From Marinicella meishanensis (GTDB lineage: Bacteria; Pseudomonadota; Gammaproteobacteria; Xanthomonadales; Marinicellaceae), in NCBI RefSeq assembly GCF_019931145.1, contig NZ_JAIOUV010000012.1, forward strand, positions 1 to 64,000: DNA of 64,000 nucleotides. The letters run 5' to 3'. A model generated the notes under the pieces. It searched no databases. It was given only the letters and a program-made list of their open reading frames with translations, and was not told the origin of the DNA. Every line of letters begins with the position of its first letter. The stretch's first letter is position 1. Both the position numbers and the translations under genes were made by a program. Shown piece after piece: positions 1-64,000 of the stretch.

Positions 1-2
1 AC

Positions 3-83
3 GCATACAACGGAGGAATGACACCCAATGAGTCAGAGCGAAAGTTCTGGCGTGAATCTAAAACCGTGGCCAAAATTACTTGA
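3..83 (+). pseudogene. C-terminal end of an IS3-like transposase (truncated by window edge)
   Basis: The reading frame is open from the window edge to TGA at 81-83 and gives 26 residues. They resemble the extreme C-terminus of IS3-family OrfB integrases (GGMTP, then a K-x-VAKIT ending). It lies outside the Tn7-like element, on the far side of the old nrdB terminator. Whether the full gene is intact cannot be seen. The assignment rests only on resemblance of a short tail, so another DDE transposase family is possible. Confidence 0.5.
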
Positions 84-244
84 CCACTACAATCTGATAT
101 TAAATAGGGCTTGATTTCATTAGAATCTTTATTTTTGTTGATTGTGGTTTTTTCCAAAATTTGATAAGTAACCTCGTTATTCCTAGGAATGCTGTTTTCG
201 AAAAATGGATCTGTTGATATTTTCATAAAAAAAGCTTTTCTTAA

Positions 245-275
245 AAAAAAGCCTGTGATTTCACAGGCTTTTTTT
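245..275. terminator. Bidirectional hairpin terminator, probably the original nrdB terminator
   Basis: An A-run is followed by the inverted repeat GCCTGTGA-TT-TCACAGGC and a T-run, which is a symmetrical intrinsic terminator. If the Tn7-like element (282-22363) is removed, this hairpin falls about 20 bp after the nrdB stop codon on the minus strand. It therefore most likely terminated nrdAB before the insertion. Confidence 0.85.
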
Positions 276-276
276 G

Positions 277-281
277 GATAT
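277..281. repeat. Left copy of 5-bp target site duplication (GATAT)
   Basis: GATAT directly precedes the left terminal repeat and recurs at 22364-22368 directly after the right terminal repeat. Five base pairs is the duplication length made by Tn7-family transposases. A 5-mer can match by chance, but here it coincides exactly with both terminal repeats. Confidence 0.8.
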
Positions 282-424
282 CCTGGCGCGTCGCGGCCAA
301 TGAGATTTTTGTTCTATATAAATCAATCGTTTACAAAAAGTCTCTTTAAAGTAAATGAGATTTAAAGTCACAATCGATGAGATTTATTCATTTTTACAGC
401 ACAGTTGTTGAGATTTTATGTCAC
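282..424 (+). repeat. Left transposon end with four TnsB-type sites
   Basis: Four copies of a TGAGATTT core, all in the same orientation, start at 301, 356, 378 and 409. Several are preceded by a (C/A)GTC-N-rich segment as at the right end. The sites are spread over about 140 bp, like the dispersed sites of the Tn7 left end. No gene is seen between 84 and 472: apart from the terminator and this end, 84-244 is AT-rich sequence with nothing recognised. Confidence 0.8.
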
Positions 425-472
425 TAAAATGGGTAAGAAAACCAAAACAATTTGAACGCTCAATCATTGAAG

Positions 473-724
473 TTACTTTTCCGGTGTTCTTAAGCCATTA
501 AATTTTTTAAAAGCATAAGATTGTCTACCCAAAAAAACGGGTTTGAATAATATAGATAAAAACCCCAGAGTGACTATCTCTGAAAATATCAAACCGTAAA
601 TGTTGTATCTTTCAATATTGATAATAAACGTAATACCAACATACAAAAAGAATAAGAATAGAATTGAGCAAAGCACTCTTGTCCTTATTGTTAATTTATC
701 AGTTTCTTTTGCATCACTATTCAT
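473..724 (-). CDS. Small two-helix membrane protein, candidate immunity protein for the upstream RHS protein
   Basis: This 83-aa protein has a charged N-terminus and two hydrophobic segments (about residues 16-36 and 44-62), then a basic tail. I do not recognise a family. Its ATG lies 15 nt after the stop of the 2514-aa RHS gene and is preceded by GGAAAG, so both are probably one transcript. A short membrane protein directly behind an RHS gene with a variable C-terminal tail is the usual position of an immunity gene; that role is inference from position. It is the last gene before the left transposon end. Confidence 0.65.
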   Translation of the reverse strand: MNSDAKETDKLTIRTRVLCSILFLFFLYVGITFIINIERYNIYGLIFSEIVTLGFLSILFKPVFLGRQSYAFKKFNGLRTPEK

Positions 725-739
725 AATCTTTCCAGTTTG

Positions 740-3700
740 TTAATTAGGTATACAGACATTTTCTTTGGCAGGAGGACAGTCGCCACTACCTGAGCAAATG
801 TATATCATTAACCCATGTTCATGATCACCTTCAATCGTATGCTCTTCAAGCGTGGCGGCTTCAGCTGTAGGCACAAATACATTAGTATCAAAGATTAAAG
901 TCAAACCAACATCCAATGCGATTCCACCCAGTACATCAGAAATCTCTGCTGTAATCTCTCCAAGTGCTTTACCAGGATTTGCTCTCGAAAGTTTTAACAC
1001 CGGAAGCGCTCCTGAAATAAAACCTGCAACAAAGCCACTTACAGCTGAGCCAAAATCATCAGTTGCATTATATGTGGCAATTGCTTGCGTCAAACCAATC
1101 ACTAATCCGCCAACTACCCAATTTGCTATTTCACCATCATCATCACGGAAATTAACAGGGTCGTTAAAAACATATGTGTAAAGGTTTGAATCCTTACCGT
1201 TAAATAGAAGGGGATCTTTTGAGAGCCACCTACCTACATAAGGATCATATTCCCTCATACCAAATCGAGTTAAGCCTGTATCAGAATCATACAGACCTCC
1301 AGCAAATCCAAATGGTTGAAAACCTGGATTACTGTCGGAAATGATATTGCCCCAAACATCGTATGTGATTTCCTGTGCAACAACCCCTGTATCCACGTCA
1401 ATTACCATCCTAGGAGATCCAAGGTGATCACTGATAATTCTATAGGTAGAACCATTGTTTATCATATAACTTGGAACATTGGTTTTAGTTGCATAAATAA
1501 ACCTAGAAACAACAGAGCCAACATTATCTAATTCTGCTACAGGCTTTAACCCATCAAGATATAACCAGCCTTTAATCAGGTTTCCATTTAATGATTTTCC
1601 AACTCGTCTTCCCAGACCATCAAGTAAATACTGAACCTCAGTTGAATCAGGTAAAGTAACTGACCTTAACAATCCTTCTTCATCAAATGAATAGGATGTG
1701 ACATCAGCATTGTCAATTTTAGTTTCCAACTCTCCATTATTGTTATATGTGTAAGTGTATTGTTTATATGTTAATAGCCTATCTTGATCATCATATGTAG
1801 CAATCAAAACCCCATCTTCATGCGTCCTGTTTCCATTCGAATCATATTGCCATGACTTGTTAACAGCGCCATTTATCTTCACCTCATTTAGTCTTCCAGA
1901 TAAATCGTAGTCATAGTCATATGAAGTTATAAGTGAATCAATTGTTTCAACACTAGTATCTACTCTTCCGAGCTTGTCCATTGTGTAATCAATGTTAAAA
2001 ATTGAAGTAGAATTATATTGGACATCAAACAAATCAAGTTCAGCAAAGTCTGTATAAGTATTGCTAGTTACAACGTTATTGAGTGTTGTTCCATTGACCA
2101 TGCCACCCTTTTGAGTTTCTCTATTGATTGACATTGAGCCAGCATTAGTTAACAAATTATCATTATCATATTGATATAGAATTTCGTCAGCATCATTAAT
2201 CATTCTTCCGGTGACTCGGAACAAGTTGTCGTAGGTACGTGACACTTTTCCATTAATTGTTCCTGACCAAGTTGTTGATGTTGGAAGAAAACCATCATAC
2301 TCGTAAGCAATGTCAACTCCATCTGGTGAGGTTATTGAGCTCAACTTGCCAGAGACAGGGTCATATCCATAAACATAAGTACCAACGGACAGGGTTTTGG
2401 TTTCCATTTTTCCTGTGACACTGTTGTATGTGATGTTTACCTCTCTTCCATCAGGCGTCGTGATCTTTGTTAATTGCTGGTCAGTGTTATATTCCTTTCC
2501 AGTGGTGGCTGAAATTACACCAGCAACTAGCGGTGCTGAATAATTATTCAGTTGATCCACACCATTGTAACCAAAGTTGTGAGTTGGCCTTCCTGGCGGT
2601 GTTAAGCTAGACAGATTCCCATTTGCATCATAAGAAAATATCGCTTCTCTCGAGTCTGGAAAGATTTTTTTGGTGACTCGTCCATTGTTGTCATATTCAA
2701 ATGTTGAAACATGGCCCAAAGGATTTGTAATGGTGTGTACCTCACCATTCATTGGTCCACTATCGTAGTAAGAAAAAACTGTCTCTCTCAGTTCTTGCCC
2801 AGTTCCGGTGTACATCCTCTGAACTCGACCAAATCCATCATATTCAATGTTGTAATCATTAAATCCATTTAAAGCATAGCTAATGACTTTTTTGTTATTG
2901 TTAAGCAAAGTTAGATTGGTTCGTAACTCAGGAGTGATGTTTCTAAATCCACCATCACTACCGAAGCTTTGTTTGTATTCAGCTACCCAAGGTTGGTTTT
3001 CAACAATGGAAGTTCTCGAGTATTCTGGTACAGGTGTGATTACTGCCGGAGGGTTTCCATCATAGTCATTCGCAAAAACATTCCATGTATGTTTTCTTAA
3101 TCCTGATGGTGTAATAACTTCAATATCATTATCCCAGTGGTATTGAAAACCAAATCTAGAGCCTTTTGAATCTCCATTTCTGACTATGGTTCCATCTGGA
3201 TATGTGGTGACGTCCTTAATTGAGTCGTGGATTTTTTCTACATGCGAAATTACTGTGCCATCTGGCTTAGTGTTTTCAAGTAAAACATTTTGGCCTAAGT
3301 ATGGATATGAATCCTTAAGGAAAACATATTCACGACCTTCACCAGAAGTCATCACTACTTGATTGACACCTTCAGTATCTCCATCCGTAGAGATTAGCCA
3401 ACCTCCACCAATCGGATTGGCATCAGACTCTAATAGCCCAAATGATGAATAAGTGTAATCAAATCTATTTTCGTTTCTATCGATAAATAGATTTAATTGG
3501 TTATTAGTACTGTATCCAAGATCCCAATGATTTTGCTCAGGGTCAGTTACTTTTTGTAGTTGCCCATTGGGGTAATATTCGAGCTCGGTTCTTTTACCAT
3601 AAGAGGAAACGATTGCGTTTACATTAGTTCCAGAAGTTCTTTCTAATTGAGTAAGCAAGCCATTGGAGTCTCTTATGCTTGTTAGCCTTCCTGAGGCATC

Positions 3701-6700
3701 ATAATTAAATTCTTTGTAAACCCTGCCAGTTGTTGAATCAATTGTTCTTTGGTGAGCACCCTCGTCTGAAAACTCATATATCAACTTGCCATCTAACGAC
3801 ACGACAACCAATGAATCAGGTAAGAGTATTGATCCACCTCCAGCAATATTTTTTTCTTTCTGAGTCAAATATGACTCAATCGGAGCTGGTGGAGTTAATG
3901 TTTGTGAACCACCTGCAATCGTATCGATAATATTGTATTTATCAACTTTTCTGATGCGGTCATTTTTTGAGTCTGCAATTAATATCTCATCGAATTGGTT
4001 TAATGAAAAGTTTAGTGATGTATTCAGCTGAGCATTGTTTAACAGTCCACCATCTCCTGAAAATCCATGCAAGCTATCAAGTAAAACTTCAAATTGTCCA
4101 TAAGGGTGAACCCTGACAATTTTGTTTTGATCTCCTTGCCAATCATACATACTGTCTAGAATATAGATCGCACCGTTTGAATCAATGTCAACAGCTCTTG
4201 GTGCTGACTCAGGGATATGGCCTCCACCACCGTCCCCTCTGTTTAGTTCCTCATAAAAGCAATCAGTGCTTCCGTTCACAGTATATATCCACCCATCAGG
4301 TGTTATTTGTCTAACGCATTCGTGCCCAGTGTCAGCAACAAAAATTGAACCAGCATCAGAGATGACAATCCCACTTGCATTGAACATGGCAGTTTCAGTG
4401 GCGAGCACATTTTCGAAAACTGCTTCATCACCTGGGAAAAACTCTGACCCTCCAGCCACCGTTTGAATGTTACCATCTGAGTCTACTTTACGAATGCCCC
4501 AACCTACAGAAATGAAGAGTGTTCCATGTTTGTCAAAAGCAATGTATCTTGCTTCAACTTCAGCACTGGTTGCAGGTGTTCCATCAGGACTGCTACCGTA
4601 TGACCCATTCCCTGCTACTGTTGTGACAATACCATCTCGGTCTATTTTTCTTACCCTTCTATCGTAGACATAATATATGTCTCCATTGGGTGCGATTTTG
4701 ATGTCCTGGACACCAGTTAAACACACATCCAATGCTGACTCTTGTTCAATCGGTGTTTCATTACAGGATGGGAAAAACTCATGAATTCGTCCAGCGACTC
4801 TGACTGCATTTCCATCAACATCAATTTTAACTATGTGTCCTTTGTTCCGATCAGCAAAGTAGATTTCATCATTTGGTGCAACTTCAACTGCCCAGGTTTC
4901 GTCAATTTGAGAAATATCTGTTGGTCCTGGATGATTACTAACGTTTGGATTATCTACTTGAGCTCTGAACGCTTGAACTTTTCTCTTAAACCCATCACCC
5001 TTCAGAAGAACCCTTTGATACGTGTTGTAAACATGATGATCTTTTATGGCCCAACCACCAAGGTTTAATTGTTCTTCTCTAACAGCTTTTCTGTCCGCAG
5101 AATTACCAGCTCTGTTAACGTTGGAGTTTGCAAATGTATTGTACTTCCTATATAACTTAATTTTATTGTATCTCGAAACACGTAATTCAATTTCACTCCT
5201 TACTCGTGTATATAATGGATTCAGATTTAATTCCTCATAAACTCCAAAGGAGCGATCAAACTCAGCTTGAGATATACCAGGTGAATAGAGCAATGGAAAA
5301 TAATAATGCACATTGTAGGATGTGGTTTTTGAATGATAAGACCGGTCGTAATGATCTGTACCATCCCAAACATAGGTATAAGATAAATTTTCACTGGGTT
5401 CAAACTCTAACACCTCTCCGTCAATAACCAGTTCTACTCTCAATAATTCTGCCGGAACTGTATCTCCAATTAAAGGAATAACAAACTCGTCAAATCCTGA
5501 ACTTGGAAAGACAGAATTTGAACTGTAGTACAAACTGTGGTCAGTTCCAACAAGGGGTATTTCCTCTTCTAGTGTTCTGTTTTGAGCATTAATGATACAA
5601 CCAGTACAGTCTGTATTTAGTTCAAGGTCTTCAGGCTCATCTTCTGGTGAGTCATCTTCAACAATTTCTGGATTATCTTCAGGTTGTGGTTGTTCAGGTG
5701 GTTCTTGTAATGATGGTGGTGGGATGTAGGGCCAGTTAATGTCCCAAGGAGTAAAGTGGTTAACTGATGTTCGCCATAATGACTGACCCGCCTCATACAT
5801 TTGAGCCAATTGAGTTAATTCAGCATTTGTAATACCCAGCTCATCCAACTCAGCTTGTGTGGCATCATTTACAACATCATCATTAGTGACATCAAGCACC
5901 GCAGCTCCATTCTCAATTCTGTTGATTGAGATTACCAGTCCAGCTAACTCAGGAATCCAATAGGCGATTTGCCTGTCATAAGAGGCCAGGGGAGCTTTGG
6001 TACCTGTAGGAAATCCGATGAAATTTTCTAAATAAAGTTGAATGTTTTGGTCAAAATTTACACGAATGGCTTCTTGATTGATCGCTTCATCAAGTGAAAG
6101 CTCAACTGCATAAGTATAACCAGACGCTGGAGGTAAATGACTGGGCATTCTTTGCATTCCATATGAGCCTACAGTGAACTCTGTAGCACGAACGCTAATG
6201 TTTGAAATTGATTGAGTTGTGCCATCTTCAAACTCCAAACTTGCTTGTATTCCAGAAGGGAACAACATGGTTGCTTGCCTGCTGCCATCGCTATCAGTTA
6301 CTTCACTACCTCTTACAACCTGATAGTCATTTGTGGTGTCAGTAAGGTCTAGTCTGGTTACTTGATTATCTAATCTGACTAAGACAATATCTTCAGAATA
6401 TACGAAATCTTCCCATGGCGTTTGAATGTCTCTTTGAGAGGTAATAAATCCACCTTTAGTGAAGTTCACTGTTAAGGTGCCACCACCATTTACAACCAAA
6501 TCATATTCACCACTGCCTCTGGAGTAAGTGTAACCATACTCAGGATGATTGTTGATTGACACTTTCACACCTTGCAAGGGATTACCATCAGCATCCAATA
6601 CTCTACCTTTTACGATTGCGGCTCGATAATCCTGGATGGTATCTACTGTCATTCCTATTTGTACTGGTGGTACTGATTCATAGAGGAAATTGACAGTCTC

Positions 6701-8284
6701 TATGAAAGGTACAAAAGATGTTTTGCTCAAAGCTGGTGCAATATCATTTGGGTCGGGTGGTAGTTCAATAACCTCAATGGTGAACAACTGTGTATCAGTT
6801 CCACCAAAGCCATCATCAACGTTGACCTCGACTGAGAAGTTTCCAGCTGCATTAGGTGTCCATGTAATCAACCCGTTATTATCAATACTCATTCCTGATT
6901 CAGGATTAATCAGTTGGAAAGTAATGGGGTCACTATCAGCATCACTGACCACAACCTGATACGAGTAATCCAAGTCCTTCTCTGCACTGCTTATTGGAAA
7001 TGATTGAATTTGAGGTGCATTATTTACAGTTACGTCAATGTCATAGCTTTGGGAGTCTGTAGAGTTATACTCATCTGTCACAACAACGGTTACTGGATAT
7101 GTCCCTTCTCCCAGTGATTGCCAGGTCATCAGACCATTTGAGTCAATTGATGCGCCAGCAGGTGAGATTGATAAATCATAATCAAGGCTGTGATTTTCTG
7201 GGTCTGTTGCGACAACTTGATAGCTGTAAGCCTGAGACTCTCTGACAGTTGTATCTGGTGATGAAGTAATTGTGGGAGGTTGATTGACTGAGATTGTAAC
7301 CAAAGCGCTGTCTGGATCTGAGTCCAGACAGCCATCATTAACGATCAGCTGAGCCACATAATCGCCCACCAAATCAGGGGTCAGGCCAGCTTGCATTTGG
7401 TCGTCATTATCAATCACCGCTGTACTGCCATTTGGCGCAGTAAGTAATGACCAGGAGTAGGTCAGGGTATCCAGGTCAATATCACTGGAAAGTGAGCCAT
7501 CTAACTCAATGGCTTGGCCAATGACGCCCGTGGTATCCGGACCAACATCTGCAACTGGTGCTGTATTAGTGAATAAGCCCTCGAATCCATCAAAAAAGAT
7601 ACGATCAAGAACACAACCAAGTGCTCTGTTACTGCGATCAAAAAACTCAACTGCGTGGACTTTAAACAGATTACTTTTAATGATGTGCTTGTTGTCAGAA
7701 ACCTGAAGTCTGATGGAGTACTTTCCTGGTCTATCAGTGATTATCGTTGCGCTTTCGGAAGTGGGGTTTTGAATCTGGGCAGATGATCCCATTGGTGATT
7801 TTTCAAGATCCCAGAACATCAAGATATCATCACCATCTGGATCAAATGCATCTTGTATCTCCAATTCAGCAATTTCGCCAACCAGCACTTTCTGGTCTTC
7901 TATTTTGCTTAGTTGAGGTTTGGTTTGCTCGGTATCAATCAACAAAGTATCTGATGATGTCACGTGTAGCCCATCAGAAACCAAAAGCTCAATTGTGTAA
8001 GTGCCGGCTTTATCAAGAGATAGAAAAGTTGTGACATTATCATCATCCTGAACCTTGGCTAAACTCCCTTCAGGCCTCTCAATAATGATCCATTGATAGG
8101 AGAGTGGGTCACCATCTTTATCTGTCGAATTTGAGGCATTTAATTTTACTGTTTCATTGATGTTAGCAAACTGGTCAAAATGAGCATCAGCTTTTGGTGG
8201 GAACTGATTTTTGTCCAGTGCATCAGCACCTAATGATTGGAAAAGTAAAAATACACAGATGAAGGCAAGCGACTTTAAGTCCAT
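740..8284 (-). CDS. Giant secreted PKD/NHL/RHS-repeat protein, polymorphic-toxin-like
   Basis: The 2514-aa protein starts with a signal peptide (about residues 1-22). It continues with PKD/cadherin-like Ig domains (about 30-560), a short FFDGFE motif near 225, an acidic Pro-rich linker, a run of NHL-like propeller repeats (motifs such as GNIQTVAGG and ADTGHECVRQITPDG), then many YD repeats and the RHS core hallmark GMREYDPYVGRWLSKDP. After the core (ending DPVNFRDDDGE) comes a 129-residue Gly/Ala-rich hydrophobic tail with a His/Cys-containing end, which is the position of the toxin domain in RHS proteins. I do not recognise a catalytic fold in that tail. It has its own promoter (8318-8346) and AGGAG before the ATG. 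It is transposon cargo, and cell-surface display or secretion is expected. Confidence 0.9.
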   Translation of the reverse strand: MDLKSLAFICVFLLFQSLGADALDKNQFPPKADAHFDQFANINETVKLNASNSTDKDGDPLSYQWIIIERPEGSLAKVQDDDNVTTFLSLDKAGTYTIELLVSDGLHVTSSDTLLIDTEQTKPQLSKIEDQKVLVGEIAELEIQDAFDPDGDDILMFWDLEKSPMGSSAQIQNPTSESATIITDRPGKYSIRLQVSDNKHIIKSNLFKVHAVEFFDRSNRALGCVLDRIFFDGFEGLFTNTAPVADVGPDTTGVIGQAIELDGSLSSDIDLDTLTYSWSLLTAPNGSTAVIDNDDQMQAGLTPDLVGDYVAQLIVNDGCLDSDPDSALVTISVNQPPTITSSPDTTVRESQAYSYQVVATDPENHSLDYDLSISPAGASIDSNGLMTWQSLGEGTYPVTVVVTDEYNSTDSQSYDIDVTVNNAPQIQSFPISSAEKDLDYSYQVVVSDADSDPITFQLINPESGMSIDNNGLITWTPNAAGNFSVEVNVDDGFGGTDTQLFTIEVIELPPDPNDIAPALSKTSFVPFIETVNFLYESVPPVQIGMTVDTIQDYRAAIVKGRVLDADGNPLQGVKVSINNHPEYGYTYSRGSGEYDLVVNGGGTLTVNFTKGGFITSQRDIQTPWEDFVYSEDIVLVRLDNQVTRLDLTDTTNDYQVVRGSEVTDSDGSRQATMLFPSGIQASLEFEDGTTQSISNISVRATEFTVGSYGMQRMPSHLPPASGYTYAVELSLDEAINQEAIRVNFDQNIQLYLENFIGFPTGTKAPLASYDRQIAYWIPELAGLVISINRIENGAAVLDVTNDDVVNDATQAELDELGITNAELTQLAQMYEAGQSLWRTSVNHFTPWDINWPYIPPPSLQEPPEQPQPEDNPEIVEDDSPEDEPEDLELNTDCTGCIINAQNRTLEEEIPLVGTDHSLYYSSNSVFPSSGFDEFVIPLIGDTVPAELLRVELVIDGEVLEFEPSENLSYTYVWDGTDHYDRSYHSKTTSYNVHYYFPLLYSPGISQAEFDRSFGVYEELNLNPLYTRVRSEIELRVSRYNKIKLYRKYNTFANSNVNRAGNSADRKAVREEQLNLGGWAIKDHHVYNTYQRVLLKGDGFKRKVQAFRAQVDNPNVSNHPGPTDISQIDETWAVEVAPNDEIYFADRNKGHIVKIDVDGNAVRVAGRIHEFFPSCNETPIEQESALDVCLTGVQDIKIAPNGDIYYVYDRRVRKIDRDGIVTTVAGNGSYGSSPDGTPATSAEVEARYIAFDKHGTLFISVGWGIRKVDSDGNIQTVAGGSEFFPGDEAVFENVLATETAMFNASGIVISDAGSIFVADTGHECVRQITPDGWIYTVNGSTDCFYEELNRGDGGGGHIPESAPRAVDIDSNGAIYILDSMYDWQGDQNKIVRVHPYGQFEVLLDSLHGFSGDGGLLNNAQLNTSLNFSLNQFDEILIADSKNDRIRKVDKYNIIDTIAGGSQTLTPPAPIESYLTQKEKNIAGGGSILLPDSLVVVSLDGKLIYEFSDEGAHQRTIDSTTGRVYKEFNYDASGRLTSIRDSNGLLTQLERTSGTNVNAIVSSYGKRTELEYYPNGQLQKVTDPEQNHWDLGYSTNNQLNLFIDRNENRFDYTYSSFGLLESDANPIGGGWLISTDGDTEGVNQVVMTSGEGREYVFLKDSYPYLGQNVLLENTKPDGTVISHVEKIHDSIKDVTTYPDGTIVRNGDSKGSRFGFQYHWDNDIEVITPSGLRKHTWNVFANDYDGNPPAVITPVPEYSRTSIVENQPWVAEYKQSFGSDGGFRNITPELRTNLTLLNNNKKVISYALNGFNDYNIEYDGFGRVQRMYTGTGQELRETVFSYYDSGPMNGEVHTITNPLGHVSTFEYDNNGRVTKKIFPDSREAIFSYDANGNLSSLTPPGRPTHNFGYNGVDQLNNYSAPLVAGVISATTGKEYNTDQQLTKITTPDGREVNITYNSVTGKMETKTLSVGTYVYGYDPVSGKLSSITSPDGVDIAYEYDGFLPTSTTWSGTINGKVSRTYDNLFRVTGRMINDADEILYQYDNDNLLTNAGSMSINRETQKGGMVNGTTLNNVVTSNTYTDFAELDLFDVQYNSTSIFNIDYTMDKLGRVDTSVETIDSLITSYDYDYDLSGRLNEVKINGAVNKSWQYDSNGNRTHEDGVLIATYDDQDRLLTYKQYTYTYNNNGELETKIDNADVTSYSFDEEGLLRSVTLPDSTEVQYLLDGLGRRVGKSLNGNLIKGWLYLDGLKPVAELDNVGSVVSRFIYATKTNVPSYMINNGSTYRIISDHLGSPRMVIDVDTGVVAQEITYDVWGNIISDSNPGFQPFGFAGGLYDSDTGLTRFGMREYDPYVGRWLSKDPLLFNGKDSNLYTYVFNDPVNFRDDDGEIANWVVGGLVIGLTQAIATYNATDDFGSAVSGFVAGFISGALPVLKLSRANPGKALGEITAEISDVLGGIALDVGLTLIFDTNVFVPTAEAATLEEHTIEGDHEHGLMIYICSGSGDCPPAKENVCIPN

Positions 8285-8317
8285 TTAAATACTCCTTGAG
8301 AGGTTACTACTGGCCTG

Positions 8318-8346
8318 ATTATATGAGTTTGTACTCTGATTGCCAA
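8318..8346 (-). promoter_or_regulatory. Strong sigma-70-like promoter of the RHS gene
   Basis: On the minus strand, TTGGCA (8346-8341) and a perfect TATAAT (8323-8318) are separated by 17 bp. A start site about 25-30 nt before the ATG leaves room for the AGGAG ribosome site. The RHS cargo thus has its own transcription, independent of the tns operon. Confidence 0.75.
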
Positions 8347-8399
8347 TTTTTCTGGTAGTTTGTAGAGACATCATGCAAAAAAAACAGTAATTACCGGAT

Positions 8400-9398
8400 T
8401 TAATGGCTCTTAGGTTTGTGAATTGTCATTGAAATGATGCCATCCTTGATTGTATAAACAGTGTTATCTTGGTCTCCTTTAATTTTTACATAGTTGTTAT
8501 CTTTGATACTGAAAAGTAGCTCGAGCTCTTTGCTGAGATTTTTTTCATCTAAAATGTTTGAAGGTAAATCAGTTGAATCGATAACATACCTAAGCTCCTT
8601 TCCTCCTCCCATATTTAATTCATTCAATAAGTATTTGCCAACAAATGAGCCTGAAAGGTTTCTCATAGAAAAAACCAACATGGTTACCATGACAACCATT
8701 AAAAAAACTTTAAACCGAAATTGTGACTCTTTAACAATTGACAGGAAATGCAAGATAAGTAGATAGATAAGTATAGGCACTAAAAATATGTCTGGGTTGG
8801 GAGTGAGCTTCATCAGTATCAGACCTGAAACTCCAACTAAGAAAAAAAACCAGAAAAATGCAAAAATCATAACTCCAAACATATTTTTAAAATAAGTTTT
8901 AGGTGATATGTTGCTTATGCGATGACACTTTTTATATGTTAGAAAGTTTAAAGTTAAGCTGGCAGTAATGAACAATGAAGAAATGACAATGTAATAAATG
9001 TTGCTATCTACAATCAGAATAAGTGTTGTAACTGGTAAGACTGCTATGAGGCCAAGGTATTTGTAGATCCGTTTAAGAATTGACTCATCATCACTGATGC
9101 CGATGGCTTTTCTGAATTCCTGGTCAAATCTTTTGGGTATGAAAAAAGCAGGCAATGTGATGTAAAGATACAGGGATCCATTTAGTAATAATGAATAGAA
9201 GGTGGTTATTAAAAACAATGCGTACAGATTAATATCTAGTGGAAATGGAATTCCATATTCAGACAAGTAGTTATTGACTGTGTTGAAGCCGATCACCATA
9301 GCAAATATGGTGATCGGGAGGATGTAATCTTTGATGTTCTTGGTCAGTTCGAAAAACTTATTAACAGACAGTTCAATTGGGGTTTTAGTATTATCCAT
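8400..9398 (-). CDS. Multi-spanning membrane protein, last gene of the tns operon
   Basis: This 332-aa protein of no recognised family has about seven hydrophobic segments between residues 18 and 250 and a roughly 80-residue hydrophilic C-terminal domain rich in Lys, Asp and Glu. Its ATG overlaps the 3' end of tniQ by 8 nt, the same overlap seen between tnsC and tniQ, which indicates translational coupling and a role tied to the transposition operon or to cargo upkeep. No membrane protein is a standard component of Tn7 transposition, so the function is unknown. Confidence 0.85.
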   Translation of the reverse strand: MDNTKTPIELSVNKFFELTKNIKDYILPITIFAMVIGFNTVNNYLSEYGIPFPLDINLYALFLITTFYSLLLNGSLYLYITLPAFFIPKRFDQEFRKAIGISDDESILKRIYKYLGLIAVLPVTTLILIVDSNIYYIVISSLFITASLTLNFLTYKKCHRISNISPKTYFKNMFGVMIFAFFWFFFLVGVSGLILMKLTPNPDIFLVPILIYLLILHFLSIVKESQFRFKVFLMVVMVTMLVFSMRNLSGSFVGKYLLNELNMGGGKELRYVIDSTDLPSNILDEKNLSKELELLFSIKDNNYVKIKGDQDNTVYTIKDGIISMTIHKPKSH

Positions 9399-11532
9399 GG
9401 TTCACTCTCTTAAAACTAAATTCATTATTGTACACAAGGTTTTTCACATCTGTTATTGAGTAAAACTTAGTTTTAATGCGTTCATTACCTAGAATCTTTG
9501 CGGCCTTTATTTTGCCAAGCCGTTCTTGATTGGGAAGAAAAGTTCGGTTGGTATTTGTTAATTTGCCGCCTTCCTCTGAAGTAATGAACTCACTTTTGAA
9601 TTTCTTAATTCTGTTGAGGTCGTCTTTACTGATAAACTTCATGAAACCAACATCAATCAAACGAACGTAATCAGTATTGATCCAACGCTTATAGAATGCT
9701 TGTATTGATTCACCAGTTACTTTACTGGCTTGTGAAATTTCAACCGTTTCTTTTGAATTCAATACCTCAAGGATGTGGTTTAGAGATTTTTTAGTTATTC
9801 TTAGCTCTCTTTTAGTATTTTTAAGTTCTTTTAGGGTGCCAGTTGATAACAGCCCCAGTACTTTGCTGTTTGAGATATTGAGTTTTTCACTTACTTGTAT
9901 GATTGAAACTGAGTCAGTGCATTCAACCTTCTCTCGATCACCTGTTTTTCTACCAGTACGGGTTTCATAATCAGAAAGGTTGGCCAGATCTTTGAAGTTA
10001 ATCTGTCTTATATCCTTTCTATTAAATACATAAGTTAGACCGCCATCAATATCTGGCCCCGAAATTGGCCGAATCCCAAGTGACATTATTTTTTCTGAAA
10101 TATTTGTGTGGTTTAGGCCATGCTGTTTGGCAAGCACGCCAGCAAATACATAGCTTTTATTGAATGCTTTGGCCACTTTTTCATCAATGAAAATTGTGTT
10201 GCCTTTTGTCTTTTTGGGGTCAACTTTTTTTATGACTCCTGCATGTATGGCAAATCTAATATTTTCATAATGAACTTGGCATAAATCAGCCACATCATTA
10301 ATTCGTAAAAATTTACTATTAACTTTTATTAGAACTTTTTCAACATATGCACTAAGAATACCTTCTCTGTTATTCATAGCCTGAAAGTTGATTTTCTTAT
10401 TTGCTATCTGTTTTATCGTTTCAATAAAGTTACCTCTAACATTATGTTTGTGAGATATCTTTTCTAATTTGATTTTGTTTTTCAGAGTACCGTTACCTTT
10501 TGATAAATACTTGAGTAACCGATTTACAGAATTTGCTTGTATTTGCCACGGCTGATTGTTTATCCTTTCATCAGCTTTAATCACTTGATGATCAATTAAT
10601 TGTTTAACAAGAATGTATGAAATACCGAGCACCGATGAGGTTTCTATCATTCCAAGCGGTCTTGAAAAGTCAAAGCTATCTTTTGTGTTAATGTGACTAT
10701 TTGCACTCTTTATAACTTTGAGGGATGTGTCATTCAAAACTCTAACTTTTGAATTGAGTAGTGAGGTTAAGCTCAGTCTTGGATGAACACCATTTGACCT
10801 CATGGCTTTATGAACGGCATGTTTCAATTTTGATTCAAATTTCTTTGGAAACTTAGTCGCTAAATATGCCTGGAATGACAAATCATATTCACTCAGTGTG
10901 ATTCCGTTGAAATGATAAAATTCACTGAGAGCATCAATAAGAGTTGTGAAAAGCTGAAGTTTCTCAGAGTCATAGTTACTGAATAAATCTTCAATAAAGA
11001 AAGCATAACTATCAGGTACTTTTGGGGAGTCGGTGACATTAAATTCTTCACCACAATTGCATTTATTTAAGTTGTTTCTTTTCCAATTGATCTTGCTACC
11101 ACAGGCTTGGCAATAGTCAATCAGTGGTACTTTATGTTTGTAACAAATATGAATAGATCGATGGTCCCAAATTGATTGAGCATAACCATCTTCTTTAAGG
11201 CAATGCGGACAAATCGAGGTTGTAGTTACTCTCAAGTCATTTTTAAGAACCCGCAATCCTTTAAAGTTAACATAAACTTTTTTGTTTTTAACTGGTTCCG
11301 ATAAGTAAAAGCCTTTTTGTTCTACCTTATTTATACCGATGGTTTGTAGTACATGCGACCAGTGTTCATAACTTGTCACAATTTTGTCCAGACTGGTCTT
11401 CCAGTCGTAGATATGACTACCGGCTAAAAACTGAGCAATTCCTTGCCACCCATTTGTTTCTGATGCCCGTAGTAGATAGCCTATAGGAGATTCATCCTGT
11501 TGGATTATTGGTTTAATAATTAAATTACGCAT
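9391..11532 (-). CDS. TniQ/TnsD-family target-selection protein with extended C-terminal DNA-binding region
   Basis: This 713-aa protein matches the TniQ/TnsD pattern. An N-terminal segment (PIGYLLRAS near residue 16) is followed by zinc-binding Cys/His groups at C108-x2-C111, C130-x2-H133, C141-x2-C144 and C158-x-C160. Beyond residue 290 there are four or more short modules that read like helix-turn-helix or excisionase-type units (about 290-350, 415-530, 555-605, 610-665). TnsD proteins bind a fixed chromosomal site and recruit TnsC. This is the only TniQ protein in the element, and no CRISPR array is present, so it is the likely reader of the nrdB site. It overlaps tnsC by 8 nt and has an AGGGGG ribosome site. 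Confidence 0.9.
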   Translation of the reverse strand: MRNLIIKPIIQQDESPIGYLLRASETNGWQGIAQFLAGSHIYDWKTSLDKIVTSYEHWSHVLQTIGINKVEQKGFYLSEPVKNKKVYVNFKGLRVLKNDLRVTTTSICPHCLKEDGYAQSIWDHRSIHICYKHKVPLIDYCQACGSKINWKRNNLNKCNCGEEFNVTDSPKVPDSYAFFIEDLFSNYDSEKLQLFTTLIDALSEFYHFNGITLSEYDLSFQAYLATKFPKKFESKLKHAVHKAMRSNGVHPRLSLTSLLNSKVRVLNDTSLKVIKSANSHINTKDSFDFSRPLGMIETSSVLGISYILVKQLIDHQVIKADERINNQPWQIQANSVNRLLKYLSKGNGTLKNKIKLEKISHKHNVRGNFIETIKQIANKKINFQAMNNREGILSAYVEKVLIKVNSKFLRINDVADLCQVHYENIRFAIHAGVIKKVDPKKTKGNTIFIDEKVAKAFNKSYVFAGVLAKQHGLNHTNISEKIMSLGIRPISGPDIDGGLTYVFNRKDIRQINFKDLANLSDYETRTGRKTGDREKVECTDSVSIIQVSEKLNISNSKVLGLLSTGTLKELKNTKRELRITKKSLNHILEVLNSKETVEISQASKVTGESIQAFYKRWINTDYVRLIDVGFMKFISKDDLNRIKKFKSEFITSEEGGKLTNTNRTFLPNQERLGKIKAAKILGNERIKTKFYSITDVKNLVYNNEFSFKRVNHG

Positions 11533-12490
11533 ACATACCCCCTGAGATTTTGTTTATGCTTTTTACTAAATCAGAATGATTTAAACGGAAAGGGTTAGTG
11601 GATAAACTGTCACTATTAGGGAGCGCTAAAGTATCGAAAGCTTTTGTAATGTGATTATATTTAACCTCGTTCATACCGTCTTCAAAAGCTATTAATGTGG
11701 CTTCTTTGAAAATCCTCACAATGCTACTTGGGTTTCCACTTGTAGCCACATACAAAGGTGCACACTTTGAATATGAATTGAAATTTGGAAACCCATTCAA
11801 GCCAATTTTTTTAATAAAAAGTGTCCTTAATGTTGAAGAAAACTTTGTTAACTCGCCTCGTTTTTGAGGTGTGCCCAGGTTTAATGAGGTCAACTGAGTT
11901 CGATATTGAAAACGCCTTGATAGCTGCGTTTCTTCATTGATTATGGTTTCACATTCTGGTGTTCCGACCAAAACAATAGGAACTTTAAACTCATTAATGA
12001 TTGATTTAACCCAATCTCTAACGTCATTACTTTTTCCAAAGTCTTTAGCCAATAAGTGCTGGAATTCATCCAAAATAATTACTTTGGTTTTAAACTCTTT
12101 AAGTAAAACGCCCAGTCTATAAGTCAAATCAAGGGCACTGCCTTTGCCAGGTGAAGGGGCCCCCAGAGATTTAAGCATTGAAGAAGCTATTCCCTTGATG
12201 GTAACTGGGTTAGGTACAAGAGAATAAAATGCATTAACTACTGGCACCTCTTTGTTGTCACGAATAATGAATTCTTGTGATTCAGATTCGAGTATCGATA
12301 AAATTGCATTGCAAACAGTTGTTTTGCCGGTTCCCGCTGGGCCTGTAAGCAAAAAATTAACAGGTTCTAGGGCAGATTCAGATATAAGTAAACACCTTTG
12401 AATCATGTCTATAGCCAATTTGATTTTTTGATGTGGAATGTATGTATGATCAATGGCATTTATCTTTTGGTAAATTTCAGGATTTAACAT
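11525..12490 (-). CDS. tnsC: TnsC/TniB-family AAA+ ATPase transposition regulator
   Basis: With the chosen start the protein has 321 residues. Walker A GPAGTGKTT lies at about 50-58, Walker B IILDEFQH at about 138-145, a sensor-like LVGTPE near 175, and SRRFQYR near 192 fits an arginine finger. TnsC forms ATP-dependent filaments on DNA and links the target protein (TniQ) to the TnsAB transposase. I chose the ATG at 12490, one base after the tnsB stop and behind GGAG; a frame opening at 12565 would add 25 Met/Ser-rich residues overlapping tnsB and is unlikely. Confidence 0.93.
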   Translation of the reverse strand: MLNPEIYQKINAIDHTYIPHQKIKLAIDMIQRCLLISESALEPVNFLLTGPAGTGKTTVCNAILSILESESQEFIIRDNKEVPVVNAFYSLVPNPVTIKGIASSMLKSLGAPSPGKGSALDLTYRLGVLLKEFKTKVIILDEFQHLLAKDFGKSNDVRDWVKSIINEFKVPIVLVGTPECETIINEETQLSRRFQYRTQLTSLNLGTPQKRGELTKFSSTLRTLFIKKIGLNGFPNFNSYSKCAPLYVATSGNPSSIVRIFKEATLIAFEDGMNEVKYNHITKAFDTLALPNSDSLSTNPFRLNHSDLVKSINKISGGMYA

Positions 12491-12491
12491 T

Positions 12492-14435
12492 TCAGAACTC
12501 CACTGCTTCATATTGTTCATCATCGTCATCATCGTCAGTATTCGGCTCAATGAACGACTCGTCATGAGTTTTAAATTCCGTTATAAATAACTCTGGAGAT
12601 ATTGAATTATCCTCATGCTCTTTGATAATAGAGTTATCTTGTTCTTGATTTTTGGCTGACTCCTTTAATCGAGCAATTTGCTTAGCTGCATACTTGTCAC
12701 CCATGACAATTAAGTCTTGTCTGAATTTCCAACGTGCGATAGCAAGAGCATATTGATCCAGTTTTGCAAGGTCTTTTTTACCTCGTGATTTAAGTTTCTC
12801 CTGTATTTTGTTGTGTTCAAATAGGCTTAGATTTCTTGTGTATTTAGGAGTGGTTGAATCAGCTTGAATAAAAACACCGTCATCATCAGGATCACGGATA
12901 AAAACTCGATCCAGGTTCAATGTATCTACATAAACATGAACCATGGGGTTCTTATTCTTGTTACGAAACTTGTGCTCAATGGTTTTTAGAGCGTGAGAAA
13001 ACCATGAAAGATTAAAAGCTTTGATTCGTCCCCCGTTTATCGTTCTTGTGTAAACATTTCTTGCTATTTGATCAATATCTTTATAATCATATTGAACAAT
13101 GGGCGTTTTTTTCTTGCTCTCATCCCATAGAGCTTCAGGAGTACGGCCATGACCACGGTGAAGGGTTTTATGATAGTAAATGTCTAACCATTCTTTAAAT
13201 TTGTTTTTAAGCTCATCTAGGGTAAAACAAGCATATTTTTCTGATTTGTAATCACCCCTCTTGGTCGGACTTTCAAAAGTTGTACCTCTTAAAGTGTGTA
13301 AAAATTGACAATTAACTCTACCAAAGAATCGTTCAACATTGGGTTTGGAATCAGGATCTCTGGGGGAACCAAACTCAATCATAATTCCTAGATGATTACA
13401 GAAGTTTTTTAGAGATTTACTGGTGTAATCTGAACCATTGTCAACACATAGCTTTTCAAACAAGCCCCCAAATGTAGAGTAGCTGCTACTCACCGCCAGT
13501 TTCATTGCTTGAAGAATTGTGGCCGCAGAAAATGGATCCATGGTTATTACTGCAGAAATCACACATCTAGAGTAGTGATCAATCAGGATTGTTGCATATG
13601 GCCTTCCGACCACTTCGCCAGTATCAGGGTCAACAACCAATACATCCAGCAAGCTACCATCGGCTTGCACGCTTTCCAGTATCCGTTCGGTGTAGATACT
13701 CCTGCCAGCAGCTTTAAAGGCTTTTTTGGCAGCATACTTACCGCGTCTTGTTTTGGTTCTTATGTAAGGATCAATTTTGGCAATTCTTCGTTCAATTGTG
13801 CTTAGAGATGGAATGCTTAACCCTGAAGGAATTGAATTAGAATCACCATATTCAGATAAGATTTGAGAAACGATATTTTCATGAACATGTTTCATGGTGA
13901 CTTGTTGATCGGTTAGATAATCTTCCTTAATCCTTTGATTAACAATTTGCTCAATTTCAGGGTCAAACTTCAAAGGCATTATTCCCCGGCGTGAGAAGTT
14001 AGGGGCCAGGGAAACCGGGTCATATTTCGACTCCACATAGCTTTTTGCCCAACGTGCAAAAGTCGAAAATGCTGGTGGGTTCTTATCATTAATTGTGTTT
14101 GAGTATACAGCCAGAATAGGTTCGACTATGGTTGCAGAACGGCAAGAATCAGTTTCATTGAACACGTATCTGATGTACCTTAAACGTCTGTTCATTTCTT
14201 TGATTTGATTTTCTGTTAGATTTGATGGGTTGGGTTTTTCAGTTTTTTGTTGTTTGATTATTTTTATTTGGCCATCTCGCTGAAGGGATAAAAACTTGTC
14301 TTTGGACAATGTGAAAACATTACCCCCAGCAATTCTTGCGGCTCTTAATTCATTTGGACCAATGAATACAAGTTCATGTTCATATCCATGGACTGCAAAA
14401 TGATCTCCAACGCTCATCTCAAAAATAGATTTCAT
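12492..14435 (-). CDS. tnsB: TnsB-type DDE transposase
   Basis: In this 647-aa protein the retroviral-integrase-like catalytic core carries D259 (QADGS), D332 (VDNGSDY) and E368 (NVERFFG), a DD(35)E triad. N-terminal helix-turn-helix regions precede it (about 70-230). The C-terminus ends in an acidic tail with a run of Asp residues, as expected for the part of TnsB that contacts TnsC. TnsB binds the end repeats (TGAGATTT arrays) and carries out 3'-end cleavage and strand transfer. Its ATG overlaps the tnsA stop by 4 nt (ATGA) behind GGAGATG. Confidence 0.95.
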   Translation of the reverse strand: MKSIFEMSVGDHFAVHGYEHELVFIGPNELRAARIAGGNVFTLSKDKFLSLQRDGQIKIIKQQKTEKPNPSNLTENQIKEMNRRLRYIRYVFNETDSCRSATIVEPILAVYSNTINDKNPPAFSTFARWAKSYVESKYDPVSLAPNFSRRGIMPLKFDPEIEQIVNQRIKEDYLTDQQVTMKHVHENIVSQILSEYGDSNSIPSGLSIPSLSTIERRIAKIDPYIRTKTRRGKYAAKKAFKAAGRSIYTERILESVQADGSLLDVLVVDPDTGEVVGRPYATILIDHYSRCVISAVITMDPFSAATILQAMKLAVSSSYSTFGGLFEKLCVDNGSDYTSKSLKNFCNHLGIMIEFGSPRDPDSKPNVERFFGRVNCQFLHTLRGTTFESPTKRGDYKSEKYACFTLDELKNKFKEWLDIYYHKTLHRGHGRTPEALWDESKKKTPIVQYDYKDIDQIARNVYTRTINGGRIKAFNLSWFSHALKTIEHKFRNKNKNPMVHVYVDTLNLDRVFIRDPDDDGVFIQADSTTPKYTRNLSLFEHNKIQEKLKSRGKKDLAKLDQYALAIARWKFRQDLIVMGDKYAAKQIARLKESAKNQEQDNSIIKEHEDNSISPELFITEFKTHDESFIEPNTDDDDDDEQYEAVEF

Positions 14436-15145
14436 GCTTCATCTCCTATTGTCCAGACAAGTGATTTTTCATTTAAGGGTAGTTGGGTTTCAAACTGAAC
14501 ATGACCTTGAAAAATTGCCCAATCTGCAATTAAAGGATTAAGTCCATGTTCCATGCAGTCATTACGAAATTCATGAAGTGAGCAACCAGTGCCCTTTGTA
14601 TCTATAATCGATAATGCTTCATTGATTTGTAGTTGATGGAACTTCAGGCGCGCACTGCGATATAGGTACTTTCTATTTTGGCAGTCGGGAAAAAGATTCA
14701 GTACTTTCTCAGTGACCACTTCAAACCTAAAGCCTGCCGTAGCAAATATTGAAGTGATTTTGGTAAGACGGTCATTAAGTTTTCTGGACTCAAGTGAGCC
14801 TGAGAACTTAACTTCTCTAAAAGTGTATTCTCCATTTTCATCAGCCATCACCACATCCGGTGTATAGCTTTGTTTGCGGTTTAATCGAAGAGTCAATGGT
14901 TGTGTACGGTAACTCAGGGTAGTCTTCTCAAACTCGATTGCAAGGCAGTGCTCCGCCTCAAGCTTGCTCTCACATGGCATCAAAGATTGGTTCTTTACAC
15001 TGGGGAACAAAACTGTGTTTTTATTGGGGAGTCCTTTCCAGATTTTACGATTTCCATATTGCATCCCTTCGATTGGATCCTGACTGAATATAGTGGCTAG
15101 CTTTTGATGGACATCCTGGATATCAATGATTTCGATTGGGTTCAT
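14432..15145 (-). CDS. tnsA: TnsA-type endonuclease (5'-strand cleavage)
   Basis: The 237-aa product has the restriction-endonuclease-like signature of TnsA: acidic residues around E63-E65 (SKLEAEH), D97 in YTPDVVM, and E111-V-K113 in FREVKFSG. A C-terminal helical region follows. TnsA cuts the 5' ends so that the element moves by cut-and-paste; its presence separates this system from TniABQ-only elements. The start has AGGAGG nine bases upstream and overlaps the 42-aa leader ORF by 4 nt. Confidence 0.92.
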   Translation of the reverse strand: MNPIEIIDIQDVHQKLATIFSQDPIEGMQYGNRKIWKGLPNKNTVLFPSVKNQSLMPCESKLEAEHCLAIEFEKTTLSYRTQPLTLRLNRKQSYTPDVVMADENGEYTFREVKFSGSLESRKLNDRLTKITSIFATAGFRFEVVTEKVLNLFPDCQNRKYLYRSARLKFHQLQINEALSIIDTKGTGCSLHEFRNDCMEHGLNPLIADWAIFQGHVQFETQLPLNEKSLVWTIGDEA

Positions 15146-15270
15146 GATACATACCCTCCTGGGGCATTGAACCCAGTTAATTTTGAAGCTACATGAGGCT
15201 TACTTGTGGATTTTATTTCAGTGGTAAATTCAACCAGGTGTTTACCTATTTGCTTGATTTTATATTTCAT
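15142..15270 (-). CDS. 42-aa leader ORF at the head of the tns operon
   Basis: The ATG at 15270 opens a 42-codon frame rich in Lys (begins MKYKIKQIGKHLVEF, ends GGYVS). Its stop overlaps the tnsA start as ATGA, the same 4-nt junction seen between tnsA and tnsB. The tnsA ribosome site AGGAGG lies inside its last codons. A weak AGAGA precedes its own start, 8 nt away. It may be a small regulator of transposition or only a translational coupler that sets tnsA levels. No homolog is recognised. Confidence 0.55.
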   Translation of the reverse strand: MKYKIKQIGKHLVEFTTEIKSTSKPHVASKLTGFNAPGGYVS

Positions 15271-15276
15271 ATTTTT

Positions 15277-15314
15277 TCTCTAAAATTAGAGAGGTCACCA
15301 ACCATTCCTCTCAA
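15277..15314 (-). promoter_or_regulatory. tns operon promoter with overlapping palindromic operator
   Basis: On the minus strand TTGAGA (15314-15309) and TCTAAT (15290-15285) are spaced 18 bp. The -10 region lies inside a 16-bp palindrome TCTCTAA-AA-TTAGAGA (15277-15292), 7 bp before the leader ATG. A repressor bound here would block transcription of the whole tns operon. The ten bases TCTCTAATTT also occur in the operator region of the XRE gene at 18259. Confidence 0.65.
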
Positions 15315-15427
15315 GCTCCAGGCAAAAGGGTATCGTTAGCCCATTATTAAAATAGACTGTTTTACTTGCACAATACGGTTAGATGAAATAGAATCAGGTC
15401 AAAGCTTGAAAACTTGAGCCGATTACT

Positions 15428-15462
15428 AAAAAACCTGATGGTTGCAGCCATCGGGTTTTTTT
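15428..15462. terminator. Bidirectional hairpin terminator
   Basis: An A-run, CCTGATGG, a 6-nt loop, CCATCGGG (one G-U pair) and a T-run form an intrinsic terminator. It follows the minus-strand gene at 15488-15742 and insulates the tns promoter from it. The stretch 15293-15427 holds the tns -35 box and no gene that I can see. Confidence 0.75.
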
Positions 15463-15487
15463 ATTTCTCCTTCTGCAAATTCTTAAC

Positions 15488-15742
15488 TCATTTATTCTTC
15501 TCCAAAGAATCAAATCTATTGTTTGTAATCCACTCAGCCACGTCAGAAGAAACAGCATATTTCCCCTTTCTGTTTTTGAATGTCATTATGGGAAGTTCGA
15601 TGGTTCCACGTTCTATTGCTTTCCTGAATGCAGCAATTGATTTAAAACCAAGCGCTTTCGATAAAGGCTCCCCTGAGATGAGAATGCCATATTCAGCGAT
15701 TAATTTTTGCTCGATATGTTTCTTGTATTCGCTCTTAGTCAC
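15488..15742 (-). CDS. Small DNA-binding protein of helix-turn-helix/excisionase type
   Basis: The 84-aa protein has a central segment (about residues 22-75: ISGEPLSKALGF, then AFRKAIERGTIELP and YAVSSDVAEWI) that reads like the MerR/excisionase-type helix-turn-helix found in small phage and island regulators. The basic N- and C-termini fit DNA binding. It sits alone upstream of the tns promoter and ends at a terminator. A role as cargo regulator or directionality factor is inference. Confidence 0.7.
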   Translation of the reverse strand: MTKSEYKKHIEQKLIAEYGILISGEPLSKALGFKSIAAFRKAIERGTIELPIMTFKNRKGKYAVSSDVAEWITNNRFDSLEKNK

Positions 15743-15877
15743 ATTCAGTCTTCAATTTCGTAGCCTGTGATCCTAGGCTTAAACCACTCATTTGTGAAGA
15801 TGTATTTTTAGTACAATAAATCAATATAATAATATTTTGTTATTGATATTAAAGGAAAATCTATATATTTTATTTTT

Positions 15878-16801
15878 ATGGATATTATCAAATTAAGAAC
15901 CAAGCTATGGATTTACATGGTCATGCGTATTGGCTACTGTGAAAATGGTCACCAAATAATGGCCCGCATAAATTATGGCACCGACTTCCATCCTTTCCTC
16001 AAGTCGATAACGGGCAAAAGAATTGCTTATAACAAAAAAAGAAAATCTGAATTATTTTCCGCATGTAACAAGTACCAAAAATATGTCAATGACGACAATC
16101 CACCATGCCCAAACGATGAAACCCTTAGAGTCACGAATATATTCTTTAAGGATTCAATAAAATATTTTGAAATGCCACTTTGGGATGCCCTCACTGCCAA
16201 CATTAATAATATTTCCGACATACATAAAATTGGAATAAACATGGATAGCTTTACTGTCTTTTCAGAACTATTCCAAAAGAGCGACCAACCCAATTCCAAT
16301 GATGAAATCAGCTTGCAAGATCAAGTCAACAAATTCACTTTTAACTTTTACGGCCTTTATAACGAGCTCACAGCATTCGTATTGTTGCTACTCAAAGCAG
16401 AATTAGATCACGATGTAATTGCCCGAGATATTTTGCTGGTTGAATTACATAAGCATCTAACTATTTATTTTGCTTTGAATGAAATCTCCGACGAACTTAT
16501 TTATCTTTTTCTGATAATAAAAAAAAGGTTTACTAACAAATGGAACAGAGGGGCTCAAAGCAATATTGTTGTGCTAAAGATTCCAGAAGAAGTCAAAAGG
16601 ACTTTTCGAGAAAACAAACGTGTGCTGAGGTTTTTAATTGATTCATATCCAGAAAACCAAATAAGACCTCATACTGAAAGGAGTAAATATTTTGTTATAA
16701 ACTCCTACATGCAAAAAAATTATGAAAACCTATCTCACCACGCGAAGCTATTTTATAAAGATAAGTTTGTACTGAAGAGTATTATGCATGGATCAGGCTA
16801 G
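15878..16801 (+). CDS. Hypothetical protein, cargo gene (307 aa)
   Basis: No family recognised. The protein is AT-rich-coded, mostly helical by composition, with Lys/Asn-rich stretches, one hydrophobic segment (about residues 165-185) in the middle and a basic C-terminus. The nearest AGGA is about 23 nt before the first ATG, so a later start is possible, for example at the MVMRIG methionines. It is followed after 65 nt by another unknown gene on the same strand; the two may form one cargo unit. Defence against phage is a common role for such pairs in Tn7-like elements, but nothing in the sequence proves it. Confidence 0.7.
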   Translation: MDIIKLRTKLWIYMVMRIGYCENGHQIMARINYGTDFHPFLKSITGKRIAYNKKRKSELFSACNKYQKYVNDDNPPCPNDETLRVTNIFFKDSIKYFEMPLWDALTANINNISDIHKIGINMDSFTVFSELFQKSDQPNSNDEISLQDQVNKFTFNFYGLYNELTAFVLLLLKAELDHDVIARDILLVELHKHLTIYFALNEISDELIYLFLIIKKRFTNKWNRGAQSNIVVLKIPEEVKRTFRENKRVLRFLIDSYPENQIRPHTERSKYFVINSYMQKNYENLSHHAKLFYKDKFVLKSIMHGSG

Positions 16802-16866
16802 TGGTGGTTTAGCAAAACAGACTGGGAAAATATAAGTCCAAAATCTTTTTTATTTAGGAAATAAAC

Positions 16867-17682
16867 ATGATTAATAATGAAGATACACACAATCGAATTT
16901 ACAAAATCATTGGAGTCAGCTTTCTAGTTGTTTTATCCATATATCTATTTCTTGGGATGTTTATAGATGATATCTTGCCTAATCAGATCTTTAGAAAATT
17001 CACATATATATGGCTTTGGTGGGTATTAATAGCCTGTTCAATAGCATTCGTGCTTGAATTTTATTATGAGAACAAAAAGCATACGATCAAAAAAATCAAG
17101 TCAACTTCATTCAAAATTGTTTCAGCCATTACGGCAATGCCTATATTGGTCTTCACAAATATAAATATTGATCAATTTATTAATAATTATACAGAACTTG
17201 ATCCTAGCTTATTACCTAATGCCGCCTTGGCTCTAAAAATGATCTTTGTGCCCTTATCCTGGCTAGTAATTTTGACTGTTATCCTGTTCGTTATGATGAT
17301 CAAAGAGAATAAAAAATTGGATAAATCTGAAAACGAGCCAACATTAATTGAAGTCTTTTTTTCTGAGAAAAAAAACACAGCTGAAAAGAAACATGAGGCT
17401 TTCATCCATCTTAAAAATTTTTTAAGAGTAATAGGGATAGCTGGAACCATATATTTTTCTGTTTCAATAGTTGAAAGTGTGCAGAAAAAAAACGGTTTGT
17501 TGAATATGTTTGCAAAAGCTCTGGTATTGAATACTGAATATTTTAAATCCTCAAGCTGCATAGACTTGGAAGACTATGAATTAGCCGCCGATATTGGTCG
17601 TGGATTTATCTCCGTTTATCATTTAAAAACTGGGGAATTCGATGTAACTAAGTGTACTTATCCAGTTGATATTTCAAGCTAA
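16867..17682 (+). CDS. Hypothetical membrane protein, cargo gene (271 aa)
   Basis: There are about five hydrophobic segments (residues 12-32, 45-65, 77-95, 115-142, 195-210). The C-terminal ~60 residues are hydrophilic, contain two Cys and end in a short Cys-Thr-Tyr-Pro stretch. AGGA lies before the ATG. No family recognised. It probably belongs with the preceding 307-aa gene, and the C-terminal domain is likely on the periplasmic side. Confidence 0.72.
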   Translation: MINNEDTHNRIYKIIGVSFLVVLSIYLFLGMFIDDILPNQIFRKFTYIWLWWVLIACSIAFVLEFYYENKKHTIKKIKSTSFKIVSAITAMPILVFTNINIDQFINNYTELDPSLLPNAALALKMIFVPLSWLVILTVILFVMMIKENKKLDKSENEPTLIEVFFSEKKNTAEKKHEAFIHLKNFLRVIGIAGTIYFSVSIVESVQKKNGLLNMFAKALVLNTEYFKSSSCIDLEDYELAADIGRGFISVYHLKTGEFDVTKCTYPVDISS

Positions 17683-17723
17683 CAAACGACTGATTAGCTT
17701 TTACCAAACCTTCCCTATTGGTA

Positions 17724-18194
17724 TTAATTACTTTCAAAGTGTGCTTTAGTCTCTAAAATCTTTTTTCTGATTAAAAATGGGTCATCCAGGAAAATCATTG
17801 ATACTCTTGTGGTTCCTGTACCTGAATTACTGATTCTTCCATAATTAAATATTCGACCTAATATTGATTGATCAACAACGAGCCCCTCACCTTGAGAAAT
17901 TGGAATCTCGACCGTTTTACGAGAAATCAGCCCTGATTTGCCTAGCACTCTCTCATTTGTAATAACGAGCTCCGATGATAAAAAATATATGAAAGAATAA
18001 ATCACATATCCAACCCATGGTGCCATCCAAATGTAAAGAACTTTAGCTGTCCCCCCAATAGATTCAATAAAGGTTATCTGGAGAATTGTGATCACAACAT
18101 ATGCAATCATTGGCTTATTAGAAATGCTTGCAACAAAATTTACTTCTTCATTTGCTTGAAATTGTTTTTTTAGAAATGGACTAACTTCTTGCAT
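17724..18194 (-). CDS. Membrane-anchored bacterial PH-domain protein
   Basis: The chosen start gives 156 aa. Two hydrophobic helices (about residues 28-75) are followed by a bPH2-like domain with the typical ITNERVLGKSGLISRKTVEIP pattern (the residues after the second helix) and a Gly-rich GRISNSGTGTTR turn. I chose the ATG at 18194 because GAGGG stands 5 nt before it; an ATG at 18206 lacks a ribosome site. It is divergent from the XRE gene at 18259 and shares its operator region, so it may be controlled by it. Confidence 0.8.
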   Translation of the reverse strand: MQEVSPFLKKQFQANEEVNFVASISNKPMIAYVVITILQITFIESIGGTAKVLYIWMAPWVGYVIYSFIYFLSSELVITNERVLGKSGLISRKTVEIPISQGEGLVVDQSILGRIFNYGRISNSGTGTTRVSMIFLDDPFLIRKKILETKAHFESN

Positions 18195-18213
18195 AGTTTC
18201 CCTCATCGTAAAT

Positions 18214-18257
18214 GTCTCTAATTTCGAGACATTCTATCTTGTCTCTATTATAGAGGC
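18214..18257 (+). promoter_or_regulatory. Two operator-like palindromes at a divergent promoter; probable leaderless start
   Basis: GTCTCTAATTTCGAGAC (18214-18230) and GTCTCTATTATAGAGGC (18241-18257) are related palindromes. The second contains a TATTAT -10 box (18246-18251), which would put the transcript start at or within a base or two of the ATG at 18259, so the XRE mRNA is likely leaderless. The shared TCTCTA half-sites also appear in the tns operator at 15277-15292. Confidence 0.65.
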
Positions 18258-18258
18258 A

Positions 18259-18492
18259 ATGTTGAAGTCTATTTACACAAAAGAAAGTGATACTTTGCGA
18301 GCTTGGCTGAAAACTAAGCGAAAAGAAAAAGGTTTGTCGCAAAGAAAGCTGGCCAACCAGTTAGACATTCATCATTCGATTATTGGCAAAATTGAAACAG
18401 GCGAGAGACAAGTTAATGTTGTTGAACTGATCATTTACTGTAAAGAGCTTGACGCTGACCCAATTGAAATAATAAAACAGCTCAAATCTTAA
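18259..18492 (+). CDS. Small XRE-family transcriptional regulator
   Basis: The 77-aa protein is a single Cro/C1-type HTH domain (LRAWLKTKRKEKGLSQRKLA, then IHHSIIGKIETGER). The gene begins 2 nt after an operator-like palindrome, which suggests autorepression. The same half-site overlaps the tns promoter, so this is the best candidate for the transposition repressor of the element. No other domain is present. Confidence 0.88.
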   Translation: MLKSIYTKESDTLRAWLKTKRKEKGLSQRKLANQLDIHHSIIGKIETGERQVNVVELIIYCKELDADPIEIIKQLKS

Positions 18493-18661
18493 CTAAGACG
18501 TGAGGAAAAAGGAAATATTCTATAATCCGAGAAGCTCTGATTTAAGTACTGGTAAATTCAAGATTATTGCTAAAAATAACTTAGCTATGAAAGCCTTATC
18601 TGAATTAACATGATCTTCTATTAAAAATTTTGACTGATTTTCCATATTTTTTTGACAAAAG

Positions 18662-19798
18662 TCATAAAAGTTTATCTATGGTGAGGCCAAATCCCCCATC
18701 ATCAGTATGTAATAGTAGGTTGAATAATACTCTGCTAACTTGTGACTGCTGTAGACTGTACACCCTTCTATATGCTGTAACTTCCCAGTCATTAGCCTCT
18801 GCTCTTTCAATTTGACGTTCAATGCTTCCTACTACAGTATTTGCTGCTTGTTTTTTAGGCACATGAGACCTCATATAATATGCAGCAGCGTCCCTGCCTG
18901 CTCTCCAAATAAAATTATAAACCTGAGAAACTGAATATCTTTCTAAAGCTTTATTAATAGCAAGAATGGTTTTTTCTCCTGGGTTGAAGTTCAATTGATG
19001 TTTTGAAAGAACAAAATTCAAATACCCAATACATTCTTGCAAACTGACTTCTTTACAGAGTTCAACAACCTCCTCGTATGCATCGTCAATGAAGCTCATT
19101 GATGTAATGGAGTTGTCTAGTTCGCTGATGAACTGATTCATGTTTTTGTATGCATTGCTTAATGGCAAAAACCATTTAACTCTGTCAATGTAGTATTGAA
19201 AACCGCCATTTTCTAGAAGGGTAATGTGCTCTAATTCAGAGTCAGGGTCGATTAAGATAGTGTCTTGATCGTGCAGTTCCTTTAAAACTTTTATACTGTA
19301 ATCCTTATCTGGTGAAAATAATTCAGATGTGTTCAACCTAAATTCATTTAAGCCAGTCAGGTTCTCATTGGCAGAATGTCGAATCAAGGCATACAAAAAA
19401 ACAGCCTGTTTTACTGTTAAAGCACCTACTGATAATTCATAATCGTTGTTATCAATAATTGCTTGAATGGCAGCTTTTTTTCTTAAGCTTTCTGATTGTT
19501 GAGCTTCATTGATACAATCTTCACAGGTAATGTTGCCATTGTATTTTTGTTGATTAATGTAATCAGATCGGTTTGCGTAAACGTATGCTTCACCACAACA
19601 GTCACAAAAAACAGAAGTTGAAAATGCACAACAATTTGACTTTACTATTTTCAATAGCTCTGCACTGGATATTCCAAAATTTTCAGAAATTTGTTTAACT
19701 GAAAGCTTAAACTCCCCCTCATCGTCAAAGCCCCAATAGAGTTGGCAAAGCTCTGCATTTGGTGACTCCAAATCAAATATATCAAGTTCTAATGACAT
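18662..19798 (-). CDS. Hypothetical protein with an N-terminal four-Cys zinc motif, third gene of the XRE-ImmA module
   Basis: The chosen start gives 378 aa. A CDCC motif at about residues 64-67 and CEDC near 91 form a likely zinc site (C-x2-C ... C-x2-C), preceded by a helix-turn-helix-like stretch (LSVKQISENFGISSAELLKIV). The rest is helical and of unknown fold. The ATG at 19798 lies 7 nt after the immA-like stop; a frame opening at 19864 would overlap that gene by 59 nt and lacks a ribosome site. The position suggests an effector or regulator working with the ImmA-like protease. Confidence 0.72.
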   Translation of the reverse strand: MSLELDIFDLESPNAELCQLYWGFDDEGEFKLSVKQISENFGISSAELLKIVKSNCCAFSTSVFCDCCGEAYVYANRSDYINQQKYNGNITCEDCINEAQQSESLRKKAAIQAIIDNNDYELSVGALTVKQAVFLYALIRHSANENLTGLNEFRLNTSELFSPDKDYSIKVLKELHDQDTILIDPDSELEHITLLENGGFQYYIDRVKWFLPLSNAYKNMNQFISELDNSITSMSFIDDAYEEVVELCKEVSLQECIGYLNFVLSKHQLNFNPGEKTILAINKALERYSVSQVYNFIWRAGRDAAAYYMRSHVPKKQAANTVVGSIERQIERAEANDWEVTAYRRVYSLQQSQVSRVLFNLLLHTDDGGFGLTIDKLL

Positions 19799-19805
19799 TT
19801 CATTC

Positions 19806-20666
19806 TTATCTTTTAAAACGGGGTGTCCACGATTCTTCCAGTTCTTTATCTTCTTCCAACTCATCCAAGTCTGGCAATTCTGAACCAGTTAGTACCGTGA
19901 GTGTCTTCCCGTATGAACCTAAACCAATCACTTCTTCATATAACTCACCTTCAGTCGAACCTCCAAACCATGTGTTAAAGCCAATTGTTCCGCTAATCTG
20001 AGCAGAACTTTTAATATTCTGGCTATCTTTGTTAAACTCATAGGTATGAGTTTCTCGTGGTAAAAGAGATTGTTTCTTGATCCACGTAAGTTCAGGGTAT
20101 TCAGTTAACTCATCCGACATAAAACAATAGCTAACTCTGTCACCTGTCGAAACCACAATTGCAGCAGGGTCAGGCGTTCTTTGTGCATACCTTATTGCAG
20201 TTGCAGTAATGGATGTATTACAAATTTCAGAAAGTTGAACAATTGCATCTAGGCCAGAAGGTAGTTTTTCAAGCTCTCTGTCAAACAAGAATGAGGGCAT
20301 TAATAAACCTGTAGCAAAATTGTCAGCTTCAATTTCGTGTTTATCACTTGATACAAATCCAGACTTTGAAGTATGCATATCACTTGTAGAAAAAACTATT
20401 TCTGGATGGCCAGGTAAGAAATAGTGGCCTAACTCATGACAAATACTGAATCGTTGAAAGCCATCGTTTTCGATATGGGTAGCATATAAAATGCCATAGT
20501 TATCTTTTACTTTCACAATCATCCCAGATACACCGCCCTGTTTTGAGGGCATATCTTGTACATCAATTTCATACATGCTGGCGATTAAAAAAGGATCAAC
20601 TGGAAGTTGATCAATACCAATTTCTTTTAATAAATTTTCAGCTTGTCTAGTTGCACTTGGTTCCAT
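19806..20666 (-). CDS. ImmA/IrrE-family zinc metallopeptidase
   Basis: This 286-aa protein has the family motif HELGH (residues about 78-82, in RFSICHELGHYFLPGH) and a downstream EIEADNFATGLLMP helix giving the third zinc ligand, as in ImmA/IrrE proteins. These cleave or inactivate partner XRE repressors. The C-terminal ~120 residues are a separate unknown domain. It lies 15 nt after the XRE gene at 20682, its probable substrate, and before the zinc-motif gene. Confidence 0.88.
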   Translation of the reverse strand: MEPSATRQAENLLKEIGIDQLPVDPFLIASMYEIDVQDMPSKQGGVSGMIVKVKDNYGILYATHIENDGFQRFSICHELGHYFLPGHPEIVFSTSDMHTSKSGFVSSDKHEIEADNFATGLLMPSFLFDRELEKLPSGLDAIVQLSEICNTSITATAIRYAQRTPDPAAIVVSTGDRVSYCFMSDELTEYPELTWIKKQSLLPRETHTYEFNKDSQNIKSSAQISGTIGFNTWFGGSTEGELYEEVIGLGSYGKTLTVLTGSELPDLDELEEDKELEESWTPRFKR

Positions 20667-20681
20667 GTGTTATTTGGATAT

Positions 20682-21008
20682 TTATTTCTTTTTAGAAAGC
20701 ATGGCAATAAAGTCCATTGCCATTTCACGTTGATCTGATGATAGCTTTTCATATCCATGACGAAAAGCCACATCAGATTCAGCAAACCCCTCTGGATCAT
20801 CTGTACGTCCAAGCAAATAATCAGCTGTAACGTTCAAAGCATCTGACAAGATTCTTAAATTATTGAAAGATGGTTTTCTTTGACCAGTCTCAAAATGTGA
20901 AATTGCCGCTGGCTTTAATCCAGACCTTTCTGCAAGTTCACTTTGACTAAAACCTCTTTTATTTCTTGCCAAAACCAATCTTTTTTTAAAAATATCATTT
21001 TTATCCAT
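20682..21008 (-). CDS. XRE-family repressor paired with the ImmA-like peptidase
   Basis: The 108-aa product carries an N-terminal Cro/C1 HTH (LARNKRGFSQSELAERSGLK then AISHFETGQRKPS) followed by a short helical tail (DALNVTADYLLGRTDDPEG) typical of phage-type repressors. I use the ATG at 21008; a TTG six bases upstream is also in frame. CTATACGA-containing palindromes upstream (21017-21029, 21086-21101) are likely operators. It probably represses its own operon and the divergent small cargo genes. Confidence 0.85.
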   Translation of the reverse strand: MDKNDIFKKRLVLARNKRGFSQSELAERSGLKPAAISHFETGQRKPSFNNLRILSDALNVTADYLLGRTDDPEGFAESDVAFRHGYEKLSSDQREMAMDFIAMLSKKK

Positions 21009-21101
21009 TGACAACTCTATACGATATAGTATTATTGTGCATGACGAAACGTATTTGGCCGAAAGGCTTTTTTTTGAAACCAGGCCTATACGACTTCGTA
21101 G
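21008..21101 (+). promoter_or_regulatory. Divergent promoter/operator region of the XRE-ImmA module
   Basis: On the plus strand TTGACA (21008-21013) and TATTAT (21030-21035), 16 bp apart, form a promoter towards the gene at 21156. Between the boxes lies the palindrome CTATA-CGA-TATAG (21017-21029). CTATACGA is repeated at 21086-21093 within a second imperfect palindrome ending in TCGTAG. Two copies of one motif flanking a promoter next to an XRE gene indicate operator sites. Confidence 0.6.
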
Positions 21102-21155
21102 GATTATACATTACGTGTAATAAAAATCAACCATTAACTTTGAAGGTATAAAACG

Positions 21156-21419
21156 ATGATAGACAGAGCAGTATATAAAACAAAAAAAGACAATGACGGC
21201 GATATCCTTGCCTTGTGCAACTCAGGTCAGTATTGGTCTCCCAGATCAAAAGCTGATGCAATCAGAGATATCGAGTCAGGCACTACTCGCTATTACGTGC
21301 CATGGAGCGATGGTACTAAAACTTTTATCAAGGTGGTGCCCGGTGCAAGTGGCAAATACTTGAGAACAGATAAAGACCAAACATCAAGAAACAACCTGGA
21401 TGATTTACCAGATTGTTAA
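21156..21419 (+). CDS. DUF3892-like small protein
   Basis: The 87-aa protein has the pattern of the DUF3892 family: a short basic N-terminus, LALCNSGQYWSPRSKADAI, an IESGTTRYYVPW stretch and a beta-rich end. The molecular function of the family is unknown. It is the first of three same-strand small genes ending near the right transposon end. Confidence 0.75.
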   Translation: MIDRAVYKTKKDNDGDILALCNSGQYWSPRSKADAIRDIESGTTRYYVPWSDGTKTFIKVVPGASGKYLRTDKDQTSRNNLDDLPDC

Positions 21420-21436
21420 TTAACAGGAGAAATGAA

Positions 21437-21676
21437 ATGAGTAAAAAGAAAAACGTACATGTAGTTCCGCATAAATCAGGTGGCTGGGCTACAAAGTCAT
21501 CTGGTTCAAGTCGGGCTGGTTCAGTCCACTCCACACAGAAAGAAGCTATCAAACAGGCACGTAACCAAGCCATTCGTGAAAGATCAGAAGTGGTTATCCA
21601 TCGAAAGAATGGACAAATTCGTGATAAGGATAGCTATGGTAACGATCCACATCCACCTAAAGACACTAAATTTTAA
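21437..21676 (+). CDS. DUF2188-like small protein
   Basis: The 79-aa protein shows the DUF2188 pattern (VHVVPHKSGGWATKSSGSSRA, then TQKEAIKQARNQA and VVIHRKNGQIRDKDSYGNDPHP). AGGAG stands 9 nt before the ATG at 21437. A TTG start at 21413 would overlap the previous gene and is less likely. The family is common in plasmids and islands next to DUF3892-type genes; function unknown. Confidence 0.82.
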   Translation: MSKKKNVHVVPHKSGGWATKSSGSSRAGSVHSTQKEAIKQARNQAIRERSEVVIHRKNGQIRDKDSYGNDPHPPKDTKF

Positions 21677-21719
21677 TAGTGAGTTAGGTGTAATTATCAA
21701 AACAAAATGAGGTATATGT

Positions 21720-22163
21720 ATGGTAAACATTCAAATGGTAACATTTGCGATAGCAGTATTAGGTGCAATTCTTGGTATCATTAACACGTGGCACAATCTG
21801 AGCCAGAGAAAGGTAAAACTGAAACTAAAACCTGCTCATGCGATTCCGGTTGGAGGTGTTGATCCAAACATACAGTTTTGCATTGAAATTACTAACTTGA
21901 GTACGTTTCCAGTTACTATTGAAGAGGCTGGTGTTTTGTTCAAAGGTACTAAAGATAGAGGGATAATTCCACATCCTATCTTCACAGATCACGACAATAA
22001 ATGGCCTAGAAAACTGGAATCGAGAACATCAATTACAGCATACAGTCAGCTTCCCAGTATTGGTGTAAACCATCGTATCAAATGTGCGTATGCTAAAACT
22101 CAATGTGGTGTAATTGTCAAAGGTACCAGCCCAGCTCTAAAACAAATATCAAGGGAACAATAA
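21720..22163 (+). CDS. Single-helix membrane-anchored protein with Ig-like domain (147 aa)
   Basis: One N-terminal hydrophobic helix (residues about 6-24) is followed by a beta-rich region with IEITNLSTFPVTIEEAGVLF, a pattern seen in small phage and island proteins of unknown function. It is the last cargo gene before the right transposon end. The stretch 22164-22290 holds no gene that I can support. Confidence 0.68.
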   Translation: MVNIQMVTFAIAVLGAILGIINTWHNLSQRKVKLKLKPAHAIPVGGVDPNIQFCIEITNLSTFPVTIEEAGVLFKGTKDRGIIPHPIFTDHDNKWPRKLESRTSITAYSQLPSIGVNHRIKCAYAKTQCGVIVKGTSPALKQISREQ

Positions 22164-22293
22164 CGAGGACAGCCACTCCTCTCTGGAAAATATCATTAGG
22201 TCTCATCAGTAATTTGCCAATGCTAATTGCTTATGGTGGAATCACTAAACATATGTCCAAAAAAAGGCCCTGCAATATAATACAAAGCCTATT

Positions 22294-22363
22294 AATCTCA
22301 TTGAGTTTGACGTTAAAATCTCACTTACTTTGACGTAAATCTCAATGATCTTGACGCATCAGG
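22294..22363 (-). repeat. Right transposon end with three closely packed TnsB-type sites
   Basis: Read on the minus strand, three units of the form CGTCAA-N6-TGAGATT lie in tandem, their TGAGATT cores at 22344-22337, 22323-22316 and 22300-22294 (spacing about 21-22 bp). They are inverted relative to the left-end sites. The packed layout resembles the Tn7 right end, which in Tn7 also faces the target gene. Confidence 0.82.
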
Positions 22364-22368
22364 GATAT
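22364..22368. repeat. Right copy of 5-bp target site duplication (GATAT)
   Basis: GATAT follows the right terminal CAGG and matches 277-281. It lies 13 bp after the nrdB stop codon. Confidence 0.8.
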
Positions 22369-22381
22369 TCAAAGATTTAAA

Positions 22382-23635
22382 TCAATCCCAACTCAAAGCC
22401 CCGCCGGTCTGGTATTCAGTCACTCGGGTCTCGAAGAAGTTCTTTTCTTTTCTGAGGTTGGATTGTTCGTCGAGCCAGGGAAGGGTGCATTCGGCGCCGG
22501 GGAAGGGTTCGTCGATGCCGAGTTGTCTGGCTCTTCTGTTGGCGATGTAGCGGAATTGTTCGATGTGGTCTTCGGCTGAGTAGCCGAGGATCGGGCGGCG
22601 CAGCAGGTATTTGGCGTAGCCGGCTTCGGCGGCTTCGGATTCGTCCCACATGTGGCGGATCTTGGCCGGGTCGAGGGTGATTTTTTCTTCTTCGATGATT
22701 TGTTTGCACACGCGGATGCCGAAGGAGGCGTGCATCACTTCGTCGCGCATGATGTATTGCAGCTGTTCGGCGGTGCCTTTCATCAGGCCGCGGCGTTGCA
22801 GGGCGAAGATCGGGCTGAAGCCGTTGTAGAACCAGCAGCCTTCGAAGATGGCGCCGAAGAACATGTAGGCCAGCACGAAGTTTTCCATTTCATCCGGATC
22901 GTTCAGATCGATGTTGGGGCGCAGGATGCTGTTCAGGCGGCGGTTGGCCACTTGGATTTTTTGGTTGATCTCGGGGACCACGCGGTAGCGGTTGTAGATT
23001 TCGCCTTGGTCCAGGCCAATGGTCTCGATGCAGTGCTGGTAGGTCCAGGTGTGCAGCGCTTCTTCATACACTTGGCGGGCTTGGTAAATCTGTAATTCGG
23101 GCGCCGACATTTTTTCCATCACCGCCAGGCCGATGTTGCGCATCGCCAGGATGTCCGAGGTGGTCAGGTAGGACAGCACGTTTTGGTAGACGTGTTTTTC
23201 GTCTTCGGTGAGGGTCTTGTTGTAGTCGATCACGTCCTGGGTCATGTTGATGTCCAGGGGCGTCCAGTGGTTTTTGTTGGCGTTCAGGAAGAACTTCCAG
23301 GCCCAGGGGTATTTGAACGGGGCCAGTTGGTTCACATCGGTCAGGCCGTTGATCACGCGCTTGTCTTCGGCGCGCACGGGCTCAACACCGGTCAAAGCAT
23401 TTTGGTGGGTGTTTTCTGGTGTGACATTCAATGGTTCAGCCGGCGCTTGGTCGGCTTGGTAGGCCACCGCCGCTTCTTTGACTTGGGCCGGTTCATCCTC
23501 TGATTTTGCTTTGGGCCGGGCCACACTGGCGGTGGCTTTGCTGGCTTCTTTCTCAGCGGGTTCTGGTTTGACCACCGGGGCTTTTTTCTCTTCTTGCTTG
23601 TCGCCCAGGCCGAGTGGATCGTCCCAATTCATCAT
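22382..23635 (-). CDS. nrdB: Class I ribonucleotide reductase, beta subunit
   Basis: The 417-aa protein holds the diiron-tyrosyl radical cofactor that starts nucleotide reduction by NrdA. Visible ligands include D in TTSDILAMRN, E and H in EEALHTWTYQH with the radical Tyr four residues after the His, E in EGCWFYNGF, and E/H in RDEVMHASFG. The C-terminal tail ending TEYQTGGALSWD is the segment that binds NrdA. The first ~90 residues are an Ala/Pro/Lys/Glu-rich, probably disordered extension not usual for NrdB. GGAG stands before the ATG pair. The Tn7-like element lies 13 bp after the stop and separates the gene from its terminator. Confidence 0.95.
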   Translation of the reverse strand: MMNWDDPLGLGDKQEEKKAPVVKPEPAEKEASKATASVARPKAKSEDEPAQVKEAAVAYQADQAPAEPLNVTPENTHQNALTGVEPVRAEDKRVINGLTDVNQLAPFKYPWAWKFFLNANKNHWTPLDINMTQDVIDYNKTLTEDEKHVYQNVLSYLTTSDILAMRNIGLAVMEKMSAPELQIYQARQVYEEALHTWTYQHCIETIGLDQGEIYNRYRVVPEINQKIQVANRRLNSILRPNIDLNDPDEMENFVLAYMFFGAIFEGCWFYNGFSPIFALQRRGLMKGTAEQLQYIMRDEVMHASFGIRVCKQIIEEEKITLDPAKIRHMWDESEAAEAGYAKYLLRRPILGYSAEDHIEQFRYIANRRARQLGIDEPFPGAECTLPWLDEQSNLRKEKNFFETRVTEYQTGGALSWD

Positions 23636-23659
23636 GATGTGTTGCTCCGAAATTCGTTG

Positions 23660-23848
23660 TTAATTATGAATGTGTTTTGTTGATGGGATCCCTGCACACG
23701 CAGCAGCAATCACATCGCAGTTATTGGGTGCCGGTGTGCTCTCCAAATCACCGGACCGTTTTCTGTCCCCCACAACGGACAGGTTGGTGCCTACAGGCTC
23801 ATCTGATTCTGTTGAATCAAAAGAGCCCGCAGGACTTTTTTTGATCAT
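23660..23848 (-). CDS. Possible 62-aa ORF in the nrdA-nrdB spacer
   Basis: The frame opens with an ATG overlapping the nrdA stop (ATGA) and fills most of the 209-bp gap before nrdB. Composition is Ser/Asp-rich with three Cys and no recognised domain, and codon choice is less host-like than in the neighbours. The overlap junction is the main support. It may equally be an untranslated spacer. Confidence 0.3.
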   Translation of the reverse strand: MIKKSPAGSFDSTESDEPVGTNLSVVGDRKRSGDLESTPAPNNCDVIAAACAGIPSTKHIHN

Positions 23849-26730
23849 TGACAGGCTTCGCAGTCAGGATCCAGGATCGAACAGGCCAAAGGCGCTTGTG
23901 ATCCGGGTTGGGTGTCGACTGGGGGTGCCTGGTTCGAGCTGGCGTCCACGCTTTTCTCCACGTGGGTGGCGCCAACCGAGCGCAAGTAGTAAGTGGTTTT
24001 CAGGCCGCGGACCCAAGCCAATTTGTACAAGGAGTCCAGTTTTTTGCCTGAAGGCTCGACCATGTACAGGTTCAGTGATTGACCTTGGTCGATCCATTTT
24101 TGGCGGCGTGAGGCCGCTTCCACCAACCAACGCGGATCCACCTCGAAGGCGGTGGCGTATTTGGCTTTCAGGTTGTCGGGCACGCGGTCAATCGGTTGCA
24201 CGCTGCCGTCGAAATATTTCAGGTCGTTGACCATCACGTCATCCCACAGGTCCAGGGCTTTCAAGTCTTCAACCAGGTAGGGGTTGATGACGGTGAATTC
24301 ACCGGACAGGTTGGATTTAACGAACAGGTTCTGGTACACCGGCTCGACCGATTGCGACACGCCGGAAATGTTCGAGATGGTGGCGGTCGGCGCAATGGCC
24401 ATGGTGTTGGAGTTGCGCATGCCTTGGTTTTTGACTTTCTCGCGCAGCTCATCCCAATCCATGCTCATGCTTTGGTCCTGGTCGATGAATTGGCCGCGCT
24501 CGTCTTTCAACATTTGTACCGAATCAATCGGCAAGATGCCTTGTGACCACAGCGAACCGTCATACGATGGGTAGGTGCCGCGTTCTTCGGCCAGATCGCT
24601 GGAGGCGTTGATCGCGTAGTAGGACACCGCTTCCATGGTTTGGTCAGCGAAATCAATCGCCGCTTCGGTGGCATAAGCCAGGTCCTGGATGTACAGGGCG
24701 TCCTGGAATCCCATCAGACCGAGGCCAACGGGACGGTGCCGCAAGTTCGAACGACGCGCTTGTGGTACCGAGTAGAAGTTGTAATCGATCACGTTGTCCA
24801 GCATGCGCATGGCGGTGGTGATGGTTTTCTGCAATTTCTTGTGATCGATGCCTTGTTCATTCACATGGTGAGGCAGGTTGACCGAGCCCAGGTTACACAC
24901 CGCGATTTCTTCATCGGAGGTGTTCAAGGTGATCTCGGTACACAGGTTCGATGAGTGGACCACGCCGACGTGTTGTTGTGGCGAACGGATGTTACAAGGG
25001 TCTTTGAAGGTGATCCAGGGGTGACCGGTTTCGAACAACATGCCGAGCATCTTGCGCCACAGGTCGTTGGCTTGGATCACTTTGAAGTTTTTGATTTGGC
25101 CGTCTTGGGCCAATTGCTCGTATGCTTCGTATTTTTCTTTGAAGGCTTTGCCGTACAGGTCGTGCAACTCAGGCACTTCTTCCGGCGAGAACAGGGTCCA
25201 GGATTCGTCTTTGGCCACCCGCTCCATGAACAAATCTGGGATCCAGTTGGCGGTGTTCATGTCATGCGTGCGGCGGCGGTCGTCACCGGTGTTTTTGCGC
25301 AGTTCCAAAAATTCTTCCATGTCGACGTGCCAGGTTTCCAGGTAGGCACACATGGCGCCTTTGCGCTTGCCGCCTTGGTTCACCGCCACGGCGGTGTCGT
25401 TGGCCACTTTCAGGAACGGCACCACGCCTTGTGATTCACCGTTGGTGCCTTTGATGTGTGAGCCGAGGCCCCGCACGCGGGTCCAGTCGTTGCCCAGACC
25501 GCCGGCGTATTTCGACAACAGCGCGTCGTCTTTGATGGCGCTGAAGATGCCGTCCAAATCGTCGGGCACGGTGGTCAGGTAGCAGCTGGACAGCTGTGGA
25601 CGCAAGGTGCCGGAGTTGAACAAAGTGGGTGTCGAACTCATGAAATCAAAGGAGCTCAACAAATCATAAAATTCAATGGCGCGGGCTTCGCGGTCGATCT
25701 CGTTGATCGCCAGGCCCATGGACACGCGCATGAAGAAGGCTTGGGGCAATTCGATGCGGGTTTTGCCCATGTGGATGAAGTAGCGATCGAACAGGGTTTG
25801 CAAACCGAGGTAGGTGAACTTCTTGTCACGCTCGGGTTTGATCGCTTGGGCCAGGCGCTCGATGTCATAACGACCCAGCTCGGCGTCCAACAGGTTCAAT
25901 TCAATGCCGCGCTGCAGGTATTTACCGAAGTAATCAGGATACACTTCGGCCATGTCTTTTTGGGTGGCGGTTCTGGGCTCACCATAGATAAAGCTCAAGG
26001 CCTGGGTGCGGATGCCGTCCATCAACAAGCGGGCGGTGACCTGTGAGTAGTTCGGGTCTTTTTCGATCAACACCCGTGCTGACATGGTCAGTGAGGCGTT
26101 GACGTCTTTTTCGGCCATGCCGTCGAACAGGTTGCGCCGCACGTCTTTGGCAATCAATTCTTTGGTCACCCCTTTCAAGCCCCGGGTGGCATCGGTGATC
26201 AGCGTGTCGATGCGCTCAAAATCCAACGGCTTGCGGTTGCCTTCGCCATCGATCACGTGCAACACGTCTTCGGCTGGTGCTGGCGTTGCTTCTTTTTTCG
26301 CGGCTTTGGCTTGGGCCCGGGCGCGCTTCTCGTTTTGTTTCTCGCGATACAACACATAGTTACGGGCGGCCTTGTGTTCGCCGGCCCGCATCATCGACAG
26401 TTCGACTTGGTCCTGGATGTCTTCGATGTGTACGGTGCCACCGTCTTCCATGTGTCGGAACAGCGCGTAGTGCACCTGTTCAGCCAATTTTTCCACGGTT
26501 TCGCGGATCCGGCGGGAGGCGGCGGCTTGTCCACCTTCCACGGCCAGGAACGCTTTGGTCATGGCCACTTGGATTTTGGATTGATCGTATTCAGTCACTT
26601 TTCCATTGCGACGAATCACCTTAAATGGCGATGATTTTGCGGTGGCTGAAGTTTGATCTGTTTGGGGGTGGTTGGTTTCTTTTCCTTGAATTTGGCTGGC
26701 TTGGTTCGACTCTTGATCAGTTTGTTGCAT
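23845..26730 (-). CDS. nrdA: Class I ribonucleotide reductase, alpha (catalytic) subunit
   Basis: The 961-aa protein reduces ribonucleoside diphosphates in the cytosol with NrdB. Two ATP-cone-like regulatory domains lie at the N-terminus (about 30-125 and 150-245), the second more divergent. The catalytic barrel shows SSCYL, the N-x-C-x-E motif in SSNLCTEI, VCNLGS, and the radical-transfer Tyr pair in TTYYLRSVGA. The C-terminal CEAC pair passes electrons from thioredoxin or glutaredoxin. The size is large because of the double cone and a Lys/Ala-rich linker. Confidence 0.96.
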   Translation of the reverse strand: MQQTDQESNQASQIQGKETNHPQTDQTSATAKSSPFKVIRRNGKVTEYDQSKIQVAMTKAFLAVEGGQAAASRRIRETVEKLAEQVHYALFRHMEDGGTVHIEDIQDQVELSMMRAGEHKAARNYVLYREKQNEKRARAQAKAAKKEATPAPAEDVLHVIDGEGNRKPLDFERIDTLITDATRGLKGVTKELIAKDVRRNLFDGMAEKDVNASLTMSARVLIEKDPNYSQVTARLLMDGIRTQALSFIYGEPRTATQKDMAEVYPDYFGKYLQRGIELNLLDAELGRYDIERLAQAIKPERDKKFTYLGLQTLFDRYFIHMGKTRIELPQAFFMRVSMGLAINEIDREARAIEFYDLLSSFDFMSSTPTLFNSGTLRPQLSSCYLTTVPDDLDGIFSAIKDDALLSKYAGGLGNDWTRVRGLGSHIKGTNGESQGVVPFLKVANDTAVAVNQGGKRKGAMCAYLETWHVDMEEFLELRKNTGDDRRRTHDMNTANWIPDLFMERVAKDESWTLFSPEEVPELHDLYGKAFKEKYEAYEQLAQDGQIKNFKVIQANDLWRKMLGMLFETGHPWITFKDPCNIRSPQQHVGVVHSSNLCTEITLNTSDEEIAVCNLGSVNLPHHVNEQGIDHKKLQKTITTAMRMLDNVIDYNFYSVPQARRSNLRHRPVGLGLMGFQDALYIQDLAYATEAAIDFADQTMEAVSYYAINASSDLAEERGTYPSYDGSLWSQGILPIDSVQMLKDERGQFIDQDQSMSMDWDELREKVKNQGMRNSNTMAIAPTATISNISGVSQSVEPVYQNLFVKSNLSGEFTVINPYLVEDLKALDLWDDVMVNDLKYFDGSVQPIDRVPDNLKAKYATAFEVDPRWLVEAASRRQKWIDQGQSLNLYMVEPSGKKLDSLYKLAWVRGLKTTYYLRSVGATHVEKSVDASSNQAPPVDTQPGSQAPLACSILDPDCEACQ

Positions 26731-26736
26731 TTGAAT

Positions 26737-26764
26737 GATTACACTACTTCTTAGATTACACTAC
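26737..26764. repeat. Tandem 11-bp direct repeat before nrdA
   Basis: GATTACACTAC occurs at 26737-26747 and 26754-26764, 17 bp apart, in the nrdA leader just before the start codon. Two identical sites about 1.6 helical turns apart could bind a regulator of nrdAB. They do not clearly match the NrdR box. Confidence 0.45.
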
Positions 26765-26829
26765 ACCGGTTTGTGCCATCTTGATGTGACACTTTTTGGT
26801 ACCCGACACGACTCTCTCATTCAGTTGAT

Positions 26830-26859
26830 AATATCTTACTTTTTCAATCGCTGGCAAGG
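26830..26859 (-). promoter_or_regulatory. Predicted nrdA promoter
   Basis: On the minus strand TTGCCA (26859-26854) and TATTAT (26835-26830) are 18 bp apart, giving a leader of roughly 90 nt before nrdA that carries the direct repeats. Confidence 0.5.
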
Positions 26860-26977
26860 AGAAAATGGCTTTAATTTTTTGCCCAACCAAATATCAATGA
26901 CTTAGCAAAATGTCTTCATTTTTGCGTCGAAGTTCGGTTGAAACTGGTGGCCCATTTTAGCCGAATTCGCATTCGAT

Positions 26978-28330
26978 TTATGTGACCGGTTGGGGGTTTT
27001 TCAGCGCGGTTTTGAAACGGAAGCGCACGGTGTTCAGCACCGCCGCTGCGGTCAAGCCAACAATGATGCCGATCCACAAACCCGGGGCGCCCATGCCACG
27101 CTCGAAGCACAGGTACCAGGACACCACGAAACCCAAAAACCAGAAGGAAAAGATGTTGGAAAGCATGATGAAATTCATGTCCTTGATACCGCGCAAAGCC
27201 CCGGCTGACGCCACTTGGATGCCATCGGACAGTTGGAACACAGCGGCGTAGAACAGCAGGTTGATGGCGATGGTGGCCACCGCCACATCGCGGGTGTACA
27301 GGGCCACGATCTGCGGCGCGAACAACACCGTCACGGTGGCCGCGAACACCTGGGTCAACAGCACCAGCGAGATGCCGAAAAAGCCGGCATTTTTGATGTC
27401 GTAAGGATTCTTGCGCCCCACCGCATTGCCGACCCGAATGGTGATGCCCATCGACAGTCCCAGGGGCACCATGAACAACAAGGAAGCGAAGTTCAATGCG
27501 ATCTGATGGGCGGCCACCACTTCGGTCGCCAAAGACGAGGCCAGCAGGGTGATGATGGAGAAGAATCCAACCTCGGCGAACATCGACATGCCGATCGGAA
27601 AACCGAGTTTGAAAAAGCCCCAAATCTCACCCCAATGTGGTCGGTCGAGTTGCGCGAAAACGCGGTAGCGGCCGATGATTTTGTGCTTGTGGGTGATGAC
27701 GGTGTAGCTCACCATTTGGATGAACAACACAGTGGCGGTGGCATAACCGCACCCTTGGGCACCCAGTTGTGGGAAGCCCAATTTGCCGAACATCAAAATG
27801 TAGTTCAACGGGATGTTCAACAGCAGCCCGAGGAAACTGACGTACATGGTGGTTTTGGTCACCGACAGGCCATCGGCCAAATAGCGAAAGGCCACAAAAA
27901 AGGACAAGGGCAAGGCGCCCCAGGACAGTGCATGCAAATAGGCGGTGGCCTCAGGAATCACCTCGGCCTGGGTGTTGAACAGGGCAAACAAGGGGTCCAT
28001 CATGCGGATCACCGCGGTGAACAACAAACCCAGGATCAGGGCCAACCACAAAGTCTGGCGGAAGAACGGCGCGATCTGATCGTGTTCATCGGCCCCATCC
28101 ATGGCCGAGATCACCGAGGGGATCGCCATCAGAATACCGAACACGAACAAAATGGCCGTGGCCCACAAGGAACTGCCGACCGCCACTGCCGCCAAGGTCA
28201 CCGAACCCAAGCGTCCGGCCATCACCGTGTCGACAAAAGTCATGGCCACCACGGTGATCTGGCTGATGATCAACGGCAGCGACAGCTTGATGGTTTGGGT
28301 GATGTGCCGTTTGAACGGCATCGGTTCCAT
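26978..28330 (-). CDS. MATE-family multidrug efflux protein
   Basis: The 450-aa inner-membrane protein has about twelve helices and two MatE halves (for example LPLIISQITVVAMTFVDTVMAGRLG near the N-terminus, split by the family's short loops, and the mirrored LGLSMGITIRVGNAVG in the second half). MATE proteins export cationic drugs and metabolites by Na+ or H+ antiport. Size is normal for NorM-type proteins. It is divergent from the reductase gene at 28398. Confidence 0.92.
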   Translation of the reverse strand: MEPMPFKRHITQTIKLSLPLIISQITVVAMTFVDTVMAGRLGSVTLAAVAVGSSLWATAILFVFGILMAIPSVISAMDGADEHDQIAPFFRQTLWLALILGLLFTAVIRMMDPLFALFNTQAEVIPEATAYLHALSWGALPLSFFVAFRYLADGLSVTKTTMYVSFLGLLLNIPLNYILMFGKLGFPQLGAQGCGYATATVLFIQMVSYTVITHKHKIIGRYRVFAQLDRPHWGEIWGFFKLGFPIGMSMFAEVGFFSIITLLASSLATEVVAAHQIALNFASLLFMVPLGLSMGITIRVGNAVGRKNPYDIKNAGFFGISLVLLTQVFAATVTVLFAPQIVALYTRDVAVATIAINLLFYAAVFQLSDGIQVASAGALRGIKDMNFIMLSNIFSFWFLGFVVSWYLCFERGMGAPGLWIGIIVGLTAAAVLNTVRFRFKTALKNPQPVT

Positions 28331-28397
28331 GATGTTTTCAATGACCTCTTGTGGTGATTCGATTAAACTGTTGGTATTCTTCTGTGGGATTCAGACC

Positions 28398-29414
28398 ATG
28401 ACGCAAACAACGGCACATTCGGCGACCGATACGGCAGCACATAAAATGGCTTTTGTGACGGGTGCCACCGGTTTCCTTGGCAGGCATTTGTGTCGCCAGT
28501 TGGTAGCGGCCAATTGGCAAGTCACGGCGATGTGTCGAAGCATACCAGAAAATGCCTTGGAAGGGGTCAATTATGTCACCGCTGATTTGTTGGATCCGGC
28601 TTCCTTGGAGGCCGCGGTGCCTGCCGGGGTTGATGCCATCTTCCACACCGCCGCCGACACCAACACCTGGCGCAAAAACAACCCCCGACAGATTGCCACC
28701 AATGTCGGTGGCACCCACAACCTGATCAACGCCGCCGAAGCCCAAGGGGCCAAGCGTTGGGTGCACGTTTCATCGATCACCACCTATGGGGTCGACCACG
28801 AGGGCATGATTGACCTCGACGATGACAGCGAGCAGCATGGCCTGGACAGTTGGGTCAATTACGTGCAAACCAAAAGTCAGGCCGAACGCCTGGTGAAGAA
28901 TCACACCCAAGCGTTGAACGTGGTGGTGGTCAACCCGACCCACATCATCGGCCCGGATGATCAGCACAATTGGATCCGCTTGTTCAAAATGATGATCAAC
29001 GACGCCCTGCCGACGGTGCCGGTGGGGGCCGGTTCTTTTGTCGATGTCCGCGATGTGGCCGCCGGTTGCATCCAAGCGGCCGAGCAGGGCCAGGTCGGGG
29101 CCAATTACATCCTCGGCGGACACAACCTGAATTTTGATCAGTTCATCGATGCGGTGGCCAAGGCGTTTGACTTGACTGTGACCAAACGCCGCAAACCGAT
29201 GGGCTTGATCAAACTGGTGGCACAACTGCAATCACGTTTCGCCTACCTTACCGGCAAGGAACCGGATTTGACCCCCGAGTCCTTGCAGATCATTTCCCAT
29301 GAGTACCGCACCGACAGCCCAGGGGCCAAGCAAGATTTGGGCTATGTCATCACGCCGCTGGATCAGACCTTAAATGACATCAAGGTCAATTTGACCGAGC
29401 GGGGCATTTTGTGA
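28398..29414 (+). CDS. Extended short-chain dehydrogenase/reductase (NAD-dependent epimerase family)
   Basis: The 338-aa protein has an N-terminal Rossmann motif TGATGFLGRHL (about residues 21-31) and the catalytic YxxxK as YVQTK near 154. It resembles dihydroflavonol-4-reductase/HpnA-like enzymes, but the substrate cannot be told. I use the ATG at 28398; one at 28446 would remove 16 residues of low complexity and is possible. It overlaps the next gene by 4 nt (GTGA). Confidence 0.88.
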   Translation: MTQTTAHSATDTAAHKMAFVTGATGFLGRHLCRQLVAANWQVTAMCRSIPENALEGVNYVTADLLDPASLEAAVPAGVDAIFHTAADTNTWRKNNPRQIATNVGGTHNLINAAEAQGAKRWVHVSSITTYGVDHEGMIDLDDDSEQHGLDSWVNYVQTKSQAERLVKNHTQALNVVVVNPTHIIGPDDQHNWIRLFKMMINDALPTVPVGAGSFVDVRDVAAGCIQAAEQGQVGANYILGGHNLNFDQFIDAVAKAFDLTVTKRRKPMGLIKLVAQLQSRFAYLTGKEPDLTPESLQIISHEYRTDSPGAKQDLGYVITPLDQTLNDIKVNLTERGIL

Positions 29415-30118
29415 CCGCCAAGGCATCACCCTATCGGCACCAACGATTGATCTTCGATGCCGACAACACCTTGTTTGATTTTGATCAGGCCGAAGCCCAT
29501 GCCTTGGTCAGCACCTTGCGGCATTTTGCCATGCCCACACCCGAGGGCCTGATCGACCATTACCGCCAGATGAATGTGGCCCTGTGGCAACAACTGGATG
29601 CCAAACAAATCGGCATCGCCGAATTGAAACAGCGGCGCGCGGAAAGTGTGTTTGATTTTGTCGGCGCCGCCCACACCGACCACGAAACCTTCAGTGTCCA
29701 ATACCTGGATGCTTTGGCGGAACAGCAATGTTTGTTGGCGGCGGTAAAAGAAACCCTGGCGGCACTGTCGGCCCATTGTGAGATGGCAATCATCACCAAC
29801 GGTTTGGCCCGGGTGCAAAAACCGCGCTTTGCCAACAGCGAGATCCAACACCATTTTGGCGCGCTGGTGATTTCCGAAGAATTGGGGGTGGCCAAACCCG
29901 AACCAGAAATCTTTGAGCACACCTGCGACCTGATGGGTTGGAGCGATCCGGCCCAAGTGTTGATGGTCGGTGACAACTACCGCTGCGACATCCAAGGCGC
30001 CGCCGATTTCGGCATGCAAACCTGTTGGTTCAACCTGCGCCAAATCCCCCACAGCCACCAAGACCACAACCACGAAATCCACCACTTCGGCCAGTTGTTG
30101 GATGTGCTCAGGGTTTGA
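29411..30118 (+). CDS. HAD-family phosphatase, YjjG-like nucleotidase
   Basis: This 235-aa protein shows all four HAD motifs: DADNTLFDFD (I), IITNG (II), the Lys in VAKPEPEIF (III) and MVGDNYRCDIQGA (IV). The pattern is closest to YjjG-type 5'-nucleotidases that act on pyrimidine nucleotides. GTG start overlaps the previous stop, so the two genes are co-transcribed. Confidence 0.88.
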   Translation: MTAKASPYRHQRLIFDADNTLFDFDQAEAHALVSTLRHFAMPTPEGLIDHYRQMNVALWQQLDAKQIGIAELKQRRAESVFDFVGAAHTDHETFSVQYLDALAEQQCLLAAVKETLAALSAHCEMAIITNGLARVQKPRFANSEIQHHFGALVISEELGVAKPEPEIFEHTCDLMGWSDPAQVLMVGDNYRCDIQGAADFGMQTCWFNLRQIPHSHQDHNHEIHHFGQLLDVLRV

Positions 30119-30149
30119 GTTTTATATGAAGTGATTGCGTTCTGCGAAT

Positions 30150-31060
30150 TGGCTTCGACAAGCTCAGCCACCTTAAAATTAAGCTCACTGAGCACTTCGT
30201 CAAGCTCAGCATAACACCTGTCGAAGTGATGAAAACTTCAAGCATCCTCTCAACCCAACATCGACTGAAGTCGATGTGCCGGGATAGATGATTCGATGCG
30301 CCAAGGCATGACATTGGAGCGTCGGCTTCAGCCGACGATATGGCGGATGGCCATCCGGCATCACATAGTGGCACCCAATCAAGTTGAGTATAGGCTTTGG
30401 CAGGTGTCGTGCTTTTCACCAGGCTTCGACAAGCTCAGCCACCTTATGATTTAAGCTCACTGAGCCTGAAGTGATAGAAACTTCAAACATCCTCTCAACC
30501 CAACATCGACTGAAGTCGATGCTCCGGGATAGATGATTCGATGCGCCAGGGGTATGAATTGGAGCGTCGGCTTCAGCCGACGACATGGCGGATGGCTATC
30601 CGGCATCCCAATGGGTTCTTGGGTATTCTCAAACATGGCTTCGACAGGCTCAGCCAGCTTATGATTTAAGCTCAATGAGCCTGTCGAAGCGCACAGCCTC
30701 CTTATTAAACCATACAGAAAACATCAAAGATCACTGAGCTTGTCGAAGTGAAAGAAACTTCAAGCATCTTCATGGCCCAACATCGACTGAAGTCGATGCT
30801 CCGGGATAGATGATTTTATGCGCCATCATTCGAAGGCGCGGACGCTTCAATCTATGTCGTTGGGAGTCTGGAGAACCCATTTCATGGCGTTCCTGAATTA
30901 ACCAATGCTCAGGATTAAACAAACAATAATTTGTCATCCTGAGCGAGTGGATCGAGTCGAAGGATCTCCTTAATTTCAATGGTTGGTCATCATAATGAGC
31001 AGCCTGGCATCAAGAGATCTTTCGACTTCGCTGCGCTGCGCTCAAGATGACCATTTAAAT
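30150..31060. repeat. Palindromic repeat cluster 1 (BIME-like)
   Basis: This gene-free interval is filled by mosaic repeats. CATCGACTGAAGTCGATG lies at 30259, 30504 and 30781; CGTCGGCTTCAGCCGACG at 30320 and 30565; and CTTCGACA(A/G)GCTCAG with its complement CTGAGC(C/T)TGTCGAAG occurs many times, forming long hairpins. The first two units are about 245 bp apart and similar along their length. The same three modules return in cluster 2. It lies downstream of the HAD gene and before a convergent gene. Confidence 0.9.
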
Positions 31061-31063
31061 TAT

Positions 31064-31633
31064 TCACCCCGCCGCTGGCCACAGCCAGGCGAAGGTGCCG
31101 GCGGCCACTGCGGCATAGATCAAGGCGTCCAACAGGTAGCGCATGGAGTTGGACCAGGGGTGGCCATACCAAATGGAAAACGGCAACAAGCCCCAGCCGT
31201 AGGTCAAAAAGCCCACCGCCATCACCAAGCGGAACACCACCAGGTAATCAGCCCCGGTGGGCAAAGCCTGGGTGGCGACATAGGCCATCAACAGACAACC
31301 CACAATGAAGAACAGGATTTGTTGGCCCAACAGCTTACCCATCGGTGGCATGCCTTTGTTCATCACCGTGACCATGGCCACGGGACCCTGGTTGAACTTG
31401 GCTTGCATCGACTCTTCGGCCATGTCCTTCATGTCGTGACAATAAGGCATGGAATACAAACCCGGGGCCGGGTCACCCGCACGCATGGCATCGGACACCT
31501 GGTCTTCATTACCCAGCGGCCTGTAATCGGCGTTGTGATATTTCAACACCATGTGAATGATGGCGCTGGCGATCCAACAAAACACCCCAGCCAGAACGAT
31601 TGGCAACCACAGTTGCAACAAAGTAACAGACAT
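31064..31633 (-). CDS. Four-helix membrane protein of unknown function (189 aa)
   Basis: Hydrophobic segments lie at about residues 5-28, 100-120, 125-150 and 160-182, with a hydrophilic Met/Asp-rich region between the first and second. GAGGAGG stands 8 nt before the ATG at 31633, which rules out the longer frame. I do not recognise a named family. Confidence 0.8.
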   Translation of the reverse strand: MSVTLLQLWLPIVLAGVFCWIASAIIHMVLKYHNADYRPLGNEDQVSDAMRAGDPAPGLYSMPYCHDMKDMAEESMQAKFNQGPVAMVTVMNKGMPPMGKLLGQQILFFIVGCLLMAYVATQALPTGADYLVVFRLVMAVGFLTYGWGLLPFSIWYGHPWSNSMRYLLDALIYAAVAAGTFAWLWPAAG

Positions 31634-31798
31634 AAAGACCTCCTCAATGGTTTTTTTATTCAGTATACGCCTGTGTGTGGAAATGTTCAAAAAGTTTAAT
31701 CAATTCAGTCACCTAAGTCCGCATCAGATCCACGTCGTCAGGGTTGAACCCATTCCTGTGATAATATGTATGGAGTCACATTAAAAAGGAGTTTATTC

Positions 31799-32113
31799 AT
31801 GAAAAAGTATTTGATCTCTGCCACCTGCAGTTTACTGATGGCTACCCTGTTGCCTTTCGTGGCGGTGGCAATGTATGAGCCAATGAACCTGTCTGAGGTC
31901 ACAGCGCCCATTCTGGAAACGGCCGTGATTGATGGCAGCGAGCATGTCACTCACAGCAGCCAGTCAGTGGGGATCGCCGGTCAGTTGGCATTTTATTTTT
32001 CCAGTGCCGAGACTTTTATGTATTACCTGAAAATGGTACTGACTTGGTTTCTGCCCATGTTCATCGTGGCGACCCTGTCAACCTGGATCAACGCCCGCAC
32101 CATGGACCGGTGA
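31799..32113 (+). CDS. Small exported or membrane protein (104 aa)
   Basis: The N-terminal segment MKKYLISATCSLLMATLL looks like a signal peptide or anchor, and a second hydrophobic helix (about 75-95) lies near the C-terminus. AGGAG stands 8 nt before the ATG at 31799. No family recognised. Confidence 0.7.
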   Translation: MKKYLISATCSLLMATLLPFVAVAMYEPMNLSEVTAPILETAVIDGSEHVTHSSQSVGIAGQLAFYFSSAETFMYYLKMVLTWFLPMFIVATLSTWINARTMDR

Positions 32114-32246
32114 ATTGGTTTGGTGGTCGGGACATATCTGTGAGGTCGATATCAAAATAAGTACCAAAAGATTGTCTGCAGAAGGCCACTTTGGTTAGAA
32201 TCGATTCTGTTGCGAACCACCTACCCGAGAGGTCACCGCCCCCATC

Positions 32247-32837
32247 ATGTCAGCAAAAGACAGCCACATCACCGAAGATGACGACGCTTTCAAAGTGCTG
32301 TTGGCGGCGTGGAAAAACGGTGATCGGGAGGCCGAACGGCAGTTGATTGAGCTGTTGTATCCGCAGATTCACCGCATCGCCAAGCATCAATTCAAGTCCA
32401 GACAGGCCAGTGCCATGCAAACCACTGAAATTGTCAATGAAGCCTTCATCAAGTTGCAAGCGGCCAAGGGCTTGGAACTCAAGGACCGGTCACACTTTTT
32501 TGCCCTGACTGCACGGGTCATGCGCCACGTGGTGGTGAATCATTTTCGGGACGAGACCCGAGACAAACGGGGTGGGGCGGATCAGTTGTTGACCATTGAC
32601 CGGTTTGCTGAAGTCATTGAATCGCCAGAATCGTCGGTTTTTGATTGGTTGCAAGTTGATCGCTTGTTGACCGATTTATCCGGCATTGATTTTGATGCTG
32701 CCCAAGTGGTGGAGTACCGGGTGTTCGCTGACCTGACCATTCCAGAAGTGGCAGAGGTCATGAACACCAGTGAATCCACCGTGTCCCGAAATTGGCAGTT
32801 TGCCCGTTTGTGGCTGTTGGCCCAATTGAATCACTGA
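32247..32837 (+). CDS. ECF sigma factor, X6-type
   Basis: The 196-aa protein has sigma region 2 (LYPQIHRIAKHQF through RHVVVNHFRDETRDKRGG) and region 4 (FADLTIPEVAEVMNTSESTVSRNWQFARLWL). It matches the ECF subfamily called sigma-70 X6 that is frequent in Xanthomonadales-like bacteria, often linked to secreted-protein genes and protein kinases. No anti-sigma gene is adjacent. A terminator follows. Confidence 0.88.
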   Translation: MSAKDSHITEDDDAFKVLLAAWKNGDREAERQLIELLYPQIHRIAKHQFKSRQASAMQTTEIVNEAFIKLQAAKGLELKDRSHFFALTARVMRHVVVNHFRDETRDKRGGADQLLTIDRFAEVIESPESSVFDWLQVDRLLTDLSGIDFDAAQVVEYRVFADLTIPEVAEVMNTSESTVSRNWQFARLWLLAQLNH

Positions 32838-32864
32838 TCCCATTGAGTTTTTGTATGGGGCAAG

Positions 32865-32893
32865 AAAAAAGGCTGCAATCAGCAGCCTTTTTT
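32865..32893. terminator. Intrinsic terminator after the ECF sigma gene
   Basis: GAAAAAAGGCTGC, a short loop and GCAGCCTTTTTT form a hairpin with flanking A- and T-runs. It serves the sigma gene on the plus strand and could also stop the convergent gene at 32958. Confidence 0.85.
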
Positions 32894-32957
32894 AATGGAA
32901 TGACCCATGCCAGTGGGGAGACTCCTCCGCTCGCTTGGCTCGGTCTAAATGACTGCC

Positions 32958-33494
32958 CTATGCGCCGTTGAGGGCCGCGTCGAATTCCTCTTTGGCGTGT
33001 TGGAATTGGGACAGGGCTTTTTCGACGTACATCATCACTTCATCGACGTAGCCGTCGGTGGAAGCCGACCAGACGCGGTTGATGTAGCGTTCGCCGGCGG
33101 CGAAGCTGGACATGATGTCGGCGTAGTGTTGGATGCTGAACAGGTGTTTCATCGATTCGCGGGCCTCGGCGAAGTTCATCAGGTCTTCGCGGAACAGCTT
33201 GTCGATTTCAAAGCGCATTTCGTAAGTCGGCACTTTGTCTTTGCGGCCATTGAGGGCTTCGAGGTTGGTCAACACGTTGTTCAAAGAATCGATCAAGACC
33301 TGCTTGTTGTTTTGCAACAAGTCGCCGTGCTTGGCGGCGGCATTGGACTCACGTTTGTAGATGATGGCGGCGATGATACCGACCAACATGATCGGTAAGA
33401 AATACGTCCAGTTCATGGTCCGCTCATCCAGTGAAGCCATATAGGCGCCGGCCAGGAAAGCCAGGATCACCAAAATAAATGCAATGTTTTTCAT
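32958..33494 (-). CDS. Membrane protein with cytoplasmic helical tail (178 aa), downstream of the OPT transporter
   Basis: Two hydrophobic helices (residues 3-20 and 29-46) precede a long helical hydrophilic region. The gene starts 14 nt after the OPT transporter stop, with AGGAG before its ATG, so it is in the same operon and may assist the transporter. No family recognised. Confidence 0.78.
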   Translation of the reverse strand: MKNIAFILVILAFLAGAYMASLDERTMNWTYFLPIMLVGIIAAIIYKRESNAAAKHGDLLQNNKQVLIDSLNNVLTNLEALNGRKDKVPTYEMRFEIDKLFREDLMNFAEARESMKHLFSIQHYADIMSSFAAGERYINRVWSASTDGYVDEVMMYVEKALSQFQHAKEEFDAALNGA

Positions 33495-33508
33495 GTGTGT
33501 TCTCCTGA

Positions 33509-35248
33509 TTAATTGGTGGCAATGACGTAAACGGCGTTACCCACCCCAACCAGGGCTTCGCCCACGATCAGACCGGCGGCAATCGGTATGCCTTTGGACT
33601 CTGACCAGGATTTGCCTTTGGTGCGGTCAACGATTTCACGCAACAAGGTACCGATCGCATAGGTCAGCACGATGTTGAATGGCAGATAGAACCCCAATCC
33701 GACGGTGATGCCCAAGCCGGCTTGTAACAAAGACAACAGGCCACCAAGTAAGGCACCGGCGATGTATTTTTCGGTGGGCACATCACCACCAGTGATGCCT
33801 TGTACCATGGAAGCCAACGCTTGGCCTTGCGGCGCGGGGAATTCGTCACTGCCGAGCCCAAAGGCTTCATGCAGAACAAAAATCAGGATGATGACCACAA
33901 TCGGTCCCAACCAGGCACCAAAGAATTGGCCCAGTTGTTGTTTGCGGGGGGTGGCCCCCACCAGGTAGCCGGTTTTCATGTCCAGCATCAGGTCGGTGGC
34001 TTGTGACATCGCCACACAGGTGGCGGCGCCGACAGTGATGGCCGCGACGATGGCTGAGCCGGTGCTCATGCCGCCGAACAGTTGGGTGATCATGATCAAC
34101 AAGGTCACCGCAATCAAGGTCATGCCGGACAAGGGCGACCAGTTGGTGCGGCCGATGGCTTCGGACAAAATGATGCCAGCCATCCAGATCCACAAGGTGC
34201 CGAGCACACCCATCATCAAGCCATGCAACAGGCTGACTTCCTGGGCCGAGGTCACCGCCATCACACACAGCAATACGGCGGCAGCGGCCACGGCAAAATA
34301 CAGCAGTTTAATCGGCAGTTCGTCTTTGCTGATGGCGGCTTCACTCTTGGCCGAAGATTGCATCGACTTGACCGCCGACTTGATCAACGGCAGGGCAAAG
34401 ATCACCCCAACGATGGCGCCACCGATCAGCATGCCAATGCCCGTTGGTCGAAACAGCATCAGACGCAAAGAGTCGGGGTCCGAAAGCACTTGACCGGCTT
34501 CATTGACCGGAAATTTGCCTGTGACATCGAGCAAAGGGGCGATGACCCAATAACAAACAAAGCCCCCGATGATGAAGGCCACACCACCACGACCGGCGAT
34601 GAAAGCCACCCCAATGGTCATCAGCGACAGGTACCAGGTGCCATTGAGGTATTCCGGCAGGGCCAACATTTCGAATAAATGCAGGTCATGCCAGTCTTGC
34701 CAGATGGTCACCACATGGAACAAGCCCGAGACCACCATGGCCCCCAACAGCAGCATGGCTTTGTTGATGCCGGCGCCGGGTGACTTCAGGATCGAGGCCA
34801 CCGCCACCCCGCCAGGGTAGGTCAGCCGTTCGTAATCGATCATTTGTTTGCGCAAGGGAATGATGAAAGCGATGCCCAAGAACGCCCCGGCGATGGCGCC
34901 GAAGGTCAACACATAGGGATTGAATTCGGTGGCGTAGCCCAGAATGAAGATGGCCGGCACTGAGAACATCATGCCCGATGAAGCGCCGTTGACCGCGGAG
35001 GCCACGGTTTGGGCCACGTTGTTTTCGATGATCGAACGGCGACGCAAGATGCCGCGCAAGATACCAAAACCCAAAATGGCGGCCAGCTCCGATCCTTCGA
35101 TGGAGAAGCCCAGTTTCAATGCGGCGTAGCCGATGGACACGGCCAGAATCACCCCCAAGAAATAACCCACAATCACCGCATGTGGCGTCAATTCCGGATA
35201 GGCGCCACGGGTGATGGGGCCTGTTGCAGCGACCTGCTGATCAGACAT
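33509..35248 (-). CDS. OPT-family oligopeptide/metal-chelate transporter
   Basis: The 579-aa inner-membrane protein has about 14-16 helices and motifs typical of the bacterial OPT family (N-terminal ELTPHAVIVGYFLGVILA, then GASSGMMFSVPAIFILG and MKTGYLVGATPRKQQLGQ). OPT carriers import peptides or metal-peptide complexes by proton coupling. The substrate here is unknown. GGGAG precedes the ATG. Confidence 0.92.
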   Translation of the reverse strand: MSDQQVAATGPITRGAYPELTPHAVIVGYFLGVILAVSIGYAALKLGFSIEGSELAAILGFGILRGILRRRSIIENNVAQTVASAVNGASSGMMFSVPAIFILGYATEFNPYVLTFGAIAGAFLGIAFIIPLRKQMIDYERLTYPGGVAVASILKSPGAGINKAMLLLGAMVVSGLFHVVTIWQDWHDLHLFEMLALPEYLNGTWYLSLMTIGVAFIAGRGGVAFIIGGFVCYWVIAPLLDVTGKFPVNEAGQVLSDPDSLRLMLFRPTGIGMLIGGAIVGVIFALPLIKSAVKSMQSSAKSEAAISKDELPIKLLYFAVAAAAVLLCVMAVTSAQEVSLLHGLMMGVLGTLWIWMAGIILSEAIGRTNWSPLSGMTLIAVTLLIMITQLFGGMSTGSAIVAAITVGAATCVAMSQATDLMLDMKTGYLVGATPRKQQLGQFFGAWLGPIVVIILIFVLHEAFGLGSDEFPAPQGQALASMVQGITGGDVPTEKYIAGALLGGLLSLLQAGLGITVGLGFYLPFNIVLTYAIGTLLREIVDRTKGKSWSESKGIPIAAGLIVGEALVGVGNAVYVIATN

Positions 35249-35429
35249 ACATTGCTCCCGTATAATTATGGTTATTGGGGCCGAGTGGCCCAGTTGGGCG
35301 AAAAGTATACCACAGTTACCCGGCCTGGCTTTCCATAATGTGGGAGTCCTCTCGATGGGGTATTGCTGATGAAGCCTTGATGATGTGAGACGACATCAGC
35401 AGCAATCTACACTGCCGCAATGTCCTGCC

Positions 35430-36190
35430 CATCAACAGGCTTCGACAGGCTCAGCCAGCTTGGGTTATAGATCACTGAGCCCGTCGAAGTGCTGGAGACT
35501 TCAAGCATTTTCTCAGCCCCACATCGACTGAAGTCGATGCTCCAGGGGGCAATGCGCCAGGGTGCGTCAATTGGAGCGTCGGCTTCAGCCGACGACATGG
35601 CGGCTGTGAAGCCGGCATCTCAAATGGGCACTTCATCAAGTTGTCTACAAGCTTTGGTAGATGTCGAACTTTTCGACAGGCTTCGACAGGCTCAGCCAGC
35701 TTGAGTTTAAGATCACTGAGCTTGTCGAAGTGCTCAACCAGCTTACATTTCAAGATCATTGAGCTTGTCGAAGTGCTGGAGACTTCAAGCATCCTCCCAA
35801 CCCAACATCGACTGAAGTCGATGCTCCAGGAGTATTTGTCGATGCGTAAGTGGTTTTGTCGATGCGCCAGGGTGCGTCAATTGGAGCGTCGGCTTCAGCC
35901 GACGACATGGCGGCTGTGAAGCCGGCATCTCAAATGGGCACTTCATCAAGTTGTCTACAGGCTTTGGTAGATGTCGTGCTTTTCGACAGGCTTCGACAAG
36001 CTCAGCCAGCTTGGGTTAAAGGTCACTGAGCTTGTCGAAGTGCTCAGCCAGCTTGATTTAAAGATCACTGGGCTTGTCGAAGTGGTGCCTGAATCAAGCA
36101 TCCTCTGAGTCCCACATCGACTGAAGTCGATGCTCCCGGGTATTTTGTCCGTGCTCCAGAGGATATTGTCGATGCGCCAGGGTTTTTGAC
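35430..36190. repeat. Palindromic repeat cluster 2 (same modules as cluster 1)
   Basis: CATCGACTGAAGTCGATG lies at 35522, 35806 and 36115; CGTCGGCTTCAGCCGACG at 35577 and 35887; and CTTCGACA(A/G)GCTCAG hairpins lie between. A stretch reading from the second palindrome through AATGGGCACTTCATCAAG is repeated almost unchanged about 310 bp apart, which points to recent internal duplication. The remaining sequence 35249-35430 has no gene that I see. Confidence 0.9.
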
Positions 36191-36224
36191 GACGCTTCAA
36201 GGGGGGAGGCGCGCCAATGGTGGG

Positions 36225-37175
36225 TTATGAACCGTACTGGCTGAAATGGGCCACCAGCCGGTCGATGTCGCGGCGCATGCCAGGCAGGGTGGACAGTTCA
36301 AGCCAGCTGGGAAAATCCAGGCCACAGGCGCCCGGGGTTTGTGAGCACATGGCGATCATGTAAAACGAGGTGGGTTCGCAAGAACGGCCGCCTTGAAACT
36401 GGCAAGACAACAACATCAAGGCCAGGCTGCTCATTTGGTTGATGTATTCATGGTCGCGGCTGCCCAACACCTCGGCCATGGCTTGATTGGGTAAGGAGCC
36501 AAAGCGGGTGACGAACACCGCATCCAACAAGGTCGCGCCATTGCGCTCTTTGATTGACTGGGTGAGAATCGCCGATGACAGTTCGGTGCGGTCCAATGGG
36601 GTCAAATCGTCGTCATTCAGTTGTTGCAACATTTGTCCCAGGCGGCTGGTGGGCGCAAAAGCTTGGGCCAGCTGTTCATGATCTGGGTAGCTGAAGTATT
36701 CGGGGTACTGTTGACGCACATGTTGGCACTGTTGTTGTAAGGTTTGAGCCAGGTCCTGTTGGGCCTGATAAAACGGGCCACTGCCGACAAACAAGCGGTC
36801 AACCACGTCTTGATCACGACATTGTCCCAGCACGTATTCCAAGGAACGGATTTCGACAAAAGGGTCGTCACTGAACAGGCGGGGGCTCAACTCCTGCAAC
36901 AACTTTTCCTGCCAATCGCTGCCCGGGATCGGGGGCTGGCCGGTCTCGCTGTTGGTGCTTGTTTCGGTATTTGCTTCGCCGCTGTCTTGGGCTGTGGTGA
37001 TGGGATCGTGTGCGAGTTCAGTGGCCATCGCTGATTGGTCTTTGGTGGCGCCATGGGTGGAATTTTGGGTGTCGCTGTGGGTGACGTCATCTGGCCCGCT
37101 TCGGAGCGGGCTGAACCACCACCCCACAGCGGCCAGCAGCAACACCAGCAGCAACCACCACCCTTTATGCGGCAT
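36225..37175 (-). CDS. Anchored periplasmic protein, type A (316 aa), paralog of 38514-39410
   Basis: A single N-terminal hydrophobic helix (residues 5-23) precedes a Thr/Ser/Gln-rich linker and a domain starting DDPFVEIRSLEYVL. The C-terminal region has four spaced Cys with the pattern SCQFQGGRSCEPTS ... ACGLDFPSWLE ... LPGM. The paralog shares DPYLELMSLDAVL, AACGLDFMTWY and LPGM. It overlaps the preceding type B gene by 11 nt. No named family; disulfide bonds in the periplasm are likely. Confidence 0.8.
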   Translation of the reverse strand: MPHKGWWLLLVLLLAAVGWWFSPLRSGPDDVTHSDTQNSTHGATKDQSAMATELAHDPITTAQDSGEANTETSTNSETGQPPIPGSDWQEKLLQELSPRLFSDDPFVEIRSLEYVLGQCRDQDVVDRLFVGSGPFYQAQQDLAQTLQQQCQHVRQQYPEYFSYPDHEQLAQAFAPTSRLGQMLQQLNDDDLTPLDRTELSSAILTQSIKERNGATLLDAVFVTRFGSLPNQAMAEVLGSRDHEYINQMSSLALMLLSCQFQGGRSCEPTSFYMIAMCSQTPGACGLDFPSWLELSTLPGMRRDIDRLVAHFSQYGS

Positions 37176-38517
37176 ACAAACTCCGCAACATGTCCAGCAC
37201 CCAGTTGACGTCTTGCCATTGGTTGTCGTTGAGGCGGTGCTGACGCAAATAAGTGGTCAGGTCGAGGTCACAGCTGATGGCATCAATTTCGTCGTAGCTG
37301 GCAAAACAATAATACTCAATCCACTCACTGTCCGGCCCGCAATCGGCACCCAGTTCACAATGGTACAGCTGGGTGGCGTGCTGGATCACCAGGCGAAACA
37401 CGTCGGGGTCGGTCATTTCCAACGCTTGCATCACCACATCTCCGGGAGAGACGTATTCAATCAACGGCATTTTGGCACGGTATTTGCCAATGTCTTTGTA
37501 GGGTGAATGACCAAAATACTGGGTGCGGTTGGTCTTTTCCAAGGCCATTTGGGTTTCAAAAAAGACATCGGGATCACGACTCGATAACTGGTCATACAGT
37601 TGGTCACTGAAGGCGTCGAAAAAGGCCAAATGTTGAGCCCGTTTGTCTGGGTCGACCCAATTCAGTTCATTGATTTCTGCTTGAATTTCGTTGTACTGTT
37701 GTGACAGGTCACCCAGTTGGTCTTGCAACAATTCTTTGTCCTCGGTTTGGCGCATTTGTTCCAAGATGTCATCCATTTGGGCTTGCACCTGGGCCGCTTG
37801 TTCATTGAGGGCAGCAATCGCCTCCGGGTGTTGGCTGTCATCGCCAATCGACACTTGAATCAAGGCATCAAAGTGGTTGTTCCAGGCTTGTTTCAGCCGC
37901 AAGGTCTCGGCAATGGCTTGTTCTTTGGCGGTCTTGGGGCGGGTTTGAGCCAGCCACATTTGCAGGGCTTCGCGCTTTTGTTTGAACAGGTCATCCACAT
38001 GCGGTGAGTCGTTTTCTTTCACCGCTGATTCCAAGCGGTCGATTTCGGCCAACAAGCGGGCACATTGTTCGTGGTGGGATATAACAGCCGCGGTTTGTTT
38101 GGCGGTTGGCTGGGGGCTGATTTGATTGGCCGGGGTCAGTCGATTCAGCTTGTTTTGCAATTCATTCAATGGGTCGTGGTTGGCGTCGCGCAAAAACCGA
38201 TAAATGGTTTGGCGGCAACGGTTGAACAAGCGGGTCTTGCGGTAGACGTCCAAATAGGTCAATGCCGACGGCTCGTCCGCTGCGGCGGTCTGTGCCCCCG
38301 TCACCACGGTGGTTTTGGGCCCGTTTGACTGGCTTGATGTGTGGGTCGGGCGGTTCGATTCCTGAGTCGGGCTGGTGTTCGGCTGGTCTTGTCGTGACAC
38401 CACATTCGGTGCGCTCATTGGATCGGCCGTTGACGCCCCATCCGTGCCCTTGTCGCGCGGCCACAACCACCACAGCAACAACAGCAGCAACAACAGAACA
38501 GGCAAAACACGATTCAT
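37165..38517 (-). CDS. Anchored periplasmic protein, type B (450 aa), paralog of 39400-40746
   Basis: An N-terminal Leu-rich helix (residues 5-19) is followed by a Ser/Thr/Pro-rich linker, a long helical, Gln/Asp-rich coiled-coil-like region (about 90-300), and a C-terminal domain with SRDPDVFFETQMALEK, PLIEYVSPGDVV and the Cys-rich CELGADCGPDSEW ... SCDLDLTTYLRQ. The C-terminal part is shared with the type A proteins in reduced form. ATGA overlaps the end of the upstream type A gene. Function unknown. Confidence 0.8.
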   Translation of the reverse strand: MNRVLPVLLLLLLLLWWLWPRDKGTDGASTADPMSAPNVVSRQDQPNTSPTQESNRPTHTSSQSNGPKTTVVTGAQTAAADEPSALTYLDVYRKTRLFNRCRQTIYRFLRDANHDPLNELQNKLNRLTPANQISPQPTAKQTAAVISHHEQCARLLAEIDRLESAVKENDSPHVDDLFKQKREALQMWLAQTRPKTAKEQAIAETLRLKQAWNNHFDALIQVSIGDDSQHPEAIAALNEQAAQVQAQMDDILEQMRQTEDKELLQDQLGDLSQQYNEIQAEINELNWVDPDKRAQHLAFFDAFSDQLYDQLSSRDPDVFFETQMALEKTNRTQYFGHSPYKDIGKYRAKMPLIEYVSPGDVVMQALEMTDPDVFRLVIQHATQLYHCELGADCGPDSEWIEYYCFASYDEIDAISCDLDLTTYLRQHRLNDNQWQDVNWVLDMLRSLYAA

Positions 38518-39410
38518 TGACTCGTTTCCAACAAATATTCAGCCATCAATTCTACATCTGATTGCATCCCTGGCAAGGTGTTCTGGCGATACCAGGTCAT
38601 AAAGTCCAGGCCACAGGCGGCGCTGTTTTTGACACAGGCATTTGCCATCAGCCCTGATTCCGGTGCGCAGGCAAAACCATCCTGCATCTGGCAGGCCAAT
38701 TGGGTGCTGGCCAATTGCAGAATTTGGAACACATATCGGTGGTCTTGGCTGCCGATGGCTTGGGCGTAAGGGCCTGTATCAATGATGATGTGTTGCAACA
38801 TGGTTTTTTGCCGCAAAATCACAGCGCTGTTTTGCGCTTTTATCCCGGCCTTAAGGCGACCCATGTGATGTTGAAACCGGTCCAAGTCATTTTCAATGTG
38901 GGGTCGGTTTTTGATGCGTCGGCCCAATTCGGTGGTTGGTTGTACCGCTTGCAACCAATCGCCTTGGCGCATGGTGGTCAGGATGTTTGGGTAGCTTTGG
39001 TGGTGCTTGGCACACCATTCGCTCAGTTGTTTTTGCCACTGCAACTGTGGTTGTTTGGCGCCGCCATAAAGGTCAAAAAAATCGGTCATTCGTTCAGGAT
39101 CGGTACAAGGCCACAACACCGCATCGAGTGACATCAGTTCCAAATAAGGATCCCTGCTGAACAAAGGATCGGCGATTTCGGCCAACAGCGGGGCATGTGT
39201 TTTATCATTCTCATCTATTCGCTGGGACTGGGAGTTTGGCTTGGCCTGACTCGGATCCAAGCCGGAGCCAGACGGGGTCTCAGTCGCAGGTGTCGATGAA
39301 TCCGTGATTGGTTTGGGGCCAGGTGACCTGTTGGCTGGCCAGTCGGCAGTCCATGCCATGATCATCAACACGCCGACAATTGCCCCTGCCACCAAGCCGC
39401 TAAGGCGCAT
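38514..39410 (-). CDS. Anchored periplasmic protein, type A' (298 aa)
   Basis: Layout is as in the type A gene at 36225: N-terminal helix (residues 5-22), Pro/Ser/Thr-rich linker, DPYLELMSLDAVLWPC, and a C-terminal Cys pattern LACQMQDGFACAPES ... AACGLDFMTWYRQ. It overlaps the upstream type B' gene by 11 nt, exactly as the other A gene overlaps its B gene. This shared junction supports duplication of a two-gene unit. Confidence 0.8.
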   Translation of the reverse strand: MRLSGLVAGAIVGVLMIMAWTADWPANRSPGPKPITDSSTPATETPSGSGLDPSQAKPNSQSQRIDENDKTHAPLLAEIADPLFSRDPYLELMSLDAVLWPCTDPERMTDFFDLYGGAKQPQLQWQKQLSEWCAKHHQSYPNILTTMRQGDWLQAVQPTTELGRRIKNRPHIENDLDRFQHHMGRLKAGIKAQNSAVILRQKTMLQHIIIDTGPYAQAIGSQDHRYVFQILQLASTQLACQMQDGFACAPESGLMANACVKNSAACGLDFMTWYRQNTLPGMQSDVELMAEYLLETSQ

Positions 39411-40746
39411 ACAACCCCCGCATGGTTTGTCGCAACTGTTGTGTGTCCAGCCACTGATTGGGGCTCAAATGCTGGTGTTGCAAAAAGTCTGGCAGATCCT
39501 GTGAGCAGCTGTCGGCATTCAGGCCCCAATAACCGGCGAAACAATGTTGCTGGTTCCACTCGCTGTCAGGGCCACAATCGGCACCCAAATCACACAGGTA
39601 CAATTGCACCGCATGTGGGGTCAAAGCAGCCAGCCAGGTTGGGTTGTGCAGATTCAAGGCTTGATGCAACACATCTTCTGGTGGCACGTATTCGACAAAG
39701 GGGCGTTTCAAATTAATCAGGTCACTGGTTTTGTGCGGATGGTATTCGTTGAATGACAAAATGCGCCGCCGCTCCAGGGTGGTGTGGGCTTCATAAAACA
39801 CATCGGGATCCTGGCTGTGCAGTTGTTGATTGAGGCGGTCGTTGAGGGCCATAAAATCTCGCATCACCGGTCGCAAGGCCACCTCATCGACCGCCGTCAT
39901 TTGTTTGATCTTGGCTTGGGTGCGCATGATGGCGTTGGTGAGTTCTTTGAATCGGGTTTTGGCCGCGGTATCATTGGTCAGGTCGTGATTCAAAGTCAGC
40001 TTTTGCAACTCTTGATTCAAAGCCCTGAGGTCCGCATTCAGGTTCATCTTTTCAATGCCGGGATAGGCCACGGTGCCTTGTAAATGAGGCAGCACCGCTT
40101 TGAATGCCGCGACCCACTCCTGCGACAAGCGCAGGACGGCAAACAAGGCCTGTTCCTTGGGTGTTTGTGGGATCATGCGCAACAGCTGACGTTGCAAGCG
40201 GCGGTTGGTCAGGTGCGGTTCGCTCAGCTGCATGCCGCGAGGCAGGCCGGCGTCGGGCAATGCCATTGACTGAAAACGCTGTTGCAGCTGGATGCATTGC
40301 AAAGCGTGGTGGTGTAAGGCCGCCACCTGGGCCTCGGTCGGTGCGCCTGGCCATCGATTGAATTGCCACCGGTCTTGCAGGTGCTGGCGGGCGTCGAAGG
40401 CTGGGTTGGTCGACACATATTGACTGTAATCATCGCAGGTGCGCCACAGGCGATAGAGGCGATACAAGGCCATCATGCTGATTGGTTTGGCGTCGGGGTT
40501 CTGGCTGTTTTCGACAACCGCAATGGTGGTCGTGACAGGCTGGTTCGCTGGCTGATGGGTGGTGTCCAGGCCGGGTGTACCCTGTGGGCTGGTGGCTTGA
40601 ACCAAGTCTGGCTGATGACTGACCACGTGGGGCGAGCCTGTGCCTTGGGAGGCAGTCGGGCTGGGCCGCACCAACCAATGCTGCAACAACGCCACCGCCA
40701 ACAGCAACAACACGGCCATGGCCCACAACGATGATTTCACCGACAT
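39400..40746 (-). CDS. Anchored periplasmic protein, type B' (448 aa), first gene of the four-gene operon
   Basis: The ATG at 40746 has AAGGAG 6 nt upstream, which rules out the longer frame. An N-terminal helix (about 6-22) precedes a low-complexity linker, a helical Gln-rich region and a C-terminal domain with SQDPDVFYEAHTTLER, PFVEYVPPEDVL and CDLGADCGPDSEW ... SCSQDLPDFLQH, matching the type B gene at 37165. Function unknown. Confidence 0.8.
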   Translation of the reverse strand: MSVKSSLWAMAVLLLLAVALLQHWLVRPSPTASQGTGSPHVVSHQPDLVQATSPQGTPGLDTTHQPANQPVTTTIAVVENSQNPDAKPISMMALYRLYRLWRTCDDYSQYVSTNPAFDARQHLQDRWQFNRWPGAPTEAQVAALHHHALQCIQLQQRFQSMALPDAGLPRGMQLSEPHLTNRRLQRQLLRMIPQTPKEQALFAVLRLSQEWVAAFKAVLPHLQGTVAYPGIEKMNLNADLRALNQELQKLTLNHDLTNDTAAKTRFKELTNAIMRTQAKIKQMTAVDEVALRPVMRDFMALNDRLNQQLHSQDPDVFYEAHTTLERRRILSFNEYHPHKTSDLINLKRPFVEYVPPEDVLHQALNLHNPTWLAALTPHAVQLYLCDLGADCGPDSEWNQQHCFAGYWGLNADSCSQDLPDFLQHQHLSPNQWLDTQQLRQTMRGLYAP

Positions 40747-40846
40747 CGCGGCTCCTTGAGGCGCATCCCAAACTCCCAATCAACTGCCATATGAGTCAGA
40801 TCAATCGCCGCAGCGAAAGTTCAATGTCGTGCCATGGCTGGTGGCT

Positions 40847-41704
40847 TCAATCAAACTCGTGGTACAGTTTTTTCGGGTCGAACTTTTGGTAGACCAGGCC
40901 GAGGTCTTTGAGGGTGTCGGTGGTTTCGATCAACACGTCTTTTTTCAAGTCGATGTGCTCGGACCAACGGGTGTAGGACAGCCATTCTTCGACATCTTCG
41001 GGCAGCAAATCGAATTGTTGGGCAATGATGTTGACGCGGTCTGGATCTTGGTACAGTTGTTGGGCTTGTTGAAAGGTTTCTTTCAGTAGGATTTTGACCT
41101 TGTCGGCGTGCAGGGTCAGGGTTTGGTGGCTGGCCACCACCACAAAACAGGACCACGGTGTGGGACATTCGCCGATGCGCCGGAATTCACCCGAATCGAC
41201 ATAGGGTTTGGTGGTGAACTTTTCCCAGAAGAACACATCCGCTTGTTCCTCGCGAAAAGCCATGCGGGCCCCGTCCAAGTTGTTGATCACGCGAAACTGC
41301 AGCTTGTGCACCGGCCAGTCTTTGGCCCGGGCGTGGACATAGGGCATCAAGTGCGATCCTGAACCGTAGCGGCTGATGGCATAGCGGTGGTGGTAGATTT
41401 CATTGACGTCGGTGATGTCCGAAGCGGCCGGCACGTGGATGCCCCAAATGATCGGTGAGTCGGTGTAAAACGACACGATTTTGTAGTTGGCGCTGCGCGA
41501 AATGCCAGAAATGGCCCCTTCGGTCAACAACACCGCGACATCCAGTTCATCGTTCTTAATGGCTTGGATCATGCCGCCGGTGCCTTCATAAAAGTCGGTC
41601 CATTCGGGCTTGATGCCCTGGGCTTGCAGGGCGCCCGATTTGCGGGCCATGTGCCAGGGCAGGTTGTAGTGTTCTGGCACGCCGCCAATGCGCAATCTGA
41701 TCAT
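40847..41704 (-). CDS. Cytosolic NMT1/THI5-like periplasmic-binding-fold protein
   Basis: With the start at 41704 the protein has 285 aa. It has the type 2 binding-protein fold seen in ABC thiamine-precursor or sulfonate receptors (MIRLRIGGVPEHYNLPWHMA, then DFYEGTGGMIQAIKNDELDVAVLLTEG). There is no signal peptide or lipobox and no ABC permease or ATPase nearby, so it looks like the stand-alone cytosolic Ca3427-like subgroup known from fungi and bacteria. A small-molecule ligand is expected but not identifiable. The start is uncertain because no clear ribosome site is visible. Confidence 0.78.
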   Translation of the reverse strand: MIRLRIGGVPEHYNLPWHMARKSGALQAQGIKPEWTDFYEGTGGMIQAIKNDELDVAVLLTEGAISGISRSANYKIVSFYTDSPIIWGIHVPAASDITDVNEIYHHRYAISRYGSGSHLMPYVHARAKDWPVHKLQFRVINNLDGARMAFREEQADVFFWEKFTTKPYVDSGEFRRIGECPTPWSCFVVVASHQTLTLHADKVKILLKETFQQAQQLYQDPDRVNIIAQQFDLLPEDVEEWLSYTRWSEHIDLKKDVLIETTDTLKDLGLVYQKFDPKKLYHEFD

Positions 41705-41797
41705 GGTCTGTGTGGGTTGGAAAAGGGCCCATTGTAACACCACCACTGGGGCCTTTGTTTGACCCTGATCACAACCCGTGTCGAATGGTTGAAGGGT

Positions 41798-41992
41798 TTA
41801 TTTGGGGTAGAGGGTGAAGACCACTTCGGGCTCTTCGGAGCTCATCACTTCGTCGTAGACTTCATCGATGTCCAGGTCCGTGTGGCACTGGGTGCATTCC
41901 ATGGCATGGGCGTTTTCCAGCCATTTCAGGGTTTTCTTGAATTTCGTGTCACAATCTGCGCATTGCAGGGTAATTTTGTCATGCTTGTTCAT
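41798..41992 (-). CDS. Small zinc-ribbon protein (64 aa)
   Basis: Two CxxC pairs (CADC and CTQC, about 24 residues apart) form a zinc ribbon, followed by an acidic tail. I use the ATG at 41992, with GGGA upstream; one 15 nt earlier is also possible. Size and motif fit small RNA- or DNA-associated zinc-ribbon proteins. No specific function can be given. Confidence 0.7.
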   Translation of the reverse strand: MNKHDKITLQCADCDTKFKKTLKWLENAHAMECTQCHTDLDIDEVYDEVMSSEEPEVVFTLYPK

Positions 41993-42147
41993 CACATGTC
42001 CCACCATAAAGCGGTTAAAGATTCACCGGTCACCATCTTTGCATTGTGACCATGGCCACCGGCGCAGCCGTGCACCAGGCACGGTTTTCCCTGAAATGAA
42101 TCAGGAATCGATTATTTTATCGAGTTGTGGCGCGGTTGAGCAACTGT

Positions 42148-43347
42148 TTATTGCGCCATTAATTGGCCGTTTAAGCACAACACTTTGGCTTTGGGGTAGA
42201 GGTTGAAATCCGTCGCCGAAGCCAGGGTGTAGGCGCCCACTTGGGTGGCCACCAGGTAATCACCGACCGCCAAATCGGGCAGCACCATGTCATCAGCGAT
42301 CACATCGATGCTGTCACAGGTGGGGCCGGCCAACACACTGGGTTTGAGGCCTTGGGTCATGTCATGCTGCGCCAATGGGGTGATCGGGTAGCGGGCGTGG
42401 TCGTACAGCATGCCACTGAAGGTGCCGTACACGCCATCATCCAAATAATACCAGGTGTGCGCGCCACGCTGGGCTTTGCCCACCACCGACAACAATTGGA
42501 TGGCGCTGGGTCCGGCAATGAAACGACCCGGTTCAGCCAACAGCTCGATGTCGGGATCGACTTGTTGCAAGGCGGCATGGATTGGGGCACAAAAATCAAC
42601 GATGTCCAGTGCCGGTCCGTTGTAAGCGATGGGGAAGCCACCACCGATGTCCAGCACCCGCCAGTCGACCTGGGGCAGGCTGTTGAACACGTCGATGCAT
42701 TGTTCAATGGCGTTGACATGGGCCACCGGGGCCGGTACTTGTGAGCCGACATGGAAGGACAAACCAACGATGCGGATGCCGGCCTGTTGGGCCTGCTCAA
42801 TCAAGTTGGGGATGTGAGTCAGTTCACAACCGAATTTACGCGACAAATCAACCACCGCATCCTGGTGTCTGAAGTTGACCCGCAACAACAGCTCAACCCG
42901 GTCTTTGTGGGGCACAAATTTTGCCAATTCATGGCTGTTGTCCACCACAAACAGTCGGCAGCCAAAGTCAATCGCTTGGCGAATTTCAGCGTCTTTTTTG
43001 ATCGGGTGGGTGTGGATGGTTTGTTTGGCATCGATGCCCAGTTGTTGCAGGCGTTGGATTTCTCCACTGGTGGCCAAATCAAAACCACAGCCCAAGTGAT
43101 GCAGGTGTTCAATGACTGCGGGGTGAGGCAAGGCTTTGATGGCATAGCGCATGTTGACCCCAGGCAGGGCCGCTTGCAGGCTTTGGTATTGTTCGGTCAA
43201 CACATCCCGGTCAATGATCAGGGTGGGGGTGCCATGAGTGGCGGCCAACTCAGCCAACTTATGGCGTGAATAACGGCCCAACTGATCCGGGTAAACCTGT
43301 TCGGCAAAAAGGGCTTTGAGCTGCCCGATGGGTTGCTTTGGTCTCAT
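42148..43347 (-). CDS. Ornithine decarboxylase, fold-type III PLP enzyme
   Basis: The 399-aa enzyme makes putrescine from ornithine (some relatives also accept lysine). PLP lysine K71 lies in [11 protein letters not shown], and GSQVP, DIGGGFP and EPGRFI are cofactor-binding motifs. GPTCDSIDV near the C-terminus carries the active-site Cys from the partner subunit. It is the last gene of a speD-speE-ODC operon with 4-nt overlaps, which completes a path from ornithine and S-adenosylmethionine to spermidine. This fold is the eukaryotic-like ODC type, not the SpeC fold-type I enzyme. Confidence 0.92.
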
Positions 43348-44189
43348 GAGTCGACCTCCAGCTGATCCAAGATGTATTGGGGCAATGCAAATGCCGCCCG
43401 ATGGATCCCCGCATTGTGGTAGCGGGTGGTCAAAGTGTGCAATCGCTGGGGGTCCAACTCGGCCTGCCGCAAAGCTGGATTGTGTGCCGCCCAGGCAAAG
43501 GTCATGATGCCACCCACATAGGTCGGCACCGCCGCGCTGTAAAAAGTGACGTCCTGAAAATGGGGCGTCAAGCGTCGGTGGGTGGTGGTCACCTCATCCA
43601 ACTGCATGAAACTGACGCCGTTTTGGGCAACAAATATCCCGTCCTCGGTCAAGCATTTGGCCACGCCTTGGTAAAACCGTGAGGTGAACAACGATTCGCC
43701 AGGACCGATGGGATCGGTTGAATCGGAAATGATGACATCGAATTGTTCGGTGCACTCGGCCACAAAATCCACCCCGTCACCGATCACCACCTTCACCCGC
43801 GGATCAGCAAATGCCCCTTGTGAGTGATTGGGCAGGTGTTGGCGGCACATGTCAATCACCGCTTGATCGATTTCCACCTGGGTCACCGTTTCGATGCCGG
43901 GATGCTTCAGCACCTCACGCAAAATACCGCCATCACCGCCACCAACGATCAACACCTTCTGCGGCTTCGGGTGCGACAGCAAAGGCACATGGGTCATCAT
44001 TTCATGGTAAATGAATTCATCGCGCTCGGTGGTTTGCACCACACCGTCCAACACCATCACCGTGCCCCATTGCTGATTCTCAAAGATCACCAAGTGTTGA
44101 TGGGCCGTCTGATGCTCAAACAGCACCCGATCCACGGTGAAGGTTTGGCCCCACTGGGTGTACAGGGTTTCGGTGATGGCTTGGCTCAC
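43344..44189 (-). CDS. speE: Spermidine synthase
   Basis: The 281-aa aminopropyltransferase has the nucleotide-binding motif [15 protein letters not shown], an acidic VEID motif, and the signature [18 protein letters not shown] with the catalytic Asp. It transfers an aminopropyl group from decarboxylated S-adenosylmethionine to putrescine in the cytosol. It overlaps speD and the ODC gene by 4 nt each. Confidence 0.95.
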
Positions 44190-44668
44190 TTGATGGTTCC
44201 GCGTCGCAAGTTATTGACTTCGGTGCGGCCCGGTGTGAAGTGCTGTTGGAACACATCAATGGCTTTTTCCGGGGTGGCATCGCCACACATGAACACATCA
44301 AAAGCGGCAAAGTTCTTTTCTGGCCAGGTGTGCACACTGATGTGTGATTCGGCCAGTACCGCCACACCAGAAATGCCACCATTGGGGGTGAAATGGTGTA
44401 AATGAATGTGCAACAAAGTGGCCTTGGCTGCTTTCACGGCGGCGCGCATGGCCGCTTCCATGTGGGCCAGGTCATCCAAGCGGTGGGCTTCCCACAGATC
44501 AATGATCAAATGGGTGCCAGCAAACACGTGGCCATCGCGGTGGATGAAGTGATCCAGGCGGTCGTCGTTCTGGTCTTGTTGAAAGCTGGGCCAAGCAGTG
44601 GTGGCCGGTGGTTCCCATTGACCAATCACATCGGCCTCAGGGCGCTGAGAGTAGGGGTTTTTTAACAT
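44186..44668 (-). CDS. speD: S-adenosylmethionine decarboxylase proenzyme
   Basis: The start at 44668 gives 160 aa. The self-cleavage site is E-S-H in [13 protein letters not shown], where the Ser becomes the pyruvoyl group, and the catalytic Cys lies in FMCGDA. It makes the aminopropyl donor used by SpeE. A GTG start four codons earlier is also possible. The gene heads the polyamine operon. The 44690-44950 leader region contains inverted GC-rich segments but no regulatory element I can name. Confidence 0.93.
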
Positions 44669-44954
44669 GATTTTTTCCACTCAAAAAACATTGCTGACTT
44701 GGGGTCAACAATAAAAAAAACGGCCCAGCAACCACGGCAGCCGGCCTCGCAAGAAAAAACTGCCCGGTATCACCGCGCAGAAAAAGTGCGCGAATTATTC
44801 ACAAAATGAGTGGCTTTGGCAAGCATTTTTTTTTTGGCGCCGATGAAATCAGTGGTTCGGTATCCGAATCCTTCAGCAAGAATCGTCCCATACACTGTTC
44901 ATCCAGTCCGACTTCATGCCGCTGGGTGCGGTCTTGATGTGCTAAAATCAAACC

Positions 44955-45707
44955 ATGAAATGGGTCTTGTTTTTGCTCTGTCAGGTGTGGGTTTGTCATG
45001 CCGAAATTGACTTGTTGGTGGTGGGTGACAGCCAACAACCGGTGCAGTTTGTGGTGTTGCCTTTCACCTATGAAGGCAGCCAGCTCAGTCCGGCGGTGAC
45101 GGTTGAAAGCCACCTCACCCAAGCCTTGTCCAGCACCGGCTTGTTCAGCATGCCGTTCCGTTATGAGGCACCGGCAGATGTGGACAACATGTTGGCCTGG
45201 GAATTGGCCGGCATTCGCTATGTGATTGCTGGCGAGTTGGTCGAGCAAAATGACTTGTTGGTGTTGCGATTGACGATCAACGACACCTTGGGTTTGCAAC
45301 CGACTTTGTCCAGTGTGTTGTTGAACCCCCGACAATTGGAATTGAGCAGCCAGATGTTTGCGGACCAAGTATACCGCAGCTTGTTTTATGCCACCTTCAC
45401 CAACGACCCTGACAAACAATACCTGAACAATGAAAACGCCACCCTGACCCGCTACTTGAATCAGCTGGTGATGTTGTTCAAAGGGGCCTGGGAGCACAAC
45501 CAGGTGCCCGGCACCTGCACCGTCGACATCCAGCAAATGCCTGGCGGGGTGCCATTCAAAAGCACCTTACAAGTGGATTGTTTTGAGCAACCGGCCTTGG
45601 CCGCTGAAGTCCAGGCCGCCCTGGAGCGGGTGGATGTGTTGCCTTATGAGCATTACCAGGAGGTGTTTGCCCGGGATTTGGTGCTGCACTTTGTCAGCAT
45701 GCTGTGA
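44955..45707 (+). CDS. TolB N-domain / TolA C-domain fusion-like envelope protein
   Basis: The 250-aa protein begins with a signal peptide (MKWVLFLLCQVWVCHA). Residues about 30-155 read like the TolB amino-terminal domain (VLPFTYEG, LTQALSSTGLF, GIRYVIAGEL, MFADQVYRSLF). Residues about 160-250 resemble the TonB/TolA C-terminal fold (ATLTRYLNQLVMLFKGAWE, TCTVDIQQMPGG, ALERVDVLP). The domains normally sit on separate proteins of the Tol-Pal system. It has no beta-propeller. Convergent with the DedA gene 16 nt downstream. Confidence 0.72.
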   Translation: MKWVLFLLCQVWVCHAEIDLLVVGDSQQPVQFVVLPFTYEGSQLSPAVTVESHLTQALSSTGLFSMPFRYEAPADVDNMLAWELAGIRYVIAGELVEQNDLLVLRLTINDTLGLQPTLSSVLLNPRQLELSSQMFADQVYRSLFYATFTNDPDKQYLNNENATLTRYLNQLVMLFKGAWEHNQVPGTCTVDIQQMPGGVPFKSTLQVDCFEQPALAAEVQAALERVDVLPYEHYQEVFARDLVLHFVSML

Positions 45708-45723
45708 TGGGAAAATAAGCCGA

Positions 45724-47619
45724 TTATTTGCGCTTTTGAGTGATGCGCAAATGACCATCGGCGCCTTGGTCAATGACAAACCGCACCCCGTCCAAAGCAG
45801 CCAGCAACTGGCTTTTGTCTGCTTGGCTGTCGGCATATCCCCAATGGTGAAACAGGTACAAATCGGTGTCGCGGCGATGCCGGGTTAAGGTGCCTTTGAA
45901 GCGGTCATCGGCAGCCGAGGGTTCGTGCCAAATGCGCAAGGCAATCAACGCATCCCCATCCGGGAAACTCATCAACAACTGTTCCACCTGACCGCGGTGC
46001 ACGTAGGAAAACAAAGGCAGTTGTTCGGCTTCAGGCTCGGCCTGCATGGCGTCATACACATTGCCCCAGGTTCGGGGTTGGTGACTGTACCAGCCAGCCT
46101 GTAACAGCTGTTGTTCGAGCACGGTGAGGTCGCCGGTGATGTCGATGTCCAGTTGTTGTTCGCCGTTGTTGGCCCAACCGGTGGTTTTGTCGGTGATTTG
46201 TTGTTGCAGCCATTCGGGCTTGGTGACCACCGTGCTGCTGGAAAACAACAACCAGGTGAACACCGGCACCAACAACACGGTGGTGATGAAAGTGATTTTC
46301 ACCGGCAGGCCGAGGAATTGTTTGCGGTTGCGGGTGCGAAAGGCGATGCCGATCACCATCGACCAAATGCTGGCACTCAGCACCGACAGCACCACCATGG
46401 TCAGGTTCATCTGATAAAAGAACAGGGTGGCAAAACCATGCAACAGAATCAACACGCCGGCCAGCACATAGGGCCAACTGCGGAATTTGATGGGGTAGGC
46501 ACCGGCCACCAAAATGGCCCAGAAACTGGACACGGCGGTGAACCAGAACACGTGATTGGCGCTGAACCACTGCCATTCTTCGTGTCCGGCGCGGCCGATC
46601 AACACCGAGAACACATAGGCAGAAACCGACACCAGCAGCCAATGGTTGAGCACCAGGTGCATGCGCCGGTACAAAAACCAGGCCGACACCGTCAGGGTGA
46701 TGGCCAACACCGTCAGGTCATGGCCCAAAAACAGCAGCCACTTCATCGGCAACAAGGTCCAGGGATTGTGGAACGCATAAAAGAACGATTCGGTGCTCTG
46801 ATTCCAGCGCATCAAAGTGTCATTGATGGCGGCAAACCAAATGGCCGCCACCAAAAAAGCCAAGAGCAACACCGCCAACATGGCCAGCGAGCCCTTTTCG
46901 GGTTGGCGGGGGTCGACCAAACCAGAGGTCAGGCGTCCCAGGGTGGGGTGTCGCTGGGTCCAGGCCAGCAGGCTGCTGAGCCAGCGATAGGTGCGCGGCA
47001 TCAACAGTTGGTAGAAGATGTTGATCAGCCAATAAGCGACCCACACCAGCACCACCAAGACCACCACCAAGACCGACAATTTCACCGCCACCTTGGCCAT
47101 GGTTTCCATGGCCGAGCCAAACAACATGCCTGGCAACAGATAAAACGGCGCCCACAAAATCGAGGCCACTAGGCTGATGATAACGTATTTTTTGACGTTC
47201 ATGCCCATCATGCCACCGATGGCCGGGATGATCGGGCGCACCGGTCCCACAAAGCGACCGATGAAGACACTGATGCCACCGTATTTCTGAAAAAACGTCT
47301 GGCCTTTGTCAATCAGGTCTGGGAATTTATAGATGGGCCACATTTTCAGCAGCCGCTGTTTGTACTTATGCCCGATCCAAAAACTGATGCCATCGCCCAG
47401 GAAGCCTCCCAGTGAAGCCCAAATCCAGGCGGTGTAGAAGTCCAACACCCCCAGTCCAATCAAGGCCCCCAGGCTGACCAAAAAGGCGGCGCCAGGAAAA
47501 ATGATGCCGACCAACAAAATGGATTCGGCAAAGGCAAACAAAAAAATCAGGATGCCGGTCCAGTTGGGATTGGCTTGAATCCAATCGTAGACGTCCTTGA
47601 CCCAACCGGTTGGTTCCAT
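45724..47619 (-). CDS. DedA-PAP2-LssY-type inner-membrane protein
   Basis: The 631-aa protein has an N-terminal DedA/SNARE-associated domain (residues about 1-210; GIIFPGAAFLVSLGALIGLG and the conserved FIGRFVGPVRPIIPAIGG). A PAP2-like membrane region (about 240-440) has lost most catalytic residues (no KX6RP; SANH in place of PSGH). A hydrophilic C-terminal LssY-like domain (about 470-620) follows. DedA proteins move or balance polyprenyl or phospholipid carriers; here phosphatase activity is doubtful. Confidence 0.85.
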   Translation of the reverse strand: MEPTGWVKDVYDWIQANPNWTGILIFLFAFAESILLVGIIFPGAAFLVSLGALIGLGVLDFYTAWIWASLGGFLGDGISFWIGHKYKQRLLKMWPIYKFPDLIDKGQTFFQKYGGISVFIGRFVGPVRPIIPAIGGMMGMNVKKYVIISLVASILWAPFYLLPGMLFGSAMETMAKVAVKLSVLVVVLVVLVWVAYWLINIFYQLLMPRTYRWLSSLLAWTQRHPTLGRLTSGLVDPRQPEKGSLAMLAVLLLAFLVAAIWFAAINDTLMRWNQSTESFFYAFHNPWTLLPMKWLLFLGHDLTVLAITLTVSAWFLYRRMHLVLNHWLLVSVSAYVFSVLIGRAGHEEWQWFSANHVFWFTAVSSFWAILVAGAYPIKFRSWPYVLAGVLILLHGFATLFFYQMNLTMVVLSVLSASIWSMVIGIAFRTRNRKQFLGLPVKITFITTVLLVPVFTWLLFSSSTVVTKPEWLQQQITDKTTGWANNGEQQLDIDITGDLTVLEQQLLQAGWYSHQPRTWGNVYDAMQAEPEAEQLPLFSYVHRGQVEQLLMSFPDGDALIALRIWHEPSAADDRFKGTLTRHRRDTDLYLFHHWGYADSQADKSQLLAALDGVRFVIDQGADGHLRITQKRK

Positions 47620-47621
47620 GC

Positions 47622-48914
47622 TCAGGCCTTGATCGCGTTGTGGGCGGCAGCGAGGGTTTGTTCGATGATTTCATCGCTGTGTGTGGAACTGACAAAACCG
47701 GCTTCATAGGCCGACGGTGCCAGGTACACCCCAGCTTTCAACATGGCATGGAAGAAGCGTTTGAAATGGGCTTCATCACACTGGCTCAAATCATCAAAAC
47801 GGTGCACCGGTTGGTCGGTGAAATAAAAGCCAAACATGCCGCCTTGATGACAGGTTGAGAAGGGCACCCCGGCGGCATCGGCAGCGGCTTGCAAGCCCTG
47901 GGTCAGCTTGGCGGTTTGGGCACTGAGGTGGTCATAAAAACCGGGTTCAGAGATGATTTGCATCATCGCCGAACCGGCGGCCATGGCCAGGGGGTTGCCT
48001 GACAAAGTACCGGCTTGGTAGACCGGGCCGCTGGGTGCGATGTGGCTCATGATGTCATGGCGGCCACCGAAGGCACCCACCGGCATGCCGCCACCAATCA
48101 CTTTGCCGAAGGTGGTCAAATCAGGTTGCACCCCGTACAATGCCTGGGCGCCGCCTTGGGCCACCCGAAAACCGGTCATCACCTCGTCAAAAATCAGCAC
48201 CGAGCCGTGCTGATCGCACAGTTGCCGCAGGCCAGCCAAATAACCCGGCAAGGGCTCGATCATGTTCATGTTGCCGGCAATCGGTTCGACAATGATTGCC
48301 GCCACTTCATCGCCGACTTTTTGCATCACCTCCGTCAGGCTGTCCAGGTCATTGAAGGGCACGGTCAGGGTCAAATCGGCCACTGCATCCGGCACGCCGG
48401 GAGAACCGGGGATGCCCAAGGTCAGCACCCCACTGCCGGCCTTGACCAGGAAGGAATCGGCGTGGCCGTGGTAACAACCTTCGAATTTGATGATCTTGTC
48501 ACGACCGGTGAACCCCCGAGCCAGGCGGATGGCGCTCATGGTGGCCTCGGTGCCGGAGTTGACCATGCGCACCAAATCAATCGATGGGATCATGTGGCAA
48601 ATTTGTTCGGCCAAGGTCACTTCCGCCTGGGCTGGCGCACCAAAACTCAAGCCCCGGTCGACCGCGGCATGCACCGCCGCCAACACTTGTTCGTTGCTGT
48701 GACCGGCAATCATGGGGCCCCAACTGCCAATATAGTCAATGTAAGACTTGCCGTTGACGTCATACATGTGCGGACCTTTGGCCGAGGCAATGAACAGCGG
48801 TTCGCCGCCGACCCCTTTGAAAGCCCGGACGGGGGAGTTGACGCCGCCTGGTATGAACTTTTGCGCTTGGGTGAATAAATCGTGGTTGTGGTCCATGGTC
48901 AATGTTGGTGCCAT
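47622..48914 (-). CDS. hemL: Glutamate-1-semialdehyde 2,1-aminomutase
   Basis: The 430-aa PLP enzyme makes 5-aminolevulinate in the C5 heme pathway. Family motifs include the N-terminal [46 protein letters not shown] and the PLP Lys in [15 protein letters not shown]. Length is standard. It lies 2 nt upstream of the DedA gene on the same strand. Confidence 0.96.
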
Positions 48915-49000
48915 ACAAATAAACCGCCATTATAAATGTTTTGCATTGGATTTGGCATGACATACAATGGTCTATTTGGTCCAAACTGAGCACGAGCCAC

Positions 49001-50416
49001 ATGACATTGAAAAGACCCCATGCGATCGCTGCGGGCCATCCCGAGACCGCCACCGCGGCTGCCCAAATCTTGCAACAAGGTGGCAACGCCTATGATGCCA
49101 TTTTGGCGGCCATGATGATGTCATTTGTGGCCGAACCGTTGTTGGCTTCTCCCGGTGGTGGTGGTTTTTTGTTGGCCGCGGGCCCCGGCCAGGAACCCAA
49201 ACTGTTGGACTTTTTCTCGGACACGCCCTTGCTCCCGGTGTCGCAGATTGACCCCGAGGCGGTGGACTTTTACCCCATCATGGGTGATTTTGGGACCCGC
49301 CAGCAAGAGTTTCACATCGGCCGGGCCGCGGCCGCGGTTCCTGGTGTGCCGGCTGGCATTTTCACCTTGCATGACAAACTGTGCTCTATGGACTTGCCCG
49401 ATATCGCGGCACCGGCCATTCAGGCGGCCCAACAAGGTTTGGTGGTGAACCACCAGCAAGCCTACGTGGCGATGATCCTCAAGCCCATCATCGAGGCCTC
49501 GGCTGAGGCCCGCACCTTGTTCTCCGGTCTGGTCTCTGGGCAGCAGTGGCGCAACCTGCAGTTGGCCGAATTTTTAACCACTTTATCATCCTCGACAGCC
49601 GATTGGTTTTACCAGGGGCCGGTGGCTGCAACCGTGTGTCAACAAGAACAAGGTTTGTTGACGGCGGCTGATTTCGCCCAATACCGCTGTGACATTCGCC
49701 AGCCTTTACAACTGTCGATCAATCAACACACCCTGTACACCAACCCACTGCCGTCCAGCGGTGGTTATTTGATCGTGGAGCAACTGCGGCGATTGAAATC
49801 ACGACACGATGAACTGGCGGTGTTGGAAGCCATGCAACACGCCGATGACCTGAAACGCCACCGCATGGCTGAAGTGTGCCGTGGCACCACCCACATCAGT
49901 GTGGCAGACCAGGACGGCAATCTGGCCAGCCTGACCCTGTCCAATGGAGAAGGCAATGGCCATGTGGTGGGGGATTATGGCTTCATGATGAATAATTTTT
50001 TGGGTGAGGAAGACATCAACCCCGATGGCTTTTTTGCCTGGTCCGAACCGCAACGGCTGCGCTCAATGATGTCACCCACCGTGATCATGCACCCCGAACG
50101 CCAATTCGCCATGGGCACCGGTGGGTCCAACCGCATCAAATCGGCTTTGTTCCAAGTCATCAACCACCTGGTCCACGGTGGCCAGATCCTCAAACACGCG
50201 ATCGAAGCGCCGCGCATGCACTTTGAAAACGGTCATTTGGACGTCGAACCGGGGTTTGCGGCCCCGGCCCTCAAGGCCATGCAAAAACAGTGTCCGATCC
50301 ACACCGAATGGCGCAACCACAACCTGTATTTTGGCGGCGTCAATGCGGTGCAAACCGGCACCACCACCGCCGCAGTGGCCGATTTTCGCCGTCATGGCTG
50401 TGGCATGGTGGTGTGA
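49001..50416 (+). CDS. Gamma-glutamyltransferase family protein, short and without signal peptide
   Basis: With the ATG at 49001 the protein has 471 aa, about 100 shorter than usual periplasmic GGT, and lacks a signal peptide. Landmarks are AAQILQQGGNAYDA and ASPGGGGF in the large-subunit part, and GTTHISVADQDGNLASLT, where the first Thr is the autocleavage nucleophile, then YGFMMNNFLG. A cytosolic amidohydrolase or glutathione-related role is likely. A frame opening at 48941 adds 20 residues without a ribosome site. Confidence 0.85.
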   Translation: MTLKRPHAIAAGHPETATAAAQILQQGGNAYDAILAAMMMSFVAEPLLASPGGGGFLLAAGPGQEPKLLDFFSDTPLLPVSQIDPEAVDFYPIMGDFGTRQQEFHIGRAAAAVPGVPAGIFTLHDKLCSMDLPDIAAPAIQAAQQGLVVNHQQAYVAMILKPIIEASAEARTLFSGLVSGQQWRNLQLAEFLTTLSSSTADWFYQGPVAATVCQQEQGLLTAADFAQYRCDIRQPLQLSINQHTLYTNPLPSSGGYLIVEQLRRLKSRHDELAVLEAMQHADDLKRHRMAEVCRGTTHISVADQDGNLASLTLSNGEGNGHVVGDYGFMMNNFLGEEDINPDGFFAWSEPQRLRSMMSPTVIMHPERQFAMGTGGSNRIKSALFQVINHLVHGGQILKHAIEAPRMHFENGHLDVEPGFAAPALKAMQKQCPIHTEWRNHNLYFGGVNAVQTGTTTAAVADFRRHGCGMVV

Positions 50417-50488
50417 TCTGGAGCCGATTGATGTAACCATTCGGGTGGCTGCGTCGTCTATTTATTTTAAGGTCAAACAGAGGTGAGC

Positions 50489-52150
50489 ATGCATCGATTG
50501 TGCATAGGAATGATTTTGTGTTGGTTTGTGGGGTGGTCAAGCGCCGCAACGGTGCAGGTTGATGTGACCCAAATGCAAGCGGGTGCTTGGACCGTGACTT
50601 ATCAATTGCCAGCGCCGGTCAAACGGCTGTATTTTTATCGAGTGGGCGCCTTGCAAAGAGATGCCTGGCAGCTGTCAGACCCCGATCTGCAGTTGGGCCA
50701 AACCGATGCTGGCCAAGATTATGTGGCATCCCAGTCCGGGCAAGCATTCACTGAGATGACCATCCATTTTGCCTCTGATCAAAGGACCACCCCCAAAGAT
50801 TATGAGTTGAATTTCGCTTTCAGTGATGGCGCTGAACTGCTGTACACCGGACACTTGCTGGTGGCGCTGACCCCCGAGGATAAAACCGAGCACCAATTCA
50901 CTTTCAACACAGCCGCTGATCAATTCATCATCGTTGCCGGTCAACGGCGTCAGCAACAACAGCAATGGCTGGATCAAACCTTGCGCGGCACCTACGTGTA
51001 TTTTGGGCAACAAGAACCGGTGCAATCGGACGCCATGTTGGGTGTGATCGATCCGGGTTTGCCCGCTTGGGTGCAGCAAAAATTGCAACAATACCTGCCA
51101 CAGTTGTTTGATTATTATGCCGCCAAGACCGGCTTGTCGCTGGACTTCACTCCGGTGGTGTATTTCACTTACCGCGACAGTGACCTGAGTGGAACCCAAT
51201 ATGACGGTGGTGTGTTGCCAGGTCTGATTCAATTGAATTTGGTGGGCCAAGATTGGCAACAAGAAACACCTGAAAACCTGACCGGCTTGTTGCATTTTCT
51301 GGCCCACGAAGCGGCCCATTTGTGGAATGCCCAGCTGGTCATGAGTGATTCCCGCCGCGAGCACAGCTGGCTGCATGAAGGCGGGGCCGATGCCTTCGCT
51401 GTGCGGGCCCTGGTACACCTGGGGTTTTGGGATGCCAATGATGCCCGACAGGCCCATGTCCGCTATCTGAATGCCTGTCTGGATGATTTGCAGGGCCATG
51501 CCATCACCGACCATGGGGGTCATCAAAATTTTGCGGTGTATTATGCCTGTGGCGCGACCCTGGCCTGGTTCAGTGAATTGGCGCTGCAAGCGCACCAGGC
51601 GGACACCGATTTGTTTGATTTGTGGCGCGATGTGATGACGCGGGTCCATGCCAAACAGCTCAAGCTGACGCCGGAACAGTATTTCATCAGTTTGTTGCAA
51701 CACAGCCAGAACCCAGCGGTGATGATCCACATCCTGACCTGGTTGACCGAACCACACGCCCAAGCCAACGAGGCCATGGCAGCGGCTTTTGCCGCCGTTG
51801 GGCAGCCCCTGAAAAGCCAGTCTCAGCATCCCAAGCAAGCCAAACAGGCGGCAGCCAGCGCCTTCAAACACCTGATGCAACAAGACTGCCGGGGTTACAG
51901 CTACCACCGCACGCCCCAAGCCTATGTGGTGGGCGAGGGGCTGAGCTGCGGGCAGCTGAAAAGCGGTATGGCAGTGACCCACATCATGGGTGAATCGGTG
52001 GTCGATGGCGGTCATGCCATCCTGGAACAGGTGCGCCGCCGCTGTCAAAGCCAACAGCCCATAACGCTGCAGGCCGCTGAGCAAGCGTCGGTGTCGGTGG
52101 CTTGTCAGACCGCGCCTGCTGCCATCAGGCCTTGGCTGGGTTTGCCATGA
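50489..52150 (+). CDS. Secreted zinc metallopeptidase, M1/M61-like
   Basis: The chosen ATG at 50489, behind AGGTGAG, gives 553 aa. A signal peptide (residues about 1-20) precedes an N-terminal beta-rich domain (21-150) and a gluzincin core with HEAAH at 273-277 and the third ligand E297 in HSWLHEGGADA, a spacing close to M1 and M61 families. A GTG six bases earlier is possible. The substrate cannot be told; it is expected in the periplasm or outside the cell. Confidence 0.85.
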   Translation: MHRLCIGMILCWFVGWSSAATVQVDVTQMQAGAWTVTYQLPAPVKRLYFYRVGALQRDAWQLSDPDLQLGQTDAGQDYVASQSGQAFTEMTIHFASDQRTTPKDYELNFAFSDGAELLYTGHLLVALTPEDKTEHQFTFNTAADQFIIVAGQRRQQQQQWLDQTLRGTYVYFGQQEPVQSDAMLGVIDPGLPAWVQQKLQQYLPQLFDYYAAKTGLSLDFTPVVYFTYRDSDLSGTQYDGGVLPGLIQLNLVGQDWQQETPENLTGLLHFLAHEAAHLWNAQLVMSDSRREHSWLHEGGADAFAVRALVHLGFWDANDARQAHVRYLNACLDDLQGHAITDHGGHQNFAVYYACGATLAWFSELALQAHQADTDLFDLWRDVMTRVHAKQLKLTPEQYFISLLQHSQNPAVMIHILTWLTEPHAQANEAMAAAFAAVGQPLKSQSQHPKQAKQAAASAFKHLMQQDCRGYSYHRTPQAYVVGEGLSCGQLKSGMAVTHIMGESVVDGGHAILEQVRRRCQSQQPITLQAAEQASVSVACQTAPAAIRPWLGLP

Positions 52151-52318
52151 ACGGTCCTTGGTTGCTGGTGGTTTACAAAAAATGACAGTTCTTTGTCTGC
52201 CTTGATCGGTGAATCAGTTAAAATGTCCAAAACAGGTCTTCTGAGCCACTGACTGGTTGGCAACCAGCCACCAAACTGGGTTCAGGAGTCAGACAACCCC
52301 AGATCAGCAGACGACACC

Positions 52319-53497
52319 ATGGATCAAGAACCCAAAGACCCCAACGACGCCAACGACCAGGCACCAACCGACTCAACCAGCGACCCGGTCACTGATGAAG
52401 TGACTGCTGACCCTCAAGCAGCGGTGGACCGTGAGGATGGGCCAGCCGCCGCCCCTGTGGTGGTGAAAAAATCTGGCGGCACCTTCGGCTTGCTGTTGGC
52501 CTTGGTGGCGCTGGTGGCAGTGGCCTATTTGTACTATCGCGATTGGCAAAGTCAGCCTGGGAATGCCGAAGGAGGGGCACTGCAGACCTTGGTGGATCAA
52601 ACCAACCAGCGCCAAGCCGAATTGCGCCAAGCGCTGGACCAAGCCAAACAACAGACCGCAACGTTGCAAGCACAAGTCACCACTTTGCAACAAGCCATGG
52701 ACCAAATCAACAACCGACCGGAGCCGGATTCCGTGGTGGTGGCCGAACCTTTTGACAACAGTGACAACGAGGCCCAGTTACAACAATTGACCGATCAACT
52801 GCAGGACCAGAATCAAACCCTGGCCACCCTGCAACAACAAATCAGGCAGCTGGCGGCCAATCCAGGTACGGCTGAATTGAGCCCTGACTTGTTGGCTGGT
52901 TGGGACCGTCAATTACAACAAGCCATGGTCCGGCAGTCTTTGCAATCGGCCCAGATTTTGCTCGACAGCGAACAGACTGCAGCGGCCATCGCAGCCATTG
53001 AGCGTTTGTTGGCGGACGGTCAACTGGCGGCGACGACCGCGCGACCATTGCGACAGGTATTGAATCAATTGCGTGGCATTGAACAACCCGATGTGCCGGG
53101 TTTGCTGCAAGCCTTGGATGCCTTGACCCAAGAGATCCAGGATTTGACTTTGCCGACCACCGAAACCGCCGAGGAGGCGGCCTGGTATGACCGCTTCATC
53201 AGCGTCAAAAAAATCGACACCACCGGTGGCTTGGCCTCGACCCAGGCTTTGATCGATTTGAAAACCGAACTGCAGCAAGACCTGTACCAAGCCCGCTCAT
53301 TTTTGCGACTGCAGCACCAAACCGCTTGGCAAGCCACCTTGGAACAAGCGGCCGCTCGCTTGTTGGCACAGTTACCGAAACAACAGGCCTTGGCCACTCG
53401 GCTCACCGCATTGTCGCAACAAGCGGTCAGGGCTGAGCTGCCAGCAACAGTCGATTTAACGGCATTGATTGCGTCCTTGGAGGACCCCCAACCATGA
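52319..53497 (+). CDS. hemX: HemX-like membrane-anchored protein
   Basis: The 392-aa protein has an acidic, Asp/Pro-rich cytoplasmic N-terminus, one transmembrane helix (about 58-76), then a long Gln-rich coiled coil (about 85-190) and the conserved HemX periplasmic domain (AAWYDRFISVKKIDT). HemX and HemY normally follow hemCD; here hemC and hemD are not adjacent. It overlaps hemY by 4 nt. Confidence 0.85.
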   Translation: MDQEPKDPNDANDQAPTDSTSDPVTDEVTADPQAAVDREDGPAAAPVVVKKSGGTFGLLLALVALVAVAYLYYRDWQSQPGNAEGGALQTLVDQTNQRQAELRQALDQAKQQTATLQAQVTTLQQAMDQINNRPEPDSVVVAEPFDNSDNEAQLQQLTDQLQDQNQTLATLQQQIRQLAANPGTAELSPDLLAGWDRQLQQAMVRQSLQSAQILLDSEQTAAAIAAIERLLADGQLAATTARPLRQVLNQLRGIEQPDVPGLLQALDALTQEIQDLTLPTTETAEEAAWYDRFISVKKIDTTGGLASTQALIDLKTELQQDLYQARSFLRLQHQTAWQATLEQAAARLLAQLPKQQALATRLTALSQQAVRAELPATVDLTALIASLEDPQP

Positions 53498-54666
53498 TGA
53501 AAATCATCAAAATGGGCTTGTTGGTGTTGCTGTTGTTGTTGGCCGCTTGGCTGACCCCGCAACTGTTGCAAAACCCAGGCTTGATTCAAATTGAGTTGTT
53601 GGGTTATCAAATACAGATGACCGCGATTGCAGCGGGCATATTATTGCTGGTGGTGTTTGTGGCGATCTGGGTGATTTATGGTTTGCTCAAGGCCCCGCAA
53701 AAAGCCATGAAGCACTTGTCAGCGAACCACAGCCGCAAAAAATTCGCCCGTGGTTTGTTGGCCCTCAGTGAAGGCAAATGGGCCCATGCCGAAAAATTGT
53801 TGTTGGCCTCAGCGACCAAAAGCCCAACCCCGGAACTCAGTTACATGGCGGCCGCCCGTGCGGCGGTGGCGCAAAATGATTTGACCCGCGCCGAAGCGCA
53901 TTTGGATCATGCCGAAGCGGTGATCGACAACCCGTTAACCGTGGACTTGACCCGCTGTGAAATTTGGATCAAGTCCGGTCAGCCAGAGAAAGCCTTGCCG
54001 TTGTTGGATCTGATCTTGAAAACCTATCCCAACAACCCCCGGGCGGTCCATTTGCTGACCGAAGCCAGCCAGTTGACCCAGGATTGGAACCGTTTGTCAG
54101 CGGTCATCCCCAAAGCCGAAAAACTGGCCTTGATCAACCACCAAAAAAGCAATCAGTTGAAACAGCAGGTGACCTTGGAACAGTTTGCCGCCGCGGCCAG
54201 CCAGGAAGCCTTGCAAGAAATTTGGCAGGGTTTGAACAAGAAGCAACAACAACGATACAGCCACACCTATTGCGAAAACGGTTTGCGTTTGGGCGCTTAC
54301 CAAGACATCACCAGCCACATCGAAAAAGCCCAGAAATACCACTTTGATGATCAGCTGGTGGCTTATTGGTCACAACTGCCCCACAACCTCAATCACCGCT
54401 TGAAAGTGGCCGAGAAATGGTTGGTCCAACATCCCAGAAGACCAGCGGTGCTGTTGTGCAATGCCAAGTTACACATGGCCAAGAAAAACTGGGACAAAGC
54501 CGAAAGCCTGTTGTTGGAAGTGTTGAAGCGCGCACCCAGTGCCGAAGTGAACCAACTGCTCGGTTTGATTTACCAAGCCACCGGGCAAGCCGACAAAGCC
54601 TTGAGCCACTTCAGCGAAGCGGTGGTGCCCAACAACCAAGCCATCCGGGTCATCGAAGAATCATGA
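53494..54666 (+). CDS. hemY: HemY-like TPR membrane protein of heme biosynthesis operons
   Basis: The 390-aa protein has two N-terminal transmembrane helices (about 5-22 and 42-65) followed by TPR repeats (for example LLALSEGKWAHAEKLLLA, YMAAARAAVAQNDLTRAEAHLDHAEA). Enterobacterial HemY has this architecture and is linked to heme synthesis by operon context; its exact role is unknown. It overlaps both neighbours by 4 nt. Confidence 0.88.
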   Translation: MMKIIKMGLLVLLLLLAAWLTPQLLQNPGLIQIELLGYQIQMTAIAAGILLLVVFVAIWVIYGLLKAPQKAMKHLSANHSRKKFARGLLALSEGKWAHAEKLLLASATKSPTPELSYMAAARAAVAQNDLTRAEAHLDHAEAVIDNPLTVDLTRCEIWIKSGQPEKALPLLDLILKTYPNNPRAVHLLTEASQLTQDWNRLSAVIPKAEKLALINHQKSNQLKQQVTLEQFAAAASQEALQEIWQGLNKKQQQRYSHTYCENGLRLGAYQDITSHIEKAQKYHFDDQLVAYWSQLPHNLNHRLKVAEKWLVQHPRRPAVLLCNAKLHMAKKNWDKAESLLLEVLKRAPSAEVNQLLGLIYQATGQADKALSHFSEAVVPNNQAIRVIEES

Positions 54667-55331
54667 CGCAGCGCCAACGGTTGTTGCTGGTTTTGGCCCT
54701 GTGCATTTTGTTGGGGTCAGTGGCCTGGGCACAAGCCAAGCCCATTGATCAATTTCCCGCTGCGTTGGATCCGAATTGTCGCACCGGCACCGCCCAAATT
54801 TATGACGAGTGTGGCAGCCAGGCCAAGATCTTACAGGCCGCATTGGATCGCGCGGCGGCCACAGGCAAGCAGGTTTTGGTGGTGTATGGCTCAGAATGGT
54901 GCATCTGGTGTCACGTGTTGGACCAATATTTTCATGGCACGTACCACCAATTTGACTACGCCTGGGAAGTGGAGGGTGCGGTTGAGCAGTGGACCATGTA
55001 TGAACGGGACAACCCCAAGGCTCGGATCCAGGCCACTGTGCTGAATCGATTTGTGGCTGACACCTTTGTGGTGGCTCACATCGAAGGCACGTTTTCGGCA
55101 GATGGCATCGATGTGATGGCCGACACCGGCTTTGACATATACGGCTTGCGGGCCATTCCTTTGGTGATGGTGGTCGATGCCCAAGGACAATATGTGGCCC
55201 ACATGGCGGACTATGACCAAGTTGAGGGCTTGGAAATCCGCGAGGACAGCGGCGAAGAATTTCGCGGTTTCAATCGCCACTTGTTGCTCAAAGAATTGTT
55301 GCAACTGAGGAATGCAGGGGCCCAACCATGA
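54663..55331 (+). CDS. Secreted thioredoxin-fold protein with CxxC
   Basis: The 222-aa protein has a signal peptide (residues 1-24, ending AWA-QA) and a thioredoxin-like domain with C80-I-W-C83 in YGSEWCIWCHVLDQYF, followed by a cis-Pro region IPLVMVVDAQGQYV. It fits periplasmic thiol-disulfide or DUF255-like proteins. The ATG overlaps the hemY stop, so it is translated with hemY; a role in heme or cytochrome maturation is inference. Confidence 0.85.
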   Translation: MTQRQRLLLVLALCILLGSVAWAQAKPIDQFPAALDPNCRTGTAQIYDECGSQAKILQAALDRAAATGKQVLVVYGSEWCIWCHVLDQYFHGTYHQFDYAWEVEGAVEQWTMYERDNPKARIQATVLNRFVADTFVVAHIEGTFSADGIDVMADTGFDIYGLRAIPLVMVVDAQGQYVAHMADYDQVEGLEIREDSGEEFRGFNRHLLLKELLQLRNAGAQP

Positions 55332-55975
55332 GCGGTTTCATGCGAGTGATTTTACCGATGTTGGCCGTTGCGCTGAGCCCGGTACTGCAAGCGACCGAAG
55401 AGCCGGTGGCTTGTGGTCAGAATGCAGCCGCCCAGGCCTTGGCCGAGGCCATCATGGCGCATCCCGACCAAGCGCGGCCTGAGCTGGTGTGCAATGAACA
55501 ATTGGCCGCAATCGCCCAACAACGGGCCGAGTCCTTGGCCAAGAACGCGCATGATCCGGACATCACGCCGAACCAAATTGTGGTGGATGGGGGCTTCCGG
55601 TTCCCCAGCTATTACCCGGTGTCAGGCAACCAGGTGGAAGCGGTGGCCCGCGACACCCGCGAGGCCAATGCCGCGCTGACTTATTTGACCGAAAGTGGCA
55701 AGCACCACGACCAAATTTTGGGCAAGGTGGAGTTTTTTGCCTTACAAAGTCAATTGGGGGTGGGCTTTTACGCCGATGACGACCCCACCAACCACCCACA
55801 ATGGGTGGTCCTCACCGCCGAGCCTTGGTTACCACCCAAAGTGGTGTTCAAGACCGAAATGAAAGCACCCAAGCCGATGAAGCAGGACTGCGACACCGAT
55901 TGGCAGCGCAGTGACAATGAATTTCTCAAGCGCAAATGCAGCCGCTTGAAGCAGTCCAAACGCAAACGGGATTGA
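55328..55975 (+). CDS. Secreted CAP-domain-like protein (215 aa)
   Basis: A signal peptide (about 1-22) is followed by a region similar to the CAP/SCP fold: QLAAIAQQRAESLAKNA, NQVEAVARDTREANAAL, SGKHHDQILG, and LGVGFYADDD with WVVLTAEPW. A basic Lys/Arg-rich C-terminal tail with two Cys follows. It overlaps the thioredoxin-like gene by 4 nt and ends the hemX-hemY operon. CAP proteins are extracellular; the role is unknown. Confidence 0.75.
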   Translation: MSGFMRVILPMLAVALSPVLQATEEPVACGQNAAAQALAEAIMAHPDQARPELVCNEQLAAIAQQRAESLAKNAHDPDITPNQIVVDGGFRFPSYYPVSGNQVEAVARDTREANAALTYLTESGKHHDQILGKVEFFALQSQLGVGFYADDDPTNHPQWVVLTAEPWLPPKVVFKTEMKAPKPMKQDCDTDWQRSDNEFLKRKCSRLKQSKRKRD

Positions 55976-55989
55976 GTTTACCTTCCACC

Positions 55990-56755
55990 GCATCCTTTTC
56001 TCACCCCGTCATTACTGCGAAAGCAGGAATCTATTGGTATCGCTCAAGACCAAAGATTCCCGATCGGAGTCGGGAATGACGTGACTTCGTCGGGAATGAC
56101 GTGACTTCGTCGGGAATGACGTGACTTCGTCGAGAATGACGTGGCTTCTGTGAGTTCGGTGAAGACTTGATACCCACCCCATCATTCCTGCAAAAGCAGG
56201 AATCTACAGCGTCTCATGCCAGGCACACCTTCACCGCTGCGAAGGGGTCTCCTCGTGGAAACATGGGCAAGAATGTGTTGGTGTCTCTCAAGGCCAAGAT
56301 TCCCGATCGGAGTCGGGAATGACGTGACTTCGTCGGGAATGACGTGACTTCGTCGAGAATGACGAGGCTTCGTCGGGAATGACGTGGCTTCTGTGAGTTC
56401 GGTGAAGACCTGATTCTCTGATTCTCACCTCGTCATTCCTGCAAAAGCAGGAATCTACAGCGTCTCATGCCAGGCACACCTTCACCGCTGCGATGGGGTC
56501 TCCTCGTGGAAACATGGGCAAGAATGTGTTGGTGTCTCTCAAGGCCAAGATTCCCGATCGGAGTCGGGAATGACGTGGCTTCGTCGGGAATGACGTGACT
56601 TCGTCGAGAATGACGAGGCTTCTGTGAGTTCGGTGAAGACCTGATTCTCACCCCGTCATTCCTGCGAAAGCAGGAATCTATTGGTGTCGCTCAAGACCCA
56701 AGATTCCCGATCGGAGTCGGGAATGACGTGACTTCGTCGGGAATGACGTGACTGA
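55990..56755. repeat. Repeat cluster 3: hairpins and tandem 20-bp repeats
   Basis: Hairpins ATTCCTGC(G/A)AAAGCAGGAAT and GATTCCCGATCGGAGTCGGGAATC-type palindromes alternate with tandem copies of the 20-bp unit GTCGGGAATGACGTGACTTC (about four copies near 56075-56150). A segment from CATTCCTG at 56183 recurs from 56434 almost unchanged, a 251-bp period. Open frames inside it are repeat artefacts. It differs in sequence from clusters 1 and 2. Confidence 0.9.
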
Positions 56756-56768
56756 TATGCTGAGCTTG

Positions 56769-57233
56769 TTATTTGGACACCAAGCCATACCATTTGAAGG
56801 CGTACTGTCTTTGGCCCAGCTCGCCCAGGGCCGATTGGAAACTCTGAATTTCACCGGTGGTGCCAACGATGGCATGCCAACGGCTTTGGCCGGAGGCGTC
56901 CAAGGCCATGCGTCGGCGGGTTTCGCGGTCTGGGATCTGGCGGATGATGCCGGGCAGTTGGGCAAACACTTCGCCGTTCATCACGGTCAAAAAGCCGGCA
57001 TCGGCCACATGCACAAAGTCCGGCCTGATCGGCCACACAAGGCGGATCGGTCGGCCTTGATTGATGGCGTCGATCAAGGCTTGTTTGTCACCGCTGATGG
57101 CTTGGCCGGTGGCATCGTGGTGGTACAGCAGTTGCCAGTCAGTTCGGTTGGGGTGGGCGGTGGTGGCGCAGCCACTCAGCACGGTCAGCAGTGAGACCAG
57201 CAGCAAAGCCAGCAGCTTATTTCGATGGGTCAT
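56769..57233 (-). CDS. Small lipoprotein (154 aa), paralog of the next gene
   Basis: A lipobox LSGC at about residues 19-22 predicts a lipoprotein. The domain begins WQLLYHHDATGQAISGDKQ and continues ALIDAINQGRPIRLVW, which matches the neighbour at 57260 in spacing and sequence. The C-terminal region includes HAIVGTTGEIQSF and ends KWYGLVSK. The paralogs are 26 bp apart and probably came from tandem duplication. Function unknown. Confidence 0.82.
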   Translation of the reverse strand: MTHRNKLLALLLVSLLTVLSGCATTAHPNRTDWQLLYHHDATGQAISGDKQALIDAINQGRPIRLVWPIRPDFVHVADAGFLTVMNGEVFAQLPGIIRQIPDRETRRRMALDASGQSRWHAIVGTTGEIQSFQSALGELGQRQYAFKWYGLVSK

Positions 57234-57259
57234 GGTGTCATCTCCATTGCGATCAAGCG

Positions 57260-57724
57260 TTAATCAAATTCAGCAAACCATTTAATGGGTACCCGTTGTG
57301 GCATGCGGCGCACCACTTGCCCCGAGCCGCGGTCATACCACACGGCCATGAAACGGCCGGTGGTTGACAACAAGCCGCGCCAGACCACCGCAGGGGCATT
57401 GAAGTCTTGCAGTTCGGTGTCCCAATAACTGGTTTGGCCAATGTGCTCAGGGGTTTGTACAAACACCTCCTGGTCACTGGCATTGGTCACAAACGCCGGC
57501 TCGATCACGTGCTCCACAAAGGCAGTGGGGTCGTTGCTGCGGCTGGCGCGCCACACCACCCGCAGTTTTTGGCCATCGCGGATGGCTTGGAACAAGGCGT
57601 TTTTTGAGCCTTTGAGTTGTTGGCCCTGGCGGTCATGTTCATACAACAATTGCCATTCGGCGTGGGCGGTGTTGCAGGCCCCAAGGCCCATCAACACCAT
57701 CATTAGGGATTTGGTCAAGGTCAT
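57260..57724 (-). CDS. Small exported protein (154 aa), paralog of 56769-57233
   Basis: The signal sequence MTLTKSLMMVLMGLGACNTA has a Cys that could serve as a lipobox (GLGAC). The mature part reads WQLLYEHDRQGQQLKGSKN, ALFQAIRDGQKLRVVW, with a DPTAFVEHVIEPAFVTN stretch and the end IKWFAEFD. It lies upstream of the lipoprotein gene on the same strand and is likely co-transcribed. Function unknown. Confidence 0.82.
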   Translation of the reverse strand: MTLTKSLMMVLMGLGACNTAHAEWQLLYEHDRQGQQLKGSKNALFQAIRDGQKLRVVWRASRSNDPTAFVEHVIEPAFVTNASDQEVFVQTPEHIGQTSYWDTELQDFNAPAVVWRGLLSTTGRFMAVWYDRGSGQVVRRMPQRVPIKWFAEFD

Positions 57725-57869
57725 TTTGCGGTGCTCATTTTGGATGGTCTTCCATGTTAGCGAAACGGCGCTCAGATACCGTCAGAATTGGGTGGCAAAG
57801 CCGTTATGTTTTGGTGAGGATTCGGGTAAAATGGTTGATCATGAACCCAGACCCGCACATCATTCAGGC

Positions 57870-58700
57870 ATGACAGCCACCGACTCGATCATTCAATGCG
57901 GTCCTTTGGTGTTGAATCAAGCACTCAAAACAGTCACCTACCAAGGGCAAAATATCAGCCTCAGCCCGACCGCCTTTGAGTTGTTGGCACACTTGATGGC
58001 CCAAGCACCGGCGGTGGTTTCGGTGGATCAATTGTTGGCCCAAGTGTGGCCCCAGAAAGTGGTGAACCGCGACACGGTGAAACAACAAGTGAAGACTTTG
58101 CGTGATCAACTGGGTGAGGCGGCGGTGCTGATTCAATCGGTGCGGGGCTTCGGGTATCAAATCAACACCAGCCAAACCAAACATCAACCTGACAGCAAAA
58201 GGCGGGGGTGGCTGGCAGCCCTGGTGGTGTTCATGTTGCTGCTCACGGCGGTGTCCGGTTGGTGGTACACCGCGTCCCGGCCGACCATGGTGTTGCCGCT
58301 GGAAACCGCGACTTTGCCCTTCAAATTGATTGACTCGGCGGATCAGGACCTGGTGGTGATGTTGCAAGAAGAACTGACCCAGATGTTGTCTCGCCAAAGC
58401 GATGTGCGGGCCATAGCCGTCAGTGCCTTGGCGCATGCCGATGACCAACAATACAGCCCCAAAGAATACGCCCAACACCTCAATGTTGACGTCATGTTTG
58501 AAGGTTCCATCCGCGAGTTGGCCGATGGCTATGCCATTAACGTGCGGATGATTTGGACCCACAACAGCGTCGCGGTGTGGCGCGAACACATCGAGGTGGC
58601 GGTCAAAGACCGCGAGTTGGTGGTGAGCGAAACCAGGGAGGCTTTGCGCACCTTCATCAACAAAAAAGTGGCCTACATCAAACGCCAAACCCAAGCCTGA
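57870..58700 (+). CDS. ToxR/CadC-like membrane transcriptional regulator
   Basis: The 276-aa protein has an N-terminal OmpR-type winged helix (FELLAHLMAQAPAVVSVDQL, then NRDTVKQQVKTLRDQL and IQSVRGFGYQI), one transmembrane helix (about 112-130) and a C-terminal periplasmic domain with a TolB-N-like pattern (DVRAIAVSAL, LNVDVMFEGSIRE). An in-frame ATG at 57831 adds 13 residues and cannot be excluded. It lies 50 nt before the ABC exporter gene and may regulate it. Confidence 0.85.
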   Translation: MTATDSIIQCGPLVLNQALKTVTYQGQNISLSPTAFELLAHLMAQAPAVVSVDQLLAQVWPQKVVNRDTVKQQVKTLRDQLGEAAVLIQSVRGFGYQINTSQTKHQPDSKRRGWLAALVVFMLLLTAVSGWWYTASRPTMVLPLETATLPFKLIDSADQDLVVMLQEELTQMLSRQSDVRAIAVSALAHADDQQYSPKEYAQHLNVDVMFEGSIRELADGYAINVRMIWTHNSVAVWREHIEVAVKDRELVVSETREALRTFINKKVAYIKRQTQA

Positions 58701-58749
58701 GAGCGCACCATGACCGACACCATGAACCCCAAAACCAGGAGCCACTGAG

Positions 58750-60537
58750 ATGCGCGGACAAGCCCCACCCGACACCCAACAGGCAGAAAACTGGGGGGTG
58801 TTGAAAAAACTACTGCCTTATCTGACCGAGTACAAAGGTCGGGTGCTGTTGGCTTTGCTGTTTTTGGTCGGGGCCAAAGTGGCGACCACCGGCATGCCGT
58901 TTTTGATCAAGGGCATGGTCGATCAATTGAGCGGCACCGCCGACCCCAGCCAGTGGCTGTTGGCACCGGTGGCTCTGGTCTTTGCTTACGGGGCACTGCG
59001 CTTTGCCAATGTGTTGTTTGGTGAAATTCGCGATGTGTTGTTTGGTCGCGTGACCGAACGGGCCATGCGCCGCATCGCGCATCAGGTGTTTGTGCATTTG
59101 CACCGCCTGGAATTGAATTATCACTTGAACCGCAAAACCGGTGGGGTGGCCCGCGACATTGAGCGTGGGGTCGCTGGCATCAGCTTTTTGCTGCGCTTCA
59201 TGGTGTTCAGCATCTTGCCGGCGTTGATTGAAATCTTGTTGGTGGTGGCAATTTTGTTGTTCCAATATGGCTGGACTTTTGGCCTCACCACACTGCTGGC
59301 GATCCTCACTTACATTGTGTTTTCGGTCAAAGTGACCAATTGGCGCAAAGCCTTTTTGCGCGCGGCCAACACCGCCGATTCGGCCAGCAGTTCCCGGGCC
59401 ATTGACTCCCTGTTGAATTATGAAACGGTCAAGTACTACACCAATGAGTCGTTTGAGGCCGCTCGTTATGACCAAAACCTGAAAACCCTGGAAGCGGCCA
59501 AACGCAAGAACCGCTTGTCCTTGTTTGTGCTGAACGGTGGCCAAGCCCTGATCATCAGTATGTCGATGACGGCGATGATGCTGTTGGCGGTGTTGGGGGT
59601 GCAAAACGGGAACATGACCGTGGGTGATTTTGTCTTGGTCAACGCCTTCATGATGCAATTGTTCATTCCCTTGGGTTCTTTGGGTTTTGTCTATCGAGAA
59701 ATCAAAACCTCGATGATCAACATCGAGCAGCTGTTCAACATCCTGGCCATAGAGCCGCAGATCCAGGATCAAGCAGACGCCCAGGAATTGATCATTACTT
59801 CCGGGCACATCGAGTTCGAACAGGTGGCGTTCCACTACCGGGCCGATCGACCGATCATCCAAGGCCTGGACTTTCAGGTCAAAGCCGGCCAAACATTGGC
59901 GGTGGTTGGTGCCAGTGGTTCGGGCAAATCAACCCTGGTGAAATTGTTGTTTCGCTTTTATGACCCGACCGGTGGACGCATCCTGATCGATGGCCAGGAC
60001 ATCCAATCCGTGACCCAAGATTCCTTGCGACAGGCCATTGGTATCGTGCCGCAGGACACCGTGCTGTTCAATGATTCGATTTTGGAAAACATCCGCTATG
60101 GCCGCCCTGAGGCGGATGACCAAGCGGTCCACCGGGCCATCACCATGGCCTACCTGGATGAGTTCATTGCGCTGTTGCCCGATGGCGTGCACACCGAAGT
60201 GGGTGAGCGTGGCTTGAAACTGTCTGGCGGTGAAAAACAGCGGGTGGCCATTGCCCGCACCATCTTAAAACAGCCACCGATCATGGTGTTTGATGAAGCC
60301 ACGTCATCGCTGGACAGCCAGGCCGAATTCATGATCCTCAAAGCCATGGCTGAAATAGCCCAACACAGCACCAACCTGGTCATCGCCCACCGCTTGTCTA
60401 CCGTGGTGCATGCTGATGTGATTCTGGTGTTGGACCAAGGCCAGATCATTGAACAGGGGTCACACGAGCAATTGTTGGCCAATCAAGGCGCCTATGCGGC
60501 CTTGTGGGAAGCCCAACAGCAAGATCGCGAACATTGA
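58750..60537 (+). CDS. ATM1/HMT1-type ABC exporter (permease-ATPase fusion)
   Basis: The 595-aa half-transporter has an N-terminal six-helix domain with the ATM1-like segment VTERAMRRIAHQVFVHLHRL and LNRKTGGVARDIERG. The C-terminal ATPase has Walker A GASGSGKST, signature LSGGEKQR, Walker B IMVFDEATSSLD and the switch His in IAHRLST. ATM1-type exporters carry glutathione-bound sulfur or metal species across the inner membrane. AGGAG stands 11 nt before the ATG. Confidence 0.93.
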   Translation: MRGQAPPDTQQAENWGVLKKLLPYLTEYKGRVLLALLFLVGAKVATTGMPFLIKGMVDQLSGTADPSQWLLAPVALVFAYGALRFANVLFGEIRDVLFGRVTERAMRRIAHQVFVHLHRLELNYHLNRKTGGVARDIERGVAGISFLLRFMVFSILPALIEILLVVAILLFQYGWTFGLTTLLAILTYIVFSVKVTNWRKAFLRAANTADSASSSRAIDSLLNYETVKYYTNESFEAARYDQNLKTLEAAKRKNRLSLFVLNGGQALIISMSMTAMMLLAVLGVQNGNMTVGDFVLVNAFMMQLFIPLGSLGFVYREIKTSMINIEQLFNILAIEPQIQDQADAQELIITSGHIEFEQVAFHYRADRPIIQGLDFQVKAGQTLAVVGASGSGKSTLVKLLFRFYDPTGGRILIDGQDIQSVTQDSLRQAIGIVPQDTVLFNDSILENIRYGRPEADDQAVHRAITMAYLDEFIALLPDGVHTEVGERGLKLSGGEKQRVAIARTILKQPPIMVFDEATSSLDSQAEFMILKAMAEIAQHSTNLVIAHRLSTVVHADVILVLDQGQIIEQGSHEQLLANQGAYAALWEAQQQDREH

Positions 60538-60632
60538 AGCCGACCGGTCACCAGCAGTCGATCACCGTCACCCAACCGAGGTGAACACAAGCCAAGGCCA
60601 GATGTTTTGGTTGGATGATGAGCTTGTGACAA

Positions 60633-60912
60633 ACACACCCCTCAATCCCCTCTTAAGAGGGGAGGTAGGGAAACATATGCCTTGGCCTCTTAATTTAAGT
60701 TTTGGCACAACGCAAGAGACGAGATCAATGGACAGCTTACTTTCTGATTTAGATTTTTACCTTGTTTTTAAAGAACTATCAGATTCATTGTGTACTAACA
60801 ATCATCAACATGATGTTGCTGTCATGGAAGACAGTATCTCTCGCCTACAGGGATGTAGGTGTACCGAGATAGCTAGGAGCGGAATCGGCCGAGAGGGGAT
60901 TGAGGGGTGTGT
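60633..60912. mobile_element. MITE-like element with perfect 21-bp terminal inverted repeats
   Basis: The ends 60633-60653 (beginning ACACACCCCTCAATCC) and 60892-60912 are exact reverse complements over 21 bp. The interior is AT-richer than its surroundings, has no convincing gene, and includes the hairpins CCCCTCTTAAGAGGGG (60646-60661) and CCTACAGGGATGTAGG near 60844. No clear target duplication is visible. Flanks 60538-60632 and 60913-61130 contain no gene I can support. Confidence 0.7.
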
Positions 60913-61130
60913 GAATGAACATGAATTGAAGCAATGAATTGAGTCTTGGATTATGGCGGGAAAAGTAATCAGCCCGGAGGGGTGTGGGAGAGAAGAGTGT
61001 GCAGGCTGCGGCAGTGGAACAGCGAGGGAGGATACAAGGTTCACCCTCTATGCTTCGGGGGTGGCCGGGTCGCTTGGCGCGTAACCGCCACTGAAAATGG
61101 ACGGTACCCAGTGTTTCTGAGAAATATTCA

Positions 61131-61160
61131 TTGATATGGCGGTATATTCATCTGTATATT
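61131..61160 (+). promoter_or_regulatory. Predicted promoter of the membrane XRE regulator
   Basis: TTGATA (61131-61136) and TATATT (61155-61160) are 18 bp apart, 50 bp before the ATG at 61210. TATTCAT/TATATTC repeats across the boxes may be regulator sites. Confidence 0.55.
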
Positions 61161-61209
61161 CCTGTTATGACCGCCAAGAATGGGGGTTCTTCAAAACCAG
61201 AGACGAACC

Positions 61210-61917
61210 ATGAAACTCAGTGAAAAAATTAAATTACTGCGCACCCAAGAGCAACTGACCCAACCCGAATTGGCCAGCAAAGCCGGCATCGAACAGTCGT
61301 ATTTATCCAAACTGGAGAACGACAAAGGCACCCCATCCTTTGACGTGATCAACAAGATTGCCCAAGCGTTTGATTTGTCTGGGATGGAATTGATCAACAG
61401 CCTCAGTCAGTCCTACATTGAACAGCACCTGTCCCACATCCCAGAGGTGGCGGCCGAATATGCCTCGATCAAACACCGGCAACTCAGGCGCCTCAAGTGG
61501 CGCTTCATTTGGTCATCGGCAGTGGTGGTGCTGGGGGTGGGCTTGTTCTTCATCGGCTCCCAGGGGGTGCTGTTTCCTGCAGTGGAATACATTTATGAAT
61601 CACCCGGGGTGATCAAACCGGGTGAAACCGTGTATCAATATCAATCACATGAGATCGAAGCCATCAACGAAACCCGCGAACAGGCTCAGCTGCGAACCCA
61701 AAACAACCGCGACCGCTTGGATTTGCATTTTCTCACCGTGGCCGATTATGCCGGCAACACCTTCATTGCTGAGGTGCCTGGCGGCCGGCGGGTCTATGAA
61801 TACCGAGAAGAAAAACGTTTGAATACGGCCAACAGCGACTTGGTCTCCAGCTTGGGCATGATGTGCATGGTGGCCGGTATGTTCATGTTCGCCTATGCCT
61901 TCCGTTTCAAGCAATGA
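61210..61917 (+). CDS. XRE-family regulator with transmembrane and periplasmic domain
   Basis: The start at 61210 gives 235 aa. A Cro/C1 HTH domain lies at residues 3-60 (LRTQEQLTQPELASKAGIEQ then SYLSKLENDKGTPSFDVI). A transmembrane helix lies at about 100-120, then a periplasmic segment of about 90 residues with EYIYESPGVIKPGETVY, and a second hydrophobic helix near the C-terminus. An anchored repressor of this type may sense the envelope. No partner gene is clear. Confidence 0.83.
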   Translation: MKLSEKIKLLRTQEQLTQPELASKAGIEQSYLSKLENDKGTPSFDVINKIAQAFDLSGMELINSLSQSYIEQHLSHIPEVAAEYASIKHRQLRRLKWRFIWSSAVVVLGVGLFFIGSQGVLFPAVEYIYESPGVIKPGETVYQYQSHEIEAINETREQAQLRTQNNRDRLDLHFLTVADYAGNTFIAEVPGGRRVYEYREEKRLNTANSDLVSSLGMMCMVAGMFMFAYAFRFKQ

Positions 61918-61923
61918 ACTGAG

Positions 61924-62277
61924 TCACAACGCCGCGCCGGCAGGGGCTTGCTGTTTGAATTGGCAGTACAAATCGTTCAGGTGCATTTTCCAATCCGTGA
62001 AAATGAATCGATCTGGTTTGCTCTTGACCGGCGCATATGAGGGCACCAAACCGTGCAACAAATCCACCGTTAAATCACACTGGATGTCGACCAAGGGCAT
62101 GGCTTGCATGATGTCGTCACGAGAAAAATGAACCACTTTGCGCGTGACAGGATGAGCAGTCTGATCTTGTTGGGCTTCTTTGGCCAGGCATGGGAAGATC
62201 AGCAAGCAAGCCAGCAAACCCAGGCTGACAAGACCGCGATTGTTGATGGGGACATGATTGCGCATACCCACCAGCAT
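61924..62277 (-). CDS. Small exported protein (117 aa)
   Basis: A hydrophobic signal-like segment GLVSLGLLACLLIFPCLA lies near residues 16-34. The mature part has a Cys in DIQCDLTVDLLHGLVPSY and another in LNDLYCQFKQQ, suitable for a disulfide. A longer in-frame start runs into the neighbouring AraC gene; the start at 62277 or 62265 is not fixed by a ribosome site. Family unknown. Confidence 0.6.
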   Translation of the reverse strand: MLVGMRNHVPINNRGLVSLGLLACLLIFPCLAKEAQQDQTAHPVTRKVVHFSRDDIMQAMPLVDIQCDLTVDLLHGLVPSYAPVKSKPDRFIFTDWKMHLNDLYCQFKQQAPAGAAL

Positions 62278-62323
62278 AGCAGATTTGGGGGTCAGCGTGC
62301 CATCAAAATTTGACCCCTGGGGT

Positions 62324-63337
62324 TCAGCCTTTGGGCGTGTGTCCGGTCCAACGCTTGAACGCACGGTTGAAGGCATTGGGGTGAGAAAAGCCCAGCAAAT
62401 AGGCGATTTGCTTGACGGACAAGCGTTGATTTTTGAGGTAGTTGAGGGCCATCTGATGGCGCAAGCCATCCAAAATTTGTTCAAACTGGCGGTTTTCGGC
62501 TTTCAGTTTGCGGTAGAGTTGTTGGCGACTCATGCCCATGCGGTCAGCCACCAAATCCATGTTGGCTGCCCCCGTGTGCAACAGCGGAATCAATATGGAT
62601 TCCACCTGACCCGCATGTGTTTTTGAGGCCTTCAGCTCGGCCAACAGCGCCGCCGTGTGCGTTGACAACAAACCGAATATGTAGGTGTTGGCATGGGTGA
62701 TTTTCTCCGGCAGGCGGCTGCCATCGACGGGCACCGCATTCTTGTCGCTGTTGAACACCACCGGCATGTTGAAGATGCGTTCGTATTCCGCGCGGTAACC
62801 TGGGTCATCATGGGTCACATGGATTTCACGCAACAAGGGTTCGCCGCCAAAATCCCGCGCATAGGTACAATGCATGCGAGCAAAGGTGGTTTCGGTCAGT
62901 TCCGGACAGGCATTGGGATCAGGTCGTTGGTCAACCAGCCACAAATCATCACCTTCTGGCACCAGGGCAAATCGGTCGCCATCACCGAGCCCTTCGATTT
63001 CGACCACCAAGGCGCTGTAACGGTTGATTTGTTGGTAGGCTTCGTCCAAGGTTTGTGCCGATCGGGCGATCAAACCGACCACCGAGAACTCATGTAAATC
63101 AATGGCCTCGCCAAACAACAAGGCCAATGCGGGTTGTTGGGTCATGCGTTTGGCGTGGCGCATCAAATGCATGTAAGTGGCAAAATCAATGCGGTTGTCA
63201 GGGTCTGCCAATGCCGCTTCATTGATCGCTGCATATGGCATCAATTCGGTGCTTGACACACCCAAAGTGCGGCAAAAATCCAGCAGGGCTTTGACCATGC
63301 CAGCGGCTACGGTGGGTCGGTTGAAAGTGGCTGTCAT
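62324..63337 (-). CDS. AraC-family transcriptional regulator with N-terminal ligand domain
   Basis: With the start at 63337 the protein has 337 aa. The N-terminal ~200 residues match the Arabinose_bd-type domain of OruR/ArgR-like AraC members (LLDFCRTLGVSSTELMPYA, LALLFGEAIDLHEFSVVGLIARSA). The C-terminal ~100 residues hold two HTH motifs ending LLGFSHPNAFNRAFKRWTGHTP. An upstream ATG at 63397 adds 20 residues. It is divergent from the gene at 63486, its possible target. Confidence 0.88.
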   Translation of the reverse strand: MTATFNRPTVAAGMVKALLDFCRTLGVSSTELMPYAAINEAALADPDNRIDFATYMHLMRHAKRMTQQPALALLFGEAIDLHEFSVVGLIARSAQTLDEAYQQINRYSALVVEIEGLGDGDRFALVPEGDDLWLVDQRPDPNACPELTETTFARMHCTYARDFGGEPLLREIHVTHDDPGYRAEYERIFNMPVVFNSDKNAVPVDGSRLPEKITHANTYIFGLLSTHTAALLAELKASKTHAGQVESILIPLLHTGAANMDLVADRMGMSRQQLYRKLKAENRQFEQILDGLRHQMALNYLKNQRLSVKQIAYLLGFSHPNAFNRAFKRWTGHTPKG

Positions 63338-63485
63338 TGGATTTTGATGCCCAGGGTTTGCATTTGTCACACGGGGTTGGTTGTGGTGGTCATACATTCT
63401 ATTTAGAATGGGACACACGGGTCAACCGGGTCGGTCTCAGGCAGACCCTCATGGCTTATTTGACAGCACTATTGACGAGGTATTC

Positions 63486-63884
63486 ATGACCAATGCACTG
63501 CCAAAATGGCGACTTCACGCCATGCGCTTTCTGTTTTTACTCACGGCCACCACTTTGGGGTATCCAGCCTGGTCTTCGCTGATCAGCCCAACTGGCCCAT
63601 GGGATCCCACCTATGGGATCGCTTATGCCTTTTGGGGGGCATTTTCAGCACTGTCCATCCTGGGGGTGTTTTACCCGGTCAAAATGTTGCCTTTGTTGCT
63701 GCTGCAGTTCACCTATAAACTGATTTGGGTGGTGGCGGTTGGTTATCCATTGTGGCAAGCGGGCTTACTGGACGAAACCGGTCAAGAATTGATGAAGGCC
63801 TCGGGCATCGGCGCCCTCATCGATTTGATCATCATTCCCTGGGTGTATGTGTTCAAACACCACTTCAAAACGGCCGCTTCGTGA
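63486..63884 (+). CDS. Four-helix membrane protein (132 aa)
   Basis: Four hydrophobic segments (about 12-30, 44-62, 65-88, 104-123) fill the protein. GAGG stands 7 nt before the ATG at 63486. It is divergently placed from the AraC gene. No named family recognised. Confidence 0.78.
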   Translation: MTNALPKWRLHAMRFLFLLTATTLGYPAWSSLISPTGPWDPTYGIAYAFWGAFSALSILGVFYPVKMLPLLLLQFTYKLIWVVAVGYPLWQAGLLDETGQELMKASGIGALIDLIIIPWVYVFKHHFKTAAS

Positions 63885-63892
63885 GCCTCCCG

Positions 63893-64000
63893 TCAGGACT
63901 TCAAGTACCTGCGCAGGGCCTTGAAATCCGGTGCCAGCCGCGTCGACAGGTCGGGTAACTTGGCACACTCGGCTATGGCCTCAGGCAAGGGCAGTTCGAT
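63893..64000 (-). CDS. C-terminal end of an unidentified protein (truncated by the window edge)
   Basis: On the minus strand the frame entering from the right edge reads 35 codons (IELPLPEAIAECAKLPDLST, ending RRYLKS) to TGA at 63895-63893. Codon use is like the host core. It is convergent with the preceding gene, 8 nt apart. Too short to assign. Confidence 0.6.
   Translation of the reverse strand: MELPLPEAIAECAKLPDLSTRLAPDFKALRRYLKS

Follow-up and report, generated by a model that had tools for sequence, protein, structure and literature searches.

The window, i.e., the whole stretch of 64,000 nucleotides that was analysed, starts at a contig end and harbors, in its first 22 kb, an AT-rich element lying next to the 3' end of nrdB (Table 1). 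The GC content per 1-kb bin is 0.33–0.44 up to 22 kb and 0.49–0.58 thereafter. The genes tnsA, tnsB, tnsC and tniQ form a single run on the minus strand. The products of tnsC and tniQ score above the curated Pfam cut-offs, and those of tnsA and tnsB score below the cut-offs of their best families (Pfam and NCBIfam), their identity being backed by gene order and by relatives. With a tnsA-tnsB-tnsC core accompanied by tniQ, unequal inverted arrays at its ends and a 5-bp duplication, this region is a complete Tn7-like element. No Cas family was found with Pfam among the 12 element proteins scanned, and no CRISPR array among the 20 largest of at least 60 direct-repeat families of positions 1–24,000.

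Table 1. Features of the element and of the adjoining nrdB gene; positions are those of the window.
Feature	Position	Strand	Basis
Whole Tn7-like element, 22,082 bp	282–22363		inverted ends CCTGG.../CCTGATG..., flanking GATAT duplication, GC step
5-bp target duplication GATAT, left copy	277–281	+	sequence
5-bp target duplication GATAT, right copy	22364–22368	+	sequence
Left end; TGAGATT repeats at 301, 356, 378, 409	282–415	+	repeat positions
Right end, nrdB side; TGAGATT repeats at 22294, 22317, 22338	22294–22363	-	repeat positions
Cargo gene at left end, 2514-aa RHS/teneurin-like protein with PKD and Ig-like domains	740–8284	-	Pfam
tniQ, 713 aa, proposed nrdB reader	9391–11532	-	Pfam, alignments, relatives
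tnsC/tniB, AAA ATPase	11525–12565	-	PF05621 E 3.7e-27
tnsB, DDE transposase	12492–14435	-	rve E 1.4e-7 and IS481-type E 1.4e-21, both below curated cut-offs
tnsA, endonuclease	14432–15145	-	TnsA_like E 2.5e-8, below cut-off; PF08722 E 1.1e-5, 0.1 bit below cut-off
nrdB, class I ribonucleotide reductase beta subunit, target gene	22382–23635	-	NCBIfam, sequence
Putative recognition sequence: 63-nt tail of nrdB, up to the TGG codon (KEKNFFETRVTEYQTGGALSW)	22388–22450	-	codon positions 1 and 2 conserved, 16 loci
Probable native terminator of nrdB, displaced; hairpin gcctgtgatttcacaggc flanked by A and T runs	243–275	-	sequence; loci judged empty
Terminator-like hairpin inside right end, read from nrdB	22257–22290	-	no equal among 60 crude shuffles

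At the left junction, GATAT adjoins the terminal CCTGG, and the right end begins with CCTGATG when read in the sense of nrdB; the two ends are thus inverted repeats of the form CCTGRYGCGTC. The TGAGATT repeats, predicted to be TnsB sites, are packed at the right end (three copies, steps of 23 and 21) and spread at the left one (four copies, steps of 55, 22 and 31), forming arrays that are unequal and inverted as in Tn7-like transposons. Since nrdB lies on the minus strand, its 3' end faces the element, and the tighter array stands on its side, as was expected in the original prediction. The right end had also been placed 13 bp after the nrdB stop; this distance holds if GATAT is counted to the element, as 13 bp separate the stop from the duplication, and the last base of the element proper lies 18 bp past the stop. 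A terminal TGT...ACA is the usual, though not universal, mark of Tn7-like transposons. The TGT is absent from the window element, whose termini are CCTG in contrast to the TGT of Tn7, and from the related element of G019, a genome of the same family, which ends with CGTA; the right end in G205, G762 and G766 does begin with TGT.

The element sits between the nrdB stop codon and the probable former nrdB terminator, which is now located on the far side of the element. Twenty nrdB loci of the family that have the usual tail were judged by eye as occupied (6) or empty (14); G007, whose NrdB-like locus lacks the tail, the loci outside the family and the second NrdB-like matches of G009, G016, G003 and G015 were left out of this comparison, and the G024 flank was used in the terminator scan only. 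In 13 of the 14 loci judged empty, a terminator-like hairpin begins 19–37 bases past the stop; the remaining locus (G003) also shows such a hairpin on visual inspection, although its best scan score lies further downstream. Within the window element, another hairpin with a T run stands about 90 bases from the nrdB stop. The original prediction, in which the right end lies close to the terminator, is thus corrected in that the likely native terminator of nrdB has been displaced from the gene.

The scan, whose control was a crude two-letter block shuffle (60 shuffles) and not a true dinucleotide shuffle, disclosed a terminator within 300 bp in 11 of the 16 occupied loci, with 0 or 1 of 60 shuffles as good (the window, G017, G016, G006, G019, A. 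baumannii, G205, G762, G766, G794 and G839), and none within the same distance in G012, G776, G072 and G853. Since the hairpin precedes the end-like repeats in G839 and, weakly, in G838, these two loci were set aside, so that a hairpin inside the right end is counted in 10 of 14 occupied loci, belonging to all groups, three of the ten (G205, G762 and G766) being one element. Such right-end hairpins may replace the host terminator.

The target gene is recognized by NCBIfam as ribonucleotide-diphosphate reductase subunit beta (E 8e-106, over the cut-off), and its product ends with KEKNFFETRVTEYQTGGALSWD. Over the last 63 bases up to the TGG codon, the 16 loci taken as occupied show no variation at 19 of 21 first codon positions and at 19 of 21 second ones, and at 1 of 21 third positions; it is the wobble that varies. 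The NrdB proteins of the A. baumannii and G205 hosts are only 38% identical to that of the window and have the same tail nonetheless. Any reader of this DNA would thus have to tolerate wobble. However, the conservation may be due to the NrdB protein alone; since this would also explain the codon pattern, the latter is consistent with recognition rather than a proof of it. As a separate observation made by eye, the nrdB 3' tail seems to recur in degenerate form just inside the right end of G072 (L062:14838–14900).

The TniQ protein of the window contains a PF06527 TniQ domain (residues 6–137), invariant Cys and His residues at 108–160 and, in its C-terminal half, HTH_17 stretches (PF12728, best at 544–589); an N-terminal TniQ domain, a C-terminal predicted DNA-binding region and a length above 400 aa are traits of the TnsD type. 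Two such HTH_17 stretches were counted in the window protein, three in G019, four in A. baumannii and three in G762, these being the four TniQ proteins scanned. Among solved structures, the relatives retrieved by sequence are nine TniQ entries and, weakly, TnsD (8v32, E 4e-5), all of them through the N-terminal part, one further short match being unrelated. With a mean pLDDT of 53.5, the AlphaFold model is of low quality overall; it is best at about residues 540–660 and shows a strand-helix-helix pattern that is repeated. The motif P[VI]SGPxIDG, seen in five TniQ proteins and considered as an nrdB-specific marker, was dropped as it is absent in G776 and G794.

The gene adjoining TniQ homologs was tabulated, as had been suggested together with the original prediction. 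Relatives were retrieved with a protein profile, nrdB not being a criterion and being mapped only afterwards. The first profile was used on 369 genomes of the class (E 1e-15) and on 398 genomes of the order (E 1e-12), a wider profile on the orders of G205 (27 genomes) and G072 (85 genomes), and the TniQ protein itself as query on the family (33 genomes) and on plasmid records. Of the six further genomes matched in the class and order scans with the first profile, whose choice did not depend on known nrdB-linked cases, three (G019, G205 and G072) carry the element at nrdB and one (G380) does not; in the remaining two (G633 and G720), the match is confined to the N-terminal domain. Altogether, a TniQ match was found in 16 genomes, that of the window included, and it covers at least 500 model positions in 13. 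In 10 of these 13 (the window, G019, G205, G762, G766, G776, G072, G839, G838 and G853), nrdB is located upstream of tniQ on the same contig and strand, a count that may favour nrdB-linked kin, as the nrdB linkage of G205 and G072 was already known when the orders for the wider profile were picked. The gap between the two genes is 3.9 kb in G205, G762 and G766, 10–11 kb in G019, G776 and the window, 22–23 kb in G839 and G072, and 54–56 kb in G838 and G853. By kinship, the ten genomes span three orders (those of the window, of G205 and of G072), Acinetobacter being counted separately.

Fifteen plasmid records gave a match and five were examined, i.e., four from A. baumannii, at nrdB, and one Acinetobacter plasmid (L071), which contains pieces of a relative and no nrdB in the 30 kb examined. 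Each of the four A. baumannii records that contain most of the element shows it at nrdB; since their nrdB and tnsA proteins are identical, they were counted once. In A. baumannii VB1190 (CP040048.1), nrdA and nrdB, separated by a small gene, are followed by cargo and then by the core genes, and the products annotated as endonuclease, transposase, transposase and excisionase are the matches to tnsA, tnsB, tnsC and tniQ. With A. baumannii added, 11 of 14 long TniQ relatives are at nrdB in one orientation, one is elsewhere and two are split across contigs; recurrence at one conserved gene in one orientation is a further trait of the TnsD type. Instead of the many unrelated neighbouring genes that would speak against a dedicated site, there is one clear exception, G380 at lexA, nrdB being on another contig in G807 and G794. 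Single-protein searches of genome contigs gave no match, and the query A1 matched G019 alone. A search for the TniB family was rejected as a count, since it matched all 23 genomes and also 13 of 14 control genomes.

The spacing varies: the window element lies 18 bp beyond the nrdB stop, other elements 10–20 bp beyond it wherever their ends can be placed, and those of G838 and G839 farther away. In G019, a second complete element is located 11 bp past nrdB and is flanked by the duplication TGCCG; its TnsA, TnsB and TnsC share 46, 50 and 54% identity with those of the window, and its TniQ 33%. End repeats past the nrdB stop were recognized by eye at 11 bp in G019 and at about 12 bp in A. baumannii, and also in G853 and G776. 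In G072, CTGGATTTGCC repeats follow nrdB, and like repeats, inverted, follow tniQ. The weakest linked cases are G838 and G839, where repeat-like sequence begins only past the terminator-like hairpin. The cleanest evidence of movement is provided by the identity profile of G205, G762 and G766, which bear one and the same element: on the nrdB side the three are 92–99% identical per bin, and the next 22 bins of 250 bases, i.e., the first 5.5 kb inward from the terminus TGTGAAGTGACG, are 100% identical, with 20, 12 and 13 bp, respectively, between stop and terminus. From nrdB to the end of the G205 tniQ, no genes other than tnsA, tnsB, tnsC and tniQ are found in G205 or, judging by identity, in G762; left ends and duplications were looked for in the three genomes and were not found. 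In G017, G016, G012 and G006, end-like sequences were seen by eye 10–11 bp past nrdB, and the family search disclosed no relative of the window TniQ in these four genomes; such flanks are possible remnants, or elements with lost cores.

Some relatives do not fit this scheme. The TniQ of G380 matches over its whole length (25%), yet it is not at nrdB, and no NrdB was matched in that genome at E 0.001. Three AATCTC repeats (L059:1805, 1827 and 1848, in a region extending to 1854) form an end about 90 bp upstream of lexA, beyond which an impB/mucB-type polymerase gene is located, and a motif search revealed no repeats of the G019 type; this Tn7-like right end (L059:1805–1946) possibly marks another attachment site. 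In the draft genomes G807 and G794, tniQ and nrdB are on different contigs; the nrdB flank of G794 shows an end of the G776 type and a cargo-like island, and no end was found within the 860 bp present in that of G807. G720, G633 and G821 match in the N-terminal domain only and show no linkage to nrdB. A tree of 15 TniQ proteins, from which G766 (near-identical to G762) and G821 were left out, places G380 among the nrdB-linked proteins with low support, and the nrdB label requires four changes, as low as in 278 of 500 shuffles, i.e., it is not clustered beyond chance. On the basis of this unclustered label and of the poorly supported placement, an old homing to nrdB with a single retargeting in G380 is only possible.

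Taken as a whole, these data make it very probable, in our judgement, that the 3' end of nrdB is the attachment site for the window element and for a deep set of related ones, with TniQ working as TnsD. In the mechanism proposed, the C-terminal helix-turn-helix modules of the long TniQ would recognize the conserved 3' coding end of nrdB, TnsC would be recruited by the N-terminal TniQ domain, and TnsA and TnsB would insert the element in one orientation, mostly 10–20 bp past the stop, keeping the nrdB frame intact and yielding the 5-bp duplication. Directly observed are the position, the orientation, the duplication in two elements, the displaced terminator and the recurrence at nrdB in unrelated hosts, whereas the reading of the nrdB DNA by TniQ itself, and the bases that it would read, are what we infer. 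The nrdB 3' region might also be the site and yet be read by a partner other than TniQ, such as a TnsF-like factor or a guide RNA, TniQ being an adaptor; TnsF does read comM for Tn6022, with TniQ as a hub (PMC10293859), and the window element has several further genes that have no assigned role. However, G205 shows no other protein gene from nrdB to the end of tniQ, where its contig ends, and TniQ has HTH_17 stretches of its own; as for a guide RNA, the ten left-hand window proteins scanned contain no Cas family and the repeat families inspected no array. We thus hold a partner reader to be improbable.

It might be argued that insertions are undirected and that the flank of an essential gene is merely a tolerant zone in which survivors are seen. 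An insertion between stop and terminator would probably do no harm, the spacing varies by several bp, and the nrdB linkage is scattered on the TniQ tree; nevertheless, gene, side and orientation are identical in 11 of 11 linked cases, belonging to three orders and to Acinetobacter, and the spacing stays at 10–20 bp wherever an end can be placed, so that this possibility appears very unlikely. Even less credit, close to none, is given to the idea that the window element has simply been inherited, its adjacency to nrdB dating from one old insertion. It is supported by G017, of the same genus, whose right end at nrdB is nearly identical; against it, the duplications (GATAT vs. TGCCG) and the spacing (18 vs. 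11 bp) differ, 14 loci of the same family are judged empty, and the identity changes abruptly at the terminus in G205, G762 and G766.

The closest known system is Tn7, whose TnsD site at glmS is a 36-bp stretch in the coding end, with variation at the wobble positions and insertion about 20 bp past the stop (PMC2918618). The window element resembles Tn7 at attTn7 in having TnsABC with a TniQ-domain selector, one orientation and insertion past the stop of an essential gene; the use of the coding end of the target gene as the signal, wobble being tolerated, is described for glmS (PMC2918618) and is here proposed for nrdB. Unlike Tn7, the target is nrdB and not glmS, and the selector is 713 aa long vs. 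507 aa for TnsD. Similar Tn7-family elements with 5-bp duplications and cargo islands are Tn6171, Tn6552 and Tn6553 of Acinetobacter; Tn6553 is located at glmS and the other two are said to target it (PMC9605922), whereas nrdB is the site of the relative detected here in A. baumannii. The same core machinery combined with a different conserved gene is also known for Tn7-like elements at parE, tRNA genes, yhiN and comM (PMC11406308).

The sites listed in a 2024 review are glmS, yhiN, comM, parE, tRNA genes, guaC, yciA, ffs and rsmJ; nrdB appears neither in its text nor in its Table 1 (PMC11406308), and nrd genes are not mentioned in the main texts of two surveys (PMC10293859 and PMC8649781). 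A paper on Vibrio cholerae SOS genes contains both nrdB and Tn7 (PMC5963079). No description of nrdB as a Tn7-like target was found in the literature searched, a partial set of papers, so that a prior mention is possible; to this extent, the statement that nrdB is not a described target of the family agrees with what was checked. The nrdB end thus appears to be a landing site that these papers do not describe, probably read by the element's own targeting protein.

If so, nrdB would extend the few sites listed for Tn7-like elements (PMC11406308), its end would join attTn7 as a natural safe harbour at an essential gene, and the site would predict the location of such cargo islands in other genomes. 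Divergent TniQ proteins with one common target might also be a source for the DNA-reading rules of TnsD-type proteins, G380, at another site, being the member for comparison. A broader view, on which we are evenly divided, is that nrdB is an old and widespread protein-read site, a second glmS, whose tail codons would be read by TniQs with HTH arrays that ignore the wobble, many of the elements carrying their own terminator within the right end as a substitute for the displaced one of the host.

Some minor observations concern the neighbourhood of the related elements. In G019 (L036:17100–17240), the left end is directly adjoined by a further right end, as would be expected after a tandem insertion at nrdB, and in A. 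baumannii (L069, about 24.3 kb), a fragment resembling a right end follows the left end, the duplication being unreadable there. Similar cargo pairs related to ubiquitin-like machinery are located in G019 (L036:635–4070) and in G807 (L113:9349–12990), each consisting of a protein with no Pfam match beside one with Prok-E2_A, ThiF and Prok-JAB domains.
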